From contig NZ_JASAOI010000019.1 in assembly GCF_029953285.1 (NCBI RefSeq), forward strand, positions 62,001 through 126,000: a stretch of DNA of 64,000 bases, read 5' to 3'. Source of the DNA: Yinghuangia seranimata. Lineage in GTDB: Bacteria > Actinomycetota > Actinomycetes > Streptomycetales > Streptomycetaceae. A program made the translations under genes and the position numbers. Below, one piece after another: positions 1 through 64,000 of this stretch. Each line of letters opens with the position of its first letter. Position 1 is the stretch's first letter. The notes under the pieces are model-generated. The model made no database searches. It was given only the letters and a program-made list of their open reading frames with translations, and was not told the DNA's origin.

Positions 1-2
1 AG

Positions 3-1145
3 GGCCTCGCCCTCGAACTGTGGGCGCCGCTGCTGAACGGCGGCCGGGTCGTCGTGGCCCCTCCGGGGGAGCTCGACGCCGACGCGCTCACCGCGTTGCG
101 CGAGGCGCACCCGATCACGGCGGTGCGCCTTTCCGCGGGCCTGTTCTCGGCGATCGCGGCCGAACACCCCTCACACCTCGCGGGACTGCGCGAGGTGCGG
201 ACCGACGGCGTGTCCGCGGCGGCGGTACGCCGGGTCAGGGAGGCGTGCCCGGAGCTTGCGGTCGTCAACGGCGACGGGCCCGCGGACGGCACCGCCCGCT
301 ACGTGCTGGGGCCGGGGTTGGCGCCGGTGCCCGCGGGCGTGACCGGCGAGCTGTACGTGGCCGGGCCCGGCGTGGCACGCGGCTGGGCCGGGCGGCCGGG
401 GCGGACCGCCGAGTGCTTCGTGCCCTGTCCGTTCGGTCCCGACGGCGGCGTCATGTACCGGACCGGCGAGCGGGCGCGGTGGGGTGCGAGCGGGCTCGAG
501 CACGCAGGCCGCGCCGACGCCCGGGCGGACGTGCGCGGCGTCCTGGTCGAGACCGCCGAGGTCGAGGACGTGCTGTCCGAGCACCCCGGGCTGGCACAGG
601 TGGCGGTGGCCACCGCCCCGGACGACTCCGGTCAGCGGCGGCTGACGGCCTACGTCGTCCCGGCCGGAGTGCTGGGCGCGGGCGGCGCGGTCCCGCCGAA
701 CGCCCCCGCCGTCGACGAGCTCCGCCGGTTCGCCGCGGGACGGCTGCCGGAGTCCATGGTGCCGTCGGCGTTCGTGGTGCTCGGACACCTCCCGGCCGGG
801 GCCGACGGGCGGGTGGACCGGGCGGCCCTGCCGGCCCCGGAGTTCGGCGACGGCCGGTACCGGGCACCGCGCGACCACACCGAGAAGGTGCTGGCCGAGG
901 CGTTCGCGGACGTGCTCGAGCTGGACCGGGTGGGCATCGACGAGGACTTCTTCGACCTCGGCGGCAACTCGCTGAAGGCCATCAGGCTGGTCGGCCTGAT
1001 CCGGGCCGAGCTGAACCTCGAGGTGTCCATCCGCACGCTGTTCGCGGCGCGCACCATCACCGGCTTGACCGACATGTGGGCGGACCTCAACCGGTCGAGC
1101 CGGCCGGCCCTGCGCCGGAGGACCAAGGACGGCGAGGTCCTCTGA
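3..1145 (+). CDS. NRPS C-terminal part: degenerate adenylation domain plus carrier protein (5' partial)
   Basis: The frame is open from the first bases, so the gene begins upstream. The visible part is the second half of an adenylation domain (GELYVAG and GVARGW core, YRTGE, GRADARADVRG, DGRVDRAALP) followed by a peptidyl carrier domain with the phosphopantetheine serine in GGNSL (Ser codon 969-971). It ends about 50 residues after the carrier, without a thioesterase. Several A-domain signatures are off: the NxYGPTE motif is missing and that region is short, the A7 Asp is Glu, and the A10 lysine (normally NGKVDR) is Arg. The domain may be inactive or loaded in trans. Next is an ornithine N-hydroxylase 50 bp downstream, then a type II thioesterase, so this is one biosynthetic operon. 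Confidence 0.88.
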   Translation, partial: GLALELWAPLLNGGRVVVAPPGELDADALTALREAHPITAVRLSAGLFSAIAAEHPSHLAGLREVRTDGVSAAAVRRVREACPELAVVNGDGPADGTARYVLGPGLAPVPAGVTGELYVAGPGVARGWAGRPGRTAECFVPCPFGPDGGVMYRTGERARWGASGLEHAGRADARADVRGVLVETAEVEDVLSEHPGLAQVAVATAPDDSGQRRLTAYVVPAGVLGAGGAVPPNAPAVDELRRFAAGRLPESMVPSAFVVLGHLPAGADGRVDRAALPAPEFGDGRYRAPRDHTEKVLAEAFADVLELDRVGIDEDFFDLGGNSLKAIRLVGLIRAELNLEVSIRTLFAARTITGLTDMWADLNRSSRPALRRRTKDGEVL

Positions 1146-1195
1146 GCGTCGCACGGGTTCTGTCGGTTCCTTCGATGCCAGCGGGAGAGTTCTCA

Positions 1196-2536
1196 ATGAA
1201 TGATCGTGAACACGACATCTACGACGTGGTCGGCATCGGGTTCGGCCCGTCCAACCTGTCGCTCGCCATCGCCCTGGGCGAGTACCAGGCGCACGGCCGG
1301 GAGGACGGGATCAGCAGCCTGTTCCTCGAGCGCCAGTCCGCCTTCGGATGGCACCGCAACATGCTGCTGCCGTCGGCGACCATGCAGATCTCCTTCCTCA
1401 AGGACCTGGTCACCTTCCGCAACCCGACGTCGAGCTTCAGCTTCATCGCGTACCTGCACGCGTCCGGAAGGCTCCCGCAGTTCGTCAACAACCAGGACTT
1501 CTTCCCCACCCGCCAGGAGTTCCACCAGTACCTCGAGTGGGCGCAGAACCGGGTGGCCGACCGCGTCGCGTACGGCGCGGAGGTGACGTCGGTCGGGCTG
1601 CCGCCGGGCACGGACCCGGAGCGGGCGGACCGGCTGCGCCTCGAGGTGGCGGACGCCGCGGGCCGGCGCGTCGTCGAGGCCCGGAACGTCGTGGTCTCCA
1701 CGGGCCTGGTCCCGAGCATGCCCGAAGGCATCGAGCGTGACGAACGGGTCTGGCACAGCTCCGAGTTCCTGGACAAGTTCGGCCGGATGGATCCCGCGGA
1801 GCTGCGCCGGGTGGCGGTGGTCGGGGCGGGCCAGAGCGCCGCGGAGATCGCCAGGTTCCTGTACGACGAGCTTCCGCACGCCCAGGTGTACGCGATCGTT
1901 CCGTCGTACGGCTACTCCATCGCGGACGACACCCCGTTCGCCAATCAGATCTTCGACCCGGCCGCCGTCGACGACTACTACTTCGGCACCGAGCAGACGC
2001 GCGAGGCGTTCTGGCGGTACCACCGCAACACGAACTACTCCGTCGTCGACGCGGACGTGATCCGGGACCTGTACCGCAGGACGTACGACGACGAGGTACG
2101 GGGGACCGCCCGCCTCCACATCCTCAACCTGACGAGGGTCGCCGCCGTGAAGCGCGCGGGCGCGGAGACCCGGGTCTCCCTGCATTCGGGCCCCGACGCC
2201 GAAGTGCGGGAACTCGAGTTCGACGCCCTCGTCTGCGCGACCGGCTACAGCTCGATGGAGCCCACCACCCTGCTCGGCGACCTCGACCGGCACTGCCTGC
2301 GCGACGAGGCGGGGCGGTACCGCGTGGAACGGGACTACCGCATCGTCACGGACCCCGAAATGCGGTGCGGCGTCTACCTCCAGGGCGGCACGGAGCACAC
2401 CCACGGCCTGACCTCGTCCCTGTTGTCGAACATCGCGGTGCGCAGCGGCGAGATCGCCGACTCCGTCGCCGCCCGGTGGCTGGGCCGGAACGCCGAGTCC
2501 GCGCTCCTGGCCGAGGTCGGGGGCGACATCCACTGA
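1196..2536 (+). CDS. L-ornithine (or lysine) N-monooxygenase
   Basis: A 446-residue FAD/NADPH-dependent N-hydroxylating monooxygenase of the SidA/PvdA/KtzI family. It oxidises the side-chain amine of free L-ornithine (less often lysine) to the hydroxylamine. The FAD motif GIGFGPSNL is at residues 13-21, the NADPH motif VVGAGQSAAEIA near 208, the substrate-side motif NTNYSVVD in the middle and the ATGY motif near 348. ATG 1196 is preceded by GGGAGAG; the longer upstream reading of this frame is a shadow of the NRPS. N5-hydroxyornithine feeds either hydroxamate siderophores or, with a KtzT-type enzyme, piperazate. No KtzT homologue is in the window, so the product class is open. Confidence 0.93.
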   Translation: MNDREHDIYDVVGIGFGPSNLSLAIALGEYQAHGREDGISSLFLERQSAFGWHRNMLLPSATMQISFLKDLVTFRNPTSSFSFIAYLHASGRLPQFVNNQDFFPTRQEFHQYLEWAQNRVADRVAYGAEVTSVGLPPGTDPERADRLRLEVADAAGRRVVEARNVVVSTGLVPSMPEGIERDERVWHSSEFLDKFGRMDPAELRRVAVVGAGQSAAEIARFLYDELPHAQVYAIVPSYGYSIADDTPFANQIFDPAAVDDYYFGTEQTREAFWRYHRNTNYSVVDADVIRDLYRRTYDDEVRGTARLHILNLTRVAAVKRAGAETRVSLHSGPDAEVRELEFDALVCATGYSSMEPTTLLGDLDRHCLRDEAGRYRVERDYRIVTDPEMRCGVYLQGGTEHTHGLTSSLLSNIAVRSGEIADSVAARWLGRNAESALLAEVGGDIH

Positions 2537-2598
2537 ACGTCTCCCACCGGTCGCGGGGACCGGTCGACGCCGCGGGTACGCGGAAAGGGGATCCTGCC

Positions 2599-3369
2599 AT
2601 GAGGAGTCCGGCGGAAGCGCGGTGGATCCGCCGCATCCGGGACGACGACCGGTGCACGACGAAGCTCGTCTGCTTCGCCCACGCCGGCGGGTGGACGAGC
2701 GCGTTCCACTCGTGGGGCGCGGGCCTGCCCCGGGACCTCGGTGTGCTCGCCGTCCGCTATCCGGGGCGGGAGGACCGGCTCGGCGATCCGTTCGCGACCA
2801 CGCTGGACTCCCTCGCGGACGACGTCGCCGACGCGCTGACCGGTCTGGCGCGCCACCGGCTGGTGCTGTTCGGCCACAGCATGGGGGCCTCGGTGGCGCA
2901 CGAAGTGGCGTTGCGCCTGCGGGAACGGGGGTGGCCGCCGGCCGCCCTGTGCGTGTCCGGCAGGCGCCCCCCGCACGCGCTGGACGGTCTGCGGAAGCTC
3001 TGCGGCACGGACGACGAGATCGTCGCGGACGTCGTCCGCTACGACGCGAGCCGTGCCGTGGTCTTCGCGGACCCCGGCCTGCGGGAGATCGTGCTCCCCG
3101 CGGTCCGCGACGACTACCGCCTGGTGGACGAGTACGCCGGAGGCCCGCGACCGGCGCTCGACTGCCCGGTGTACGGCTACACCGGCGACGCCGACCCCGA
3201 GGCGACCCCGGAGCAGATGAGCCGCTGGGCGGACACGACGCACGGCGCCTTCCGGCTCCGTGTGCTGCCCGGCGGACACTTCTACCTCAGAGCCGGGGAG
3301 GCCGCGCTGCTGGCGGACCTGAGTGCCGAACTGGGCCACGGCGCGCCCGGTGTGAAGGCCGCCTCATGA
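2599..3369 (+). CDS. Type II thioesterase (alpha/beta hydrolase)
   Basis: A 256-residue editing thioesterase of the GrsT/RifR type, which clears stalled or wrongly primed carrier domains of an NRPS. The start ATG 2599 follows GGAAAGGGG with good spacing. Motifs are FAHAGG near residue 30 (oxyanion region), the nucleophile Ser94 in GHSMG, and the catalytic His227 in GGHFYL near the C-terminus. It lies 62 bp after the ornithine hydroxylase on the same strand, so it is probably co-transcribed with the NRPS. The NRPS shows no terminal thioesterase, so this enzyme may also take part in release; that is inference. Confidence 0.9.
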   Translation: MRSPAEARWIRRIRDDDRCTTKLVCFAHAGGWTSAFHSWGAGLPRDLGVLAVRYPGREDRLGDPFATTLDSLADDVADALTGLARHRLVLFGHSMGASVAHEVALRLRERGWPPAALCVSGRRPPHALDGLRKLCGTDDEIVADVVRYDASRAVVFADPGLREIVLPAVRDDYRLVDEYAGGPRPALDCPVYGYTGDADPEATPEQMSRWADTTHGAFRLRVLPGGHFYLRAGEAALLADLSAELGHGAPGVKAAS

Positions 3370-3501
3370 CGCGCGCGACACATTGCGTCCTCCCCTCCTG
3401 ATCAGCCGCCGTCGCGCGCGATGTCCGGCGGCCATGGCACGCGTCGCCATGGCCGCTGTCCGCGTCCCGTCGGCGGCCGCAGACTCCGAAGGCGGCAACA
3501 C

Positions 3502-4182
3502 TTGCCGACGTTCGACACACCCGCACCGGTCCGCGTGGTGCTCGACCTGGTGTTCGGCCAGGCCCGGATCGTCGCGGGCGACCGCGCCGAGACGACGGTG
3601 CGGGTGTATCCGCGGGACGGCGACGACCGGGACGACGTGCGGACCGCCGAGCGCCTGCGGGTCGAGTACGCCCGCGGCAGGCTGCTCGTGGTCGCCCCCG
3701 AGCCCGCCGGAAGCGGGGGCGCCGTGACCGTGGTGATCGGCGTGCCGACCGGATCGAGTCTCGAAGGCCGGGGCACGGCCGCGGACTTCCGAGCGGAAGG
3801 GCGGCTCGGCACGTGCCGGGTCCGCACCGGCCTGGGGCACATCCGGCTGGACCGCGCCTGCTGTCTGGAGCTGAGCTCCTCCCTCGGGGACATCCGGGTC
3901 GACCGCGCGGCCGGCAGCGTCGACGCGACGGCGGACAGCGGAGACATCGACATCGGCGAGGTGGTGCGCGGGACCGTCGTGGCCACCACCACGGTCGGCG
4001 GTATCCGGATCGGGGTCGCGGAGACCAGCCGCGCACACCTGTCCCTCGACTCCGCGGTGGGCACCGTCTACACGTCCCTCTCCCTCCTCGCGGCGCCGGC
4101 CGAAGCCGACGACGTCGTCCACGTCCAGGCCCGGACCGAGGTCGGCGACATCCTGGTCGAACGCTCCTGCCCCCGGGGGTGA
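3502..4182 (+). CDS. DUF4097 family beta-repeat protein
   Basis: A 226-residue protein of repeated short beta-strands (the LGDIRVD, SGDIDIG, VGGIRIG and VGDILVE turns recur every 15-20 residues), typical of the DUF4097 adhesin-like family common in streptomycetes. I chose TTG 3502: the conserved family start is M-PTFDTP and a GAAGG ribosome site lies 8-10 bases upstream. The longer in-frame ATG at 3421 would add an Arg-rich non-homologous leader. There is no signal peptide or membrane segment. It follows the thioesterase by 132 bp and ends 11 bp from the convergent transposase-like gene. Molecular function is unknown. Confidence 0.78.
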   Translation: MPTFDTPAPVRVVLDLVFGQARIVAGDRAETTVRVYPRDGDDRDDVRTAERLRVEYARGRLLVVAPEPAGSGGAVTVVIGVPTGSSLEGRGTAADFRAEGRLGTCRVRTGLGHIRLDRACCLELSSSLGDIRVDRAAGSVDATADSGDIDIGEVVRGTVVATTTVGGIRIGVAETSRAHLSLDSAVGTVYTSLSLLAAPAEADDVVHVQARTEVGDILVERSCPRG

Positions 4183-4193
4183 CCGGTGCGCCT

Positions 4194-5375
4194 CTACGCG
4201 GTGTTGCGGGACGGCACGGAGGCGGATCCGAGCAGGCGCCGGAAGGTGTAGGCGGCTGAGACGAGCGTCATGTGGTGGTACCAGCCGGGAAACGAGCGCC
4301 CTTCGTAGTCCAACAGCCCGAAGTCCCTTTCCAGGGAACCGATCACGGCCGACGTCCCGGTGTGCAGCGCGGCGGTGGACGCGACGTCCGTGAGCGTGTG
4401 GTGGGCGAGGCTGGTCAGCCACAGCGGGCGCGGGCCGCGCGTGGGCCCGGTTTCGGCGAAGAGCCGGTACAGCGGGCCGAGCGGGCGGCCGGTACAGCCG
4501 CCCGGGAGACGCACGAGCGAGGTCTGGAGGCCGGTGATGCGCCGCTGACCGTCGGGCAGCCGGATGACGGCCGTCTCAGGGCTCTGCGCGGAGACCAGCG
4601 CCTTCGCGCTCACCGGTGCCGCTACTCCCTCGCCGACCGGTGACACCACCAGGTGCGGCGGCACCGCGACGACGAAGTCGCGGCGGCGTTCGGCGAGTCC
4701 GTGCACGAGGTAGCCCACGTAGGGTTCGTCGCTCATGTCGACGAGGACGACGGAGGACGCGGAGTCCATACGGGCCGAGAGCCGGTCGACGAGCCGGAGC
4801 GCCTGGGCCCACAGCGGCCGGTACTGCTCGGTGTCCGGGATACGCGCGTCCCTGCGGCGTTCGGGGTCCTGCGCCCACGCCGTCGACAAGTGCAGGCACC
4901 AGTCGACGGGAACCTGCGTGGCACCCAGGCACAGTAACGAGCCCAGCCCCAGCTGGCAGTTGAGCGTACGGCCCGAGGAATGGTCGAAGTATCGGTGGAC
5001 GCCCACCGAGCGGTCACCGCGCTTCGGCAGGACGGCTCGGCCGATGGACCACACGGGGTCGGGCCGGCGGGCCGCCGCCCAGCGGGTGAGCTCCTCCATG
5101 ACCTCGTCGACGTCCCACGGGCTGACACTGACGAACTGGCGCAGCGACTGGACGACGGACGGGTCACGCGAGACCGCGGTGGCGAGTCGGCGCACCGACT
5201 TCTTGCCCGACGTGACGAGAAGTCCCTTCAGATATGCGTGCGCCCATTTGCGTTGGTCGATCCGGCGTAAGCTCTTGAAGATCGTGCTGCTGTAATGTTC
5301 CAGCGGTGATTCCCAATCGATGGCGTAAGTCGCGTCTCGTGAAGTTGACGACGTCTCCGATCGGATTGCACTCAT
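4194..5375 (-). CDS. IS701-like transposase homologue, probably domesticated
   Basis: A 393-residue homologue of IS701-family DDE transposases: WAHAYLKGLL, the PKRGDRSVGV block, a LVDMSDEPYVGYLVHGL block and the C-terminal DYEGRSFPGWYHH block are all in the usual order. In active members the block before PKRG reads WVVDDTGFPK; here it is WSIGRAVLPK, so the first catalytic Asp is absent. The reading frame is intact and full length, and I see no flanking inverted repeats. Proteins like this recur beside actinomycete biosynthetic clusters, and loss of the active site with retention of the gene suggests a recruited DNA-binding role. That role is inference. Confidence 0.8.
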   Translation of the reverse strand: MSAIRSETSSTSRDATYAIDWESPLEHYSSTIFKSLRRIDQRKWAHAYLKGLLVTSGKKSVRRLATAVSRDPSVVQSLRQFVSVSPWDVDEVMEELTRWAAARRPDPVWSIGRAVLPKRGDRSVGVHRYFDHSSGRTLNCQLGLGSLLCLGATQVPVDWCLHLSTAWAQDPERRRDARIPDTEQYRPLWAQALRLVDRLSARMDSASSVVLVDMSDEPYVGYLVHGLAERRRDFVVAVPPHLVVSPVGEGVAAPVSAKALVSAQSPETAVIRLPDGQRRITGLQTSLVRLPGGCTGRPLGPLYRLFAETGPTRGPRPLWLTSLAHHTLTDVASTAALHTGTSAVIGSLERDFGLLDYEGRSFPGWYHHMTLVSAAYTFRRLLGSASVPSRNTA

Positions 5376-5957
5376 GCCGCAATAACTCCCCCGAGATTAC
5401 TGAGCGTTGTCCCGGCAGAGTCTAGGTCGCACACCTGTGTGGCGCCACTATCGGAGGCCGACGGACCGGTTCCGTTCGCCTGCGCGTCACATGATCTTGG
5501 CGGTGGGCCCGCTCGCCGGACGGTCGGCGGCGCGATCTCGCTCCCACGCTGGTGACGGAGCCGCTGATCGGTGCGGTGGCGCCGCGCCACGGTGGCCCGA
5601 CCGGCCCCCGCGGGTCCCGGCGCACCCCCAGATCGCGCCAGTCGGCCGACCGGACCGCCGTGTCAGGGCGGCGTTCGAACTCCGCAAAGTAGTGCTCGAT
5701 GGCGTCGCGATCCTTGTCATCGGATCGCCGTTCGGGATCTACTCGGAGCGCGGCAGTTGACCATCCCGACCTCGATGGGTAACCGGGCGAAACCCCGGTT
5801 TCATTCGCAGGTTGGACGAACTCGTCTGTGGACGGTGGTCACTGCCTTTGGCATGCGTTCGATAAATCGGGGTGAACGCTTCCGTATGCGATGGGGAGCC
5901 ACCGCAAACCAGCTCGGTCTTTACGCGCTATACGCGCGTTGACACGGAGGTGTGACG
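5376..5957 (+). other. Divergent intergenic region
   Basis: About 580 bp between the divergent IS701-like gene and the LmbU gene. Short ORFs here lack good codon bias and recognisable products, and I found no convincing RNA gene. It must hold the promoters of both flanking genes. An AT-richer patch just before 5380-5400 and one near 5860-5935 are the likeliest promoter areas, but no consensus is clear enough to mark. Confidence 0.5.
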
Positions 5958-6632
5958 ATGCACCAGGTCGAGGACTGCCAGGAGCCCAAGGCGCTCTTAT
6001 TCGGCAGGGGTACAGCGGCGTCGAGGACGCGCGGCTCCGGCGGGGTGGAGCCCCGGCGCGATCCCGTACTCACGACCAAGGTAGGACTGCACATACCCGT
6101 AGGACTCGCCTTCGAGGACTGGGAACGCGCGGGGCGCCAGCTGTCCGGGCTGCTCAACTCGTCGTCCTGGTGGCTCGGGGACTGGCTCATCTACGGCAAG
6201 GACCACTACGCCGACCGGTACGAGCGCGGTATCCGGGCGGCCGGCCTCCAGTACCAGACGCTGCGCAACTACGCCTGGGTCGCCCGGCGGTTCGCGCTGC
6301 ACAGGCGACGGCCCACGCTCAGCTTCCAGCACCACGCCGAGCTGGCCTCGCTGCCGGTCGACGAGCAGGAGGCATGGCTCGACCGGGCCGAGCGGATGAA
6401 GTGGAACACCAAGCAACTGCGCAACGCCATACGGGCCGGGCGCGAGGGCGACCCGCAGCAGGCGGGCGCGGCGGCCGCGGCGGCGACACGCCGGCTCGCC
6501 GTACCCGACAACCGGCTCCAGTGGTGGCACAGGGCCGCCGCCCAGGCCGGCACCGAGCTGGGCGAGTGGGTGATGGCCACGCTCGACGCCGCGGCCAACG
6601 AGGTTCTGCAGGAAGCCGACGGCGAGTCGTGA
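5958..6632 (+). CDS. LmbU-family transcriptional regulator
   Basis: A 224-residue regulator of the LmbU/NovE/HmrB family, cluster-situated activators of antibiotic clusters. The core (TTKVGLHIP, SSWWLGDW, YGKDHYADRY, GLQYQTLRNYAWV, FQHHAELASLPVDEQ) is highly typical. ATG 5958 sits 7 bases after GGAGG; GTG 5952 in the same frame would leave only one base of spacing. A TTA leucine codon at 5997-5999 (14th codon) is rare in this GC-rich sequence and would make translation depend on the bldA tRNA, tying expression to development. It is divergent from the IS701-like gene and is followed by a strong hairpin. It probably regulates the NRPS cluster upstream. Confidence 0.9.
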   Translation: MHQVEDCQEPKALLFGRGTAASRTRGSGGVEPRRDPVLTTKVGLHIPVGLAFEDWERAGRQLSGLLNSSSWWLGDWLIYGKDHYADRYERGIRAAGLQYQTLRNYAWVARRFALHRRRPTLSFQHHAELASLPVDEQEAWLDRAERMKWNTKQLRNAIRAGREGDPQQAGAAAAAATRRLAVPDNRLQWWHRAAAQAGTELGEWVMATLDAAANEVLQEADGES

Positions 6633-6639
6633 AGGTCCT

Positions 6640-6671
6640 GGGGTCCGCACACCCCACGGGGTGCGGACCCC
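6640..6671 (+). terminator. Bidirectional hairpin terminator
   Basis: A perfect 11-bp stem (GGGGTCCGCAC at 6640-6650, GTGCGGACCCC at 6661-6671) with a 10-base loop. It lies 7 bases after the LmbU stop and 34 bases before the stop of the convergent PaiB-like gene, so it can end transcription from both sides. Confidence 0.75.
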
Positions 6672-6705
6672 ACGTCACGGCGAATCCGTCACGCGGTGAG
6701 GACCG

Positions 6706-7350
6706 TCACGACAGGCGGCTCATGAGCTCAGCCGTCTGCGCGTGCCGGGTGCAGCCGCGTCCGGCGAACGACCGCACCACCCGCTCGCGGACCTCGGGGC
6801 GCTGTTCCTGGCTGAGCTTGAACATTCCCTCGGCCTTGGACACCCGCATCCGGAAAGCGCCCACACCGGGCACGATCTTGCGGAAATAGTCGACGGATTC
6901 GGTCATGTCCCAGCTGTCGCCGAATTCCTTCTCGAAGGCCCGCACCGTCGCTTTGACGACCTCGAGGGTCTCCTCCGTCGACTCGATCTTCTCCACCACG
7001 CCGTGCACGTGCACGGACGTGAAGTCCCAGGTCGGGGCGGCCGGCGAAATGCCGTACACGGTGGGGGAGACATAGGCGTGCGGGCCGGTGAACGTCAGTA
7101 CGACCGCGGTACCGGTCCGCAAAGCCGTCCAGTGCGGATTCGCGCGGTTCATGTGGCCCAGCAGCGGCATGCCGGCCAGGTCCGCGGCGGGCCGTCCGTC
7201 CCAGCCGGGGTCGGTGATGACCGGCAGGTGGGTGGCGAACGGCCCGTCGGCGGGAGCCCCGTTGCTGACCATCAGCGCCAGGGGGAACCCGCGCATCAGG
7301 TCGACCATCCAGGAAACGTCCGGCTCGCGATAGTCGCTGGGGACGAACAT
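6706..7350 (-). CDS. FMN-binding negative transcriptional regulator (PaiB family)
   Basis: A 214-residue protein of the PaiB family, a split-barrel flavin-binding fold named after a Bacillus repressor of sporulation and protease genes. Recognisable are the N-terminal MFVPSDYREPD, the central THLPVI segment, GHMNRANPHW and the C-terminal MFKLSQEQ. ATG 7350 (reverse strand) has a good AAAGGTGGG ribosome site; a longer in-frame extension upstream is not supported by the family. It is divergent from the FAD monooxygenase. Whether it binds DNA or acts as a flavin enzyme is not settled for the family. Confidence 0.85.
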   Translation of the reverse strand: MFVPSDYREPDVSWMVDLMRGFPLALMVSNGAPADGPFATHLPVITDPGWDGRPAADLAGMPLLGHMNRANPHWTALRTGTAVVLTFTGPHAYVSPTVYGISPAAPTWDFTSVHVHGVVEKIESTEETLEVVKATVRAFEKEFGDSWDMTESVDYFRKIVPGVGAFRMRVSKAEGMFKLSQEQRPEVRERVVRSFAGRGCTRHAQTAELMSRLS

Positions 7351-7661
7351 ACAGCACCCACCTTTCGTGGTTGACGGGGATTCCATCGTGGCCCGCTGCG
7401 GTATTCGAACGGAAGCGCCGCAGCGCCGGATCCGGTGGAATCGAAAAGCGCCGGGGGGCCGTACCGAATCCGTGCCGTGGGGGGCTGGACTTATGAATTC
7501 CCGGACGGTTTCCGGGGATTCCCTCCCTCGTTCGGCGACTGTCCTGTCGGCGGGACAGTTTCGCCGTCGTACGTCCCCTCCTTGACCGGCCGATCCGCTT
7601 TCCGTGAACGTGGAACCGACGTGAGGACGGGCGGCGCGAAACGGGCTGAGGGGGAACCGAC

Positions 7662-9170
7662 GTGGCACAGACCGGCCTGGACACCGATGTCGTGATCGCG
7701 GGCGCCGGGCCGACGGGCCTGATGCTCGCGTGCGAACTGCGGCTGGCGGGCGCCGGCGTCGCCGTCGTGGACCGGCTCCCGGGGCGGACGGGCGAGTCCC
7801 GCGCGGGCGGGATCCACTCCCGCACCCTCGAGGTCCTCGACCAGCGCGGGATCCTCGACCGCTTCCTCGCCGTCGGCGAACTGACGCCGGTGGGCCACTT
7901 CTCCGGGCTCTGGCTGGACTTCGACGGGGTCGAGTCCCGGCACCCGCTCCCGCTGATGATCCTGCAGTCGGCCATCGAACGGCTGTTGGAGGAGTGGGCC
8001 GCCGAACTCGGAGTGCGGGTGGGCTGGTCGTCCGAGGTGACCGGGATCCGCCAGGACGACGACGGCGTGACGGTCGAACTGGGCGCGGCGGAGGCGACCT
8101 TGCGCGCCCGCTACCTCGTGGGCTGCGACGGCGGCCGCAGCGCCGTGCGCAAACTGGCCGGCATCGGTTTCCCCGGCACTCCGGCGACCATGACCGCTCT
8201 CCTCGGCGACGTGGAACTCCCGGGGCTGCCAGAGGACTTCATCTTCATGCGGCGCTGCGAAGGCGGCCACTTCTCGGCGCTGGCCCTGGAGCCCGGCTGG
8301 CACCGGGTGATCACCTCCGAATACGGCCAGGTCGCGGACCGCGACGACGCCCCGACGTTCGAGCAGCTCCGGGCGGCGCTGATCAGGCTCGCCGGCACCG
8401 ACTACGGCATGCACGGGCCCCGGTGGATCTCCCGCTTCGGCGACGCCGCCCGGCAGGCCGACCGGTACCGCGCGGGCCGGGTGCTGCTGGCCGGCGACGC
8501 GGCCCACATCCACTACCCGGCCGGCGGACAGGGGCTGAACACGGGCGTCCAGGACGCCGTCAACCTCGGCTGGAAGCTCGGCGCGGTGGTGCGCGGCCAG
8601 GCGCCGGAAAGCCTGTTGGACACGTACCACACCGAGCGCCACCCGGTCGGCGAGCGCGTGCTGCACAACACCCGCGCGCAGTCGGCCCTGGCCCGCCCCG
8701 GCGCCGAAACGGAGGCGCTGCGCGAGGTGTTCGGCTCGCTGATCGTCATCGACGACGTGAACGCGCACCTGCGCGGGATGATCACCGCCCTGGACATCCG
8801 CTACCCGGCCGACTCGGACCACCCGCTGGCCGGCCGCCGCGTCCCCGACGCCGACCTGAAGACCCCGGACGGCGCCACCCGCGTCTACGAACTCCTGCAC
8901 GCCGCCCGCCCCGTCCTCCTCGACCTCCGCGGTACCGGCGCGCCGGCCGCGGTCGCCGCGGGCTGGGCCGACCGCGTCGACCTCGTCGAGGCCCGCAGCG
9001 ACACCGACTCGTGGTCCGTCCCGGCGATCGGCGGGATCCAGGCCCCCGCGGCCCTCCTCATTCGCCCCGACGGCCACGTCGCCTGGGCCGCCGCCCCCAC
9101 CGGCCGACTCGGCACCTCCGCCCTTCGCGCCGCCCTCACGACCTGGTTCGGCCCGCCCCGCCGCGGCTGA
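7662..9170 (+). CDS. FAD-dependent aromatic monooxygenase
   Basis: A 502-residue class A flavoprotein monooxygenase of the PheA/TfdB and rifampicin-monooxygenase type. It has the Rossmann motif GAGPTGL near residue 11, the DG motif GCDGGRSAVRK near residue 155, the GD motif GDAAHIHYPAGGQGLNTG near residue 280, and a C-terminal thioredoxin-like domain after about residue 400. GTG 7662 follows AGGGGGAA. Family members hydroxylate aromatic rings, tailor polyketides or inactivate antibiotics. Next to a biosynthetic cluster it could be a tailoring or resistance enzyme. The substrate cannot be read from the sequence. Confidence 0.9.
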   Translation: MAQTGLDTDVVIAGAGPTGLMLACELRLAGAGVAVVDRLPGRTGESRAGGIHSRTLEVLDQRGILDRFLAVGELTPVGHFSGLWLDFDGVESRHPLPLMILQSAIERLLEEWAAELGVRVGWSSEVTGIRQDDDGVTVELGAAEATLRARYLVGCDGGRSAVRKLAGIGFPGTPATMTALLGDVELPGLPEDFIFMRRCEGGHFSALALEPGWHRVITSEYGQVADRDDAPTFEQLRAALIRLAGTDYGMHGPRWISRFGDAARQADRYRAGRVLLAGDAAHIHYPAGGQGLNTGVQDAVNLGWKLGAVVRGQAPESLLDTYHTERHPVGERVLHNTRAQSALARPGAETEALREVFGSLIVIDDVNAHLRGMITALDIRYPADSDHPLAGRRVPDADLKTPDGATRVYELLHAARPVLLDLRGTGAPAAVAAGWADRVDLVEARSDTDSWSVPAIGGIQAPAALLIRPDGHVAWAAAPTGRLGTSALRAALTTWFGPPRRG

Positions 9171-9286
9171 GCCCGCCGTGCGCGCGCTGCCCCGATCCGT
9201 CCTGCTCCACCCCGGGTGCGCATGGTCGGCGCCCTGTACTCGGCGACGCCCGAGGAATGTCGGAACGAGCTGCGACGCTCGCCGCC

Positions 9287-11053
9287 ATGGGCTTCTTCGA
9301 AGGACTCACCACGCCGGACCCCGAGCCGGTGCCGGCGCCGCCGGAGGAATTCCGGCTGCCGCGCTACGCGCCGCCCGCCGCGGACGGCGGTGAAGAGCAC
9401 CCGCCGGAGCAGTGGTTCGCCCCCGCCTGGGTCGAGCAGCTCGCGGAGGCGGGGCGCGGCGCCGAGGCGCGGATCATGGTCAACGGCTGGGAGGTCTACC
9501 GGCATTCGGCCACTCTGCGGCTGAACGTCTTCCTCCGCGTCACGAAGTCCGGCGGCGGTCTTCACCAGTTGTGGCAGCGCTCGTCCGGCGGCCTGCGCTG
9601 CGGGCTGCTGTTCGCGGACGGGCGGCGGATCACGACGCTCGACGGGCAGCCGTACCCGGGCGGCTCGGGCGGACGCCCGACGCTTTCCCTGCGTCCCGGC
9701 ATGGGCGGCGGCCACCACTACGCCGTGAACCTGCACCTGTCGCGCCTGCCGCCGGAGGGCGACCTGGACCTCGTCGTCGAGTGGCCCGACCAGGGCGTGC
9801 CCGAGACACACACGGGCCTGGACGCGGCCGCCGTGCTCGCGGCGTCGCGGCGCGCCGTCGAGGTGTGGCCCGACCTCGCGCCGCCGCCCGCACGGCGTGG
9901 GTTGGGCAGGGGGCTGGGCCCCGTCGTGCCCGCGGACGTCGTCGTGTTCAGCAGCAGCGGCGGCGCGTCCGACCTCCTCGCGCCGCGGCCCGCGCCGCAG
10001 CCGTACAGCCCGCCCGCCCCGCCTCCGCCGGTTCACGAACAGGGCGACTGGGAGGGGCTGGGGCGCACCGCGTTCCAGGACCTCGCGCTGATCCGTGCGC
10101 GCATGGCGCACGGCGCGGACCCGGAGCACCGGTTCGGCGAGGAGGGGACCGTGCTGCACCTGGCCGCGGAATGCGGATCCGCCGAGGTGGTGGGCGAGTT
10201 GGCCCGGAACGTGGCCGACGTCGACGTCAGGAGCGGGTTCTACGGGGACACGCCGCTGTGGCGGGCGGTCTGCGCGGGCAACGCCGACAGCGTCGCCGCT
10301 CTGCTCGCCGCGGGCGCGGACGCGTGGACCCCGCTCGTCGCGGGCCGGTCCGCCGGTTCCCTCGCACTGCGCACCCCGATGGCACCGCTCGTCAAAGCGC
10401 TGCCCGGATACGTGCCGTTGACGGACGCCGAACGCGCCGAACAGGCCGACGCCGACGCCGACGCGCTCGTGTTCCGGGGCATCCACACCGAGGGCGTGTC
10501 CGTCGCGTTCGTGGCGGGCGTGAGCGAAGAGGACGTGGTCCGGCGGCTGGGCTCGGACCCCGAACGGTCGCCCGTCCTCGACCTCGACGTGGAGCCGGGG
10601 CCGTACGGCACCGGGCCCGGTGGGTTCGACCCCTACGAATACGAGACCTCCTTGCGGTTCCTCGGCGTCACCGGTGTCGAGGGCGGGTGCGTGGTCGTCC
10701 AGCCGATGGGCTACCGCGCGTCCACGCCCGCAGTTCTGGCGGCGCTGTCGCCGGGGGCCAGGGCGTACGGCCTGTACTTCAACCCGAAGGGCGGAACCTT
10801 CGGCCGCCTGTCTGTCGACGGGCGGGACGAACTGCAGGAGGAGATCGGCATGAGGCCGGGTGCGGACGCCCCCGAGCCGCAGTGGCTGTACCGGTTGTGG
10901 AGCTGGGGCCGGGGCGAAACAGCGTGGAGTGCACGAGAGTTGGCGTACTCCGCCGCCATGGCGGGGCTGCGGATCGCCGACGGCGCCGTGGTCTCCGGGC
11001 CGCCGCGGCGCTGGGTCGAGTTGCCGGAGGGCAGCGCGCTGCTGAAGTGGTGA
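9287..11053 (+). CDS. Ankyrin-repeat protein with conserved N-terminal streptomycete domain
   Basis: A 588-residue cytoplasmic protein. The start ATG 9287 gives the MGFFEGL start shared by a family of streptomycete proteins of unknown function; ATG 9257 in frame has its ribosome site too close. Residues 1-225 form the conserved beta-rich domain, then a proline-rich linker near residue 240, then ankyrin-like helices (TVLHLAAECGSAEVV, TPLWRAVCAGNADSVAALLAAGAD, residues 285-350). The C-terminal 200 residues resemble the ankyrin-associated DUF6461 type (SVAFVAGVSEEDVVRRLG, then a long beta-rich stretch). I infer a protein-protein interaction role. It follows the monooxygenase by 116 bp. Confidence 0.78.
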   Translation: MGFFEGLTTPDPEPVPAPPEEFRLPRYAPPAADGGEEHPPEQWFAPAWVEQLAEAGRGAEARIMVNGWEVYRHSATLRLNVFLRVTKSGGGLHQLWQRSSGGLRCGLLFADGRRITTLDGQPYPGGSGGRPTLSLRPGMGGGHHYAVNLHLSRLPPEGDLDLVVEWPDQGVPETHTGLDAAAVLAASRRAVEVWPDLAPPPARRGLGRGLGPVVPADVVVFSSSGGASDLLAPRPAPQPYSPPAPPPPVHEQGDWEGLGRTAFQDLALIRARMAHGADPEHRFGEEGTVLHLAAECGSAEVVGELARNVADVDVRSGFYGDTPLWRAVCAGNADSVAALLAAGADAWTPLVAGRSAGSLALRTPMAPLVKALPGYVPLTDAERAEQADADADALVFRGIHTEGVSVAFVAGVSEEDVVRRLGSDPERSPVLDLDVEPGPYGTGPGGFDPYEYETSLRFLGVTGVEGGCVVVQPMGYRASTPAVLAALSPGARAYGLYFNPKGGTFGRLSVDGRDELQEEIGMRPGADAPEPQWLYRLWSWGRGETAWSARELAYSAAMAGLRIADGAVVSGPPRRWVELPEGSALLKW

Positions 11054-11068
11054 GCGGCCGGCCGGGGC

Positions 11069-11554
11069 TCAGGTGTCCGTGGGGCCCTGGCGGGTCCAGC
11101 CCGGGGCCTGGACGTGGGCCTGGACGGTGTGGGGGGTGACCTCGTCGCCGCAGGTGCGGCACATCAAGGTGGCTTCGAGGTCGTGGTCGTGGTGGGTGTA
11201 CGCGACGGGCGGGTCTGCGTCGAGCCAGGTGTCGCCCCAGCGGGCCAGGAGTTGGAGGACCGGCTTGAGGTCCTGGCCGGCCGGGGTCAGGTGGTACTCG
11301 AAGCGGGCCGGGCGGTCCTGGTAGGGGCGGCGTTCGATGATTCCGGCGGCCTCGAGGGAGCGCAGCCGGGTGGTGAGGATGTCGCGGGGCGCGCCGGTGT
11401 TGCGGGCGATCGCGTCGAAGCGGCGGTTGCCGAGGGCGATCTCGCGGACGGCGAGGAGCGCCCACTTCTCGCCGACGAGGGCCAGCGTCGCGGCGATCGA
11501 GCACGGTCGGCCGACGGTCGCGGGGCGGGGGAGGCGTGTCGCGGGGGAACCCAT
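11069..11554 (-). CDS. HxlR-family transcriptional regulator
   Basis: A winged helix-turn-helix regulator of about 161 residues: CSIAATLALVGEKWALLAVREI, FDAIARNTGAPRDILTTRLRSLEAAGII and the YQDRPARFEYHLT wing are all typical of HxlR. A C-terminal CRTCGDEV pair of cysteines could bind metal or respond to thiol stress. ATG 11554 is the preferred start; GTG 11560 is two codons longer. It is divergent from the thiolase with palindromes between the two genes, so it probably represses both itself and the thiolase. Confidence 0.88.
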   Translation of the reverse strand: MGSPATRLPRPATVGRPCSIAATLALVGEKWALLAVREIALGNRRFDAIARNTGAPRDILTTRLRSLEAAGIIERRPYQDRPARFEYHLTPAGQDLKPVLQLLARWGDTWLDADPPVAYTHHDHDLEATLMCRTCGDEVTPHTVQAHVQAPGWTRQGPTDT

Positions 11555-11562
11555 GCCCACAA

Positions 11563-11623
11563 GGTTGCCATTTCCAACCCACTGGCGCTACCGTCGGAAG
11601 CACAGTGAGTTGGAAAATCCAAC
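11563..11623 (+). promoter_or_regulatory. Probable HxlR operator sites
   Basis: A perfect palindrome GTTGGAAAATCCAAC lies at 11609-11623 and a related imperfect one, GGTTG-N7-CAACC with TTTCCAA inside, at 11563-11579. The repeated TTGGAAA/TTTCCAA half-sites about 39 bp apart between divergent hxlR-type and thiolase genes suggest two binding sites for the regulator. Confidence 0.6.
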
Positions 11624-11711
11624 CATTGATGTCGATTCCTTCGCAGCAACGCGACGGGCGCGCCGTGGACCGCGAGCGGCGCCGCACCGTCCGGCCGAAA
11701 GGCGGCTCACC

Positions 11712-12857
11712 ATGACCGAGGCGTACATCGTCGACGCCATCCGCACCCCCGTCGGCAAGCGCAACGGCGGCCTCGCCGACGTCCACCCCGCCGACCTCGG
11801 CGCACACATCCTCGGCAGCCTCGTCGAGCGGACCGGGATCGACCCGGCCGCCGTCGACGACGTGATCTTCGGCTGCCTCGACGTCATCGGCCCGCAGGCC
11901 GGCAACATCGCCCGCACCGCGTGGCTCTCCGCGGGCCTGCCAGTGTCCGTGCCGGGCACCACCATCGACCGCCAGTGCGGCTCGTCGCAGCAGGCCGTGC
12001 ACTTCGCCGCGCAGGGCGTGCTCAGCGGCACCGCGGACCTCGTGGTGGCCGGCGGCGTGCAGAACATGAGCATGGTCCCGATCTCCGAATCGCTGCGCGC
12101 CGGACGGCCGTTGGGCTTCGACAACCCGTACGACGGCGCGGTCGGCTGGAACCGGCGCTTCGGCGGCCAGGAGATCAGCCAGTTCCGGGCGGCCGAACTG
12201 ATCGCCGAGAAGTGGGGCATCAGCCGCGCCGAGATGGAGGACTTCGCCGCCGCGTCGCACGAACGCGCGCTGCGGGCCCGCGCCGAGGGCAGGTTCGACC
12301 GCGAGATCGTGCCCTACCGCATCCGGCACGACGAGGGCCCGCGCCCCGTCGACCGGGACAAGATCCGCTCGCTGCCGACGCTGCGCCCGGACGGCCGCAT
12401 CACTGCCGCCCTGGCCAGCCAGATATCGGACGGCGCCTCCGCGACGCTGATCGCCTCGGAGCGGGCGCTGCGCGAGCACGGCCTCACCCCGCGCGCCCGG
12501 ATCCACCACATCAGCGTGCTCGCCGACGACCCGGTCTACATGCTCACCGGCCCGATCGCGGCGACCTCCCGCGCCCTGGAGCGCACCGGCCTGACCATGG
12601 ACGACATCGACCTCGTCGAGATCAACGAGGCCTTCGCCTCGGTCGTCCTCGCCTGGCAGCGCGAGACCGGCGCCGACCTCGCCAAGGTCAACGTCAACGG
12701 CGGCGCCATCGCCCTCGGCCACCCGCTCGGCGCCAGCGGCACCAAGCTGCTGGCCACCCTGCTCAACGAACTCGAGCGCACCGGCGGCCGCTACGGCCTG
12801 CAGACGATGTGCGAGGGCGGCGGCATGGCCAACGTGACGATCATCGAACGCCTCTGA
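11712..12857 (+). CDS. Thiolase (acetyl-CoA C-acyltransferase)
   Basis: A 381-residue thiolase. The nucleophilic Cys lies in DRQCGSSQQAVH near residue 91, NVNGGAIALGHPLGASG carries the active-site His near residue 337, and the second Cys is in MCEGGGMANV near residue 367. Length and motif order fit degradative and biosynthetic acetyl-CoA acetyltransferases alike. ATG 11712 starts the conserved MTEAYIVDAIRTPVGK. It stands alone downstream of the divergent HxlR site, so it is likely induced when that repressor leaves. The substrate chain length is unknown. Confidence 0.92.
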   Translation: MTEAYIVDAIRTPVGKRNGGLADVHPADLGAHILGSLVERTGIDPAAVDDVIFGCLDVIGPQAGNIARTAWLSAGLPVSVPGTTIDRQCGSSQQAVHFAAQGVLSGTADLVVAGGVQNMSMVPISESLRAGRPLGFDNPYDGAVGWNRRFGGQEISQFRAAELIAEKWGISRAEMEDFAAASHERALRARAEGRFDREIVPYRIRHDEGPRPVDRDKIRSLPTLRPDGRITAALASQISDGASATLIASERALREHGLTPRARIHHISVLADDPVYMLTGPIAATSRALERTGLTMDDIDLVEINEAFASVVLAWQRETGADLAKVNVNGGAIALGHPLGASGTKLLATLLNELERTGGRYGLQTMCEGGGMANVTIIERL

Positions 12858-12936
12858 GCCGAGCCCGCCCGGCGCGTCCGCCCTGTCGGGAGCGGGCGCG
12901 ACGCGCCGGGTGGGCGGGGCCGACCGGGCGGCGGGC

Positions 12937-13371
12937 TCAGCCGAGGTCCCACCAGGCCAGGTTCGCGGCGACCTGCGCCAGCGGCTCGATGACCTCCCAC
13001 GCCTCCGCGATCCGCCCGTCGTCGAACCGCCAGATGTCGACCACCGCGATCCCCGGCCCGCCGCCGGGCAGCCTGCGCCGCGAGTACATGACGACGTGGT
13101 CGCCGTCGGCCAGCAGGTTCCGGACCTCGACCTCCATGCCGGCGATGTGGGGGAGGGCCGCGCGCACCTCGGCGAGCCACTCCGCTTTCGTGGACGACGT
13201 CGAGTCCGGCTTGTGGTGGACGAAGTTGTCGGTCAGCAACGGCGCGAGCTCGTCCACGCCGCCCGTCTCGACCAGGCCCGCAAGGGCCTTCTGCACGATG
13301 ATCCTGTTGTCCTGGGTCATGCCACGAGCGTTCACGCCGAAGAGCCGGTTGTCGATGAACTCCCGTTTCAT
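12937..13371 (-). CDS. SnoaL-like / NTF2-family protein
   Basis: A 144-residue protein of the SnoaL-like cystatin/NTF2 fold: VQKALAGLVETGGVDELAPLLTDNFVHHKPD, a central DHVVMYSRR strand and a C-terminal VVDIWRFDDGRIAEAWEV hairpin. ATG 13371 is the longest start with coding-like third positions. MTQDNR at 13320 is an alternative that fits many relatives better; neither has a strong ribosome site. It is divergent from the MmyB-type regulator and may be its target. The family includes cyclases, isomerases and many proteins of unknown activity. Confidence 0.78.
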   Translation of the reverse strand: MKREFIDNRLFGVNARGMTQDNRIIVQKALAGLVETGGVDELAPLLTDNFVHHKPDSTSSTKAEWLAEVRAALPHIAGMEVEVRNLLADGDHVVMYSRRRLPGGGPGIAVVDIWRFDDGRIAEAWEVIEPLAQVAANLAWWDLG

Positions 13372-13407
13372 GGCGGCCCGCAGCGCGCCGAACTAGCATC
13401 GGCGACC

Positions 13408-14187
13408 ATGCACACGGTCGGCGAACTGCTGCGCCAGTGGCGGCACCGCCGCCGCCTCAGCCAGCTCGACCTCGCGCTCGCCGCCGACGTCTCGGCCCGC
13501 CACGTCAGCCTGGTCGAGACCGGCCGGTCCAGGCCGAGCGCCGAGATGGTCCTCCGGCTCGCGGAGCGGCTCGACGTACCGCTGCGCGAGCGCAACCGGC
13601 TGCTGCTGGCTGCCGGGTTCGCCCCCCGGTACGCCGAACGGCCGCCGGGATGCGAGGCGTTGCTCGCCGCGTGGGACGCCGTCGAGCGGGTGCTGCGCGC
13701 ACACGAGCCGTACCCGGCCCTCGTCCTCGACCGACGCTGGAACGTCGTGATGGGCAACCGCGCCCTCGACCGGTTCCTCGCCGACCTCCACCCCGACCTG
13801 CTCCGGCCGCCGGTCAACATGGTGCGGCTGGGCCTGGACCCGCGCGGAATGGCCCCGCACATCGTCAACCTCGCCGACGTGCGGGCGGTGCTCCGCACCC
13901 GGCTCGCCCGGCAGCTCGCCAAGGCCCCCGACGCCGAACTCGAGGCGCTGTACGACCGATGGCTGGCGCCCGGCGCCGAAGACCCCGACGAGGCATGCCA
14001 TCCGCTCGCGGCCGAGGTCGTGACCCCGATGGTCTTCCGGTTCGGCGGCCGCGAGTTGCGGCTGTTCTCGACCACGACCACGTTCGGCACGCCGCTCGAC
14101 ATCACACTGGACGAGATCGCGATCGAGGCGTACTACCCGGCCGACGCCGAAACCGCCGCCTGGTTCTCGGAGTCCGGCGCCTCCTAG
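13408..14187 (+). CDS. XRE-family regulator with MmyB-like ligand domain
   Basis: A 259-residue regulator. The N-terminal helix-turn-helix (LLRQWRHRRRLSQLDLALAADVSARHVSLVETGRSRPS, residues 6-43) is joined to a C-terminal MmyB-like PAS domain (PALVLDRRWNVVMGNRALDRFL near residue 105, and the TFGTPLDITLDEIAIEAYYPAD end). Members respond to small ligands and usually control an adjacent divergent oxidoreductase or small enzyme; here the neighbour is the SnoaL-like gene. Its stop overlaps the stop of the convergent MerR gene by three bases. Confidence 0.9.
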   Translation: MHTVGELLRQWRHRRRLSQLDLALAADVSARHVSLVETGRSRPSAEMVLRLAERLDVPLRERNRLLLAAGFAPRYAERPPGCEALLAAWDAVERVLRAHEPYPALVLDRRWNVVMGNRALDRFLADLHPDLLRPPVNMVRLGLDPRGMAPHIVNLADVRAVLRTRLARQLAKAPDAELEALYDRWLAPGAEDPDEACHPLAAEVVTPMVFRFGGRELRLFSTTTTFGTPLDITLDEIAIEAYYPADAETAAWFSESGAS

Positions 14188-14564
14188 GCACGCGCACCCG
14201 TCGCCGCGTGCTCGGAGGCCAGCCCGATCACCTCGTCCAGCACGTCGCGTGAGCGCACCAGGTCGAGGATCATGCGGTCGACGCGGGCGCGTTCGGACAT
14301 GAGCTGATCGACCAGCTCCGGCGAGGCGATCTCGTTCGGCCGCCCGTCCGTGTCGCGCATGCAGGGGAGCAGCACCGCGATCTTCCGGCTGTTCAGGCCC
14401 GCGGCGAAGAGGGTCTGGATGCGGACGACGCGGTCGACCGCCCACTCGGCGTAGTCGCGGTGGCCGCCCGGAGTGCGCTCCGCGCGCAGCAGGCCCTGGG
14501 CCTCGTAGTAGCGCAGCGACCGCTCGCTCACCCCGCTGCGCCGCGCCAGCTCGCCGATCCGCAT
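14184..14564 (-). CDS. MerR-family transcriptional regulator
   Basis: A 126-residue MerR protein beginning MRIGELARRSGVSERSLRYYEAQGLLRAERTPGGHRDY, followed by a dimerisation coiled coil (ELVDQLMSERARVDRMILDLVRS). ATG 14564 is the family start; the in-frame extension to 14606 overlaps the promoter. There are no metal-binding cysteines in the usual place, so it is more like the BltR/TipA type. It is divergent from an SDR gene with a MerR-type promoter between them. Confidence 0.88.
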   Translation of the reverse strand: MRIGELARRSGVSERSLRYYEAQGLLRAERTPGGHRDYAEWAVDRVVRIQTLFAAGLNSRKIAVLLPCMRDTDGRPNEIASPELVDQLMSERARVDRMILDLVRSRDVLDEVIGLASEHAATGARA

Positions 14565-14584
14565 TCCGCACCTCACATGACGAC

Positions 14585-14616
14585 TTGAACCTGACACCGG
14601 TGTCAACTTCTACCCT
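14585..14616 (+). promoter_or_regulatory. MerR-type promoter with palindromic operator
   Basis: A -35-like TTGAAC (14585-14590) and a -10-like TACCCT (14611-14616) are separated by 20 bp, an over-long spacer typical of MerR-activated promoters. The spacer contains the palindrome TGACACCGGTGTCA (14592-14605). The site faces the SDR gene at 14656. Confidence 0.65.
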
Positions 14617-14655
14617 GCCGGAGCGACGAACGCACAGTCCACGAAGGAGAGATCG

Positions 14656-15396
14656 ATGAGCGACCTGACCGGCAAGACGGCACTGGTGACCGGCGGCAGC
14701 CGCGGGATCGGCGCCGCGATTGCGAAGCGACTGGCCGACGCGGGCGCGGCCGTGGCGATCACGTACGTCCAGGCGGAGGACCAGGCCCGGGCCGTCGCCA
14801 AGGAGATCGAGGCCGGCGGCGGCAAGGCCGTCGTCATCCAGGCCGACCTGACCCAGCCCGACGCCGCGACCGCCGCGGTCGAGCGGACCGTGCGCGAACT
14901 GGGCGGCATCGACATCCTGGTCAACAACGCGGGCTTCCTCACCTACGGCGCGCTGACCGACGTGTCCGTCGAAGAGCTCGACCGCGTCCTGGCCGTCGAC
15001 ATCCGCTCGGTGTTCCTGTCCGTCCAGGCGGCCGCCCGGCACATGCGCGACGGCGGCCGGATCATCAGCGTCGGCTCGTGCTTCAACGGGCGGGTCCCCG
15101 GCGCGAACTTCGTACTGCAGGCGACCGCGAAGTCCGCACTGGTGGGCCTGACCAAGGGCCTCGCGCGGGAGTTGGGGCCGCGCGGCATCACCGCCACGAT
15201 CGTGGACCCGGGCCCGATCGACACCGACATGAACCCGGCCGACGGCGACAGCGCCGAGTTCCAGCGCTCGCTCACCGCTCTCGGCCGCTACGGCGAGGCC
15301 GAGGACATCGCCGCGGCCGTGGCCTACCTGGCCGGCCCCGGCGGCCGCTACATCACCGGCACCGCGCTCGCCGTGGACGGCGGCTACGCCACCTGA
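14656..15396 (+). CDS. SDR-family oxidoreductase with altered active site
   Basis: A 246-residue classical short-chain dehydrogenase: TGGSRGIG cofactor motif near residue 12, NNAG near residue 90, catalytic-type Ser in SVGSCFNG near residue 139, and a DGG C-terminus. The YxxxK motif is changed: the residues before the lysine read LQATAKSA where relatives have LYxATKSA, so the proton-donor Tyr is Gln. It may be weakly active, use another donor, or act in binding only. The start ATG 14656 has GGAGAG upstream. It is probably activated by the divergent MerR. Confidence 0.87.
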   Translation: MSDLTGKTALVTGGSRGIGAAIAKRLADAGAAVAITYVQAEDQARAVAKEIEAGGGKAVVIQADLTQPDAATAAVERTVRELGGIDILVNNAGFLTYGALTDVSVEELDRVLAVDIRSVFLSVQAAARHMRDGGRIISVGSCFNGRVPGANFVLQATAKSALVGLTKGLARELGPRGITATIVDPGPIDTDMNPADGDSAEFQRSLTALGRYGEAEDIAAAVAYLAGPGGRYITGTALAVDGGYAT

Positions 15397-15522
15397 CGGC
15401 TCCACCGACCGGTGAGCACGAGGGCGCGGCCACGGCGGCGAAGGGCCGCGAACACCGGCGCGGTGCGGTGCCCGCGGAAGGGGACGGCGCGCCCGCGGCG
15501 GTGGCTCCGCGCGTGTCGCGTT

Positions 15523-15558
15523 GACCGGTCGGTCGACTGACTGACAGACCGGCCGGTC
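15523..15558 (+). terminator. Strong hairpin after the SDR gene
   Basis: A 12-bp stem (GACCGGTCGGTC at 15523-15534 and GACCGGCCGGTC at 15547-15558, one G-U pair) with a 12-base loop, 126 bp after the SDR stop. It could be a distant terminator or part of the boundary of the inverted-repeat region that follows. Confidence 0.45.
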
Positions 15559-15599
15559 GGCCCCGGCGTCGCGGCGTGGACTGCCGTGGCCCGCACCGG

Positions 15600-16400
15600 G
15601 GTCGGGCTGTTCGCCTGCGGCGTGGACTGCACCTGGCTGCACCGTCCCTGGCCTGCACCGCGATCGGTGGCCTCCCGCCCCTCCCGCTTTCGATTTTCGC
15701 GCGGCCGACCCGCGCGTCAAGCCGCAGCATGACCAACGCTGTTGAAGGCGGCCTGTCCCGGGGTGGAGGGGGCGGCTTGACCCGCGGGCCGTCCGCGCTG
15801 AACATCCTCGGCACCTGCGGGAGGGGCGGGAGGTGTGGCGCAGCTCTCCGCACTTCGCGTCGCCGGGTTGCGGTTCCAGCGTGGTGGGCGCCCGGCGCCG
15901 CCGGTCGGTGTCGGCCGGGTGCCGGGGCGGGTCGCGCCGCCGGGCTGCGGTCGCCGATCTCCCATCTCTTACTGACAGCGGTTTTCAAAAGAACCAGATG
16001 GCAACATGTGGCCATTTGGTTCTTTTGACGCAAAGCCAATAAGAGACTCGGCGCCTCAATGCCCCGATTTGATGCGATATGAGAACCCGGAAGTGTGGTC
16101 ACCGGTCGTCAAAGGTGGTCGCCCGCCCACGCTGGGACCGCGACCCGGCGACGCGAAAGCACCCGATGCGCCTCCACACCGCCTCCCCCTCCCGATAGTT
16201 GCCGCGGTTTTAAGCGCGGCCGGGCGGCTGTCAAGGCGCCCCCTCGAACACCGGTCAGGCCACCTGTCCGTGCAAGATCCACCGCGCCTTGACGGCCGTT
16301 CGGCCGCGCGGACAATCCAAGCCGGGGGAGGTGGCCACCGTCGGCGGGCAGGCTCGGGACGGTGCAGGTAGGAGGCCGTGCCTGCCGCAACGGAGCCGCC
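15600..16400. repeat. Large diverged inverted repeat in a gene-free region
   Basis: The reverse complement of about 15605-15900 aligns along its length with 16108-16400 (for example ACGCTGG(A/G)ACCGC, ACCCGGCGACGCGAA, GCGCGG near 15797 and 16215, GTCAA(G)GCCGCCCCCTC-like blocks, TTGACGxxCG then GGCCGCGCG, GGGACGGTGCAG). The two arms, each about 300 bp, flank a centre at about 16007 that is itself a strong hairpin. I see no believable gene in either arm. It could be a fold-back element, two copies of one end of a lost mobile element, or a structured RNA locus. Confidence 0.6.
15986..16027. repeat. Central hairpin of the large inverted repeat
   Basis: CAAAAGAACCAGATGGC (15986-16002) pairs with GCCATTTGGTTCTTTTG (16011-16027), a 17-bp stem with a single G-T mismatch and an 8-base loop. 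It is far more AT-rich than its surroundings. CAGTAAGAGA/CAATAAGAGA-type similarity continues the symmetry outward. Confidence 0.7.
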
Positions 16401-16436
16401 CCGCCCCGCACCTGCCGGCGCGCCCCTTGTGCGGCC

Positions 16437-17069
16437 CTACGCGCGGGCCCGCAGCGTGCCCGGCGCCAGCCCGAGCGCGTGCTCGGCCACCGTCAGCGCC
16501 ATGTCGTCGAGCGCCGGGTGGTCAAGATGCGTGTCGCCGTTGGCGTACGCGCCCATCCCGTCGACGGTGACCAGGACGCGCAGTGCCGCGCCGAGCGCGT
16601 CGTCGGTGGTGAACTCCCCGTCGCGGACGCCCTGTTCGATGAGCTCGGTGAGCGCGTCGCGGGTCGCGGTCTCCTGCGCGTCGACGGCCTCGCGCAGGCC
16701 GTCCTTGAAGCGGCTGAGGTGCCGTGCGTTCAGCCACAGCCGGCTCAGGTCGAGGCAGTCGGGTTCGCCGAGGCGCACGAGGAAGCGCGCGAGCCGCTCG
16801 GTGGGCGGCAGGCCGGCCTCGTCGGCCGGCAGCAGCGCGTCGCGCTCGCGGGCGGCGGCGTCGGTGAAGGCCTCGCTGACCAGGGTGTCGGCGGCGGGGA
16901 AGTAGTGGCCGATCAGGCCCGGCCGGACGCCGAGCTCGTCGGCGACGCGGCGCAGCGTGATCTTCTCCAGCCCCTCGGCGAGCGCGATCCGCGCGGCGGT
17001 GTGCAGGATCTCGGCGCGCCGCTCGTCGGGCTGCTTCCGGATCCGGGTCGCCTGGGGTCTTGACGTCAT
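16437..17069 (-). CDS. TetR-family regulator
   Basis: A 210-residue TetR protein: the DNA-binding helices (AARIALAEGLEKITLRRVADELGVRPGLIGHYFPA) occupy residues 24-60, and the C-terminal ligand domain resembles the BetI type. ATG 17069 starts MTSRPQ; the much longer reading of this frame is a shadow of the permease gene. It is divergent from the permease-amidohydrolase operon, with two operator repeats in the 90-bp gap, so it probably represses that operon and itself. Confidence 0.9.
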   Translation of the reverse strand: MTSRPQATRIRKQPDERRAEILHTAARIALAEGLEKITLRRVADELGVRPGLIGHYFPAADTLVSEAFTDAAARERDALLPADEAGLPPTERLARFLVRLGEPDCLDLSRLWLNARHLSRFKDGLREAVDAQETATRDALTELIEQGVRDGEFTTDDALGAALRVLVTVDGMGAYANGDTHLDHPALDDMALTVAEHALGLAPGTLRARA

Positions 17070-17081
17070 GCCGGACACCTT

Positions 17082-17123
17082 ATTGGATGTGCGACCATTA
17101 GCTAATTGGCTATGCGACCAATA
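17082..17123 (+). promoter_or_regulatory. Two tandem TetR operator repeats
   Basis: ATTGGATGTGCGACCATTA (17082-17100) and ATTGGCTATGCGACCAATA (17105-17123) are direct repeats with a 23-bp period. Each is an imperfect palindrome of the form TTGG-N8-CCAA. They lie midway between the divergent tetR and permease genes, and two repeats fit two regulator dimers. Confidence 0.7.
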
Positions 17124-17159
17124 ATCTCCGGTCGCCGCCGGCCACCCCGAGAGGTCCCC

Positions 17160-18602
17160 ATGACTACGACCCGCCCCGTCCCGCCCGGGACGCCCCAGGA
17201 CGCGTCCGCCGCCCCCGCCGCGGACCGCCCCGGGCAGCCGGAGACCCGCGGAATCGACCAGGTCCCCGCCGAGGAGCGCGGCGGACGCCCCCGCCAGCTC
17301 TTCGCCGTGTGGGCCGCCCCGAACGTCAGCTACCTGAGCTTCGTCGTCGGCGCCACGCTGATCCTCATGGGCCTCACGCTGCCGCAGGCCGTCGGCGTGA
17401 TCCTGGCCGGCAACCTGCTGTGGATCGGCACCGGCGTGATCGCCGCCAGCGGCCCCGTCGCCGGCACCAGCGGGTCGGTCATCTCGCGTGCCATGTACGG
17501 CGTCGTCGGCAACAAGGTCGTCCTCGTCCTGACCGGGTGGCTGATCGCCGCCGCCTACCTCGCGCTCAACTGGTCGGCCGCCTCCGTCGCCGGCATCGGC
17601 CTGGCCGGCCGCTACGGCCTCCCCGACAACGCGCTGGTCGACGCGAGTGTGATCTGCGCCATCGCCGGCGGCACGATCTTCATCGCCATCTACGGCTACG
17701 CCCTGATCGTCCGCCTCTACACCGCGCTCAGCGTGCTGCTGACCGTGGTGTTCGTCGTGGTCACCGGCTACGTGCTCGCCGAGACCGACTGGTCGTACGC
17801 CCCGGCCGAGCCGCTGCACGGCGCCGCGCTCGCCGCCGCCCTGGGCACCGGCTTCACGATCATCGCGTCCACCCCGCTGTCGTACAGCAACAGCCCCGAC
17901 CTGGCCCGCTACCTGCCGCGCGACAGCAACCCCTACGCCATCGCCGCGTGGACCGCGTTCGGCGCGTACCTGCCCAGCGTCGTCTTCACCGTCGTCGGCG
18001 CGCTCGCCGCCACCAGCCTCGACATGACCGACCCCGAGGCCGCGCTGCAGGGCGTCCTGCCCGGCTGGTTCATCCCCGTCTTCGTCGTCGCGGTCGTGGT
18101 CAACGCGATGACCAACAACGGCATGACCGCCTACAGCGCCAGCCTGTCGATCCAGTCCGTCGGCGTCCGCCTCGCGCGCATCCCCGCCGTGGTCATCATC
18201 GGCGCCCTCGGCACCGGCATGACGCTCTACGCGATCCTCGTCTTCGACTTCCTCACCAGCGTCAACACGATGCTCCAGCTCGTGGTCGTGGTCACCGGGC
18301 CGGCCATGGCCGTCGCGGTCGCCGACCTGCTGCTCCGCCGCAACCGCTACCTCGGCGCCGACCTGCTCCGACAGGAGCGCGGCGGCCCGTTCTGGTACCG
18401 CCACGGCGTCCACTGGCCGGGCATCGCCGCCCTGCTCGCCGGCGGCCTCGTCTCCGCGATGTGGGTCAACACCACCTTCTGGGTCGGGCCGATCGCCGCC
18501 GCGACCGGCGACGTCGACATGGCCATCCCCGCCGGGACGCTCACCGCCGCCGCGGTCTACTGGGCCGCCACCCGCGCGCTCGGCACCATCCCGCGCGGCT
18601 GA
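17160..18602 (+). CDS. NCS1-family permease (purine-cytosine permease type)
   Basis: A 480-residue integral membrane protein with about 12 hydrophobic helices after a charged 50-residue N-terminus. Family signatures are the WAAPNVSYLSFVVGA first helix, GPVAGTSGSVISRAMYG near residue 100, and the central SYSNSPDLARYLPRDSNPYAIA loop. NCS1 carriers import cytosine, purines, allantoin, hydantoins or thiamine precursors with a cation. It leads an operon with an amidohydrolase and a C45 hydrolase, so the substrate is probably a cyclic or acylated nitrogen compound cleaved inside the cell. Confidence 0.88.
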   Translation: MTTTRPVPPGTPQDASAAPAADRPGQPETRGIDQVPAEERGGRPRQLFAVWAAPNVSYLSFVVGATLILMGLTLPQAVGVILAGNLLWIGTGVIAASGPVAGTSGSVISRAMYGVVGNKVVLVLTGWLIAAAYLALNWSAASVAGIGLAGRYGLPDNALVDASVICAIAGGTIFIAIYGYALIVRLYTALSVLLTVVFVVVTGYVLAETDWSYAPAEPLHGAALAAALGTGFTIIASTPLSYSNSPDLARYLPRDSNPYAIAAWTAFGAYLPSVVFTVVGALAATSLDMTDPEAALQGVLPGWFIPVFVVAVVVNAMTNNGMTAYSASLSIQSVGVRLARIPAVVIIGALGTGMTLYAILVFDFLTSVNTMLQLVVVVTGPAMAVAVADLLLRRNRYLGADLLRQERGGPFWYRHGVHWPGIAALLAGGLVSAMWVNTTFWVGPIAAATGDVDMAIPAGTLTAAAVYWAATRALGTIPRG

Positions 18603-18649
18603 CCCGCCACCCGCCCCACCGAACCCCGCACAGAGTGAAGGACCATCCC

Positions 18650-20302
18650 GTGCACGCCGACGTCATCGTGATCGCCGGCCGCGTCGTCGACCCGGCCGAA
18701 CCGACCAGCGAGACCACCGCGACCGCCGAGACCGCCGACCCGACCGCGGCCGCGGTCGCCATCACCGGCGGGCGCATCACCGCCGTCGGGGACGCCGACA
18801 CGGTCGCGGCACTGCGCGGCCCCGCGACCCGCGTCCACGCGTTCCCCGGCGCGGCGATCCTCCCCGGCCTCGTCGACGTCCACGCGCATCCCGTGTGGGG
18901 CTCGATCTCCCTCGGCGGCGGCGTCGACCTCGGCGGCGCCGCGACCCTCGACGAGGTGCTCGACCGCCTCGCCGACGCCGTCGCCGATCAGTCGTCCGAA
19001 GCCTGGATCACGGGGTACGACCTCGATGTGAACGTCTTCGACGGCGACCCGACCGGACTGCCCCTCGGCGGCCGATTCCCCGGCGTGCCGGTCTCCCTCA
19101 TGACCAGCGACGCCCACGCCCTCGTGGTCAGCCCGCGCGTCGTCGAGCTGGTCGGCCTGACCGGCCGCGAGACGTTCACCGACGCCTCGTCCGTCGAGGT
19201 CGGCCCGGACGGCCGCCCCACCGGCTACGTCGTCGAGCTCCAGGCCATGGACCTGGTCTTCGAGCACTACCCGGAGGTGCCGCTGGAGACCGCCGCCGGC
19301 TACGTCCGCGACCAGCTCGGCCGCCTCGCCGCCGCCGGACTCACCGGCCTGCACGCCCTCGACTTCGGCGACCCCTCCGAAGCCGTCTACCGGCACCTGG
19401 AGGAGCACGGCGACCTGCCGCTGCGCATCCGCTGCTCGCCGCTCGTCCCCGCCGACTCCGCGCCCGACGTGTGGCGCGAGGTCGCCGACCTGCAGGGCCG
19501 CGGCGGCCGCCGCTGGCACGTCGAGGGCGCCAAGTTCATGCTCGACGGCACCGCCGACAACGGCACCGCCTGGTTCGAACACCCCGACAGCCACGGCGAG
19601 AACCGCGAACCGCTGTGGCGCGACGTCGACGCCTACCGCGCCGCGATGCGCTTCTTCGCCGAACGCGGCATCCCCACCGCCACGCACGCCATCGGTGACC
19701 AGGCCGTCCGGTTCGCGCTCGACGTCATCGCCGAGGTCGGCCCGGTCGACCGAGCCCCGCACCGCGTCGAGCACATCGAGTCGATACCCGACGACCTGCT
19801 CGGCCGGTTCGCCGAACTCGGCGTCGTGGCCAGCCTCCAGCCCGCGCACGCCACCCGGCACACCCGCCCCGACGCCACCGACAACTGGTCGCGGCGCATC
19901 GGACCCGAGCGCGTCGCGCGCGGCTGGCGCACCCGCGACCTCCTCGACCACGGCGCCGTCGTCGCCCTCGGCTCCGACTGGCCGATCGGGCCCGGCGACC
20001 CGCGCGTCGGCCTCGCCGACTGCCAGCTGCGCCGGCCCGTCGAGAACCCGGACGCCGCACCCGTGCAGCCCGGCCAGGCCGTCACGGCCCGCGAGGCGTA
20101 CGCCGGCATGACCACGGCCGCCGCCTACACCGCCGGCGCGTCGGACGAACTCGGCCGCGTCGCCCCCGGCTACCTCGCGGACCTCACCGTGTTCGCCGCG
20201 GACCCCCTCGCCCTCGCCCCCGAGGCCCAGCCCGGCAACACCGTCCTCGCGACGGTCGTCGCCGGCGAGGTCCACCTCCACCCGACGGAAGGACGCCCGT
20301 GA
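18650..20302 (+). CDS. Amidohydrolase family protein (YtcJ-like)
   Basis: A 550-residue metal-dependent hydrolase of the Amidohydrolase_3 type. The metal motif DVHAHP is near residue 75, with further ligands in THAIGD and HRVEHIE, and GSDWPIGPGDPR near residue 440. GTG 18650 has GAAGGA 8 bases upstream. It lies 47 bp after the permease and overlaps the next gene by four bases, so it is translated as a unit with the C45 hydrolase. It probably opens or deacylates the imported compound. No substrate can be named. Confidence 0.88.
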   Translation: MHADVIVIAGRVVDPAEPTSETTATAETADPTAAAVAITGGRITAVGDADTVAALRGPATRVHAFPGAAILPGLVDVHAHPVWGSISLGGGVDLGGAATLDEVLDRLADAVADQSSEAWITGYDLDVNVFDGDPTGLPLGGRFPGVPVSLMTSDAHALVVSPRVVELVGLTGRETFTDASSVEVGPDGRPTGYVVELQAMDLVFEHYPEVPLETAAGYVRDQLGRLAAAGLTGLHALDFGDPSEAVYRHLEEHGDLPLRIRCSPLVPADSAPDVWREVADLQGRGGRRWHVEGAKFMLDGTADNGTAWFEHPDSHGENREPLWRDVDAYRAAMRFFAERGIPTATHAIGDQAVRFALDVIAEVGPVDRAPHRVEHIESIPDDLLGRFAELGVVASLQPAHATRHTRPDATDNWSRRIGPERVARGWRTRDLLDHGAVVALGSDWPIGPGDPRVGLADCQLRRPVENPDAAPVQPGQAVTAREAYAGMTTAAAYTAGASDELGRVAPGYLADLTVFAADPLALAPEAQPGNTVLATVVAGEVHLHPTEGRP

Positions 20303-21393
20303 CTCCCGCCAACCCCGCACCCCGCCGGCACGTCGAGGCGGTTGCCGCCGACCCGTACCGGCGTGGCGTCGTCCGCGGCGAGCTCCTGCGTGACGCGCTC
20401 CCGGGCACAGTCGAGGTGTACGACCGGCTCTTCGCCCTCGGCGGCGTCACCCCCGCCCAGGTCCGCGACGACGCCGAACGCGCCCTCGACGCCGTCGACC
20501 GCTTCCGCCCGGACGCGCGCGCCGAGATCGAGGGCGTCGCCGCCGGCTCCGGCACCGAGCTGTGGCGCGTCGCCGCCCTGAACGCCCGCACCGAGGTCCT
20601 GGCCCGCAGCACCGTCGTCCCGCCGGGAGAATGCACCACGGTCGTACGCCGGTTCGCCGCCCCGGACGGCACAGCCGTGGGCACCCTCGGCGTCCAGACC
20701 TGGGACTGGCACGTCGAACTCGCCGACCACTGGCACACGTTGCGCACCCGCGGCGCGGGACACGCCTTCGTCGGGCTGACCGAGAACGGCATCCTCGGCA
20801 AGATCGGCGTCAACAGCGCGGGACTGGCCCTGCACTTCAACATCCTCGGGCACACCAAGGACGGCGTCGGCGGCATCCCCATGCACGTGCTCGCCGCGAT
20901 CGTGCTCGGCGAGGCGGGCAGCGTCGCCGAGGCCGTCGAACTCGTCCGCACCGCGCCGGTCGCCTCGTCCGGCTCCTTCGCGCTGTTCGACCCGACGGAC
21001 GCCGTGCTCCTCGACCTCAGCCCCGTCGGTGTGTACGAGATGCGGCCGCACGACGGCTGGCTGCTGCGCACCAACCACTTCCTGACCCCGGCGCCCGCCG
21101 CCCACGAGAAGACCTGGCTCTACCAGCCCGACTCCGGCGAGCGCCGCGACTTCGTCCAGGCCAGGCTGGCCGCGGCCGACCCGACGACCCCGGCCGACCT
21201 CGTCGACCTCCTCGTCACCGGCCCCGGCGAACCCCCGGTGACCTGCCTCGCCGACCCCGCCCAGCCGCTCGGCCAGCGCTGGCAGAGCCTCGCCACCGTC
21301 ACCCTCGACCCGGCGACGCGCACGGCGGCCGTCCTCGACGGCACACCGGCCGACGCGGCGGACGGGGCGTGGCGCACCCTGACGGCGGGCTGA
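20299..21393 (+). CDS. C45-family autoproteolytic acyltransferase/hydrolase
   Basis: A 364-residue Ntn-hydrolase related to acyl-CoA:6-aminopenicillanic acid acyltransferase. Cys in GECTT near residue 113 is the expected self-cleavage site and N-terminal nucleophile of the beta chain; TWDWH and GKIGVNSAGLALHFNIL are typical downstream. GTG 20299 overlaps the amidohydrolase stop (GTGA), showing translational coupling. Members hydrolyse or transfer N-acyl groups. With the permease and amidohydrolase it suggests a catabolic route for an N-acyl compound. Confidence 0.85.
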   Translation: MTPANPAPRRHVEAVAADPYRRGVVRGELLRDALPGTVEVYDRLFALGGVTPAQVRDDAERALDAVDRFRPDARAEIEGVAAGSGTELWRVAALNARTEVLARSTVVPPGECTTVVRRFAAPDGTAVGTLGVQTWDWHVELADHWHTLRTRGAGHAFVGLTENGILGKIGVNSAGLALHFNILGHTKDGVGGIPMHVLAAIVLGEAGSVAEAVELVRTAPVASSGSFALFDPTDAVLLDLSPVGVYEMRPHDGWLLRTNHFLTPAPAAHEKTWLYQPDSGERRDFVQARLAAADPTTPADLVDLLVTGPGEPPVTCLADPAQPLGQRWQSLATVTLDPATRTAAVLDGTPADAADGAWRTLTAG

Positions 21394-21402
21394 GCCGGCG
21401 GC

Positions 21403-22500
21403 TCAGATCACCGCGCCCTGCATGCACCCGGGCGCGGTCGGGAGCGCGTCGTCCAGGTCGTAGGGGTGCGAGTCGCCCTTGGCCTTCGACCCCTTGTGGT
21501 CGCCGTACTCGCCGAACAGCGGGTGCAGGTAGCCGTCGACAGGTCCGCAAGCGGCCGAGTACGCACGGGTGTTGATGGTCTCCAGCCGGATCGTCCCCGA
21601 CGGCGCGCGCTTCGGCGAGGAGGCCTTGTACACGGCGGTGTCGAGCTCGCGGCGCACCATCGTGCGGTCCGGACGCCCGGCGCCGCCGTTCGGCGCCACC
21701 GCGTAGACGAACGCGTAGGAGGCGTGGATCCGCAGCGTGCCCGCCGAGTCGACGGTGTACGTCATCGAGCCGCGCACCTTGACCACGGGGCCGATCAGCC
21801 GGGTCTGCGCCGGGTCGAAGCGGGTGACCCAGTCGACCGGGTCGTCGTGCGGCCCGTGCGGCCTGGCCAGGTCCGCGCGCAGTCGCACGGCGAAGTCCGA
21901 GCCGGGGGCCAGCACGTCGAGGTACGACTGGGGGAAGCCGCCGTTCAGCGTCGCCCGGTCGAGGTTGCCGGCGACCAGGAGGTCCTTGGTCAGGCCGAGC
22001 GCGGCGCGGACCTCGTCGGCGGAGAAGCCGTTCGCGTCCGCGGCGGCCGGCGGCACGATGCCGTCCGCGCCGTTCGCCCAGCCCTCGGACTGCGAGCCCT
22101 TGAACGGCTGCGCGGGATCCACCGGCACATAGCTCACCGTGTCGTCCGAGCCGCGGAACCAGTCCTCGATCGCGCCGCGGTTGTACGCCGCGAGCAGCAC
22201 CACCGAGGCGAGTACGAAGCACACCGCGACCGTCACGTCGGTGCGGTCCCGGCCCTGCGCCGGCGGCGCGGTGCGGCCGCGCCGCCACGGGCGCCAGGAC
22301 CACCGCCGCCGCGGCGGGCGCGCGGCCCGGGTGGGCATCGTCCACCGGCCGCCGTCGTTGCCGGCGGCCTCGCGGAACCCGGTGTGCTCGGGTGGGTTCT
22401 CGCGCCAGCGCGCCGCCAGCATGCGGGCCCGCGCCGAGCCCTCCGTCGCGGTGGCGCCGCGTATGAACCCCTCGTCGAGCACCAGGCCGTCGAACGGGTC
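21403..22500 (-). CDS. Membrane-anchored streptomycete protein of unknown function (5' end lost)
   Basis: At least 365 residues. The frame runs (DPFDGLVLDEGFIRGAT) straight into the poly-G tract at 22501, so the true start is missing; relatives start a few residues further upstream with a DDPFDGL-like sequence. One membrane helix (VAVCFVLASVVLLAAYN near residue 90) follows a basic cytoplasmic region, and the rest, about 250 residues, is extracellular with a C-terminal cysteine pair (AACGPVDG and PGCMQG). Function unknown. It is convergent with the C45 gene. Confidence 0.78.
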   Translation of the reverse strand, partial: DPFDGLVLDEGFIRGATATEGSARARMLAARWRENPPEHTGFREAAGNDGGRWTMPTRAARPPRRRWSWRPWRRGRTAPPAQGRDRTDVTVAVCFVLASVVLLAAYNRGAIEDWFRGSDDTVSYVPVDPAQPFKGSQSEGWANGADGIVPPAAADANGFSADEVRAALGLTKDLLVAGNLDRATLNGGFPQSYLDVLAPGSDFAVRLRADLARPHGPHDDPVDWVTRFDPAQTRLIGPVVKVRGSMTYTVDSAGTLRIHASYAFVYAVAPNGGAGRPDRTMVRRELDTAVYKASSPKRAPSGTIRLETINTRAYSAACGPVDGYLHPLFGEYGDHKGSKAKGDSHPYDLDDALPTAPGCMQGAVI

Positions 22501-22636
<136 letters not shown>

Positions 22637-22666
22637 CCGGCCCGAGGCGTTCAGGGGGTGCCGCGG

Positions 22667-23065
22667 TCAGCGGCGGCTGTGGCGGGGCAGTTCGTCGGGG
22701 TGGCGCAGGACACCGGCGGGGGCGGTGACGGCAACGATGAACGCGATGATGGCCTCGGCTGGGGTGTGGTCGCCGAAGGTGGTCTTCCACATGGGACGGG
22801 TGTCGCCGGGGTCGGCGTAGGCGGTGATCTCCCACAGCGCGTCGGGGTCGTAGCCGTCGGGCCGTTCGGGCAGGAACCCGACGCGGACGCCCCGGGCGGG
22901 GTGCTCGACGATGACGTGCCCTGCGGTGCCGTCGATCACGGTCCACGCCTCCAGGGCGTCGAACACCGGGCGGGTGTCGATTCCACCGGCCAGCCACACC
23001 GGCACGGTGACCTCCGCGTCCGGGCCGACCGCCGGCTGCGGGACCTCGGCGGGAATTGCGTCCAT
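22667..23065 (-). CDS. DUF317 domain protein
   Basis: A 132-residue protein with one DUF317-type domain: VWLAGG at the start, ARGVRVGFLPERPDGYDPDALWEITAYADPGDTRPMWKTTFGDHTPAEAIIAFI. The ATG has an excellent AAAGGAGGAGC ribosome site. DUF317 proteins are common in actinomycete integrative elements and plasmids; their role is unknown. Its upstream region resembles the one in front of the MoxR/VWA operon at 35.4 kb, suggesting shared control or one parental element. Confidence 0.82.
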   Translation of the reverse strand: MDAIPAEVPQPAVGPDAEVTVPVWLAGGIDTRPVFDALEAWTVIDGTAGHVIVEHPARGVRVGFLPERPDGYDPDALWEITAYADPGDTRPMWKTTFGDHTPAEAIIAFIVAVTAPAGVLRHPDELPRHSRR

Positions 23066-23159
23066 AGCGGTGCTCCTCCTTTTCCCGGGCAGGGCTCCGC
23101 CCGGCGTCGAAATGAAAGGCTTTCCGCGCCCCGGCCCGGGTGCGAATTCCCCGGGCGGG

Positions 23160-23290
23160 TTCCCGGGATTTCCCGGGTGTGTTACGACGTTAACTCCGCC
23201 ACCCGGTTTCCCCCTAGGGAAAATCGGGCTTGATAATGCTGGAATTTCAGGTATTCCACGACCGGATTCAAGGAATTCATGGCCGTGTGC
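23160..23290 (-). promoter_or_regulatory. Upstream region of the DUF317 gene, copy 1 of a shared element
   Basis: It contains CCTAGGG (23213-23219) followed by AAATCGG and an ATGCTGGAATT leader (ATG 23236), matching 35471-35541 base by base with scattered changes. A TTAC-AGTAxCTC-like block with CCCGGG boxes lies on the DUF317 side. It is probably a divergent promoter region; the leader peptides from both copies read MLEF..FHDRI.G before diverging. Confidence 0.5.
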
Positions 23291-23509
23291 GATGTCTTCG
23301 GTCGCTGCGTGTCCCGCTACCGCGTGTCGGCGCGCTGTGCGCCGTGCGGGCGCCGCCGTCGCGTGCGGGGAGGTGCCGCCCGCATGGCTGCGGCGCGTCT
23401 GTGCCAGGTGTGCGACGTACCCGCGTGGGTGCCCCAGGCCGTTCCCTCGCGTGACCTCGGTCGGTCGCGTCCCCTATGTACTACGGAGGATTCGGGGGCC
23501 CAAAACGAC

Positions 23510-23780
23510 ACGGCCGCGCGCAGGTCCACCGGCCGCAGGCCTGGTCCCGCGAGGCCGATCGCCTGCACGAGCCGCGGCACCGCCTGCGTGCACCTCCGGT
23601 ACGGCGCGGTCAGGCGCTCGACCTGCTCGGCAACCGTGCGGCGCGCGCACCCGCTGTCGTGGCAGAAAAGCCGCCGCACCCGAAGCCACAGCACCACCCG
23701 GCGGCCGCCGATCGGCCGGTCCGCCAGCCGACGCTGGGACAGGCGGCACGGCTGGTACACGCGTAACTTGCCGACAACGA
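23510..23780 (-). pseudogene. ISL3-family transposase N-terminal remnant
   Basis: The minus strand encodes RLSQRRLADRPIGG, VVLWLRVRRLFCHD and CARRTVAEQVERLTA, the zinc-binding N-terminal region of ISL3 transposases. The homology fades after about 60-90 residues and no catalytic part follows, so this is a truncated remnant. A C-terminal ISL3 remnant lies in the same orientation at 36.9 kb. Confidence 0.72.
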
Positions 23781-24030
23781 TGTGGCGTGAGCCCCGTCAG
23801 CTTGTCCTACCTTCCAAGCGTGGCTTCGAGCCGATCATTCGTAGGATCGGCGGGCCCAGGGGTTCCGGGTATGGCTGTGAGCTTGTCGCCGCTGGATGGC
23901 TCAAAAGACTTGGCCGCCCGGAGCCCCGCGACGACTCGACCGCTAATTGGGAGAAGCGACTCGATCGCTGTGTAGGACAACGTCGGCGAGGTCGTCCGCG
24001 GGACTGTTGCGTGTCGGCGAGCTGGCGGAG
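23780..24030 (+). ncRNA. Candidate IS110 left-end non-coding (bridge) RNA region
   Basis: About 250 non-coding bases directly upstream of the IS110 transposase, containing a GCCGATC/GATCGGC stem-loop (23830-23851). IS110-group elements carry their bridge RNA in the left-end region 5' of the recombinase gene. The exact ends and guide loops are not resolved here. Confidence 0.35.
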
Positions 24031-24036
24031 GTGACC

Positions 24037-25227
24037 GTGCCCAAGCTCTGGGCCGGAGTGGACATCGGCAAGGAACACCACCACTGCGTGGTGGTCGACG
24101 CGCAAGGCGAACGGCTGCTGTCGCGCCGGGTCGCCAACGACGAGCCGGCTCTGCTGGAACTGATCGTCGACGTCCTGGCTCTCTCGGACGACGTGCTGTG
24201 GGCGGTGGACATCAACCACGGCGGCGCCGCCCTGCTGATCGGGTTGCTGCTCGGCCACGACCAGCCGATGGTCTATCTCACCGGCCTCGCGGTGCATCAG
24301 GCGTCCGCCGCCTACCGCGGCCAAGGCAAGACGGACGCCAAGGACGCATTCGTCATCGCCGACCAGGCCCGCATGCGCAAGGACCTCGGCGTGCTGCGGC
24401 CCGGCGACGCGATCGCCATCGACCTGCGGATCCTGGTCCGGCGCCGCACCGACCTGGTCAACGACCGCACCCGTCAGATCAACCGGCTCCGCGAGCAACT
24501 CCTGGAGATATTCCCGGCGTTGGAACGCGCCCTGGCCCTGACGAACAAGGGCCCGGTACTCCTGCTGACCGGCTGCCAGACGCCGGCCGCCATCCGCCGC
24601 AGCGGCGCGAAGCGCATCGAGACGTGGCTGAAGAACCGCAGAGTGAAGAACGCCGGCGCCGTCGCGCACGCCGCGGTCGAAGGCGCCAAGGCCCAGCACA
24701 CGGTGCTGCCCGGCGAGCAGCTGGCCGCCGGGATGGTCGCCCGGCTCGCAAAGGGCGTGCTCGCTCTCGAAGACGAGATCGCGGAGCTCGACGCCCCCCA
24801 TCGAGGCCCGGTTTCACGGCACCCGCACGCCGAGGTGATCCGCAGCCTGCCCGGCATGGGCGCCATGCTCGGCGCCACGTTCATCGCCGCCACCGGCGGC
24901 GACATGGACGCGTTCGGCACGCCCGACCGCCTCGCCGCCTTCGCGGGCCTGGCACCGGTGCCACGCGACTCCGGCCGGGTCAGCGGCAACATGCGCCGAC
25001 CACGTCGTTATCACCGTGGACTGCTGCGCGCGTTCTATCTCTCCGCGATGGCCAGCCTGCGGACATGCCCAACCTCACGGGCCTACTACCAACGGAAGCG
25101 CGACGAAGGGAAAGGCCACAAGCAGGCCGTGCTCTCACTCGCACGACGCAGCGCCAACGTCCTGTGGGCAATGCTCCGCGACGGAACGGCCTACCGAACA
25201 GCCCCGCAACTCCCAGCAGCAGCTTGA
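24037..25227 (+). CDS. IS110-family transposase (DEDD recombinase)
   Basis: A 396-residue intact transposase. The N-terminal RuvC-like DEDD domain shows WAGVDIGKEHH at the start and GKTDAKDA near residue 100. The C-terminal Tnp20 domain shows IRSLPGMGAMLGATFIAATGG and FAGLAPVPRDSG with RYHRGLLRAFYLSA. GTG 24037 has GGAG at a 6-base distance; the longer frame to 23947 is not part of the family. The long non-coding leader fits the IS110 group, whose recombinases are guided by a bridge RNA. AATTGGGAG near 23945 and CATTGGGAAG near 25237 may be related end sequences. Confidence 0.92.
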   Translation: MPKLWAGVDIGKEHHHCVVVDAQGERLLSRRVANDEPALLELIVDVLALSDDVLWAVDINHGGAALLIGLLLGHDQPMVYLTGLAVHQASAAYRGQGKTDAKDAFVIADQARMRKDLGVLRPGDAIAIDLRILVRRRTDLVNDRTRQINRLREQLLEIFPALERALALTNKGPVLLLTGCQTPAAIRRSGAKRIETWLKNRRVKNAGAVAHAAVEGAKAQHTVLPGEQLAAGMVARLAKGVLALEDEIAELDAPHRGPVSRHPHAEVIRSLPGMGAMLGATFIAATGGDMDAFGTPDRLAAFAGLAPVPRDSGRVSGNMRRPRRYHRGLLRAFYLSAMASLRTCPTSRAYYQRKRDEGKGHKQAVLSLARRSANVLWAMLRDGTAYRTAPQLPAAA

Positions 25228-25245
25228 CAATCCTCATTGGGAAGT

Positions 25246-25258
25246 CTTTTAATCTCTG
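25246..25258 (+). repeat. Left terminal inverted repeat
   Basis: CTTTTAATCTCTG, an exact inverted match to 26739-26751. Confidence 0.7.
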
Positions 25259-25304
25259 CCTGCTTGGGTCTGCGGGCGCCTCTTCAGTAGGGCGTGGTTT
25301 CTGA

Positions 25305-25742
25305 TCACGCTGAAGGGGAGAGCTGTTCGCGCACCCAATCGGGATCGGGGTTCGTGCGTGGCTGGCCCGCCACGACGACGGTCGGCACGGTCTCGTTGCC
25401 GTCGTTGGCTGCTCTCACCGCTGCGGCTGCTGCCGGGTCTCGCCAGATGTCGACCCAGTGCAGCTGGCGGGCGCTGCGGCCCAGTCGGATGCGCAGTCGG
25501 ATGCAGTACTTGCAGCCCGGCCGCCAGAAGACGACCGGCTGGCCGTCGACCGCGCTGCGGCGTTGCGCCTCCAGCGCGCCGATCGATCTCGGGAAGATCA
25601 GGGGCGAGTTCACACCGGCGAGCACCAGGAACGCCAGCAGGAGTGCCGCGGCTGTGCCGGGGCTCCCCTTGAAGATCAGCCCGGTCGCGACCGCTGAGCC
25701 GCTGAGCACAATCAGCATCGGCAGGATCCAGGCGCGCATCAT
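25305..25742 (-). CDS. Membrane-anchored glutaredoxin-like protein
   Basis: A 145-residue protein with two N-terminal hydrophobic segments (ILPMLIVLSGSAVATGLIF and AALLLAFLVLAGVNSPLIF, residues 6-52), then a glutaredoxin/mycoredoxin domain: VVFWRPGCKYCIRLRIRL carries a CxxC near residue 78, and NETVPTVVV the cis-proline near residue 117. It probably reduces disulfides on the cytoplasmic face with mycothiol. It lies within the inverted-repeat element next to the transposase remnant, so it is an apparent passenger gene. A CTTCAG...CTGAAG hairpin overlaps its 3' end. Confidence 0.83.
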   Translation of the reverse strand: MMRAWILPMLIVLSGSAVATGLIFKGSPGTAAALLLAFLVLAGVNSPLIFPRSIGALEAQRRSAVDGQPVVFWRPGCKYCIRLRIRLGRSARQLHWVDIWRDPAAAAAVRAANDGNETVPTVVVAGQPRTNPDPDWVREQLSPSA

Positions 25743-25879
25743 GGTGACGCAGGCTATCGATGAGCCGAATCACTCCTCGAACCAGGCCCGTCACCTGGGT
25801 GTTCGCCGGACGCTGAGGCGGCCTTCATCTGATCATGTGCTCCGACCAAGGACACGCGACCACGACGAAGGCCGTGAAG

Positions 25880-26748
25880 GTGAGTTTGCTGCCTGATCAT
25901 GCTCCGGGGGAAGCGTTCGCGAAAGCGTCACGCTTCCGGGAGGACCTATTCGACTGCCTGACCGTGCGCGGTGACGAACTGTTCGACCTCACGGACGCGT
26001 TGCGGTGCGCGGACGGTCCGGTGACGGCGCCGGTGGACCTGACACGGTGGCCGAGCACCGGCGCGAAGTATGACGCGTTGAAACACGGGAGCGTGGACGT
26101 GCGCCGGCTGAGGCAGGCGCTGGCCGGCCTGCCCATGCCGCAGGCCGCCGACAGCCGCCTGGTCCTCGCCGTCGACGTCAGCAACTGGCTCCGGCCCGGC
26201 GACTCCACCAGCGCGGATCGTTTGTTCTGCCACGTGTATGGCCGCAGCGGACGGTCCTCGGACCAGTTCGTTCCCGGCTGGCCGTACTCGTTCGTCGCCG
26301 CCCTGGAATCGGGCCGGACGTCTTGGTCCAGCTCCTGGACGCCGTCCGTCTCGGGCCGGACGACGACGTCGCCGAGGTCACCGCCGCCCAGGTCCGCCGG
26401 GTGTCACCGACTTGATCGAGATGGGCCGCTGGCACTTCGGCGACCGCGACATCCTCATCGTTCTCGACGCCGGATACGACGCCCCGCGCATGGCCCACCT
26501 CCTCGCCGGCCCCCCGGTCGAGGTGCTGGGATGGATGCGCTCCGACCGCGTCATGCGACGGCCGACGCCCTCACTCAAGGAGTACGCCCTGTCCTATCCC
26601 CGGGGCGGCGAACTCCCCATCATCGAGGGCACGCTGCCCTGAACGGCCACGTGGTTCGAAGAACCGTCGCCCCGCGACCCGCTATGACGTCGGGAAGACG
26701 ACCAGGCGCCCCGAGGGCATCATCGAGCGCGACAGCCTCAGAGATTAA
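25880..26748 (+). pseudogene. IS701-like transposase, frameshifted and internally deleted
   Basis: It begins at GTG 25880 with SLLPDHAPGEAFA and continues FREDLFDCLTVRGDELFDLTDALRCADGPV, LVLAVDVSNWLRP, LFCHVYG and PGWPYSFVAALE. A base is lost near 26326 (Trp-Gly-to-Val region) and a second indel occurs near 26402, after which ILIVLDAGYDAPRMAHLLA continues to 26642. The reading then jumps to a C-terminal tail, GSKNRRPATRYDVGKTTRRP, in a third frame ending at TAA 26746. Much of the C-terminal half is therefore missing. It was the transposase of the surrounding element and is inactive. Confidence 0.8.
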
Positions 26749-26751
26749 AAG
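26739..26751 (-). repeat. Right terminal inverted repeat
   Basis: CAGAGATTAAAAG, an exact inverted match to 25246-25258; it overlaps the TAA stop of the transposase remnant (26746-26748). Confidence 0.7.
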
Positions 26752-26757
26752 GCAAGC

Positions 26758-27534
26758 TCAGAAGGGCGGATCGTCGGTGTAGCCGCCCCAACCTCTGGAG
26801 TTCTCGCGCTCTGCACGAAAACGGGCGTAGGACTCGCGGGCTTCGACGTCCTCGGGGTTCTCCAGGCCGTTGACGTCGTGGCCCCAGCTTCTGAGCGCGT
26901 CCAGGGCGCGATCGCGGGTGTAGCGGTCGGTGCTGGTGGCCAACAGGCGGCGGGTGCGCGCGGCGAGTTCGTCGCGGTGGCCGGTGAGGTCGGGGTGTTC
27001 CGCGAGCGGGATGGCGGCGAGGACGGCGGCGTCGCGAACGGCGGGGTCGTCCGCGTCGAGGAGTGGCCGGACCGCGTGGTAGAACCGTGGGCGCAGGTCC
27101 CGGAAGGCCCTCATTTCCGCATCGACGTCGAGGTAACGGCCTTCGAAGCGTCGATTGCAGCTGGCCAGCGTTTCATCGTCGGCGTCGAATGCGGTGCTGC
27201 TGAGCCACTCCAGAAGTACTGCGCGGGTGGGCGGGTGCAAGGCGTCTGCGTCTGCTGCAGCGTCGTCTTCGTCCGCCGCGGTGGCCGGATGGTCGAGGAT
27301 CGCGGCGACGAACTGGGCGACAGGCACGGTGGCTTCGTAGATGGTGTTCTGGTGCCCGATCAGTGCTTCATCCGCAGCGGCCGCCCGGACCGCGGGGTCG
27401 GAGTCGAGGAGTTGCGCCAGCGCCGCGGGCAGGAGTTCGCCGGTCCCGTGCGGGGTCATCAAGGAAGCCCAGTCGGTGTTCTCCAGGATCACCTGGTGTT
27501 CGGGCAACGTTTCGGGCGGTGGGCTGCTGGTCAC
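26758..27534 (-). CDS. Hypothetical HEAT-repeat-like protein
   Basis: A 258-residue soluble, acidic protein starting at GTG 27534. Repeated helical pairs are visible (SDPAVRAAAADEALIG near residue 45, DDPAVRDAAVLAAIPLAEHP near residue 163, RDALDALRSWG near 215), as in HEAT/ARM proteins that act as scaffolds. There is no catalytic motif. It lies immediately outside the glutaredoxin element and may be cargo of the larger island, for example an immunity or regulatory protein; this is only a guess. Confidence 0.7.
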   Translation of the reverse strand: MTSSPPPETLPEHQVILENTDWASLMTPHGTGELLPAALAQLLDSDPAVRAAAADEALIGHQNTIYEATVPVAQFVAAILDHPATAADEDDAAADADALHPPTRAVLLEWLSSTAFDADDETLASCNRRFEGRYLDVDAEMRAFRDLRPRFYHAVRPLLDADDPAVRDAAVLAAIPLAEHPDLTGHRDELAARTRRLLATSTDRYTRDRALDALRSWGHDVNGLENPEDVEARESYARFRAERENSRGWGGYTDDPPF

Positions 27535-27607
27535 GGGCGGAGGCTAGCGCCTCCGGGGGACACGCCACTGCCAGCGTTCGGTCATCGTGCTTGGGCGAAT
27601 TGCTTGG

Positions 27608-28113
27608 TTACGTGGGGTTGTCAGCGCCGTCGACCAAATGCACGGCCTCGGGAAGTAGATGGAGCTCGAAAGGTCCGTAGCACTCCGAGAGCTCCCGGCC
27701 GACTACCGCACCGCAGCGGCATGCCCGATTGGGCGGTCCGTCGCCGGGGGCTCCGCAGCAGCTCGGCGGCGCGTCCGGTGCAATGTGCCAGACCAGCCCG
27801 GGCGCGTCGTCCGGGTGCAGGACGAAGGTGTTCCGAGGCCCGGCTGACACCACCACCACGCCGTCCTCGTTGCTGGTGCACGGCCCTCCTGGGTACGCCG
27901 GGGGGGGCAAGAGTCCTGGTCATCCGCAGGAACGAAAGGGGTCCCGTGCGGCTCTGGATCGACGGCGTACGTTCCGCATGGCATCGTGGCCGGTGCCCGC
28001 CGCCGACCGTCCACCAGTACCCCTTCGAACTGATGCCTGGCTGGAACAATCGGCAGGAGATCGACGGGGACAGTCAGGGCCGCGCCACAGTTGGCGCACC
28101 GAAAGATCGTCAT
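27608..28113 (-). pseudogene. Cysteine-rich streptomycete protein with frameshift in a C8 run
   Basis: ATG 28113 begins MTIFRCANCGAALTVPVDLLP, continues through TMPCGTYAVDPEPHG, then meets eight Cs (G8 on the plus strand at 27900-27907). The rest of the protein (SAGPRNTFVLHPDDAPGLVW, CCGAPGDGPPNRACRCGAVV and the end DGADNPT) is in another frame. Together the parts make one family member with two cysteine clusters, probably zinc-binding. The break is in a homopolymer, so it may be a sequencing error rather than a real mutation. Confidence 0.75.
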
Positions 28114-28254
28114 CGTGGCCGTGTCTCCGAAACGCTCTGCCTGCCGCAACGGGTTTTCACCCGCCGGGTTTTCCACGCACTCAACGTGCGAAACCACAGA
28201 AGGCGTGCCAGAACCCTCGTTTGGCTCCGGCTTCCGGTCTGGCCCGGCCCCGGC

Positions 28255-28749
28255 CTACTGGTCGACGGTGAAGATCGCTGCTCGGCCGTTGGCGGCGGCT
28301 GTCCGGTAGAAGTCCTTGAGGTCGGGCAGGAACGCGAGGGTGTAGGTGATGTCGTCCTCGTCGCCGGTGCCCTGGTAGTCGTCGAACGTCAGTGTTGAGA
28401 ACCGCTCTCGCAGCCACGGCTCATCGAGCGTTGCGAGGGCGGCGGCGATTTCGCGGACCTGGTCCGGGTCGACGTAGGACACGATGTAGTCGTCTTCGTC
28501 GTGCAGCAGTCGCCCGCCGAGGATGGCGTGCGAGAGCGGGTAGTCGCCGTTGCCGAAGGCCAGGTCCCCGTCGGTGAGGCAGCGGTGCAGCGCGTCCCAG
28601 GACTTGTCCAGGGCGACGTAGTGGTCCCCGGTCCAGCTTTCCTCCTCGATCTCCTCGATCAGGGCCATCACCTCGCCGTCGTCCTCGGCCGCCAGCAGGC
28701 GCTCTGCATCTTTGGTGTCCAGTGCGAAGATCACCGCGCGGCATGCCAT
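28255..28749 (-). CDS. DUF1877 family protein
   Basis: A 164-residue protein of the YfbM/DUF1877 family: MACRAVIFALDTKDAERLL at the start, a Glu/Asp-rich EEIEEESWTGDHYVALDKSWDALHRCLTDG block, the PLSHAILGGRLLHDEDDYIVSYV block and a C-terminal LPDLKDFYRTAAANGRAAIF. ATG 28749 has a GGGGACC ribosome site. Members are often found among toxin-immunity and accessory genes. The activity is unknown. Confidence 0.82.
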   Translation of the reverse strand: MACRAVIFALDTKDAERLLAAEDDGEVMALIEEIEEESWTGDHYVALDKSWDALHRCLTDGDLAFGNGDYPLSHAILGGRLLHDEDDYIVSYVDPDQVREIAAALATLDEPWLRERFSTLTFDDYQGTGDEDDITYTLAFLPDLKDFYRTAAANGRAAIFTVDQ

Positions 28750-28814
28750 AGGGGTCCCCTGTTCTGCGAAGATCCGGTCGGCGGGATCCAAGCACATGCG
28801 TCCGACGGCACCAG

Positions 28815-28932
28815 CTATCGAGCGGTGTTCTGCTGCCGGGCTTTGGTCTGGGCGAGGCGGTAGGACTCGGTGCCGGTCTCGATGATGGTGCCGTTGAACG
28901 TGAGCCGGTCGACGATGGCCGCCGTTATCTCG
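28815..28932 (-). pseudogene. IstB-type (IS21) ATPase C-terminal remnant
   Basis: The minus strand reads ITAAIVDRLTFNGTIIETG then SYRLAQTKARQQ to a TAG at 28815-28817, the usual C-terminus of IS21-family IstB helper ATPases. Nothing upstream on this strand continues the gene, so it is a relic. Confidence 0.7.
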
Positions 28933-29070
28933 ACTCTGCCTGCTGATTTCGGTCTGTAACCAGCAGCTTCGTGTAGTGGACAGCTGTCTTCGACTAGCGC
29001 TCCGTGGAGGGCCCGGGCTCACGTGCTCAGCTCGGTTGCCTGGTCGTGGGCGGTGTCAGGCCGGGCTGTC

Positions 29071-29433
29071 ATGATCTTGGACGTGGACGAGATGCTTGAG
29101 GTTCTGCGCCGGGAGTTCGACGCCGAAGAGGGCAGCTTCCTTCTCCGGCTGCGCGGCATGGAGTGGGATCGCGACGCGTTCACCCGGCTTGAGCGTGCGA
29201 TGCGGGCGGCGTGCGAGCACTTCCAGGCGAACGGCAGCCTCGACCGGTGGGTGGCCGAGGGGTTCTATGCGGTGGCGACGTGGGTGCCCGTCTGGACCTC
29301 CCACCCAGGCTTCCCGCGGCCTCGTCCGGACGGCTACTACGAGGCGTGCATCGAGCGCATCGGCGACCTGGCCGATTGGTTCTTCCGGGGGTTCTCCAAC
29401 TATGTCGAGGGGCATGTCTGGGCGGAGCTGTGA
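29071..29433 (+). CDS. Hypothetical protein, streptomycete accessory family
   Basis: About 120 residues: MLEVLRREFDAEEGSFLLRL, an aromatic-rich centre (RWVAEGFYAVATWVPVWTSHPGFPRP) and a C-terminal YYEACIERIGDLADWFFRG then EGHVWAEL. It recalls small streptomycete accessory proteins found beside mobile DNA. There is no signal or membrane segment. ATG 29071 is used; ATG 29089 would start at MLEVLRR. The function is unknown; immunity-type roles are possible but unsupported. Confidence 0.65.
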   Translation: MILDVDEMLEVLRREFDAEEGSFLLRLRGMEWDRDAFTRLERAMRAACEHFQANGSLDRWVAEGFYAVATWVPVWTSHPGFPRPRPDGYYEACIERIGDLADWFFRGFSNYVEGHVWAEL

Positions 29434-29566
29434 GAGTCGGCTCCGTGGTCAGGCAACGTCGGTGTTCCGTTCGACGGCGGCGATCCGGTTCGTGAGGCGG
29501 TAGCTGGGGCCCTTGAAGGAGATCACGTCACCCTGCAGCAAGCGGCGGGGTTGAGGATGGCCCCGC

Positions 29567-29770
29567 TCATCGCTCCTCGGTGTGGAGCCGGGCTGCGCGG
29601 AGCTGGCCGTGGGCGTGTGCGAGGGCGTCGCGGAGTTGTCGGTTTTCCTCGCGCAGCCGGCTGATTCGCTCGTGCGCGAGGGCGAGTCGCTGTCGCAGCA
29701 AGTCGTCGCTGGCCCGGGTGACGCTGTTCCGGACGGCATCCGCGTTCGCCTGAAGGCTTCGCAGTTGCCC
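29567..29770 (-). pseudogene. DUF6262-like coiled-coil fragment
   Basis: The minus strand encodes ANADAVRNSVTRASDDLLRQ then RLALAHERISRLREENRQL and a short basic tail, the C-terminal coiled coil of the third protein of tyrosine-recombinase transposons (TnpC/DUF6262). The N-terminal half is missing: at about 29760 the sequence joins the response-regulator fragment on the other strand. Confidence 0.55.
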
Positions 29771-30271
29771 GACATCGCATTGATCGACATCCACCTCCCC
29801 GACGGCGACGGCATCGCCCTAGGCGCGACCCTCAAACGCCGTTGGCCCGAGCTGCACGTCGTCGTGTTCACCATGCACGCCGACGACCAGTCCATCATCC
29901 GCAGCCTCGGCTCCGGGCTGGACGGCTACCTCCTCAAGGACTCCGACCCCGACGACGTCCTGGCCGCCATCCACTCCGCCGCCCGCGGCACCGTCGTCCT
30001 GGGCCCCGGCACCCAGGCCGCGGTCACCGCCGCCGCGTCCGCCGCGCCCCTGCCCACGCCGCTGACCGCCCTCAACTCCCGCGACCTGGAGATCCTCGAA
30101 CTCCTGGCCGCAGGACTGCCCACCTCCCAAATCGCCACCCGCCCCTTCCTCGTCCCCAAGACCATCCGCAACCGCATCTCCGACATCCTGACGAAGCTCG
30201 GCGCCCCCACCCACGAAGAAGCCATCGCACTCGCCCGACACCACGGCTACCGTTTGCCCGACAGGCCGTGA
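29760..30271 (+). pseudogene. NarL-type response regulator lacking its N-terminus
   Basis: The readable protein begins within the receiver domain (PDIALIDIHLPDGDGIALG, with the phosphorylation Asp) and runs through GYLLKDSDPDDVLAAI to a LuxR-type helix-turn-helix (LNSRDLEILELLAAGLPTSQ, then KTIRNRISDILTKLG) and a stop at 30271. The first 40 or so residues with the acidic pocket are absent because the gene is cut by the junction with the DUF6262 fragment near 29760. No start codon or partner kinase is present. Confidence 0.78.
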
Positions 30272-30543
30272 CAGCCCGCGACGAGCAACGGCCGCGGAAC
30301 TGGCACCGCAGCATGCTCAGCGCAGGGCACTGCGGCTCCGTCGGCCTCCCCGATGCCGCGGTCCTCCGAGTTGGTCGCCGGGTCGGCGACGAGTGTCCTC
30401 GTCGCCGTACGCCCGCCCATTGGCGGGGAAGCGCCGGGGATGTGGCGAGCGCTGCTGCGGCCTACACCGAGCTGCCGGCCGACCGTGTGCACATAGAAGG
30501 CTCCGGCCGTCCCTCCCACCGGAATAGTCCAGAACGGGACGTC

Positions 30544-30921
30544 CTACCAGATGATCACACCTCCCCTGACCCCCTGCGCATGCGCGGCGGCGTCCTCGAC
30601 GTTCCGCAGGCGCTCGGAGATCTGCCGAACATACTCCGCATGCGACTTGGCCGGGTCGGTGCTGGGTGCGACGAGTCCGAGGTTGCTTCGGATCAAGGCA
30701 CATTCGTCCAGGAAGTCCGCCACCTGGTCTGGCATCACCGTGAGGTCACTGCCGGCCAGGACCGGGAAGAAGGTCGCCCCCAACGAACGCACGGCCTCGG
30801 ACCCCCATACGGAAGTACGCCAGCGCTCGAAGCCCGCGAGAGGGGAACTGCCCTCCGGAACATCCAACAGGTTCCTCTTGCCGTCTTCACCAACGACAAA
30901 CGTTTTCACCAACAAGCTCAT
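30544..30921 (-). CDS. Hypothetical protein
   Basis: A 125-residue soluble protein: MSLLVKTFVVGEDGKRNLLD, FERWRTSVWGSEAVRSLG, then a helical C-terminus (VADFLDECALIRSNLGLVAP and YVRQISERLRNVEDAAAHA). ATG 30921 has GAGGG just upstream. Good codon bias supports it as a gene. It is isolated among IS relics. I do not recognise the family. Confidence 0.62.
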   Translation of the reverse strand: MSLLVKTFVVGEDGKRNLLDVPEGSSPLAGFERWRTSVWGSEAVRSLGATFFPVLAGSDLTVMPDQVADFLDECALIRSNLGLVAPSTDPAKSHAEYVRQISERLRNVEDAAAHAQGVRGGVIIW

Positions 30922-31086
30922 GCCCTCAGTCGATCACGGGCGCCAATCACAGATCCACGGGGTTTCACGGCCGACAGCGCGCCGATCCCCGGCGACTCCG
31001 ATCGCCCGATCGAGTGAAGTGCAGAGAAGATCCGCAACACGTCGTCGACGATCCCGACGGCGTTGTCGTGTGCAGCCGACGGAGGC

Positions 31087-31180
31087 TTATGACAGGGGGT
31101 CATGAGCTTTCTGGCGGAGTCGCTCGTAGGGGGTCTGACCGGTCAGGTGGCTGTGACGTTGTTGTGCGGGTTCTGGCAGC
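31087..31180 (-). pseudogene. IS3/IS481-like transposase C-terminal relic
   Basis: The minus strand reads HLTGQTPYERLRQKAHDPLS and a TAA at 31087-31089. This is the usual tail of integrase-core transposases of the IS3/IS481 type (ALxGQTPYERL). Only the tail remains. Confidence 0.5.
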
Positions 31181-31312
31181 GATCACGGGTGAACCACAAC
31201 CAAGACTCGTGAATCAAGCCACGGCAGTCCACCGGCACCTGAGCCGATACGCGCGGTCCGCGAGCCGCCCCGGCGGGCGGGCGTGGTGCCCGCCCGGCAG
31301 GTGCCGCAGGGT

Positions 31313-33151
31313 TCAGCGGGTTGCGGCGACTTGGGCGACGGCGGCTCTGGCGATCTCGCCTGCTGCGGCGGAGGGGTTGGGCAGGTGCAGCATCGGTGCG
31401 CCGGGGATCGGGCGGGGTGGGAACGGGCCGCCGAAGTGGAGGTGGAGGACCGCGCAACCGGCGGCGGTGAGGGCAGCGATACGGCGTGCGGCGGCGGCAG
31501 TCTCGTCCGTGCTGTACACGCCGTCGGAGGCAATCACCAGGAGTCGGCCGGCGCCGGGCCGCGTCAGGTCGAGGGCGGCGTCCAGGGCGTCGATCGCCTC
31601 GGCGAGGGCGTGGCCGCCGCCGGTGGCGTCGAAGCGTGTGGGGCGCTGGGGGGTGCGGCCGGGGCGGGTGACGGCGGTGAGGTGCCGGTCGTAGGCGATG
31701 GTCGCGGTGCGGGAGTCGGGGTCGGTCATCGCGGCGGCTTTCGCGATGATCCACGCGGCGGAGGAGACCGGCCCGGTGGCGCGGTTCATCGAGCCGGACA
31801 CGTCGACGGCGATGCCGACGCGGAGCGGCGGGGTGGGGGTGGCGCGGCGCTGGGTGCTGCTCCAGGGCAGGGCGGTGGGCATGGCTCCTGCGGCGCGTTG
31901 GGCGTCGCGGGCCAGGGCGGCGCGCATGGTGAGGCGTCCGGGCGGGGTCGCCGAGGCGGTGCGCGTCTCGACGCGCTCGCGGTAGGCGGCAGCGCGCAGG
32001 CCGCGGGCGAGGCGTCCGGCGGCGGCCTTCTCCGCCGGGGTGGGGGTGCGGGTCCCGCGTACCGGTGAGCCCAGGACCCGGTGGGTGCCCGCCGGGTCGG
32101 CGGGGTCGACGGGGCCGGCGTTCGGTGCGAAGACCGCCTTGGCGAGGTCGCCTGCGTTCCGGGCCCGGCGGGCGTCGCGTCGGCGGGCGGCGGCGCGGGC
32201 CGCAGCGGCGGCGGCCTGGGCGGCGGCCTCGGCGTCCTCGCGGGCCCGGCGGGCTTGTTCGGTGGCGGCCACGCGTGCCGCCGTGTCGCCGATGGCGGCG
32301 GTGAGTCCGCCGGTGGGGGTGCCGTCCTCGGTGGCGGGCTCGGGTCCGGTCGGCGGCGTTCCGAGGGCCTGGCACCAGGCGCGGCCCAGGTCGAGCATGG
32401 TGTCGCCGTCGTGGTCGGCGACCTGGTGGGCGGCGGTCCAGATCCCGGCCAGCGTGTTCAGGAGGGGTTCGCCGAGGATCGCGGTCACGGTCTGCTCGAC
32501 CGGTGCGGCCTCGCCGGGGTCGAGGATTCCGGCGTCGCGGCGGGCCAGGATCAGTCCGGCGGCGAACGCGGCGGACCAGGCGTTGTCGGGCGGCTTGGTG
32601 CCCAGGCCGTCCATGACCAGGTCGCGGACCACCGCGCGCAGGTAGGGCCGGTCGCCGGGACGGCGGGCCAGGTGCGCGCGTTCGGCGCGGGACTCCTCCA
32701 GCATGGCGGCGGCTTCCGCGGCGGCGGTGCCCTCGTGCTCGTCGGCAGGTGTCCACTTGCTGTGCGCGGAGTGCGCGGCCTCGTGGCAGAACGCGCCCCA
32801 GGCGGCCGGGTAGCGGTCCTCGTCGCCGAAGGAGGCCGGGCGCAACGTGCCGGGGTCGTGCGGGGCGAACACGCTGCGGGCGACCTCGACTTGGGCCAGG
32901 GTCGGGAAGAACGCGGCTGGGGCGCCCGAGCGGGTGGCGTGCTCGCAGGTGACGATGACGTCGTCGCGGTTGCCGATGGCGGGGAACCGGCCGGTCAACT
33001 CGGCGGAGATGCGCAGCCATTCGGCTTCGCGCGCCTCGCGGGAGGGGGCGGGCGCCGGGGTGGGGCCGCCGTCGTCCTCCCAGCGGGCGGCGGCGAGTTC
33101 GTCGGCGGAGGTGGCAGGCGGGCGGTGGTCGACGTGGCGGTGGGCGGGCAT
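31313..33151 (-). CDS. VWA-domain protein with N-terminal HEAAH metallopeptidase-like domain
   Basis: A 612-residue protein. Residues 40-230 contain HEAAH at 123-127 in a setting like the DUF2201 putative metallopeptidase domain; a long Ala/Arg-rich coiled region follows (residues 290-350). A C-terminal von Willebrand A domain has an intact MIDAS start DVSGS at 450-454 and TGGGHALAEAI. It pairs with the MoxR-type ATPase 94 bp upstream, as in MoxR/VWA chaperone systems that insert cofactors or remodel proteins. The order on the minus strand is small protein, hypothetical, ATPase, then this gene. Confidence 0.85.
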   Translation of the reverse strand: MPAHRHVDHRPPATSADELAAARWEDDGGPTPAPAPSREAREAEWLRISAELTGRFPAIGNRDDVIVTCEHATRSGAPAAFFPTLAQVEVARSVFAPHDPGTLRPASFGDEDRYPAAWGAFCHEAAHSAHSKWTPADEHEGTAAAEAAAMLEESRAERAHLARRPGDRPYLRAVVRDLVMDGLGTKPPDNAWSAAFAAGLILARRDAGILDPGEAAPVEQTVTAILGEPLLNTLAGIWTAAHQVADHDGDTMLDLGRAWCQALGTPPTGPEPATEDGTPTGGLTAAIGDTAARVAATEQARRAREDAEAAAQAAAAAARAAARRRDARRARNAGDLAKAVFAPNAGPVDPADPAGTHRVLGSPVRGTRTPTPAEKAAAGRLARGLRAAAYRERVETRTASATPPGRLTMRAALARDAQRAAGAMPTALPWSSTQRRATPTPPLRVGIAVDVSGSMNRATGPVSSAAWIIAKAAAMTDPDSRTATIAYDRHLTAVTRPGRTPQRPTRFDATGGGHALAEAIDALDAALDLTRPGAGRLLVIASDGVYSTDETAAAARRIAALTAAGCAVLHLHFGGPFPPRPIPGAPMLHLPNPSAAAGEIARAAVAQVAATR

Positions 33152-33244
33152 CGCGGATCGGTGTCCCTTCCGTGCGGGGTGAGCAGGCGGCGGTGCGGGA
33201 CCGGCGGGGCCGGGCGGCGGCCGGGCCGCCCGGGGCCGGTGCGG

Positions 33245-34438
33245 TCAGATCTGCTTGCCGAGGGCCAGCGCGGCGATCTTGCGGCCGCAGGTCTTGGCGA
33301 CGAGGTCGGCGACCTGGTCGCGGTCCTCGGGCGGGGCGATGCCGACGAGGTTCGCGAACGCGGCGTCGGGGCCGAGGATGTCGGCGATTTTCTGGAACGC
33401 GATCAGCTCGCGCAGCTGCGGTGCCCACCCCACCTCGCCGATCGCCACCAGGCGGGCCAGGTTCTTCGCCACCGTGACGGCCGTGCGGTCGATCCCGAGG
33501 CGGGTGCACAGGCCGTAGTCGGTCGCGACGTGGATCTGGGTGCTGAACCTGGAGGCGAGGGCCTCGGTCAGGACCGCGCCGTGCACGCCGGGGTTGTGGC
33601 CGGCGATCACGTAGAACCCGTCGGCGGCGGTGATCGTCTCGTCCTGGTGCGCCTTGACGGTGATCTGGCGGCGGCCGTCCATGGCCGGGTACATCGCGGC
33701 CAGGACCTTCGGGGAGATCAGCGTGGCGTCGTCGAGGAGGAGGGCGCGGCCCTCGGTCATCGCGGTCACGACCGGGCCGTAGGCGAACTGGTAGCCGCCG
33801 TCGGCCTTTTGGGTCCAGTCGCCGATCAGGTCGCCGACCGTGGTGTCCCCGTCCCCGGCAACCGTGATCAGGTCGGGGAACGCCGCCTCGGCCATCGACG
33901 TCTTGCCCGTGCCCGGCGGCCCGTACAGCAGTGCGGGCACCCGCGCCTCGCGCAGCTTCCGCAAGCCCTCGACGTCGCTGATCCCTGCGGCGAGGACGCG
34001 CGGGTAGTACAGGGCGCCGTTCGGGCGGCGGATCGGCCCACCCGGCTTCTCCGCCCGCGCGGGCGGGGGCGGAGGCGCGGGGGCGGGCGCCGCCGGACCG
34101 GGCGTCGGCGCCGTGGAGGCGGGCGGTGCGGCGGGCTTGGGGGTGCGCGGGGACACGACCGCGTTCGCGGCCGCGGCGGCGGTGTTGGCGTTCGCCCGGT
34201 ACCGGCGCGGTGCCGTCCCGGCCAGGTCCGCCTCGCTGCGGGCGACGAGGGTGTCACACGCGTTGCCGATCGCCCCGCCGGAGTTGCCGAGGATCTTGGC
34301 CAACTCCATGACCGAGTACTCCTTGCCGGTGTCCCCGGCGAGGACCGCGGCAACCGCGGCGCGCAGCTCGCCGGGCCGGGCCTTGCCCGCAGGGGCAGGC
34401 GGCGCCGGGGCGGCCGGGGCGGGGGTCGGGGTGGTCAT
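33245..34438 (-). CDS. MoxR-type AAA ATPase with N-terminal winged-helix region
   Basis: A 397-residue ATPase: an N-terminal helical region (YSVMELAKILGNSGGAIGNA, residues 40-60) like a DNA-binding wing, a Pro/Ala-rich linker, then the AAA core with Walker A GPPGTGKTS near 172-180, Walker B ALLLDD near 231-236 and VIAGHNPGVHGAVLTEALASRF as sensor and arginine-finger region. ATG 34438 has GGAGG at 6 bases. It works with the VWA protein downstream; the winged-helix-like extension is unusual for MoxR and could link the pair to DNA. Confidence 0.87.
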   Translation of the reverse strand: MTTPTPAPAAPAPPAPAGKARPGELRAAVAAVLAGDTGKEYSVMELAKILGNSGGAIGNACDTLVARSEADLAGTAPRRYRANANTAAAAANAVVSPRTPKPAAPPASTAPTPGPAAPAPAPPPPPARAEKPGGPIRRPNGALYYPRVLAAGISDVEGLRKLREARVPALLYGPPGTGKTSMAEAAFPDLITVAGDGDTTVGDLIGDWTQKADGGYQFAYGPVVTAMTEGRALLLDDATLISPKVLAAMYPAMDGRRQITVKAHQDETITAADGFYVIAGHNPGVHGAVLTEALASRFSTQIHVATDYGLCTRLGIDRTAVTVAKNLARLVAIGEVGWAPQLRELIAFQKIADILGPDAAFANLVGIAPPEDRDQVADLVAKTCGRKIAALALGKQI

Positions 34439-34605
34439 CACGCACCTCCACGAGGTCGTCTGGCTACGGGCGGGAAAGGCGAACCAACAGCAGCGGCAGG
34501 CAAGTTCGAGCAGCGCAATCAGAAGGCGGGGCGGCGGTGCAGGCCCGGGCCGGGTAGTCGGCGGGCAGGAGATCCGGCCCGGGCGGCACGTGCGGTGCGC
34601 GGGGG

Positions 34606-35043
34606 TCAGCTGGCGGGGGCGACGGCGAGGACGCGGGTGTAGGTGGTCAGGGCGGCGTTCAGGGTCTGGGTCAGTTCGCTGATCCGGGCCTGGTCAACCT
34701 CGATGCCCCGGGCCTCGGCGGCGACGGAGGACCAGGCGCCGCTGAGGCACAGGTGGGCGTCGGGGTCGCGCCCCGCGGCCGCCGCGCGGGCGGTGACGTG
34801 CGTGACGGCGCGCACGGCCTGGTCGTCGAAGAAGTCCAGTCGGCTCGCCGTGTCCGCGACCAGGCCCGCGAGCGGGGCCAGGACGTCGTCGCCGCGGTGC
34901 CGGACGGTGAGCGCGTACGGGGTGGTGACGCCGAGCCGCGCGCGGACCATGCGGGTGCCCAGCGGCTCCCGTTCCGTCGGCGCGGGCCCTGCGGCGGGCA
35001 CGGGGGTGGGAACAGGCGGTTCGGGGTGCGGGACGCCGGTCAT
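34606..35043 (-). CDS. Hypothetical protein of the MoxR/VWA operon
   Basis: A 145-residue protein with a Pro-rich first 30 residues, then a helical domain (DDVLAPLAGLVADTASRLDFFDDQAVRAVTHVTARA, and ISELTQTLNAALTTYTRVLA). ATG 35043 has an AAGGAGG ribosome site. It sits between the small gene at 35108 and the ATPase, same strand, gaps of 64 and 167 bp. I do not recognise it; the context suggests a partner or substrate of the ATPase/VWA pair. Confidence 0.75.
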   Translation of the reverse strand: MTGVPHPEPPVPTPVPAAGPAPTEREPLGTRMVRARLGVTTPYALTVRHRGDDVLAPLAGLVADTASRLDFFDDQAVRAVTHVTARAAAAGRDPDAHLCLSGAWSSVAAEARGIEVDQARISELTQTLNAALTTYTRVLAVAPAS

Positions 35044-35107
35044 GGCCGGGCCTCCTTGCTTCCGGGAGTTGGTGGCATGCGGTGGTGGTGCGGTGAGCGA
35101 GGGGCGG

Positions 35108-35308
35108 CTACCGGGCGGCGGGGCGCTGGACCTCGTACCGGGACGGGGTCCACCGCGCGGGCAGCGCGCCGCCGCGGGAGATCCACTCGTCGAGCGCCAG
35201 GAACGCCTCGGCGAGCGTGTCGCCCCATTCCTCGGCCGCGCCGGGCACCTCGCCGGTGATCATCCGGGCGTACTCGAGCAGGTCCGACAGCACCTCGTCC
35301 GGGTCCAT
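35108..35308 (-). CDS. Small acidic protein, first gene of the MoxR/VWA operon
   Basis: A 66-residue acidic protein: MDPDEVLSDLLEYARMITGE, VPGAAEEWGDTLAEAFLALD, then WISRGGALPARW. ATG 35308 has a perfect AAAGGAGG. Similar small proteins occur in actinomycete integrative elements. It lies right behind the promoter region shared with the DUF317 gene. Function unknown. Confidence 0.75.
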   Translation of the reverse strand: MDPDEVLSDLLEYARMITGEVPGAAEEWGDTLAEAFLALDEWISRGGALPARWTPSRYEVQRPAAR

Positions 35309-35399
35309 CACGGCCTCCTTTCCGGTACCGCCGACGCCGGTTCCGGCGCAGGCTCCGCCACGGGCGGAAATCACGGGAATTCATGTCCGGGCTCTTCCG

Positions 35400-35545
35400 G
35401 GGATTTCCCCGGGGCCCGCCGCCCGGTTTTCCCGGGCACATTTACAAGGTAGCTCTGGCACCGGAATTCACCTAGGGCAAATCGGACGATGAAATGCTGG
35501 AATTCCTCGAATTTCACGACCGCATTGCAGGACTCCTGGGAATTC
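35400..35545 (-). promoter_or_regulatory. Upstream region of the MoxR/VWA operon, copy 2 of the shared element
   Basis: 35471-35541 (CCTAGGGCAAATCGG, then ATGCTGGAATTCC at 35494) matches 23213-23285. On the operon side lie TTTACAAGGTAGCTC and CCCGGG boxes like those of copy 1. It probably holds the operon promoter on the minus strand and perhaps a divergent one. Confidence 0.5.
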
Positions 35546-35630
35546 CTCGACGCATTCAGTCGCCGGCCCGCCCGCACACGACACTTCCGCCGGACCGCCG
35601 TGCACCCTGTTCACACCTGGTCGGCCCGCC

Positions 35631-35765
35631 GCACGGCGGGCACGGCACGGCGGGCACGGCACGGCGGGCACGGCACGGCGGGCACGGCACGGCGGGCACG
35701 GCACGGCGGGCACGGCACGGCGGGCACGGCACGGCGGGCACGGCACGGCGGGCACGGCACGCCGC
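35631..35765. repeat. 14-bp tandem repeat, about nine copies
   Basis: The unit GCACGGCGGGCACG repeats without change from 35631 to about 35760. There are no spacers, so it is not a CRISPR array. The unit is not a multiple of three, so any ORF across it is meaningless. Confidence 0.9.
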
Positions 35766-36426
35766 ACCTCGGGAACCGCACCTCGCGGACCGGCCGGGGC
35801 CGGAAGGTGCGCCGTCAGGGGCCTGGGTGCAGGAGGCGCGGAACACGGGGAGCTGTGAGGAGGGGAACGTCAGGAGGAGGAAGGCAAGCAAGACGTCAGC
35901 AAGGAGGAGATAGAGAGTGGCAGATCACGCAAGACGGGAATCTGCGGAGGAGTAGAGGGGCCGAGAACACCAGGGTGTGCCGCCGATGGGCGGGCCGCCG
36001 AGTGTGGATCGAGGGGGCACGTACGGGACTCCTGTATACAGTCGTCTCCACTTCGCGCCCGCCGATCCGCGCCCTGGCCTGGGGAAACGTCAAGCCGAGG
36101 GTCGGCGGTTCACAGGGGGAGGACGGATCGGCGCACAGGATCGCGTACGGGATCGACGCCCTATCCGCCGAACCCCGACCTGACGTGTCGTCAGGTCGGA
36201 TGGATGCCGGCCGTTCACTGCGAGAGGGGTGGTGGCGGGGCCTGTCCGCCGAGTTCGGGCACCAACTCGCGGGAGCGGCGAGGGTAGTGCGCGACACCGA
36301 CGATGACCCCGGCACCCTCGGACGGACGGTCAGGCTGGCTCCGTTCACGGGAACGGCCTCTGGCCCAAGTTTTGTGGTCGCCACGTGCCGTCCTGACTGT
36401 CGGTAGCCGATGGCATGATCAGCCTC
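35766..36426. other. Gene-free stretch
   Basis: About 660 bp between the tandem repeat and the frameshifted gene at 36427. ORFs on both strands lack coding character and known motifs. It contains a more AT-rich spot (CTGTATACAG near 36032, palindromic) that could be a promoter or protein-binding site. I see no RNA gene. Confidence 0.5.
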
Positions 36427-36884
36427 GTGGGGGTTCTCTTCGGCTACTACACCGCATCTGATGATCATGACGCCAGCCGGGCCATCGTTCGTGACGACGA
36501 TAAGCCAAGTGGCACCGGATACGACGAACTGGTCGTGAAAGGCATCGATCCAGTCGTGGATCTGGTGCCCGTCGAGGTGCTCATCACCGGCCGGAGCGCA
36601 GAGGAAGTCAAGACCGACCCCGGCACGGACACCTGATTGCCATGGTCGGAGACGGGGACGTGGTCAGTGTGGCGCTCACCGATGTGTTCCGTGACCGACT
36701 GGCTGCCTTCGATCGGGAACTACTCAAAGATGTCGCCCAAAGCTGGGCTGCCTCGGGCGACTTCTATGAGACTCCCGATGCCGAAGACATTGAAGATATG
36801 GGTGACCTTCTGCACAACCTGGCCGAGCTCGCGAAGCGGGCAGTCGCCCGGGGACAGCGCCTGTACTGCTGGATGTGTCCGTAG
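36427..36884 (+). pseudogene. Streptomycete accessory gene, frameshifted
   Basis: GTG 36427 gives MGVLFGYYTASDDHDASRAI and then YDELVVKGIDPVVDLVPVEV with LITGRSAEEVKTDP. A base appears to be missing near 36630 (GGACACC where GGACCACC would keep the frame). The next frame continues HLIAMVGDGDVVSVALTD, FRDRLAAF and ends in AKRAVARGQRLYCWM, stop 36884. It was one gene of about 152 residues; the ATG at 36415 is an alternative start. Function unknown. Confidence 0.7.
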
Positions 36885-36891
36885 GACCCGG

Positions 36892-37170
36892 TCAGTCGGC
36901 CAGGAGTACGCGCTTGCGCAGCAGATCGAACCCTGCGCAGCCAAACATCTGGCGTTTGAGCATCTTGATCCGGTTCATGCGGCCTTCGACAACGCCCGAA
37001 CTCCAGGGCAGGGTGAACCCGGCGATGACCGCCGCGAGGTCGCGGTCGAGGCCGACCGACAAGCCGTTGTCCCACTGGCGGTCGAGGTGGTCTATGAACG
37101 GGTCGAGCTTGCTCGGTCGGCCTTGCCATTGGCGACGGAAGAGGCGCTCTGGGCTTGATTCGCTTTGACG
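36892..37170 (-). pseudogene. ISL3-family transposase C-terminal remnant
   Basis: The minus strand encodes SKLDPFIDHLDRQWDNG and AGFTLPWSSGVVEGRMNRIK, then MLKRQMFGCAGFDLLRKRVL, the final part of an ISL3 transposase. The N-terminal and middle parts are missing. Confidence 0.8.
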
Positions 37171-37277
37171 GACACCCTGATGTTGCCCCGGTTTCACGGA
37201 CTCGCTGCTGTTGTCGGACGGCACTGTGTTCGGCTGTGCTAAGAAGCAGACACAGTCGATCGGGGCGGGGGCGACGA

Positions 37278-39296
37278 GTGCGCGGGGAGTTGCTGGCGGG
37301 GCGGTTCGAGCTGGTCGAGCCGATCGGGCAGGGCGGCATGGGCCAGGTATGGGAGGCCGTGGACCGGCGTGAGCGGATCCGGGTGGCGGTCAAGCGGGTG
37401 CTCAACGCCCATGACCCGGGCGGGGACGCGTCTGCGAGGTTCCTGCGCGAGGCACACACGGCAAGCGCGTTGCGGCATCCCGGCGTGGTGCGGGTCCTGG
37501 ACCACGGCCACGACAACGGCGTGCTGTACCTGGTCATGGAACTGGTGTCCGGGCGCGACCTGTCCGCCGTGGTCATGGACGGCCCGGCAGCCCCTGGCGA
37601 CGCGGCCGGGTGGGCGGCGCAGGTCGCCGACGCACTCGCCGCCATCCACGACGCGGGCATCGTGCACCGCGACCTGAAGCCGTCCAACCTGCGGCTGACC
37701 CACTCCGGAACGGTCAAACTGCTGGACTTCGGCATCGCCCGGTTCAGCGCCGCAGGCGGGACCGTGACGGCGACCAGCCACCTCGTCGGCACCACCGCGT
37801 ACCTCGCGCCCGAGCGCATCCACCCCGGTGTCCCCGGGGACGCCCGCAGCGACCTTTACTCCCTCGGCTGCGTTCTCTACGAACTCCTCACCGGGAAACC
37901 CCCGTTCGACGGCGACCAGTACGCCCAGATGTGGGCGCACGTCAACGACGCCCCCGTCGCGCCCGGCACCCATCAGCCGGGCATACCCGCCGGGCTCGAC
38001 GCCCTGGTCGGCCGCCTCCTCGCGAAGGACCCCATCGACCGGCCCGCGAGCGCAGGTGAACTGCGCGACATGTTGGCCGAGTTCGCCGCGCCCGTGGCCA
38101 CCACCGTGAACCCCCGGCGGATACCCCCGCCGCCTTCGGGTGCAGGCCTGTACGCGACGCGTTCCGCTCCGTCGCCCTGGGCGGACCGCCCGGGATCGCC
38201 GCCCGCGGGCGTGCCGCGGGCCGACCGCCGTGTGCCGGCCAGGCCTTCCATCCGCGCGGACCCGTGGGACAGCGTCCCGACGGTGCAGCCGCTGTGGCGC
38301 GCCGACATCCAGGCCAGCAGCCGCCCGGTCCCCGTCGGCCGGTTCGTCTACGTCACGAACCGCCGGAACCGCGCGACCCATGGAGCGTGCGTCGTCCAGG
38401 CCGCCACGGGGAAGGTGAAGTGGCGCAGCCCCGACGACCGCGTTCCCCGGGACGTGTGGCCGCGCATCCACCGCGGGCTGGTTCTCAACACCGCCTTCGG
38501 TATCGGCGGCTTCGCCGTGAGTCCGAAAAACGGCGCCATCGCGTGGACCAACCAATGGGTCTTGTCCTTCCTCGCGGTCGACGAGGACGAGAACGTCTAC
38601 GCCGAAACCCTCGACAGGCGCCTCGAAACCCGACTCTTGCCCGACGACGAACCGCTGTCGACAGGACCCGCAACCGTCGGGCCCGACCCGAGGCTCCTGA
38701 CGGCCTCACCTCTGGAGCTGTACTACACGGACGACGGCAAGTTCGTCGCTTGCGACCCCATCCTCGGGAACGAGTTGTGGACGCACTCGTCCGACGAAAC
38801 GTGGGCGGGCCGACCGCTGTTCGTCAACAACAACACCGTTTGCGTCGCAGGGACCTGCTCGGTTGCGGCCTTCTCGCCCGACAACGGCGACATGCTGTGG
38901 ATGCGGAAGGTCGGGAACGAGCAGGACAACCCCGGCTGGTGGCGGGAACCGCTCGCTCATACCGGCGGCCGCCTCCTGGTCGCCCGCGCCGAAGGCCTCT
39001 TCGCGTTCGAGGCCGCCTCGGGCAGGCCGGCCTGGGCGCTGCCCATCCCGGGCATCGAAGCCGAGGTCAGCGCCGCCTACGGCACCGCCTACCTCCAGCG
39101 CGGCGGCTACCTGTACGCGGTGGACGTCGCCACCGGAACCCCGGCCTGGAAGTACCCGGCAGGCGACAGCGTCGCCGGGACCGGCCCGCCCGTCGTGGAT
39201 AAAAGCGTCGTCTACTGCGTGAACGGGGACGGCGTCCTGCACGCCCTGCCGATCCTCGACGCCCCGCGCAAGACCAGCCGGTGGCGGCGATCCTGA
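37278..39296 (+). CDS. Serine/threonine protein kinase with C-terminal PQQ-type beta-propeller
   Basis: A 672-residue protein. The kinase domain (residues 10-270) is complete: GQGGMGQV (17-24), the ATP-binding Lys39 in VAVK, HRDLKPSN with catalytic Asp near 132, DFG near 150, and APE in TAYLAPERI. After a Pro-rich linker (275-340) come repeated WxxD/G blades of a PQQ-like propeller (LWRADIQASSRPV, TGKVKWRSPDD, GNELWTHSS, NGDMLWMRK, ASGRPAWALP, TGTPAWKYPA). There is no membrane segment, so the propeller is cytoplasmic, unlike classic PknB-type kinases with outside sensors. GTG 37278 is the start. It stands alone between ISL3 relics. Confidence 0.93.
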   Translation: MRGELLAGRFELVEPIGQGGMGQVWEAVDRRERIRVAVKRVLNAHDPGGDASARFLREAHTASALRHPGVVRVLDHGHDNGVLYLVMELVSGRDLSAVVMDGPAAPGDAAGWAAQVADALAAIHDAGIVHRDLKPSNLRLTHSGTVKLLDFGIARFSAAGGTVTATSHLVGTTAYLAPERIHPGVPGDARSDLYSLGCVLYELLTGKPPFDGDQYAQMWAHVNDAPVAPGTHQPGIPAGLDALVGRLLAKDPIDRPASAGELRDMLAEFAAPVATTVNPRRIPPPPSGAGLYATRSAPSPWADRPGSPPAGVPRADRRVPARPSIRADPWDSVPTVQPLWRADIQASSRPVPVGRFVYVTNRRNRATHGACVVQAATGKVKWRSPDDRVPRDVWPRIHRGLVLNTAFGIGGFAVSPKNGAIAWTNQWVLSFLAVDEDENVYAETLDRRLETRLLPDDEPLSTGPATVGPDPRLLTASPLELYYTDDGKFVACDPILGNELWTHSSDETWAGRPLFVNNNTVCVAGTCSVAAFSPDNGDMLWMRKVGNEQDNPGWWREPLAHTGGRLLVARAEGLFAFEAASGRPAWALPIPGIEAEVSAAYGTAYLQRGGYLYAVDVATGTPAWKYPAGDSVAGTGPPVVDKSVVYCVNGDGVLHALPILDAPRKTSRWRRS

Positions 39297-39879
39297 GTAC
39301 CGGGAACTGCCGTTGGCAAGCGGATCGTCCGCAAAGAGACCAGGTCACAACAGCCCGACGCCCAATCGCGCGTTCCTGCAGAGAGGTCACCAGGCACATC
39401 TGCGTTTGGACCGCAAGCCCATCAGCGCCTTCATCACTGGTGGACACCGACCACTCGCGGATTCACGCGCCTTCGGAAGTGCCGTACCAGCGCCGTCGCT
39501 TCTCGTAGACATAGCCACGTGACGGAGGGTTGACGGCGCTATGGGGTGCGCAGGTGAAGGGTCTGTCGACGGTCATGCAATTCCCCAAAGGCTTCTTCGT
39601 CCTCGCACAGCTCCTGGCGAGACCGGGTAGCTGCGGTGACTGGGCCAAGGGCATGGGCCAGGCATCTACTGGCCGGTCGGGTCAGCAGCTGGGTCGCCGG
39701 TGCCGGCAGTGCAAGTATTTGTGCCTGGGCGGCCGTTGGCGGAGTCAGCGCCGGTGCCGTTGCCGCTCTGGAGGCCACGCCGGACAACGATGACGGTCCC
39801 GGTCGGCGCGGAACAGCCTCCCCGGACGGGGCTACGACGTCCGGGTGCGGGTCACGTGGCAGGCAAATCCCGGCCGTAC
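39297..39879. other. Degenerate region without a clear gene
   Basis: Between the kinase and the ISL3 pseudogene, ORFs in several frames carry no recognisable domain. A short hydrophobic run (VSSWVAGAGSASICAWAAVG) appears at 39680-39740 but has no good start and stops in unrelated sequence. It is probably rearranged IS debris. Confidence 0.45.
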
Positions 39880-41216
39880 GGGATCGACGGCGAGGAGGTC
39901 CGCAGACCAGGTCTTCGTCTCTTTGTAGTGGACCGTGACGAAGGGACGCACGGTGTCGGCGTGCTGCTCGCCGGCCGCAGCAGAGCGCGGATGCTGCGCA
40001 TCGTGCATGCGGGTCTGTCGCGCACCAGCGTGCTGTTTCACCTGATGCGCGTGCCATTCCCGCCCGTCACGGCGCGCCGCGTGCTGGGGGTGGACGACTT
40101 CGCGTTGTACGGCGACGTGTACGGCACGCTGCTGGTCGACGCGGAGAACCGGCTGCCGGTGACGCTGTGGGAGGGCCGCGACGCCGCGACACTGGCCGCC
40201 TGGCTGCGGGAGCATCCCGGCCTGGAAGTCGTGTGTCGGGACGGCTCGCCGACCTATCGCCTGGGCGTCACCGTCGGCGCCCCGGACGTGGTGCAGGTCA
40301 GCGACCGTTTCCACCTTTGGCAGGGCCTGTCGAAGCGGGTGCAGCAGATTGCCGCCGCGCACCGCGGCTGCCGGGACGAGGCCGTCGTCGACACCGAGCC
40401 CGCAGCTCTGCCGTCCGCCGTGTGCGACGCCTTGGAGTCGGCGGACACGCCGGCCCGGCGGCACGCGAAGCGGCTCTTCGACGCGGTGCACGCACTCACC
40501 GACACCGGCCGCAGCTACAACTCCGCCGCCCGGGAACTCGGGTTGAACTGGCGCACCGTGCGCAAGTACGCAGCAGCCGCTACCTGGCAAGACGTGGTGC
40601 GTCGACGCCGGCCACGCAGCCCGACCGCCCTCTACCCCTACCTCGGCTACCTGCGGCAGCGCTGGAACGAAGGCGAACACAGCGCGAAGCTCTTGCACGA
40701 GGAGCTCACCGCCAAGGACTACACCGGGCACTACCAGCACGTGAAGATGGCCGTCGCCCCGATGCGTGAGGGGCTGTTCCTGGCCGAGCCGCACGAGCTC
40801 CCGCCGTCGCCGAGGTCGCTCGTTGGATCGCCACCAGCACGGACCGACGCGGCCTGGAGACCGATGAGCGGCTGCACCGCCTGCTCGCCCACTGCCCCGA
40901 ACTCGACCGAGCGCACACGCTGGTCCGCCAGTTCGCGGCCATGCTCCAGGCCGGCGACGCGGCCGCACTGCCGGGCTGGCTCAGCGAACTCACTGCCTGC
41001 CAGCTTCCGGCCTTCGCCAGCCTGGCGAAGGCGCTCCGCGAAGACCAGGACGCGGTCGTCACGGGGATCATTAGCCCCTACAGCTCCGGGGTCAACGAGG
41101 GACGCATCACCGACGTCAAACTCCAACAGCGCATCATGGCAGGACGTGCTGGAGTCCCCCTCCTACGGCACCGGGTCATCCTCATCGCCCACCTACGACG
41201 CCGCCGCACGAGCTAA
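39880..41216 (+). pseudogene. ISL3-family transposase, 5'-truncated and frameshifted
   Basis: The reading frame shows VRRPGLRLFVVDRDEG at first, then RVLGVDDFALYGDVYGTLLV (first catalytic Asp region), VVCRDGSPTYRLGVTVGAPD, VSDRFHLWQGL, the NYxAARELGLNWRTVRKYA helix-turn-helix, and LRQRWNEGEHSAKLLHEEL. Near 40800 the frame changes, then continues ARWIATSTDRRGLETDERLH through ISPYSSGVNEGRITDVKLQQ and RHRVILIAHLR to 41216. The zinc-binding N-terminus typical of ISL3 is absent. It is inactive. Confidence 0.8.
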
Positions 41217-41264
41217 AGCCGTCCGACTTGCCCGGCTCTGAGACAGGCTTGCTGTTCACCCAGT

Positions 41265-41510
41265 TCAGGCGTCTCCGGCGTCGAGACGCTCCGCGGACTC
41301 CAGCAGATACCCGGACAACTTTGAGCTGGCCGCCAACACTTCGACGCCGATGAGACGCCCTTGCTCGTCGAAGTCGAGGTTGATCATGCCTCCGACCTCC
41401 ACCGGATCGCAGGGATACATACGCGAGACCTTGATGCGATCCTGCGGATCGGAGAGGTACACGTACGCTGCGTTCACAGTCTTGTCGTAGGTCACTCTGA
41501 CGTTCGCCAC
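41265..41510 (-). CDS. DUF2283 domain protein
   Basis: An 81-residue protein starting at GTG 41510: VRVTYDKTVNAAYVYLSD at the start, then INLDFDEQGRLIGVEVLAAS and a short helical end (SGYLLESAER). This is the standard DUF2283 beta-sheet fold. The genes often lie beside antitoxins or mobile DNA; the role is unknown. Confidence 0.85.
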   Translation of the reverse strand: MANVRVTYDKTVNAAYVYLSDPQDRIKVSRMYPCDPVEVGGMINLDFDEQGRLIGVEVLAASSKLSGYLLESAERLDAGDA

Positions 41511-41639
41511 CGATCGGACGCCCCCTTGGTGTGGCTGGTTTCGGCACGGTATCTGTCGGCACGGGCCGCTCAGAACCCAACCGAACCACGACGATCTCCG
41601 TCTACGAAAATCTTGCCAGAGCCCTGAACGTCCCCAGCA

Positions 41640-42130
41640 CGTACGGGCGAACGCAGCCAGTGGCCTGGCTGCTGCCCGGTGCCCGCCCTGGAGGCGCTTG
41701 GGAACTCCGAAGCGGGCCCGCGGGTGGTCCGCCTCGGCGGGCGCGAGCTGGTTCTCCCGCCAGCTTCCACTGGACCAACGGGGCGCTGCCGTCCGACATC
41801 CCCGATCGCCCGGTTGCCGTCACGTACCCGGCGGGCGCCGACGGTTTGCCGCAACCCGACGGCCCCGCCGGTCCGGAGGCGCTGATCAAGGTGATCGGGG
41901 ACACAAGCGTCGAACTGCTGCATCTGCCGGCTGAGGAGCACACCACGACCGGACTCGCCCAGCAGCTCCGCGTCAGCACGGCCACAGTCTCGGCGCACAC
42001 CGTGGCCCTTCGAGGCACCGGACTGATTTGCCACGTCGCGCGCCGGCAAGGCGGTCCTGCACCGGCGCGCGACGCTCGGCAGCCTGCTGCTCCGGCAAGA
42101 CCGGCCGGGAGACCTGGATCTCGCGACTGA
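41640..42130 (+). pseudogene. ArsR-type regulator remnant
   Basis: A decayed C-terminal part of an ArsR-family regulator: PVAVTYPAGADGLPQPDG, then EALIKVIGDTSVELLHLPAE, TGLAQQLRVSTATVSAHTVA and LRGTGLI. After about 42030 the homology continues in a different frame (KAVLHRRATLGSLLL). No valid start codon or intact N-terminus is present. Confidence 0.6.
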
Positions 42131-42146
42131 TGCGTACGACCGCCGG

Positions 42147-42890
42147 TCAGACCGTCAGGCCGCCCGAGGCGCGCAGATTCTGACCTGTGACCCATTGCCC
42201 GTCGGGCCCGGCCAGGAACGCGACGACGTCGGCGATGTCCTCCGGGCGTCCCAGCCGTTGCAGCGGCGTCATGGACACCACATGCTCGACGGCCTGTTCG
42301 AGATGCTCCCCGGCTGCGGCGCGCATCATGTCCGTGTCGGTGGCGCCGGGGGTCACACTGTTGACCGTGATCCCCCGGGGGCCGAACTCGCGGGCGGCGA
42401 CCGCGGTGATCGCCTCCAGCGCCGCTTTGCTGGCGAAGTAGAGGGCCAGACCCGGCACCGCGCCGGAAGACGAGATGTTGACGATCCGCCCACCCTCGCC
42501 GAGCCTCTCGGCAGCGGCTTGCATGACGAAGAACGGTCCCTTGGTGTTGACGGCCATCACCTCGTCGAAGTCGCCCTCCGAGGCGTCGCAGATGTTCCCC
42601 ATCGGATTCATCGCCGCGTTGTTGACGACCACGTCCAAACCGTCCAGCCTGCGGTCGACCTCGCCGAAGAGGTGCTTCAGGTCCGCCATGCGCCCCTGGT
42701 CGGCGCGTACCGCGATCGCCCGCCCGCCGAAGGCCTCCACCTCGGCCACCACGTCCTCGGCGGCCGCTTGGTCCTGCTTGAAGCTGAACATCACCGTCGC
42801 GCCGTCACGAGCCAGACGCACCACGATCGCCCGCCCGATTCCCCGTGACCCGCCGGTCACCAACGCCGTCTTGTCCTCCAGCGCTCCCAT
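42147..42890 (-). CDS. SDR-family oxidoreductase
   Basis: A 247-residue classical short-chain dehydrogenase/reductase: TGGSRGIGRAIV near residue 12, NNAAMNPMG near 90, ISSSGAVPG with the catalytic Ser near 140 and the intact LYFASKAALEA (Y and K) near 153, then PGATDTDM and the C-terminal RASGGL. ATG 42890 has GGAGTGGG. The usual GG-loop Asp of NADH enzymes is not evident, and the FKQ end of beta-2 suggests NADPH. Substrate unknown. Confidence 0.9.
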   Translation of the reverse strand: MGALEDKTALVTGGSRGIGRAIVVRLARDGATVMFSFKQDQAAAEDVVAEVEAFGGRAIAVRADQGRMADLKHLFGEVDRRLDGLDVVVNNAAMNPMGNICDASEGDFDEVMAVNTKGPFFVMQAAAERLGEGGRIVNISSSGAVPGLALYFASKAALEAITAVAAREFGPRGITVNSVTPGATDTDMMRAAAGEHLEQAVEHVVSMTPLQRLGRPEDIADVVAFLAGPDGQWVTGQNLRASGGLTV

Positions 42891-43124
42891 GCCCACTCCA
42901 TGCCGTCGACCGCTCCCCCGATGGGAGCGCCTCACGGCACGGTCGTAGCGACAATGCCGTTCTTGACATCCATGTCGACGATGCGTCGGCCGATTTTCGA
43001 CACAACCAGCCCCGGCCGCCGAGAGCCGTAAGATCGACCGGACAGGCTCCTGCGCGGCCAAGATCAAAATGTTCAGCGCTAAGGGCCGGTACCGATGTTT
43101 CAAACGCCGCCTGCCGCCCCAGCC

Positions 43125-43685
43125 TCAGCCGGTGGCTGTCTGAGCGGGCGAAGCCGCACTGGTGGGCGGGGCTTGGCAGGGCAGGGTGACGGTGACGGCG
43201 ACGCCCACGTCCGGATCGGCGTCCGTCTCGCCCATCAGGGAAATGGTATAGGGGTCGGGCTCGTGGGCGGCCGTGAAGTCCCCGGTGGCCGCCCCGAACT
43301 CGTTCGAGGTGATCTTGAAGCCCTCGCCCGCGAGTTTGTCCCGCAGCGCCCGGAGCACCTCGCGGCGCTGATCGACCGTGGCCTTCAACAGGATCCCCGC
43401 GCTGAGCTGGTACGCCTCACCCTCATCGGCTATACCCATCCCCCGCCCCGGGCACCTGTCGTATCTGGTGACGTTGATCCACAGATTCCGCTCAAGGCCC
43501 GTCAGCTCGTGCACGTGGTCCTGGACCCGCTCCGCCCGGGTCAGTGCCGCCTCCCGGGACTCGACACGTACGGGCTTGCTCGGAGTTCCCCGTCCTCCGC
43601 CCAGCGAGCACGAGCCGAGCACTAGGGCGGCCGTCACCATCAGCACGCCCGCCCCGGTCGGTATGGCCGTTGATCTCTTGAACAA
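43125..43685 (-). CDS. Lipoprotein of unknown function
   Basis: A 186-residue secreted lipoprotein. TTG 43685 has GGAG 8 bases upstream and gives a signal peptide (FKRSTAIPTGAGVLMVTAAL then VLGSC) with the lipobox Cys near residue 27. The mature part is acidic and ends with TVTLPCQAPP, the only other cysteine region apart from RCPG. The longer reading to 43811 is not needed. It is in the same orientation as the LysM-BTAD gene but about 270 bp away from it. Function unknown. Confidence 0.72.
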   Translation of the reverse strand: MFKRSTAIPTGAGVLMVTAALVLGSCSLGGGRGTPSKPVRVESREAALTRAERVQDHVHELTGLERNLWINVTRYDRCPGRGMGIADEGEAYQLSAGILLKATVDQRREVLRALRDKLAGEGFKITSNEFGAATGDFTAAHEPDPYTISLMGETDADPDVGVAVTVTLPCQAPPTSAASPAQTATG

Positions 43686-43959
43686 TTGCGGTGCTCCAGG
43701 GACGGGCGTTCGTTCTGCCGTCCGGATGCTAGGGCACCACCGGGAGACTCCGCACTCGATTAGACTCACCGCCGCCCCATCAGCCAGGGCCGGACTGCCG
43801 ACCGGAGCCACGGTTGATGAACTGGGATGGGCACCATGATGCTTCGCCTACACGCACCCCGGGTCACCGGGAACGGACCGGCGACAGTTGGATACGCGAG
43901 CTCACCAGCGCCAAGGCCGTCAACGTACCTGGGGACGTTCGGCCGTACACGGCGGACAT

Positions 43960-46900
43960 TCATGCAGTGCGCCGCCGCGCGGGTGGCCGACGCGGTGGGA
44001 GCATTCCACGGGTGGCCGGGTCGGGGCGGGCGTCGAGTTCGGCCAGACGTTCGGCCAGTCGGCGGTACGTGCGGTGGGCGGCGTCGTCGCGGACGAGTGA
44101 GGTCTGCAGGCGGATCAGCCGCTGGTAGAGCGGTTCGTTGTACGGGTCCAGTTCGATGGCGCGGTCCAGCCAGGCGATCGCACGGTCGGAGTGCCCTGCG
44201 GTATCTGTGAGTTCGGCAAGTCGGGCGGCGGCGTCCGCGGCGCGTCGGCGGTGGTGCTCGCGTAGCGGTTCGGCCCAGGGGTAGTCGGCGCCGTCAAGGA
44301 GGTCGCCGGTGTAGCCAGCGAGGGCCTCCTCCAGTGCGGTGGCGCGGGCGCCGTCGTCGGCGGCGTGCACGGCGCGGTCGAGTGCCGCGGTGAAGTCGTC
44401 GAGGTCGGTGCGGATCGCCTCGGGGTCGAGGCGGTGGCGGTCGCCTTCGCTGATGACGAACGCCGCGGTGGTGCGGGCGGTCGCGTCGCGGAGCAGGCGG
44501 CGGACGGCGCGCCGGAGGTTGGTGAGTTGGCGGGTGGTCTCGGTGGGGTCGGGATGCTCGAGTTCGAGGTGGTCGGCGAGCTGTGCGGTGCGGATACCTG
44601 CGGGGTGGGTGGCGAGCAGGGCGAGAAACTCCCGGGTGTTCGGGTGCAGGTGCGCGCCGACGGGTGCCGGGTGGTCGGCGACGTCGATGCGGAACGGACC
44701 AAGCAGGCGCACCGTGACCGACACGACCGAATCGGTCTCGGGCGGTAGATCGGCAGCGGGCACCTCGGCGAACGGAAGCGGGGAACCGACGGGCGGCGGG
44801 GGTTCTGGTGGCGTGGTGGGTGCGGGCACGTTCGCGTCCGAGCGTGGCGGCGCGCTCCCGGCGTACCGCCGGGGTGAGGTTCGAGGCGCGGCTGATCCCG
44901 GTTCACCTATGTCGACCGGCGGGGCGTGGCCGTCGGGTTCCTCCGCCGCCTGGTCGTCGGCCTCGGGGGCGTCCTCGTCGGGACCGGGGGGCACGATGGG
45001 CCCGGGTTGCGTGTCTGGCCGGGCGGGGTGACCGGCGGGGTTGCGGGGAAGCAGCGGGAATCGGCTTGCGGGCGGGGGCGAGGAGACGTTCGGAAGGGGT
45101 TCCTCGGGTGTGCGTTCCTGTCTGCGTTGCTGCCCGGCCGGGGGCCGGGGAAAGGGTGGGTAAGGGTCTGCGGGTGGCGGCTCGTCGTCGAACGGGTCGT
45201 CGAAGAGGTCGGCTTCGTCCGCCCACCCGGCGTCCTCGTCGGCCGGCAATCCTCCGTGCGCCGCAGTGAGTTCGTCGGCCAGGTCGCCGAGCGCGTCCTC
45301 GGTGAGGTGGAGGACGCGGGCGCCGTCGAGCAGGCCCGGGTCGGGGTGGGTGACGTCGAGGACGCGACCCTCGGGGCCGGTGGAGCATGCGACGGGCCAG
45401 TTTCCGAGCACCACGAGCAGGACGGCCGACCCGGCATCGTCCCCGCCAGCGGCGATGCCGACCAGCCGGGCATGGTGCTCGGGTCGGGCCCGGACGAGCG
45501 CCACCAGGCGCGTCACCACCGGGCTCTCGTCGTGCGGGTCGGCGTCGTGGGTGTGGCGGGCGGTGGCCAGCAGGTGCTGCTCGGCTGCGGCCATGCACGA
45601 TGCGACGTCGGGGACTTGGTCGACCTGGGGCAACGTGGCGAGGGTGCGCGGGTCGCGGTCCGGGCCCAGTAGCTCGGCTGCGGTGCCGTCGTCGATCAGC
45701 AGCCTCACGGCGCCCGCGTCGGGGCGGGCACGTTCGTGGTCGTGGAGGACGGCCGCGGCGACAGCGCGAGCTGCAGCGGTCGCGCCTGGGCCTGTCAGGC
45801 CGACACCCGCCCCGGCCGCGACGGCGTCGAGCGAGATCTCGGTGTCCCCGCGGACGGCGAAGGCGACGTGGCCGGGCGGCAGCGGGGCGGCCAGACGTGG
45901 CCGCCGCCGCAGCGCGACGTTCCCGAACAGGCGCGTCGCGTCGGGGGGTTCGGTGGTGCTGGTGCGGTGTCGGTTCCGCTCGGCGGCGGTGAGCACCGGA
46001 GGCAGCGCCGGCCTTGCCCGAGCTTTGGCAGGACGGGTACGGCGGCGGTGGCGGCGCGCCCACAGCATCGCCGCGACGATCCCGACCGCCAGCGTCGCCC
46101 CGAGCAGGCCGACCGCCGGAACGTCGACCGCACCCCGGCCGGACGACGGGCCCGGATCGGCGCGCGGCGGGGCCGCGGCTGGGAGTGAAGGCACAGTGTT
46201 GGGCGGCGGTTGCGAGGAGGGCGTGCGGTCCGGCGTTCCGGGAGCGGACGGGGCCGGTGTAGCGGTGACGGGAGGCGGGGCCTGCGGGTCGGTGGTCGAC
46301 GGCGGGCCGGACGGAAGCACCGGTTCACTGGGAGCGTCGGGCCCGATGGCCGCTGGCGCGGCATCCGCGGGCAGCCGAAGCATCCAGCCGGGGTAGATCA
46401 GGTCGGGGTCGGTGAGTCGGCCGCCGTCGGGTTGGGGCAGGTGGCGGGACAGCGTGTAGATCTGCGGCCAGCGGATCGGGTCGCCGAGGTGCGCGGCGGC
46501 GATGTCCCACAACGTGTCGCCCGGCTTCACCGTGTAAGTGGTGTACGCGGCCGGGTCGGGCCGTGAGGGCACGTGCGGCGCTTCGTCCGCGATGAAGGCA
46601 GCCAGAGCGAGCCGTGGTGCCGTCGCCGCGGGAGCGGCACTTGGATCCAGAGGTGCGACCACCGCCACCTGACGCGTTGCGGCTGAGTGCGAAGGGCCAC
46701 CGGCGGTGGTGGCGTGGCCAGCCCGCACAAGGGCGACGAGGGCGATGATGAGCAGCCCTGCCATCCACGCCGCCGGCGCCCGCCACACCGAGACCTCATG
46801 TCGGTGGGCGCGGCGCGCCGAGGTGTCCCGCAGCAACAAGGGCAAGCGCCGCAGGTGCCACAGCAGTTCGACAAGCACGCTGAGTGCGAACCCTGCCCAG

Positions 46901-47193
46901 GCGACCCAGCCGACCACGACGAGCACGTCCAGGAGGACTTGATCGGTCGTCGGGGCGAGCAGCGCGTCGCGAATCTCGCGCAGCGACCGGCGGTGCTCCG
47001 GCCACGGATCCGGGTCGACGCGGTGCAGCAGGTAGGGCACCCCGACGAGCACCGAGCTCAGCACCCCGATAGCCCCGACGATGCGCGCGAACGCAACTAA
47101 CGCGCGGGCGAGTCGGGCAACGGCTTCTCGTCCGCGCCGGGGACGGATGCGTACCGGTGAACGCGTGGTCGCCGCGGATGTGTGGCGTGTCAT
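43960..47193 (-). CDS. LysM and bacterial transcriptional activator (BTAD) domain membrane protein
   Basis: A 1077-residue protein. Three membrane segments lie in the first 160 residues (for example ARIVGAIGVLSSVLVGVPYLL and VLLDVLVVVGWVAWAGFALSV). An extracytoplasmic LysM (YTVKPGDTLWDIAAAHLGDP, near 217-266) binds glycan; a Pro-rich linker, a fourth membrane segment (VGLLGATLAVGIVAAMLWARR near 350), a long cytoplasmic part and a C-terminal winged helix plus BTAD/TPR domain (VRLLGPFRIDVADHPAPVG, then NTREFLALLATHPAG, residues 830-1060) follow. Its ATG overlaps the tadG-like stop. A cell-wall sensor joined to a DNA-binding domain is an attractive reading. Confidence 0.88.
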   Translation of the reverse strand: MTRHTSAATTRSPVRIRPRRGREAVARLARALVAFARIVGAIGVLSSVLVGVPYLLHRVDPDPWPEHRRSLREIRDALLAPTTDQVLLDVLVVVGWVAWAGFALSVLVELLWHLRRLPLLLRDTSARRAHRHEVSVWRAPAAWMAGLLIIALVALVRAGHATTAGGPSHSAATRQVAVVAPLDPSAAPAATAPRLALAAFIADEAPHVPSRPDPAAYTTYTVKPGDTLWDIAAAHLGDPIRWPQIYTLSRHLPQPDGGRLTDPDLIYPGWMLRLPADAAPAAIGPDAPSEPVLPSGPPSTTDPQAPPPVTATPAPSAPGTPDRTPSSQPPPNTVPSLPAAAPPRADPGPSSGRGAVDVPAVGLLGATLAVGIVAAMLWARRHRRRTRPAKARARPALPPVLTAAERNRHRTSTTEPPDATRLFGNVALRRRPRLAAPLPPGHVAFAVRGDTEISLDAVAAGAGVGLTGPGATAAARAVAAAVLHDHERARPDAGAVRLLIDDGTAAELLGPDRDPRTLATLPQVDQVPDVASCMAAAEQHLLATARHTHDADPHDESPVVTRLVALVRARPEHHARLVGIAAGGDDAGSAVLLVVLGNWPVACSTGPEGRVLDVTHPDPGLLDGARVLHLTEDALGDLADELTAAHGGLPADEDAGWADEADLFDDPFDDEPPPADPYPPFPRPPAGQQRRQERTPEEPLPNVSSPPPASRFPLLPRNPAGHPARPDTQPGPIVPPGPDEDAPEADDQAAEEPDGHAPPVDIGEPGSAAPRTSPRRYAGSAPPRSDANVPAPTTPPEPPPPVGSPLPFAEVPAADLPPETDSVVSVTVRLLGPFRIDVADHPAPVGAHLHPNTREFLALLATHPAGIRTAQLADHLELEHPDPTETTRQLTNLRRAVRRLLRDATARTTAAFVISEGDRHRLDPEAIRTDLDDFTAALDRAVHAADDGARATALEEALAGYTGDLLDGADYPWAEPLREHHRRRAADAAARLAELTDTAGHSDRAIAWLDRAIELDPYNEPLYQRLIRLQTSLVRDDAAHRTYRRLAERLAELDARPDPATRGMLPPRRPPARRRTA

Positions 47194-47708
47194 GGGGCTC
47201 CCCTGGGATCGGGAGTGTTCACGCCGGGCTCGGCCCGGGCGGTCGCCGTCGCGGACACCGTGATCTCGTGGACCCCGGCCAGATGCAGGAGTTGCGTGCG
47301 GGTGGTGACGGTGACCGTCACGGTCACCTCGTCCCCTGCGACGGCCACGGTTCCGGTGGCGCCTGCGGCAGCGAGTGCGGTCTCGGCGGCGGCTCGAGCG
47401 CGGGTCGCGTCCAGCAGGGGGCCGGTGTGGTCGCGGACCCAGGCGGGGCTGAGGGCTTGGGCTCCCGAGCGGGCGGCTTCCTGGGCCTCGTCCAGCGCGC
47501 GGGTCTTGGCCGCCAGCGCCGTCCCGCCGTCGAGCACCAGCCCGGCCACCAGCAGAAGACCGGCCATCAATGCGGCGACGAACGCGGTGATCTGCCCGCG
47601 CTCGTCCTGGCGCAGGCGCTGCGCCCACGTGGCCGCGCGGCGGCCCCGGTTCATATCTGGGGCCCTGCACCGGGCGGGCCTTCTGCAACGCGTCGACGGA
47701 GAAGTCAT
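47190..47708 (-). CDS. TadG-like pilus assembly protein
   Basis: A 172-residue protein with a basic start, then DERGQITAFVAALMAGLLLVAG with one membrane helix, a conserved LDGGTALAAKTRALDEAQEAARSGAQAL segment and a beta-rich C-terminus (TVTVTVTTRTQLLHLAG). This is the Tad/TadG-related type common in actinobacterial pilus loci. The start at 47708 is preferred because without the inserted element it would overlap the tadE stop (ATGA); ATG 47654 is an alternative. Its stop overlaps the LysM-BTAD start. Confidence 0.82.
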   Translation of the reverse strand: MTSPSTRCRRPARCRAPDMNRGRRAATWAQRLRQDERGQITAFVAALMAGLLLVAGLVLDGGTALAAKTRALDEAQEAARSGAQALSPAWVRDHTGPLLDATRARAAAETALAAAGATGTVAVAGDEVTVTVTVTTRTQLLHLAGVHEITVSATATARAEPGVNTPDPRGAP

Positions 47709-47716
47709 CGCACTGC

Positions 47717-47724
47717 CTGAAGTG
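47717..47724 (+). other. Left attachment core (attL)
   Basis: CTGAAGTG, identical to 51114-51121, followed by the left recombinase-arm-like TCGTGAGTTTG. Confidence 0.55.
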
Positions 47725-47810
47725 TCGTGAGTTTGTTAGTCCCGAACAGCTCCTGGTCCGGTGTTGTTCCTGGTGGGCGGGGGTTCGCTCGCTTGCAGTC
47801 AGATTCCGAA

Positions 47811-47835
47811 CTTCCGTCGGAATTCCTGACGGAAG
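47811..47835 (+). promoter_or_regulatory. Hairpin and promoter region of the recombinase operon
   Basis: CTTCCGTC (47811-47818) and GACGGAAG (47828-47835) form an 8-bp stem with a 9-base loop; a -10-like TATAGG follows at about 47841, 40 bp before the first gene. Confidence 0.4.
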
Positions 47836-47881
47836 CCCGGTATAGGTGATGCAACACCGCCGCGAATGAACCGAGGTGGAG

Positions 47882-48964
47882 ATGACTCTCGGGGTTGTCC
47901 GGTCGATGCGCCCGGTCAGACGCGCACGGACCGCTCAGGAGCTCGAGGACTTCGAGCAGGAACTCGTCGACCAGTACGCGTTGGCAGCGGCGGGTGCTGG
48001 CTCGGCTGACGGCACCGTCGCCGCCGAACGCGCCACACTGATCGAGTTCGTCCGATTCCTCGGACGTCCGGTGTGGACGGCCGGGCCCGAGGACGCGGAC
48101 CGGTTCCTGGTGCACCTGCGGCAGCATCGCCGACAGGCCCGGAATACTGTGCGCGGCAAGGCTGCGACCCTCGCCCGCTTCTACGCCTTCCTGATCGAGC
48201 GGTACCAGGGCGAGATTCACGCAGCGACCGACTTCGTCGTGCTCCAGCCCATCGACGAGTTCAACAGGCCGAGCCCGCCGACGCACGGCGCGGGCCCGGT
48301 CCCGCCCAGCGATCAGGAGGTCGAGACGCTGTTCTCCCAGTGGCGCGAAGCGCTCCCGGAGACGCGCAAGTACCTTCCTGCCGCTCGGGATTACCTCGCC
48401 GCGTCGCTGTGGCGACGTGCCGGCCTGAGGATCAACGAGAGCGCCATGCTGGACCTGCGCGACTGGCGCCCCGACCTCGGGAGTGCGGGCAAGCTTCACG
48501 TGCGGTTCGGCAAGGGCAACCGCGGCCGCGGTCCGAAGACCCGCTTGGTGCCGGCCATCAACGGGGTCGACCGGCTCATGGAATGGTGGCTCGCCGAAGT
48601 GCGCCACCAGTTCGGCGGCGACTGGTCCGACCCGGACGCGCCGCTGCTGCCCAGTGAGCGCCGGGACGCTTCCGGCCGCTGCGGCCGGATCGGCACCGAC
48701 GCGCTGCGCTCGGGCTTCACCTCGGCGGTGACCATGTGGCTGCCGGACTGGGACGGGCGGCTGACCCCGCACGGCATGCGCCATTACTGCGCCTCCTCGC
48801 TGTACGGGCGCGGCGTGGACCTGAAGGCCATCCAGGACCTGCTCGGCCACGAGTGGCTGTCCACGACCACGCGCTACATCCATGTCCGGGACGATCACAT
48901 CGAGCACGCCTGGGAGTCGGCGAACCGACGCGTCGCCGAACGCCTCGGCGGGGCAGGAAGGTGA
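47882..48964 (+). CDS. Tyrosine recombinase (site-specific integrase)
   Basis: A 360-residue phage-integrase-family recombinase with a SAM-like N-terminal DNA-binding domain (residues 40-125) and a complete catalytic domain: Arg in RRAGLRINESAML near 180, HGMRH near 298, GHEWLSTTTRYIHV (with the Tyr nucleophile near 332). ATG 47882 lies 7 bases after GAGG; GTG 47876 is an alternative. It is the first gene of the element and probably performs excision and integration. Confidence 0.92.
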   Translation: MTLGVVRSMRPVRRARTAQELEDFEQELVDQYALAAAGAGSADGTVAAERATLIEFVRFLGRPVWTAGPEDADRFLVHLRQHRRQARNTVRGKAATLARFYAFLIERYQGEIHAATDFVVLQPIDEFNRPSPPTHGAGPVPPSDQEVETLFSQWREALPETRKYLPAARDYLAASLWRRAGLRINESAMLDLRDWRPDLGSAGKLHVRFGKGNRGRGPKTRLVPAINGVDRLMEWWLAEVRHQFGGDWSDPDAPLLPSERRDASGRCGRIGTDALRSGFTSAVTMWLPDWDGRLTPHGMRHYCASSLYGRGVDLKAIQDLLGHEWLSTTTRYIHVRDDHIEHAWESANRRVAERLGGAGR

Positions 48965-48968
48965 CCCG

Positions 48969-49304
48969 TTGCGCTGGAACCTGCGGATGGCCGCAGCCGA
49001 ACGCGGCATCTGGAAGTCCGCCGAGATGCGCCGCCTGCTGGCGGCATCAGGCATGGAGATCAGCCAGGGCAAGATGTCGGCGCTGTGGACCGGCACCCCC
49101 ACCACCGTCCGCCTCGACGACCTCGACGTGATCTGCCACGTGCTGCAATGCACCCCGACCGACCTGCTGATCCCGGAACCGGACAAGGTCGCCGCCCGCC
49201 GCCCGGCACAACCCGGCAGCGAAGCCACCGCAGACCGGACCGGCACCGACCACACGGTCGTCGCACCGAGGTTCGGGCGCAACCGCTCGGCGCCGCCGCT
49301 GTGA
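48969..49304 (+). CDS. XRE-type helix-turn-helix protein of the element
   Basis: A 111-residue protein: TTG 48969 gives RWNLRMAAAERGIWKS, then MRRLLAASGMEISQGKMSAL and TTVRLDDLDVICHVLQCTPT with DLLIPEPDKV, a Cro/C1-like domain in residues 5-75. AGGAAGG precedes the TTG by 8 bases; ATG 48987 is an alternative. It lies between the two recombinases, five bases after the first and overlapping the next by four. It probably controls the element or helps recombinase directionality. Confidence 0.82.
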   Translation: MRWNLRMAAAERGIWKSAEMRRLLAASGMEISQGKMSALWTGTPTTVRLDDLDVICHVLQCTPTDLLIPEPDKVAARRPAQPGSEATADRTGTDHTVVAPRFGRNRSAPPL

Positions 49305-51016
49305 GCAAGCCCTGGAAACGCCTGTGCGTGGTCTGCGGCGCCCACCCAATCGCCATGCCCCGCGTGGACTACTGCTTCGGCTGCTGGCCCGGCGGACCGG
49401 TGGCGACGCCGCCGTGCCTGCGCTGCAGCTCGCGCAAGGACTACTACGCATCCGGCCTGTGCGAACGCTGCCACCCCTCCGCGGTCCCCAAGGTCGACTC
49501 CTGCCTCGACTGCCTGGCCTGGGGCGCGACACGGCACTGGTCGTGGCTGTGCCACGGCTGCCGCAGCTGGCGCCGCGAGAACCATGTCATCGATCCTTGC
49601 CCGAGTTGTCGACGCACCCTCACGCTCGGCCAACACGGCGTCTGCCGCCTGTGCCGACGTCAGGCACGGTCGAACCGCTCGCGCCGCGGCCGTCTCGACA
49701 CCGCGGCCGCGAACCTCCACGGCCAACAGCTCTTCATCGCCGACCTGTTCGGCCCGCGACCCGCCACCGCAAGCCCACCACCGCCGGTCCCCACGCCACC
49801 CCCGGAACCGATTCCCACCGCCCCGACTCATCAGCAGCTGGCCTTGTTCACGGTCTCCCGGAACCTGCGTGCGCACGGCCGCCGGGGCCTGCCGCCTCCA
49901 CCCCGGCCCGCCTTGGCCGCTGCCCTCGAAGCGCACCTGCGCGACCACGCCGAAACCCACGGCTGGCCGCCTCGGTCCGCCGACGAAGTCCGCCATGCGC
50001 TGCGGGTCCTCCTCGGTCTCCAGGACGAGCCCGGAGCGTTGATCAAGGCAACCGAGGTCACGCCGCTGACCGGCATCGGGCTGCCTGCCCGGCGCACCCT
50101 GGAAGTCCTCGCCTCCGCGGGCATGCTCGACGACGACCGCCCGTCCAACGTCGCCCGCTGGTTCGAGGCGAAGATCGCCCACCTGCCCGCCCCGATGGCC
50201 GACGAACTGCGCATCTGGTTCGAAGTCATGCACTGTGGCAGCACCACACCACCGCGCCGTCGGCCCCGCACCGACAACGCGATCTACCTCCACACCCGCT
50301 GGGCCCTGCCGCCCCTGGAGCAGTGGGCGCACGAGGGCCACACCTCCCTGCGGGAGATCGCCCGCGCGGACATCCACGCGGCACTGCCACCATCCGGCAA
50401 CCCCAGGGCGACCCGCGGCCAGGCCCTCAAATCCATCTTCCGCGTGCTCGCCGGCAAGAAGGTCCTGTTCACCGACCCCACCAGCCGGATCCACACCGGC
50501 TACATCCCCTCCAGCCAGCCCCTCCCCGTCGAACTCGCCCTCGTGCGCGAGGGATTGGACTCTCCCGACCCCGCCCGCGCGGCCCTGGTCGCCCTGATGG
50601 CCTACCACGCACTGCGCTCGACTCAACTGAGAATGATCGCCCTCAGCGACGTCTACGACGGCCGGCTCCACATCGAAGACCGCGACATCCCCCTCGCCGA
50701 ACCCGCACGCGCGCGCATCGCCGCCTACCTCGACCACCGCACACGCACCTGGCCGCGCACCGCCAACCCCTACCTCTTCGTCAACACCCGCAGTGCCCCC
50801 CGCACCACCCCCGTCGGACCCCGCTGGGTCCGCCTGATCATCGGCCCGCGCATCAGCCCGCAAGCCCTGCGCGAGGACCGCATCCTCGACGAAGCCCGAG
50901 CCACCGGCGGCGACGCCCGCCGCCTGTGCGACCTGTTCGGCCTGAGCATCAGCGCCGCCACCCGCTACACCGACAGCCTCGGCCACCCCCAACTCGAACA
51001 CCTCGACGGCAACTGA
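49301..51016 (+). CDS. Zinc-ribbon recombinase-like protein (second element recombinase)
   Basis: A 571-residue protein starting at GTG 49301 (GTGA overlap with the HTH gene). The first 140 residues carry four or five pairs of CxxC (CVVCGAHP, CFGCW, CLRCSS, CERCH, CLDC, CHGC, CPSCRR, CRLC), likely zinc ribbons. The rest resembles a tyrosine recombinase core (LMAYHALRSTQLRMIALSD near 440, SPQALREDR and RYTDSLGH at the end), but the usual HxxR His is Gln. It may be a catalytically weak DNA-binding partner of the first recombinase. Confidence 0.8.
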   Translation: MSKPWKRLCVVCGAHPIAMPRVDYCFGCWPGGPVATPPCLRCSSRKDYYASGLCERCHPSAVPKVDSCLDCLAWGATRHWSWLCHGCRSWRRENHVIDPCPSCRRTLTLGQHGVCRLCRRQARSNRSRRGRLDTAAANLHGQQLFIADLFGPRPATASPPPPVPTPPPEPIPTAPTHQQLALFTVSRNLRAHGRRGLPPPPRPALAAALEAHLRDHAETHGWPPRSADEVRHALRVLLGLQDEPGALIKATEVTPLTGIGLPARRTLEVLASAGMLDDDRPSNVARWFEAKIAHLPAPMADELRIWFEVMHCGSTTPPRRRPRTDNAIYLHTRWALPPLEQWAHEGHTSLREIARADIHAALPPSGNPRATRGQALKSIFRVLAGKKVLFTDPTSRIHTGYIPSSQPLPVELALVREGLDSPDPARAALVALMAYHALRSTQLRMIALSDVYDGRLHIEDRDIPLAEPARARIAAYLDHRTRTWPRTANPYLFVNTRSAPRTTPVGPRWVRLIIGPRISPQALREDRILDEARATGGDARRLCDLFGLSISAATRYTDSLGHPQLEHLDGN

Positions 51017-51047
51017 CCCCCCGCACCGGTTCCGCGAACTGAAGCAC

Positions 51048-51599
51048 TCAGACACGGCCTTCACCACCGCCTACACGTGAGTTCGCTCCGTCGAACACGT
51101 CAGAATTCGCGAACTGAAGTGCAACGCCCCGATGCTGGTCGAGGACGCTGCTCGCCTGGCCTGTCAGGGTGCGGTGACCTGGCACGCCCAGCGCGCCCAT
51201 CTCCGACAGGGAGACGGTGCACGACACCGTCACCCGCACGTGCGCACCCGGCGCGAACCCGGCGGTGTCCACGGCCACCGCCAGACTCGAGCACGACACC
51301 CCCGCGCCGTCCAGTGCCCGCCGTGCGGCATCGCGTGCGGCCTGATCGGCGGCGCTCGGGCTGCGGGTCAGCGACGCGGCGCGGGCTGCCTGGTGCGCAG
51401 CGTCGTCGACCAGCCCGCGCGCCGAGGCGAACCGCCCCACCGTCACCACGAACAGGAGCAGCAGAACCAACACCGGTGCCAAAAGGACGAGTTCCATTGC
51501 GGCTGAGCCGCGCTCGTCCCGCCACAACCCGGCTGCCTGCCCCCGTACGAGGCGCCGTCGCAGGGGGGCGGTCGGAGACTTGATGGCGGCAGGGGGCAT
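51048..51599 (-). CDS. TadE-like pilus protein, C-terminus altered by element insertion
   Basis: A 183-residue TadE-type protein: WRDERGSAAMELVLLAPVLV with one membrane helix (LVLLLLFVVTVGRF), HQAARAASLTRSPSAADQAA, then a periplasmic-like domain with CSS and SCTVSLSEMG cysteines. The family end is at VLDQHRGVALQ; the last 20 or so residues (FANSDVFDGANSRVGGG) come from the right end of the inserted element. ATG 51599 is the start used. It was coupled to tadG before the insertion. Confidence 0.8.
   Translation of the reverse strand: MPPAAIKSPTAPLRRRLVRGQAAGLWRDERGSAAMELVLLAPVLVLLLLFVVTVGRFASARGLVDDAAHQAARAASLTRSPSAADQAARDAARRALDGAGVSCSSLAVAVDTAGFAPGAHVRVTVSCTVSLSEMGALGVPGHRTLTGQASSVLDQHRGVALQFANSDVFDGANSRVGGGEGRV
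51114..51121 (+). other. Right attachment core (attR)
   Basis: CTGAAGTG preceded by CAGAATTCGCGAA, an inverted match to the left arm. A second similar site (GCGAACTGAAGCA) lies just inside near 51034. Confidence 0.55.
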
Positions 51600-51617
51600 C
51601 GCCGTACGCTGGCCGCT

Positions 51618-52148
51618 ATGCCCATACCTGATATGGAATGTGTATGTGTGCTGTGTCGTCCCGCGGATGCCAGGGCTGCAGAGCCTCCGTGGCTCTCGGT
51701 ACTCGGGGACCGGCTCGCCGCGGCGGTGCGCGACTACGGCTGGACCGTCGTCGCCGCGCAGGGCGGGGAACAGCAGCCTGCGTTCGCCCACACCGTGGGC
51801 ATTCACCACACGCTGCGCAGACCGGAGTTGGCGTTGCTCGGGCTTCCGGTCGAGGTGATGCATCCGCTGCTGAACGACGTCGCGTCCGGGATCCGCGACG
51901 GCGCGCCGACGGCGGACGGTACTCGCGTCGAAGGGCTGCTCGCCGGAGGCCTCCCGCTCGCGCTGAAGCAGGTGGACGCCGGCTGGTACCCGGTGCTGTT
52001 CGGGTCGGTTCTTCACTTCCACCGCACCGCGGTTCCGGTACTCCAGGTGGTGTGGACCGACCCTGCCGGGTTGTTCCCTTGGGACGAGGGCTTCGCGCCG
52101 AAGTGGCTCGCCGAGCAGCCTCGCCTGTGGATCCCGCCAGGCCGATAG
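51618..52148 (+). CDS. DUF4262 domain protein
   Basis: A 176-residue protein: CVLCRPADARAAEPPWLSVL, then DYGWTVVAAQGGEQQPAFAH with TVGIHHTLRRPELALLGLPV and a C-terminal VVWTDPAGLFPWDEGF. This is the complete DUF4262 fold. It is oriented against the pilus genes, between the two tadE genes, which suggests a separate insertion. The family is common in actinomycetes and has no known function. Confidence 0.85.
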   Translation: MPIPDMECVCVLCRPADARAAEPPWLSVLGDRLAAAVRDYGWTVVAAQGGEQQPAFAHTVGIHHTLRRPELALLGLPVEVMHPLLNDVASGIRDGAPTADGTRVEGLLAGGLPLALKQVDAGWYPVLFGSVLHFHRTAVPVLQVVWTDPAGLFPWDEGFAPKWLAEQPRLWIPPGR

Positions 52149-52213
52149 ACGACTGAGGCAGACGCGCCCCTGCCAGCCGACGCGCCACCAGGTCCGAGGC
52201 GGCGTTCGCCGAT

Positions 52214-52642
52214 TCACGGGCCACCGCCTCCCCTGGTCCATCGGTCGACCGGTCCTGCGGCTACCGCGCGGACGCGCAGGCTGGCGCCGGGGACGACGGC
52301 GATCACATCGCCGACCACCTCGACCCGCACCGCTTCGGCCGTGCGCGTCACGGTGACCTTCGGGTGCGTGAATACGTCGCCGCCGACGGCGGCGACAACC
52401 GCGCGGGCGCGCGCGTCCCCGTCGGCGGCGGTGCCGTTCTGCGCACGAGCGGCTGCCAGGGCGCGGGACGCGGCGGACTGAGCGATGTGGTGGGCGTGCT
52501 GCACGAGCGCGAACTGCACGATCGTGAGCAGGATCAGCATCACCACGGGGACCAGGACGACCAGCTGCACGGACACCGCGCCGCGCTGGTCCGCCCACAC
52601 CGCGCGGAGTCTGCCCCGCGGTGGCGGTCGGCGGCCGGACAT
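52214..52642 (-). CDS. TadE-like pilus protein
   Basis: A 142-residue minor-pilin-like protein: WADQRGAVSVQLVVLVPVVM with one membrane helix (VMLILLTIVQFALVQHAHH), AQSAASRALAAARAQNG and a beta-rich C-terminus (TVTRTAEAVRVEVVGDVIAV). ATG 52642 is used; GTG 52645 is one codon longer. It follows the pilin gene by 5 bp. Confidence 0.83.
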   Translation of the reverse strand: MSGRRPPPRGRLRAVWADQRGAVSVQLVVLVPVVMLILLTIVQFALVQHAHHIAQSAASRALAAARAQNGTAADGDARARAVVAAVGGDVFTHPKVTVTRTAEAVRVEVVGDVIAVVPGASLRVRAVAAGPVDRWTRGGGGP

Positions 52643-52647
52643 CACCG

Positions 52648-52845
52648 TCAGCCCAGGTTGATCGAGTTGGCCTTGTTGGTGACTTTGAGCGCGATGATGG
52701 CGATCACCGCGATGGCGAGCGCGACCAGCAGCGCGGTCACCAACACCGTCTCGGTGGAGTAGCCGCGCTCGTCACGCGCCAACTCGCGCAGCCGGGCGCC
52801 GAGTCGGCGCATCGTGGCGGTCAGGAGCTGGAGGTCGGGGACCAT
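52648..52845 (-). CDS. Flp-like pilin
   Basis: A 65-residue small pilin-like protein: LRELARDERGYSTETVLVTA, then LLVALAIAVIAIIALKV as one hydrophobic helix, ending NKANSINLG. ERGYSTE matches the processing and start region of actinobacterial Flp pilins (G followed by a Glu at +5). ATG 52845 has AAGGAGG. The prepilin peptidase at 60380 probably matures it. Confidence 0.83.
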   Translation of the reverse strand: MVPDLQLLTATMRRLGARLRELARDERGYSTETVLVTALLVALAIAVIAIIALKVTNKANSINLG

Positions 52846-52880
52846 CCGGGCTGCCTCCTTCCAGGCAGAGGAACACAGGT

Positions 52881-53786
52881 TCACAGGGCGTCGAGCACGT
52901 GGGCGAGAGCCGGGTAGCCGAGGAACACGAGGAACCCGGCGAACAGCACGACGAGCGGCAGGGACATCCGCTCGGTGGCCTGGCCCGCCTCGCCGTGGGC
53001 GTCGGCGAGCTGGCGGGTGCGCAGCGCGGATGCCTTGGCCACGAGTGAGGTGCGGACCTTGGCGCCTTCGCTGCCCGCGAGCGAGACGGTGGCGGCGAGC
53101 TCACGCAGCTCGGACACGTCGGTCTCCTCGCCGAGCCGGCCCAGCGGCCCCCACGGCGCGACCCGCGTCAGTTCCGCGGTGGCCAGTGCACGACGCAGGG
53201 ACTGGGCTGCCTGGCCTTCGAGGACGGAGGTGGCGTCGGCGAGGGCTTGGTCGACGCCGGCGCCGCCGGACAGGGCGATCACGGCCAGGTCGCAGAACGC
53301 GGAGAGGGTGTGCCGCATCTCCTCGCGCCGCCGCTTCGCCTCCGCGCGGACGTTCAGGTCGGGGACGAACGCGAACGCCGCTGCGGACACCAGCCCCGCG
53401 CCGACCGGCCAGACCAGTCCTGGAGTGCCGCCGGCGAGCACGGTCACCGTCGTCAGCAGCGCAGGCGGCAGGATGAGTCCGAAGAGCGCACTGGCGGCCT
53501 GCTCGGCGCGGTGGAGGTTCACGTCGCGGCCGACCACGCGCAGGTCGCGGCGCACCGCGGCGGTCGGCAGCCCGCATGCCGCGACGGCTGGGGCCAGGCG
53601 GCGCCCGACCCGCGCCGCCCACCCCGGCTCGCTCTGTTGGGCTGCCAGTGGTTCGGCCTCGGTGCGGGGCGCCAGTGCGGCGAGCGCCTCGACCAGCGGG
53701 GTGCGCGGCGGGAACAGGCCGAACACGGCTGCGAGCAGCCCCAGTCCGGTGCCGGCCCCCAGGACGGCGGCGAGTAGCGGGCTCAT
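52881..53786 (-). CDS. tadC: TadC-like inner-membrane protein
   Basis: A 301-residue type II secretion F domain protein with N-terminal and central helices (AAVLGAGTGLGLLAAVFGLF; LFGLILPPALLTTVTVLAG), a cytoplasmic core (FCDLAVIALSGGAGVDQALA, and SLAGSEGAKVRTSLVAKASA with LRTRQLADAHGEAGQATERM) and a final helix (PLVVLFAGFLVFLGYPALAH). It forms the platform of a Tad pilus with TadB. ATG 53786 overlaps the tadB stop by four bases. Confidence 0.88.
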   Translation of the reverse strand: MSPLLAAVLGAGTGLGLLAAVFGLFPPRTPLVEALAALAPRTEAEPLAAQQSEPGWAARVGRRLAPAVAACGLPTAAVRRDLRVVGRDVNLHRAEQAASALFGLILPPALLTTVTVLAGGTPGLVWPVGAGLVSAAAFAFVPDLNVRAEAKRRREEMRHTLSAFCDLAVIALSGGAGVDQALADATSVLEGQAAQSLRRALATAELTRVAPWGPLGRLGEETDVSELRELAATVSLAGSEGAKVRTSLVAKASALRTRQLADAHGEAGQATERMSLPLVVLFAGFLVFLGYPALAHVLDAL

Positions 53787-54751
53787 GCTCCTGCCCCCGG
53801 TCGGATGGTCGGTGCCGTGTCCGGGAGGGGGTGGCGCGTGCCGCGCAGGATGCGTGCCGGGAGCCGGTCGGAGGCCAGGCGCGCAAGCCACCAGAACGCA
53901 AGCGCGAACAGCGCGCCCACCATGGCGAGGACGAGTTGGCCGGTGGCGGAGCCGTATGGGGCGAGGTAGGCGCGGTCGAGCAGCAGGAGCCCGAACGCCA
54001 TCACCAGGGTGACGACGACGACCATCCGGACCGAAGTGCGCACCCGAGCCCGCTCGGCACCTGCTTTCAACCGGACCGTCACCTGCTCGCGCGTGGCGTG
54101 CGCCAACGACCCCAACAAGTCAGCGAGTTGCCCGGCCTGTCGCTCGGCAGCGAGCAGCAGCGCGGCCACGACGAGATCGGCGAGCGGGTCGTCGACGTCG
54201 TCGGCGAACGCGCGCAGGGCGTCCGGGAGCCGCTCGCCGTGCTCCACGGCCGTGGCGAGGGCACGGACTTCGGTCTCCAGGGCCGGTGGCGCGATGGGGG
54301 CGGTCGCGCGGATCGCCTGCTGCAATCCCGCGGCGGCGGCCAGGGTGTCGCGGAGCATCTCCGCCCACACCGCCACCGCCTCGATCCGCTCGGTGCGCAC
54401 GCGCGATGCACGATCCGGCCGCAGCAGGCCCGGCAGCGCCCAGCCTGCGAGGCCCGCCAGCAGCGCGGCGACCGGCCACCCCGTCAACACCCCGACCCCC
54501 GCCGCGCACACCGCGGTCGCCACCAGGCGACGGGCCGACACCATGCTGGCGCGGGCACGGAGTTGCTCGAGCCAGGCCTCGAAGCGATCCTCGCCGCAAT
54601 CGAGGTCCTCGACGCTGTCGCCGGAACGCCGTGGCAGCAGGCCGGACGCGACCAGGACGAGCCCGGCGCCGCATCCGAGTCCCAGCAGCGCCGCCATCCA
54701 CGGGCCCGCCACCACCTCCGGGACCGGCGGTGCACCGAGGGCTGCGGTCAT
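53783..54751 (-). CDS. tadB: TadB-like inner-membrane protein
   Basis: A 322-residue platform protein with two N-terminal helices (VVAGPWMAALLGLGCGAGLVL; VLTGWPVAALLAGLAGWALPG), a GspF core (WAEMLRDTLAAAAGLQQAIR, and ALATAVEHGERLPDALRAFA, then VVAALLLAAERQAGQLADLL) and two C-terminal helices (VVVVTLVMAFGLLLLD). ATG 54751 overlaps the stop of the ATPase gene (ATGA). It works with TadC at the membrane. Confidence 0.88.
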   Translation of the reverse strand: MTAALGAPPVPEVVAGPWMAALLGLGCGAGLVLVASGLLPRRSGDSVEDLDCGEDRFEAWLEQLRARASMVSARRLVATAVCAAGVGVLTGWPVAALLAGLAGWALPGLLRPDRASRVRTERIEAVAVWAEMLRDTLAAAAGLQQAIRATAPIAPPALETEVRALATAVEHGERLPDALRAFADDVDDPLADLVVAALLLAAERQAGQLADLLGSLAHATREQVTVRLKAGAERARVRTSVRMVVVVTLVMAFGLLLLDRAYLAPYGSATGQLVLAMVGALFALAFWWLARLASDRLPARILRGTRHPLPDTAPTIRPGAGA

Positions 54752-56076
54752 GAGGGGCCGCCCCAGCGCGCGGCGTGCCACGCGTACGGGTCAAGGCCGG
54801 CCACGATCAGGTCCTCCATGGTCTCGGCGCGCGGCGCCGTCGCGGGAACCGCCCGCCGGTCGGGCCCGGGCCGGTAGACCTCGTTGGAGACCACCTGCGG
54901 GCCGTCGGCGTCCACGACCTCCCGGATCGAGGAGACCACCCGCCGCCCGTCGCGCGCCCACGCCAGGTGGATCACGAAGTGCACCGCGGAGGCGACCAGC
55001 AGACTGGTGGCCTCCAGCGACAGCCGCTCCGGTGACTGCGCCGCATACGCGGCCAACTTGGTGAACACGCCGCGCGATGTCGAGGAGTGCAGCGTGGACA
55101 TCGACCCGTCGTTGCCCTGCGACATGGCGTTGCACATCGGCACCACCTCGGCCCCGCGGATCTCCCCGACGATCACCCGGTCCGGGCCCATCCGCAGACC
55201 CCACCGCACCAGCTCGGCCTGGTCGACCGCGCCGACGCCCTCCAGATTCGCCTCGCGCGCCTGCATCGCCACCACGTTCGGGTGCGCGGCCTCGTCGCGG
55301 TCCAGACCGAGTTCGAAGGTGTCCTCGATCGTCACCAGCCGCTCCTGCGGCGGGATCTGCGAGGCCAGGGCCCGCAGCACGGTCGTCTTCCCGACGTTCG
55401 TTCCGCCGGCTACGACCAGGTTCCTGCGGGCCCGCACCAGCGCGCCCAGGAACCCGGCGAGCGGCTCGTCGCACACCCCGAGCCCCACGAGATCCGTCAG
55501 CGCGGCGGAGGGGTACCGGTGGCGGCGGATCGACACGCACACCCGCCCGGTCACCGCCATCACCGCGAACAGGCGCGAGCCGTCCTCCAGCTGCACGTTC
55601 AGCCGCGGCACCGCACGGTCGAACCGGCGCTCCTCCTCCCCCGCCTTCGCCGCCACCGTCCGCACCAGCTCGGCCAGTTCCGCATCCGAACCGGCCACCG
55701 CCCCGACGCACTCCTCCCGGCCGTCGGCATAGCGCACGAAGACCCGGTCGCAGCCGTTCACATGGACGTTCTCCACCTCCGGATCGTCCAGCAGCGCCTG
55801 GAGGCCGCCGAGACCGAACAACCCGTCCACCACCGCACGCGAGACCTGCGCCTCGGTCGCCGCGTCCCACACACCGTGGCCGGCGGAGAGCCGACGTTGG
55901 CTTTCGTGTTGCCATGCTTCGGCCAGCAGGCGTGCGGCGGCGTTCTGCCGGTCGGCTCCGGTCATCGGCGGCAGCCCAGCCGACTCGAGTTCGGCGGCGT
56001 ACGCCGACAGCCGCTCACCGACCTCACCGCGAAGCCGCGCGGTCAGTCCTCCGGCGTCGACACCGTTCCGGCTCAC
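54748..56076 (-). CDS. tadA: TadA/CpaF-type pilus assembly ATPase
   Basis: A 442-residue secretion ATPase that powers pilin polymerisation. Walker A GGTNVGKTT is near residues 222-230, the Asp/Glu box TIEDTFELGL follows, then Walker B RVIVGEIRGAEV, and the His box STLHSSTSRGVFTKL. GTG 56076 overlaps the CpaE-like stop (GTGA). It anchors a coupled run of genes from SAF through TadC. Confidence 0.92.
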   Translation of the reverse strand: MSRNGVDAGGLTARLRGEVGERLSAYAAELESAGLPPMTGADRQNAAARLLAEAWQHESQRRLSAGHGVWDAATEAQVSRAVVDGLFGLGGLQALLDDPEVENVHVNGCDRVFVRYADGREECVGAVAGSDAELAELVRTVAAKAGEEERRFDRAVPRLNVQLEDGSRLFAVMAVTGRVCVSIRRHRYPSAALTDLVGLGVCDEPLAGFLGALVRARRNLVVAGGTNVGKTTVLRALASQIPPQERLVTIEDTFELGLDRDEAAHPNVVAMQAREANLEGVGAVDQAELVRWGLRMGPDRVIVGEIRGAEVVPMCNAMSQGNDGSMSTLHSSTSRGVFTKLAAYAAQSPERLSLEATSLLVASAVHFVIHLAWARDGRRVVSSIREVVDADGPQVVSNEVYRPGPDRRAVPATAPRAETMEDLIVAGLDPYAWHAARWGGPS

Positions 56077-56921
56077 GGCACACCACCCGCACCGCGGGGT
56101 GCGACCGGGCCAGGCCGGACCTCGTCCGGCACGCCCCCACCAACGCTCCGGATCTGGCCCAACCGGCCCCGAGGGGCGCCGAGTTGCCCGGTGTCCTGGC
56201 GCCAGCACAGGTCCTCGGCCAAAGCGCGCGCAGCCTTCTGCAATCCCGAGCGACGCCACCCGCGCCGCCCCTCCACCAGCGCCTGCACACCGGAGGGATC
56301 CCACGGCCAGGCGTGCACCCGCCCGATACCGAACGCCGCCTCCACCTCCGCGGGTTCATACGGCGACGGCCCGACGACCACCAGGTCCACCACCGCCGCG
56401 CTCGCCTGCACCTGCTCGATCCGACCCGCGACATGCCCCATCGCATCCACTCCGCCCCGAGCCACCAACACCACGACATCCGCCACCGCCAGCACCGCCG
56501 AACCAGCCCGGTCGAGCCGACCCGCGTCCACGAGCACGACTGCGGCACTGTTGTCCTCCGTCAGCACGGCGAACCGCGTCCGCTCCAGCACCTCCACCGC
56601 CGCAGCCGCCTGTGGGCCGGCCGTCGGTCCCCGCACAGCCCGCACACCACAGGCCAGTTCCTCGGCGTACGCGGCCAGCTCGATCCCCGGGTCGCTGTCC
56701 GCTCCGTGCCGGACCGCAGCGGCCAAGCCCACCAGCCCCGAACCCGCGTCGCCGGACGCTTCGCCGCACCACGCCCGGAGCGAGCCGCCGGAGCCGTCCG
56801 CCTCCACCAGCAGCGACGCCTCCTCCCCTCGACGCGGCCACCCTGCCCCAAGGGCCAACGCGGTCGTCGTCGCCCCCGGCGCGCCCTTCACCGACCCGAC
56901 CGCGACCACGAACGGACTCAC
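56073..56921 (-). CDS. CpaE-like MinD/ParA family protein
   Basis: A 282-residue protein with a P-loop-like start (VAVGSVKGAPGATTTALALG, residues 6-25), an EADGSGG switch, and VVLVDAGRLDRAGSAVLAVA and VVDLVVVGPSPYEPAE strands, as in the CpaE proteins that position Tad pili. The Walker A lysine before the glycines is in KGAPGATTT, a deviant form. GTG 56921 overlaps the SAF gene stop. The last 40 residues are Gly/Arg/Pro-rich. Confidence 0.8.
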   Translation of the reverse strand: MSPFVVAVGSVKGAPGATTTALALGAGWPRRGEEASLLVEADGSGGSLRAWCGEASGDAGSGLVGLAAAVRHGADSDPGIELAAYAEELACGVRAVRGPTAGPQAAAAVEVLERTRFAVLTEDNSAAVVLVDAGRLDRAGSAVLAVADVVVLVARGGVDAMGHVAGRIEQVQASAAVVDLVVVGPSPYEPAEVEAAFGIGRVHAWPWDPSGVQALVEGRRGWRRSGLQKAARALAEDLCWRQDTGQLGAPRGRLGQIRSVGGGVPDEVRPGPVAPRGAGGVP

Positions 56922-57619
56922 CGCGGCACCCCCTCAGGTTGCGGTGCCAAGACGATCAGCCGCGGATCGGCCAGCACCGCGACCCCAGGCCCTTGCGACG
57001 CATCCACGAGCAACGTCACCACCACAGCGCCACCAGAGCCCTGCTCGGCGGCCCGCACCTCCACGACCAACCCGGACGTCCCCGAGCCCACCGGCGGCGG
57101 GTCCGTGCGACCCACGCCTTGCATCGGCCCCGATAGCACCGCCACGCGCTGGCCCGCGGCCAGCCCCGAAGGCGCGGAGCCGTCTTTCACGAGTACCGCC
57201 ACCAACGACCGCCCTATCGGCGGGAACCCGGCTGCTTCACCGACCTGTCCCGGCGCCAGCAGAGCGCCGGGCACAAGCGGCACCACCGCCACCCGCCCCA
57301 CGACTTGCGCCACCTGCGACGCCGGCACCACGCCCGGCACCCGGCCGCCACCCAGATCCACCTCGGACAGATCCGCCCGGCCGACCACCTGGCCCGCCTG
57401 CACCGGCCGCGCCACCGCCAGCACCACCACACGGTCGTCGGCGCCCCGCGCAGCAAGAACAAACACCGCCGCGCACACCACAGCCACCACCAACCCCGCC
57501 CACACACGCGCAGGCCGCACCCGGCGCCGACGGCCCGCCACCAACCCGGGCCCCCGCGGCGCCGAACCCAGCCGCGCCCCCGAGCCGTTGCGCGCCGCAC
57601 GAACCCCGGAACCAGACAC
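56918..57619 (-). CDS. SAF-domain (CpaB-like) pilus assembly protein
   Basis: A 233-residue protein with one N-terminal membrane helix (VWAGLVVAVVCAAVFVLAA, near residues 39-57), then a SAF domain (VLAVARPVQAGQVVGRADLS, VVPLVPGALLAPGQVG, and LVAVLVKDGSAPSGLAAGQR with VAVLSG). GTG 57619 has AGAAGGGG with a 6-base gap; the longer frame to 57679 is not needed. It is the first gene of the core coupled pilus operon. Confidence 0.83.
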   Translation of the reverse strand: MSGSGVRAARNGSGARLGSAPRGPGLVAGRRRRVRPARVWAGLVVAVVCAAVFVLAARGADDRVVVLAVARPVQAGQVVGRADLSEVDLGGGRVPGVVPASQVAQVVGRVAVVPLVPGALLAPGQVGEAAGFPPIGRSLVAVLVKDGSAPSGLAAGQRVAVLSGPMQGVGRTDPPPVGSGTSGLVVEVRAAEQGSGGAVVVTLLVDASQGPGVAVLADPRLIVLAPQPEGVPR

Positions 57620-57715
57620 CGCTCGCCCCTTCTGGGAGATACCTAACAAGCGACCGACTAACGGAACAGGCTGCACCAAGCCGAGCCACGGCCGACAGCC
57701 AGGAGCGAGAGTTCG

Positions 57716-58597
57716 TCAGGGACTCGGGTTCACGATGACGGCCTGGACCTCACGCACCCGCAGATCCACCGCCGTCGTCGTCGACAACCCCTCGACCGTC
57801 CCGGACTGGCCACCGCCGACCCAGGTGACCCGCCACGACACCGTCACCGACACCGCGAACCGCTCACCCCGCTGCCCAGCCGACGAACGCGTATAGGTGT
57901 AACCGCAGTCCGGCGACGCAGCCGCCGCATCCGAACCCGGAACGTACGGCGTTCCAGGCCCGGCGCAGTTCACCGACTCCCCGGTCCCCATCGACCACAC
58001 CACCGACACCGGAACCGCCGTCGCCGTCACCGAAACCCCCGGCACCGCAGCCGTCGCCGACACCGGACCCCACACCGACCGATCCACCCACAACCACGTC
58101 GGCACCCGCACCACCTGATCACCCGAAGGCGACGTCCCCACCACCGGCGACGGCAACCGCAACCGCGACACCGCCACCTGCGCCAGCTGCGCCGGCGACG
58201 GCTGAACAACCGCCGCGCCCTGGACTTGCGGCCCTACCGGTGCCTCAGCGGGAAACGGCACAGGGAACGCGGGCCCGTTCGGCGAATCCACGAACACCGG
58301 CCACGTGCCGTTCGCCCAGTACCGTTCTGCGAACGAAAGCTCCGACACCAATCCAGTTCCGCCTGCCGGTAGTTGCGTCGATCGCACGCTGGTCGTCGGC
58401 TTCGTAGGTACCGACCCTTGGCCTCCACCATGACCCGGGCTGGTGGCGGTGACAACGCACTCCGAGCCGCTGCACGTCAGGGACCCGGAGCCGGGTTCGG
58501 GAGGGTCACCATCAGCGAAAGTTGCGGTGCTCGTCACGGCCCAAATCAGTAGGGTGCTTCCAACGATGCGCGATGCACGACCACAGCGGTTCAGCAT
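57716..58597 (-). CDS. Secreted protein of the pilus locus
   Basis: A 293-residue protein with an N-terminal signal peptide (RIVGSTLLIWAVTSTATFA) followed by a mature Pro/Ser/Val-rich beta-structure: ERYWANGTWPVFVDSP, VPTWLWVDRSVWGPVSATAA and VSVVWSMGTGESVNCAGP, with a Cys pair (CAGPG, CGYTYT). ATG 58597 has AAAGGAGACC. It lies 96 bp before the SAF gene and probably is secreted or surface-held with the pilus. No enzymatic motif. Confidence 0.78.
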   Translation of the reverse strand: MLNRCGRASRIVGSTLLIWAVTSTATFADGDPPEPGSGSLTCSGSECVVTATSPGHGGGQGSVPTKPTTSVRSTQLPAGGTGLVSELSFAERYWANGTWPVFVDSPNGPAFPVPFPAEAPVGPQVQGAAVVQPSPAQLAQVAVSRLRLPSPVVGTSPSGDQVVRVPTWLWVDRSVWGPVSATAAVPGVSVTATAVPVSVVWSMGTGESVNCAGPGTPYVPGSDAAAASPDCGYTYTRSSAGQRGERFAVSVTVSWRVTWVGGGQSGTVEGLSTTTAVDLRVREVQAVIVNPSP

Positions 58598-59205
58598 GTA
58601 CCGGTCTCCTTTACATGCAAATCGGAGACTTTCCAATCGGCGCCAGCTCGGGTCACCGTGGCCTCGACTTGATGGCGCCCACCCGGGATGTCGTCCTTGA
58701 GAGAACCATCAGACTTGTACTTCAACGCTTGCGAGTCATCGAGGCAGTCGGTGACCTGGACCTCACCCGGGGATACCGCTGTGGATTGCGGAGCGATCCG
58801 CAAAGGACCCCTGGTCACGAATCCGTACTGGAGATCCACAACCAGCGAGTAGCGCAGTTTCCGAAGCGCCTCTCCTGAAGCGAACTTCGCCAGGACCGGG
58901 AGTTCGGGATCCGGGATCGAAGCAGCCTGCACCATGGCCGCCCACATCTGCTTGTACACGTTCAATGCGGCGTCCTCAGGTGTCGTCCGTGACGTGTCCG
59001 GCATGGACAACGAGGCCGATGGAGCACTTTCGGAGGGGTTTGTCGGCCTAGGGAGACCCGCTGTCCCAGGCGAAAGCAGCGAGGACGCCGGCGAGCTCGG
59101 CGACGGGGCCCGCCCTCGCGGCGAGGAACCGCCATCGCAGCCGACCACGGACACCAGCACGATCACGGCCAGCACTCCCACGGTTCTCGGTGCGGTGCGC
59201 GGCAT
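58591..59205 (-). CDS. Lipoprotein upstream of the pilus operon
   Basis: A 204-residue lipoprotein: signal peptide TVGVLAVIVLVSVVGC with lipobox Cys near residue 23, a Ser/Pro-rich stretch (to residue 75), then a folded domain (AALNVYKQMWAAMVQAASIP, LRKLRYSLVVDLQYGFVTRG and VEATVTRAGADWKVSDLHVK). Its stop overlaps the start region of the secreted-protein gene by seven bases, so the two are coupled. It is the first gene of the minus-strand pilus group. Confidence 0.82.
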   Translation of the reverse strand: MPRTAPRTVGVLAVIVLVSVVGCDGGSSPRGRAPSPSSPASSLLSPGTAGLPRPTNPSESAPSASLSMPDTSRTTPEDAALNVYKQMWAAMVQAASIPDPELPVLAKFASGEALRKLRYSLVVDLQYGFVTRGPLRIAPQSTAVSPGEVQVTDCLDDSQALKYKSDGSLKDDIPGGRHQVEATVTRAGADWKVSDLHVKETGTC

Positions 59206-59585
59206 CTGCCATCACCTGCCTTGAGCGGCGTGCGGCTCGGACGGCCCGTCACTTCGTGACAACGAACCGGTGGGGCCATAGTGGCCCCGTCACCGAATTT
59301 TGGTAATGGACAAGTCTGTTCATGAACCCCCCGTTCATGCATGCTGTGGGGTTCCTGCACTCATGTCTCCCATCGCCTCTCCCGTCCCTGGGGAGCGGCC
59401 TGAGCCCCGGGAGGCTGTTACTGCCCGGCGTTGCTCTTCGTGCGCGCCGTCACCGAGCGCCGGGCCTGCGACGCCGACGGCGCCTTGCGCACGACGTCGG
59501 TTTCCCTGGTTCCCGCCCGGGCCGCGCCGTGGACCGCACGTCCCTGCGCAGCAACGCCACGCGGCCCCGCTCCACGGGGGTGGAG
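59206..59585. promoter_or_regulatory. Divergent promoter region of the pilus locus and regulator
   Basis: 380 bp between the divergent lipoprotein and XRE genes. It contains a GAACCCC/GGGGTTC inverted repeat (59324-59354, 17-base loop) and TTCATGAA- and GCATGC-type palindromes near 59319-59344. It probably holds both promoters and regulator sites. No gene is visible. Confidence 0.45.
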
Positions 59586-60383
59586 ATGAACACCCGATCC
59601 ACGGCTGTCCGCAAAGACAGCCTCCGATGCCTGCTGAAGTCCTGCCGAGAGGCGATTTCGTACGAGGAGGTCGGCCTCGCCCGACCATTGTTCGGCCGCT
59701 GCCCGGGCCTGAGCCAGGAGGCCGCTGCCCGGCTGGCCGGGGTGTCCGCGCACTGGTGGTCCGACCTGGAGAACGGCCGCCTCCGCACGCCGCACCCTGC
59801 ACTGCTGGACGCCGTGGCCACGGCGTTGCGCATGAGCGAACAGCAACGCGCCGACCTGTACTTCCTCGCCACTGGGCACCCGCCCACGGTGCCCGGCAGC
59901 CCGCCCGTCGCCGAGGACGGCGACATCGACCTGGTCCTGCGCACCGACCCGAACCCCGCCGTGGTCACCGACCACGTCGGCAACGTCCTGGCTGGCAACA
60001 CCGCCGCGGCACACTGGTTCCCCGGCCTGACCGACGCCCCCGCCTGCGCCGAAGCCAACGTCGTGCTGTGGTTCTTCGGCGCCACCGCCGCCGAACGCGT
60101 CGCCAACCTAGGTGAAATCCGGGCCCTGTGGGTCGGCGACCTCAAGTCCACCGTGCTGCGCTACCCCGGCAATCACGCGGTGACCGCACTGGTGGAGCGG
60201 CTTGTCCAGCTGCCGGACGCCGCCCAGCTGTGGCAGACCGAGTACGCCACGACCCACCACACCGCCGTCCGGATCCTGGTCCGTCACCCCTCTTACGGGC
60301 CGTGTGAACTCACCTGCATCACCTCCGAATTCGTCACCGGCAAGCGTCTGCACGTCGGCTACCCGTCCATCGGACTCAAGTGA
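59586..60383 (+). CDS. XRE-family regulator (MmyB-like)
   Basis: A 265-residue regulator: N-terminal helix-turn-helix (LSQEAAARLAGVSAHWWSDL, then ENGRLRTPHPALLDAVATAL, residues 38-80) and a C-terminal MmyB-type domain (NPAVVTDHVGNVLAGNTAAA, near 125; LRYPGNHAVTALVERLVQL). ATG 59586 is used, with GTGGAG upstream. It starts a two-gene unit with the prepilin peptidase and lies divergent from the pilus locus, so it is likely its regulator. Confidence 0.85.
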   Translation: MNTRSTAVRKDSLRCLLKSCREAISYEEVGLARPLFGRCPGLSQEAAARLAGVSAHWWSDLENGRLRTPHPALLDAVATALRMSEQQRADLYFLATGHPPTVPGSPPVAEDGDIDLVLRTDPNPAVVTDHVGNVLAGNTAAAHWFPGLTDAPACAEANVVLWFFGATAAERVANLGEIRALWVGDLKSTVLRYPGNHAVTALVERLVQLPDAAQLWQTEYATTHHTAVRILVRHPSYGPCELTCITSEFVTGKRLHVGYPSIGLK

Positions 60384-60988
60384 ACGCCCCGCCCCCCGCA
60401 GAAGGCCCGAGGGCGGCGCCCGGATCCGGCGAGGCACCACGGCCGTGCGGCACCGCCCCGGCAACGGCGGCGGCGTACGCCGCCGGCCTCGCCCTGTGTG
60501 CTCTGGTGGCCGTCCGCCGAGGAACGGGCCCGTGGTCCTGGCCGCCGCTCGTCCTCGCCGCTGTCAGCCCCTACCTTGCCTACACGGACCTGCGGTGGCG
60601 ACGGCTGCCCAACCGCGCACTCACCGCGGCGACCTCGCTGACCCTGGGCATGCTCGCCGCGGCGGGCCTTGGCACCGGCCCCGTGTGGCGAACCGAGCGC
60701 GCGCTCATCTGCGGCGCGATCGCGGTCACTGTGGCCGCGTCGGCGGCACTCGCTGGCGCGGGCCTCGGCGGCGGCGACGCCAAGCTGATCGGAGTGATTG
60801 GGCTCTGCCTCGGCGGCTGTGGCTGGACGTATCCAGTGGCGGCGCTATTCATCGGCTTCGCGGCTGCGGCCGTATGGGCGGTTGGCGTAGTTGTCGTCGC
60901 CCGCCCTACTCCGTCGCCGCGCACCGTTCCTCTCGGGCCGTTCCTTACTGCGGGAGCACTGCTCACTCTGTGTCTTCCGATGACGTAG
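60380..60988 (+). CDS. A24-type prepilin peptidase
   Basis: A 202-residue integral membrane protein with about six helices. The two catalytic Asp motifs are present: YTDLRWRRLPN near residue 68 and GGGDAKLIG near residue 133. The start codon GTG 60380 overlaps the regulator stop (GTGA), so they are coupled. It presumably cleaves the Flp-like pilin and TadE proteins encoded on the other strand. Confidence 0.88.
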   Translation: MNAPPPAEGPRAAPGSGEAPRPCGTAPATAAAYAAGLALCALVAVRRGTGPWSWPPLVLAAVSPYLAYTDLRWRRLPNRALTAATSLTLGMLAAAGLGTGPVWRTERALICGAIAVTVAASAALAGAGLGGGDAKLIGVIGLCLGGCGWTYPVAALFIGFAAAAVWAVGVVVVARPTPSPRTVPLGPFLTAGALLTLCLPMT

Positions 60989-61054
60989 CTGGTCTCCCGA
61001 TGGCTGTCCGCAGCCTCCTTTGAGGACCTGACCCGATCAACTGCGCACGAACCA

Positions 61055-62098
61055 TCATCCAAAGACGAGTTCACGGAAGGCGTTGCGGATGTCGGTCAGC
61101 GGCTGTCGATCACGGGAGTAGTAGAGCTTGTTGGTGAGCAGCGCCGCCCAGCGATCCTGCTTACGGTTGATCCACATGCCGGTGCCGGTGAACCCGTAGT
61201 GGACGTAGGTGTCGTCGGCGGGATCGGTTCCCGGCGCAGGAAGCCAGAAAAGTCCGCGTACCGGTTCGAGATCGCCGGTGTGAACCGCCAGCGATTCCGC
61301 GATCCACGCCGGGCCGAAGCCCGGGCAATGGCCGCTTGTTGCGGGATCGAGCATGTATTGCAGGAACGCCGCGAGGTCGTCGAGGTCTGAGAATGCGCCG
61401 GCGATGCCACATACGCCACCGAGCAGACGGGCCGAGAAGTCGTGTGCTGTGCCTTTGAGGTGAATCCCGGTCTTGTCGTCCAGTTCGGTCGGTGCGCAGC
61501 GGGCAGCAGTGTCGGCCGGCAGCGGGCCGAAGCGGGTGTTGGTCATGCCGAGCGGCTGCCAGACGCGGGTACGAGCGAGCTGGTCCAGCGGCATGCCGGA
61601 GAGGTATTCCGCGAGGTAGCCGAGGATCAGGGCCGCGCGGTCCGTGTACTCGACGGCCTCGCCGGGAGGCCGGTGCAGGGCTTCGTGAAGTACGCCTTGA
61701 CGGATGGCGGCGGGGTGGGTGCCGTAGAGGTTCTTCAGGTTGGCGCGGAGCGGGACTCCGGCGGTGTGGGTGAGCAGGTGGCGTGCGGTGACGCCGCCGA
61801 GCGGGTGGCCTTCGACCTCGGGCCAGAAGGCGTCCAGGTCGTCGTCGAGAGGCAGCGCGCGGTCCTCCCACAGGACACCGATAGATGCCCAGACGGCAAT
61901 GACCTTGGTGAGGCTGGCGACGTCGAACAGGGTGTCAGGGCGCATCGGGAGGTCGGGCTCGGCAGGGTCTAGGACACCGAGGGTGCCGCGGGCCTGCGTG
62001 CCAAGGGCGTCACCGACAGCCCAGACGGCCCCCGGATAGACGTTGTCTTGGAGCCCGCGCTGGAGCAGTTCCTCGATGCGGTCGGTGCTGAGGGTCAT
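61055..62098 (-). CDS. Serine hydrolase of the beta-lactamase/esterase family
   Basis: A 347-residue penicillin-binding-protein-like serine hydrolase: the nucleophile motif SLTK is at 62-65, the second motif YTD near 150, and HYGFTGTGMWI serves as the third (HxG) near 311. The N-terminus has no signal peptide, so it is probably cytoplasmic. It is downstream of the glycosyltransferase with a 48-bp gap and the same strand, so it can be co-transcribed. Substrate unknown (ester, amide or D-peptide). Confidence 0.87.
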   Translation of the reverse strand: MTLSTDRIEELLQRGLQDNVYPGAVWAVGDALGTQARGTLGVLDPAEPDLPMRPDTLFDVASLTKVIAVWASIGVLWEDRALPLDDDLDAFWPEVEGHPLGGVTARHLLTHTAGVPLRANLKNLYGTHPAAIRQGVLHEALHRPPGEAVEYTDRAALILGYLAEYLSGMPLDQLARTRVWQPLGMTNTRFGPLPADTAARCAPTELDDKTGIHLKGTAHDFSARLLGGVCGIAGAFSDLDDLAAFLQYMLDPATSGHCPGFGPAWIAESLAVHTGDLEPVRGLFWLPAPGTDPADDTYVHYGFTGTGMWINRKQDRWAALLTNKLYYSRDRQPLTDIRNAFRELVFG

Positions 62099-62146
62099 GG
62101 TCTCCCTGTTCGCCGGGTCGTCCCTGATGGTCAGCCTAGTGACGGT

Positions 62147-63265
62147 TCAGGCGTATTGCTGACCCAGCGTGTTCAGCGCGTCGGCCGTGGCACCGAGGGG
62201 GTATCGGGCAGCGTTGCGACGCCCGGATTCACGGAGTGCGTCAAGCAGGCCGGGACTGGTCTGAAGGCGTGCGAGGTCGCGGGCGAGGCCGGTGGCGTTG
62301 GCGAAATCGGTGGGCAGCCCGGTGCCTCGGAGGGTCTCGTTGAGGCCGGGGACGGGCTGGTAGAGGACCGGCAGCCCACAGGCTTGGGCTTCGAGGGCTA
62401 CCAGGCCCATGGCTTCCAGGGTGGTGGAGGGCATCGCGAGGACATCGTGATCGGCGAACACCTGCCACAACTGCCGGCGCGGAAGCCAGCCGAGGTAATG
62501 TGGGCGTACTCGCGCATGGCGCAGTTGCGGGGCGAGGGCTCGGTATTCGGCAGGCGGCGCAGCGATGCTCACCTCGACGCCTTGAGCGAGGGCCAGGGCT
62601 CGCAGCAGTTGTTCTGCGCCCTTCTCTCCTGTGAGTCGACCGGCATACAGCATGCGTAGTCGGCCATGGAGGGTACGTGCTGGACGCGGCGGCGGATTCG
62701 TGATCAGGCCCTCGGGGATGCCCCACGGGATCTGCACGATGCGGGCGCGGGCAGTGGTCGGCGCTAACGGCAGCAACCGGTCGGCCATCGCGGCGGTGGG
62801 AACCACGATTTGGCGGGCTGCGTTGACGGTCTCGCGGAGCACTCGGGCTTGGGTGCGGTTGGCGGCGGCGACGAGCAGGTCGGTGCCGTGGACCAAGGCG
62901 ATTCGGGGATGCCTGGGTAGTGCTCGGATCAGGGCCGGCGCTGCGCCGTAGGTCAGGTGCTGGAGGTGGACCATGCCGATGTCCGCGGTTTTGACAGCGG
63001 CGGCGAGCGCGGCGGAAAGCTTGGCGACGTAGGCGTGGTAGGCCGCGCCGTCGGTGCTCTTCCCGTCGACAGACAGCAACTGCAGGCCGGGCTTGAGCGT
63101 GCGTGGTGGGTTGGTCGGCGGCGTGAGCATAAAGGCATGTGCCTGGATTCGCGGGGTCGGGCCGGTGTACAGGTCGAGGAACAGTTCGACGCTGCCGCCG
63201 GGGCTGCCCGCGGGCAGGTCGAGGGCAGTGGCGACCGGGATCGATGCGTGGGGGCTGCTGCTCAT
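62147..63265 (-). CDS. Glycosyltransferase family 4-like protein
   Basis: A 372-residue GT-B glycosyltransferase: N-terminal domain with PAGSPGGSVELFLDLYTG near residue 15 and ALVHGTDLLVAA near 120; C-terminal domain with LYAGRLTGEKGAEQLLRALA near 215 and the EX7E motif in TTLEAMGLVALEAQACGLPV near 300. ATG 63265 overlaps the preceding dCTP-deaminase-fold gene (ATGA). Donor and acceptor are unknown. Its coupling to nucleotide-pool-type enzymes is unusual. Confidence 0.87.
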   Translation of the reverse strand: MSSSPHASIPVATALDLPAGSPGGSVELFLDLYTGPTPRIQAHAFMLTPPTNPPRTLKPGLQLLSVDGKSTDGAAYHAYVAKLSAALAAAVKTADIGMVHLQHLTYGAAPALIRALPRHPRIALVHGTDLLVAAANRTQARVLRETVNAARQIVVPTAAMADRLLPLAPTTARARIVQIPWGIPEGLITNPPPRPARTLHGRLRMLYAGRLTGEKGAEQLLRALALAQGVEVSIAAPPAEYRALAPQLRHARVRPHYLGWLPRRQLWQVFADHDVLAMPSTTLEAMGLVALEAQACGLPVLYQPVPGLNETLRGTGLPTDFANATGLARDLARLQTSPGLLDALRESGRRNAARYPLGATADALNTLGQQYA

Positions 63266-63810
63266 CGGTGGGCTCCGTCGTCCCGTCGTTCCAGTTCTTC
63301 GTAGAGGCGTGAGGTGTCGATGCCGTTGGTGGCCGTGTACTTCAGACCGAGGAGCTGGTAGCTGGCCGCAGCGCCGAACGTCTGGAGAAAGACCAGCTTT
63401 CCGAAGGTCATGCCCGGGTGGATGCGAACAGGGCGAGCGGCACGGATCTCGAGCGTCCACTGGATCGCGTGGCCAGCGTGTCCAAGGGGTGCCGACACGT
63501 GCACCCAGATGCCCAGCGCGCCGAGAGTTCGGTCGCCGTTAAGGAATTGCGCGTACCGCTCAGACCCGGTGCGTTCCAGCGTGTGCCCGAGGTAGAGAAC
63601 CCCTGGACGCAAGACGATCCCGTCGTCGCCGATGCGCTGTTCGATGAACTCGGTAGGGGCGGCAGCATCGAGGTCACCATGGCAGGAGCGCAGCAGTGGG
63701 CCGAGCCGCCAGTCGTAGGCGTTCGGCGACAGCCGTTCGGGGGTGTATGGGTCGATCGTGATCTCGCCAGAGGCGATGCCTGCCACGATGGCGCCTCGGG
63801 TGAGGATCAC
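63262..63810 (-). CDS. dCTP deaminase/dUTPase-fold protein
   Basis: A 182-residue protein starting at GTG 63810: ILTRGAIVAGIASGEITIDP, YTPERLSPNAYDWRLGPLL, GIVLRPGVLYLGHTLERTGS, then HAGHAIQWTLEIRAARPVRI and HPGMTFGKLVFLQTFG. The order is that of dCTP deaminases, trimeric enzymes of pyrimidine nucleotide metabolism. Conserved polar residues of the usual active site are only partly visible, so a modified substrate is possible. Its start overlaps the upstream gene stop (GTGA). Confidence 0.83.
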   Translation of the reverse strand: MILTRGAIVAGIASGEITIDPYTPERLSPNAYDWRLGPLLRSCHGDLDAAAPTEFIEQRIGDDGIVLRPGVLYLGHTLERTGSERYAQFLNGDRTLGALGIWVHVSAPLGHAGHAIQWTLEIRAARPVRIHPGMTFGKLVFLQTFGAAASYQLLGLKYTATNGIDTSRLYEELERRDDGAHR

Positions 63811-64000
63811 GATGCCACCGATCGGGCAGGACGCCGGTCGCGCCAGTAGGCAGAGGGTTGTGGCCCCGTTGCGGCCTGGTATTTGCCTTCGTACAAGGCG
63901 ATGGGGCCGACGGCGACGAAGAACATGATCTGCCCGATCTTCATGCCCGCGTACACCCGCAACGGCCGGACCGGGGAGAGCATCAGGGTCCACTGCCCAT
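63807..64000 (-). CDS. Second dCTP deaminase-like protein (partial)
   Basis: The last 64 residues of a related protein run off the window: WTLMLSPVRPLRVYAGMKIG, QIMFFVAVGPIALYEGKYQA and TGPQPSAYWRD, ending at TGA 63807-63809. KYQ with TGPQPS is the classic C-terminus of dCTP deaminases. It is translationally coupled to the next gene, making a tandem pair of paralogues. Confidence 0.78.
   Translation of the reverse strand, partial: GQWTLMLSPVRPLRVYAGMKIGQIMFFVAVGPIALYEGKYQAATGPQPSAYWRDRRPARSVAS

Follow-up and report, generated by a model that had tools for sequence, protein, structure and literature searches.

A three-gene tyrosine-recombinase element at the tadE-tadG junction of Yinghuangia seranimata and its relatives in Tad-pilus, conjugative T4SS and ssb loci

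The stretch of Yinghuangia seranimata DNA analysed here (the window, 64,000 nucleotides) carries a minus-strand Tad operon (57.7-44.0 kb) with genes for CpaB, CpaE, TadA, TadB, TadC, a pilin, two TadE proteins, TadG and a LysM-BTAD protein; tadE and tadG were named from Pfam and the remaining genes from homology or reading. A 3,397-bp plus-strand element (47723-51119, right footprint included), whose ends were aligned with the left and right ends of relatives, separated tadE from tadG and was oriented against the operon. The tadE gene as now read occupied positions 51599 to 51048 of the minus strand (Pfam TadE, PF07811), and tadG, the next gene after the element in the operon sense, positions 47708 to 47190 of the same strand (Pfam Tad, PF13400), with its start just past the left end of the element. 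Three plus-strand genes lay between these two minus-strand genes, in agreement with the initial annotation, which had placed a tyrosine-recombinase element exactly at this junction of the pilus operon. Another plus-strand ORF, DUF4262-like by eye, ran antisense within the operon between the two tadE genes (51618-52148).

The genes of the element followed the order R1, small HTH protein and ZR. R1 (47876..48964, plus strand; 362 aa) matched PF00589 (E 3e-17), and the expected catalytic residues R185, K213, H299, R302, H325, and Y334, whose roles were assigned by inspection, did not vary across 13 aligned sequences; judged by its sequence, R1 is an intact tyrosine recombinase. The small Cro/C1-type HTH protein (48969..49304, plus strand, approximate start) belonged to HTH_26 (PF13443). 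ZR (49301..51016, plus strand; 571 aa) combined an N-terminal array of eight invariant CxxC pairs (residues 9-118) with a C-terminal degenerate tyrosine-recombinase fold. No Pfam family matched ZR; its C-terminal half matched XerA in sequence (E 0.004), and XerA 5hxy was the best Foldseek match of the same half (E 4e-8), the structure model having a pLDDT of 75 and a pTM of 0.35. As only the Arg of HxxR and the Tyr (Y556) of the catalytic set were conserved, and not the motif-I Arg or either His position, ZR probably does not act as a recombinase on its own. The third gene of the trio, called a zinc-ribbon recombinase in the initial annotation, is recombinase-like by fold and lacks conservation of these three positions.

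At the left junction, the target core CTGAAG (47717..47722), which the junction model assigns to the target, preceded the element end TGTCGTGAGTTTG.. (47723..47740, plus strand), which is imperfectly inverted relative to the right end and shares ..CGYGRGTTC with relatives. The right end, CGCGAACTGAAG (51108..51119, plus strand), closed with the 6-bp footprint at 51114-51119. Direct reading gave a second copy of CGCGAACTGAAG (51032..51043, plus strand), lying 76 bp inward of the right end, and copies similar to the right end, at about 75 bp from it, were also found in the relatives L006 and L067; this end may contain two putative recombinase-binding sites. Upstream of R1, an inverted repeat was read as CTTCCGTC-ggaattcct-GACGGAAG (47811..47835), and similar sequences preceded R1 in many relatives; the HTH protein may use it as an operator. 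In the initial annotation, tadG and the LysM-BTAD gene were predicted to depend now on another promoter; a scan of both element ends with the sigma-70 consensus, which does not cover actinobacterial promoters, found no promoter or terminator.

The sequence CTGAAGTG was found twice, at 47717-47724 and 51114-51121. Core and footprint (47717-47722 and 51114-51119) were both CTGAAG in the window, which makes a plain direct-repeat reading natural there, and the TG that follows in CTGAAGTG is a chance agreement of the element end with the target arm. Cutting out 47723-51119 gave a TadE ending in ..SSVLDQHRGVALQAVR (..GVALQAVR) before the stop codon, and within GATGAC the TGA overlapped the ATG of tadG. 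This restoration, with one copy kept, had been anticipated in the initial annotation, and close relatives rejoined by the same rule when compared with natural empty sites. TadE was not truncated in the occupied state: its native part stopped at 51120 (plus the shared CTGAAG), AVR was lost, and about 20 residues coded by the element, including the final codons, were gained (FANSDVFDGANSRVGGGEGRV before the stop). In a congener (G002) the tadE-tadG pair was unbroken with a GTGA overlap (TadE 74% identical, ending ..DEHRGTR), and the two genes were uninterrupted and close or overlapping in most of the roughly 28 further genomes inspected.

Natural empty plasmid sites showed the geometry of insertion. 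The empty target consisted of a left arm, a 6-bp core and a right arm, and the occupied site of left arm, core, element, a further 6 bp (the footprint) and right arm. Four copies on Arthrobacter-type plasmids (L110, L113, L115, and L116) lay between a VirB4-like gene and a VirD4 gene. The joined VirB4-VirD4 flanks of L110 were found in one place, over at least 80% of the query, in 34 plasmid records; of the five fetched, four had a 4-bp gene overlap at the insertion point, and the fifth was annotated otherwise but had the same sequence layout. All four copies were collinear codon for codon (..W-N-K-E-R/I-E-M-P-A-E..) with the empty plasmid pLDW-10 (L127) only after removal of one 6-mer, that adjoining the right end of the element. 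The same rule gave in-frame ends with ATGA, GTGA or TGATG overlaps in the window, L006, L007, L057, and these four plasmid copies, and rebuilt a collinear SSB frame in L056. The rule taken from the natural empty sites replaced joining by the longest shared string, which in L006 and L007 (GAACT, GAACTC) left the frames open but lost the ATGA overlaps. A DNA search for orthologous empty sites in Amycolatopsis returned just short weak matches.

Core and footprint differed in those relatives whose two ends were both resolved (L112, L118, L009, and L066 are not among them). Footprints recurred within subgroups (CTCACG, CCCACG, and CTTCTC) whereas left cores varied, an indication that the element often brings its right 6-mer with it and that this 6-mer is perhaps partly element-borne. 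The left junctions of both L134 and L135 bore TGTGCGAAA; in this subgroup, either the target preference or the end may be longer. Through the 6-bp rule, empty sites become predictable from sequence.

Searching about 85,000 genomes with R1 yielded 14 relatives, and tad genes adjoined the element in six. Together with further genome-search matches and plasmids, 35 clade copies had readable flanks, a sample that represents a draw and not a census. Of these, 31 were located in Tad-pilus operons (12), conjugative T4SS operons or regions (16, the nearest T4SS gene being about 2 kb off in L070 and L117) and ssb (3); the other four (L008, L072, L073, and L135) were elsewhere or unclear, L072 and L073 being broken copies. 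The tad junctions used varied: TadB-TadC (L112), TadC-Flp (L003), upstream of tadE (L009 and L118), tadE-tadG (the window, L007, L066, L067, and L134) and after tadG (L006); the Tad label of L067 and of parts of L066 was given by eye. Orientation, computed from neighbours that matched a Tad, T4SS, and SSB protein panel, was antisense in 30 of 30 loci with a panel neighbour, and none was mixed. The great majority of clade members thus occupy Tad-pilus, conjugative T4SS or ssb loci, antisense wherever scored.

An outgroup with the same gene order, R1 31-45% identical and a ZR without the matching CxxC N-terminus was found in unrelated contexts. Tad or T4SS neighbours were present in 18 of 26 clade loci, leaving out those that supplied panel queries, vs. 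1 of 15 loci in the outgroup (Fisher P = 1e-4), with L110/L113/L115/L116, L069/L109/L114, L005/L010/L068, and L066/L134 forming sets of non-independent loci. The R1 tree gathered all Tad, T4SS, and ssb copies in one clade (support 100/100), which excluded the 15 outgroup rows; inside it, Tad copies were spread over many deep lineages, and T4SS copies belonged mainly to two subclades.

The aligned cores gave a weak motif, N-T-W-S-N-N-R-Y-A in the operon sense (about 10 bits in the sample). In a leave-one-out analysis, about 123 positions per 64 kb scored at least as high as the median site, which rules out the motif as the sole target determinant, and motif-scoring positions within the tad operon occurred on both strands. 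No k-mer was shared above shuffles within 150 nt of the sites. With a weak motif and no such k-mer, site sequence accounts for neither the class of operon nor the constant orientation.

Several known systems resembled the element in part. Tn554-like pairs are known in Actinobacteria (PMC3414803), and Tn554 leaves a 6-bp footprint as cited in PMC10214605. As in the Tn554 family, an ordinary and a long tyrosine-recombinase protein share one operon, a short 6-bp footprint is left with no plain target duplication (here from empty sites and frame restoration), and copies occur on actinobacterial plasmids. That family has two catalytically complete recombinases (TnpA and TnpB), whereas here R1 alone is complete, most of the catalytic set is missing from ZR, which bears the N-terminal CxxC array, and the target is a class of operons. 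It also has a third protein, TnpC; the middle gene here matched HTH_26, and no TnpC was recognised.

The strand-biased circularizing integrative elements (SE), found only in Gammaproteobacteria, form a strand-biased circle that carries the left 6 bp, with no empty donor site (PMC10214605). They share with our element a 6-bp core from the target by the left end and a 6-bp footprint by the right end (PMC10214605), imperfect inverted ends and a protein of tyrosine-recombinase fold without the full catalytic motif (Tfp in SE, ZR here). The SE gene set intA-tfp-intB-srap is replaced here by three genes with one intact recombinase, and the SE footprint derives from the left side of the donor whereas ours appears to be conserved inside subgroups. 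The GInt and RIT elements (PMC10214605, PMC5385486) also have an operon of several recombinase-like genes, but RIT encodes three recombinases with catalytic Tyr, as against one intact recombinase, one HTH protein and one degenerate recombinase here, and GInt has four genes instead of three. Integrative mobilizable elements (IMEs) inserting into ICE transfer genes, e.g., traG, or into oriT (reviewed in PMC5704250) are likewise mobile elements nested in the conjugation genes of others; they use fixed sites and have mobilization functions, whereas here the element has no relaxase, the junctions vary and Tad pilus operons are among the targets. In the literature searched, with most subscription journals outside its reach, neither this HTH/zinc-ribbon trio nor the target bias was found described.

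Taken as a whole, these data make it likely that the element belongs to a clade of tyrosine-recombinase transposons from Actinobacteria with R1, HTH, and ZR genes, cargo in some members, a 6-bp insertion rule and a target bias towards Tad, T4SS, and ssb loci. The comparisons show that insertion keeps the 6-bp target core by the left end and leaves another 6 bp by the right end, and that the target is restored once the element and one 6-mer are removed. R1 would cut and join a circular intermediate as in Tn554 and SE elements, ZR and the HTH protein would act as DNA-binding partners or regulators, and the local motif would set the exact position only; in the window, the insertion leaves TadE almost whole.

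The initial annotation had instead regarded the junction as one precise attachment site. A conventional phage- or ICE-like integrative element with a single fixed site at the 3' end of tadE would fit the same 6-mer at both ends in the window, the exactly restored overlap and the further tadE-tadG insertions in L007, L067, L066, and L134. Close relatives of fixed-attB elements share gene and site, but here relatives with R1 about 60-70% identical used other tad junctions, T4SS junctions and ssb, with unrelated cores, and the two 6-mers of one insertion usually differed. The junction is therefore not one fixed attachment site, and a fixed-site element appears improbable. Equally improbable is a resident switch by which the trio would silence or phase-vary pilus and conjugation operons through reversible insertion, e.g., against pilus-binding phages. 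Constant antisense orientation, excision always able to restore the operon and target loci that build surface machines speak for a switch; against it stand the sporadic distribution (ZR homologues of any kind in 24 of 81 family genomes, mostly distant), the cargo genes, ssb among the targets, the empty state usual in relatives and a TadE nearly complete in sequence in the window.

Within the transposon clade that we favour, the operon bias would come either from active guidance by an element protein or from selective survival. Near-random insertion at many weak sites, with the pattern made by selection as junctions in dispensable secretion operons survive and conjugative DNA spreads the copies, has close to an even chance of being correct: the motif is weak, with its many comparable sites, no k-mer is held in common, Tad and T4SS are dispensable and insertions are located at gene ends. 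Selection accounts less readily for an outgroup that has the same trio without the pattern (1/15), for antisense orientation in 30/30 loci and for the numerous other dispensable operons that exist. Active guidance to a class of operons (Tad pili, conjugative T4SS, and plasmid-type ssb) in antisense, via the zinc-ribbon or the HTH protein and not the DNA at the insertion point, is a tentative proposal that we hold to be rather doubtful; its obvious candidate would be the CxxC array of ZR, as this is present in the clade and largely missing in the outgroup. Target choice by transposons usually rests on sequence or structure. A clade found repeatedly in pilus and DNA-transfer operons, backwards and at gene junctions, would reflect a new way of target selection or strong selection on these machines, and one small three-gene element makes guidance and selection testable.

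Other mobile DNA was also noted. Relatives were searched for in phages and viral contigs, and none was found there. A different kind of mobile gene may be present in the window, where an ORF on the plus strand (23947-25227) resembled by eye an IS110-type transposase. Contigs of 3.4-3.7 kb with little besides one element (L004, L012, and L067) are possibly collapsed multi-copy elements or circles. Several members carried genes extra to the trio behind ZR, such as HicAB-like genes (by eye) in L008/L016. In the plasmids L109 and L117, annotated metal-resistance genes (P-type ATPase and arsenate reductase) near the element, directly behind ZR, look like cargo. In support of mobility, one genome harboured two 8.9-kb copies of a relative (L134 and L135), 99.6% identical, at two loci, one of them next to a tadG-like gene and the other on a different contig that also has a ParB-like gene.
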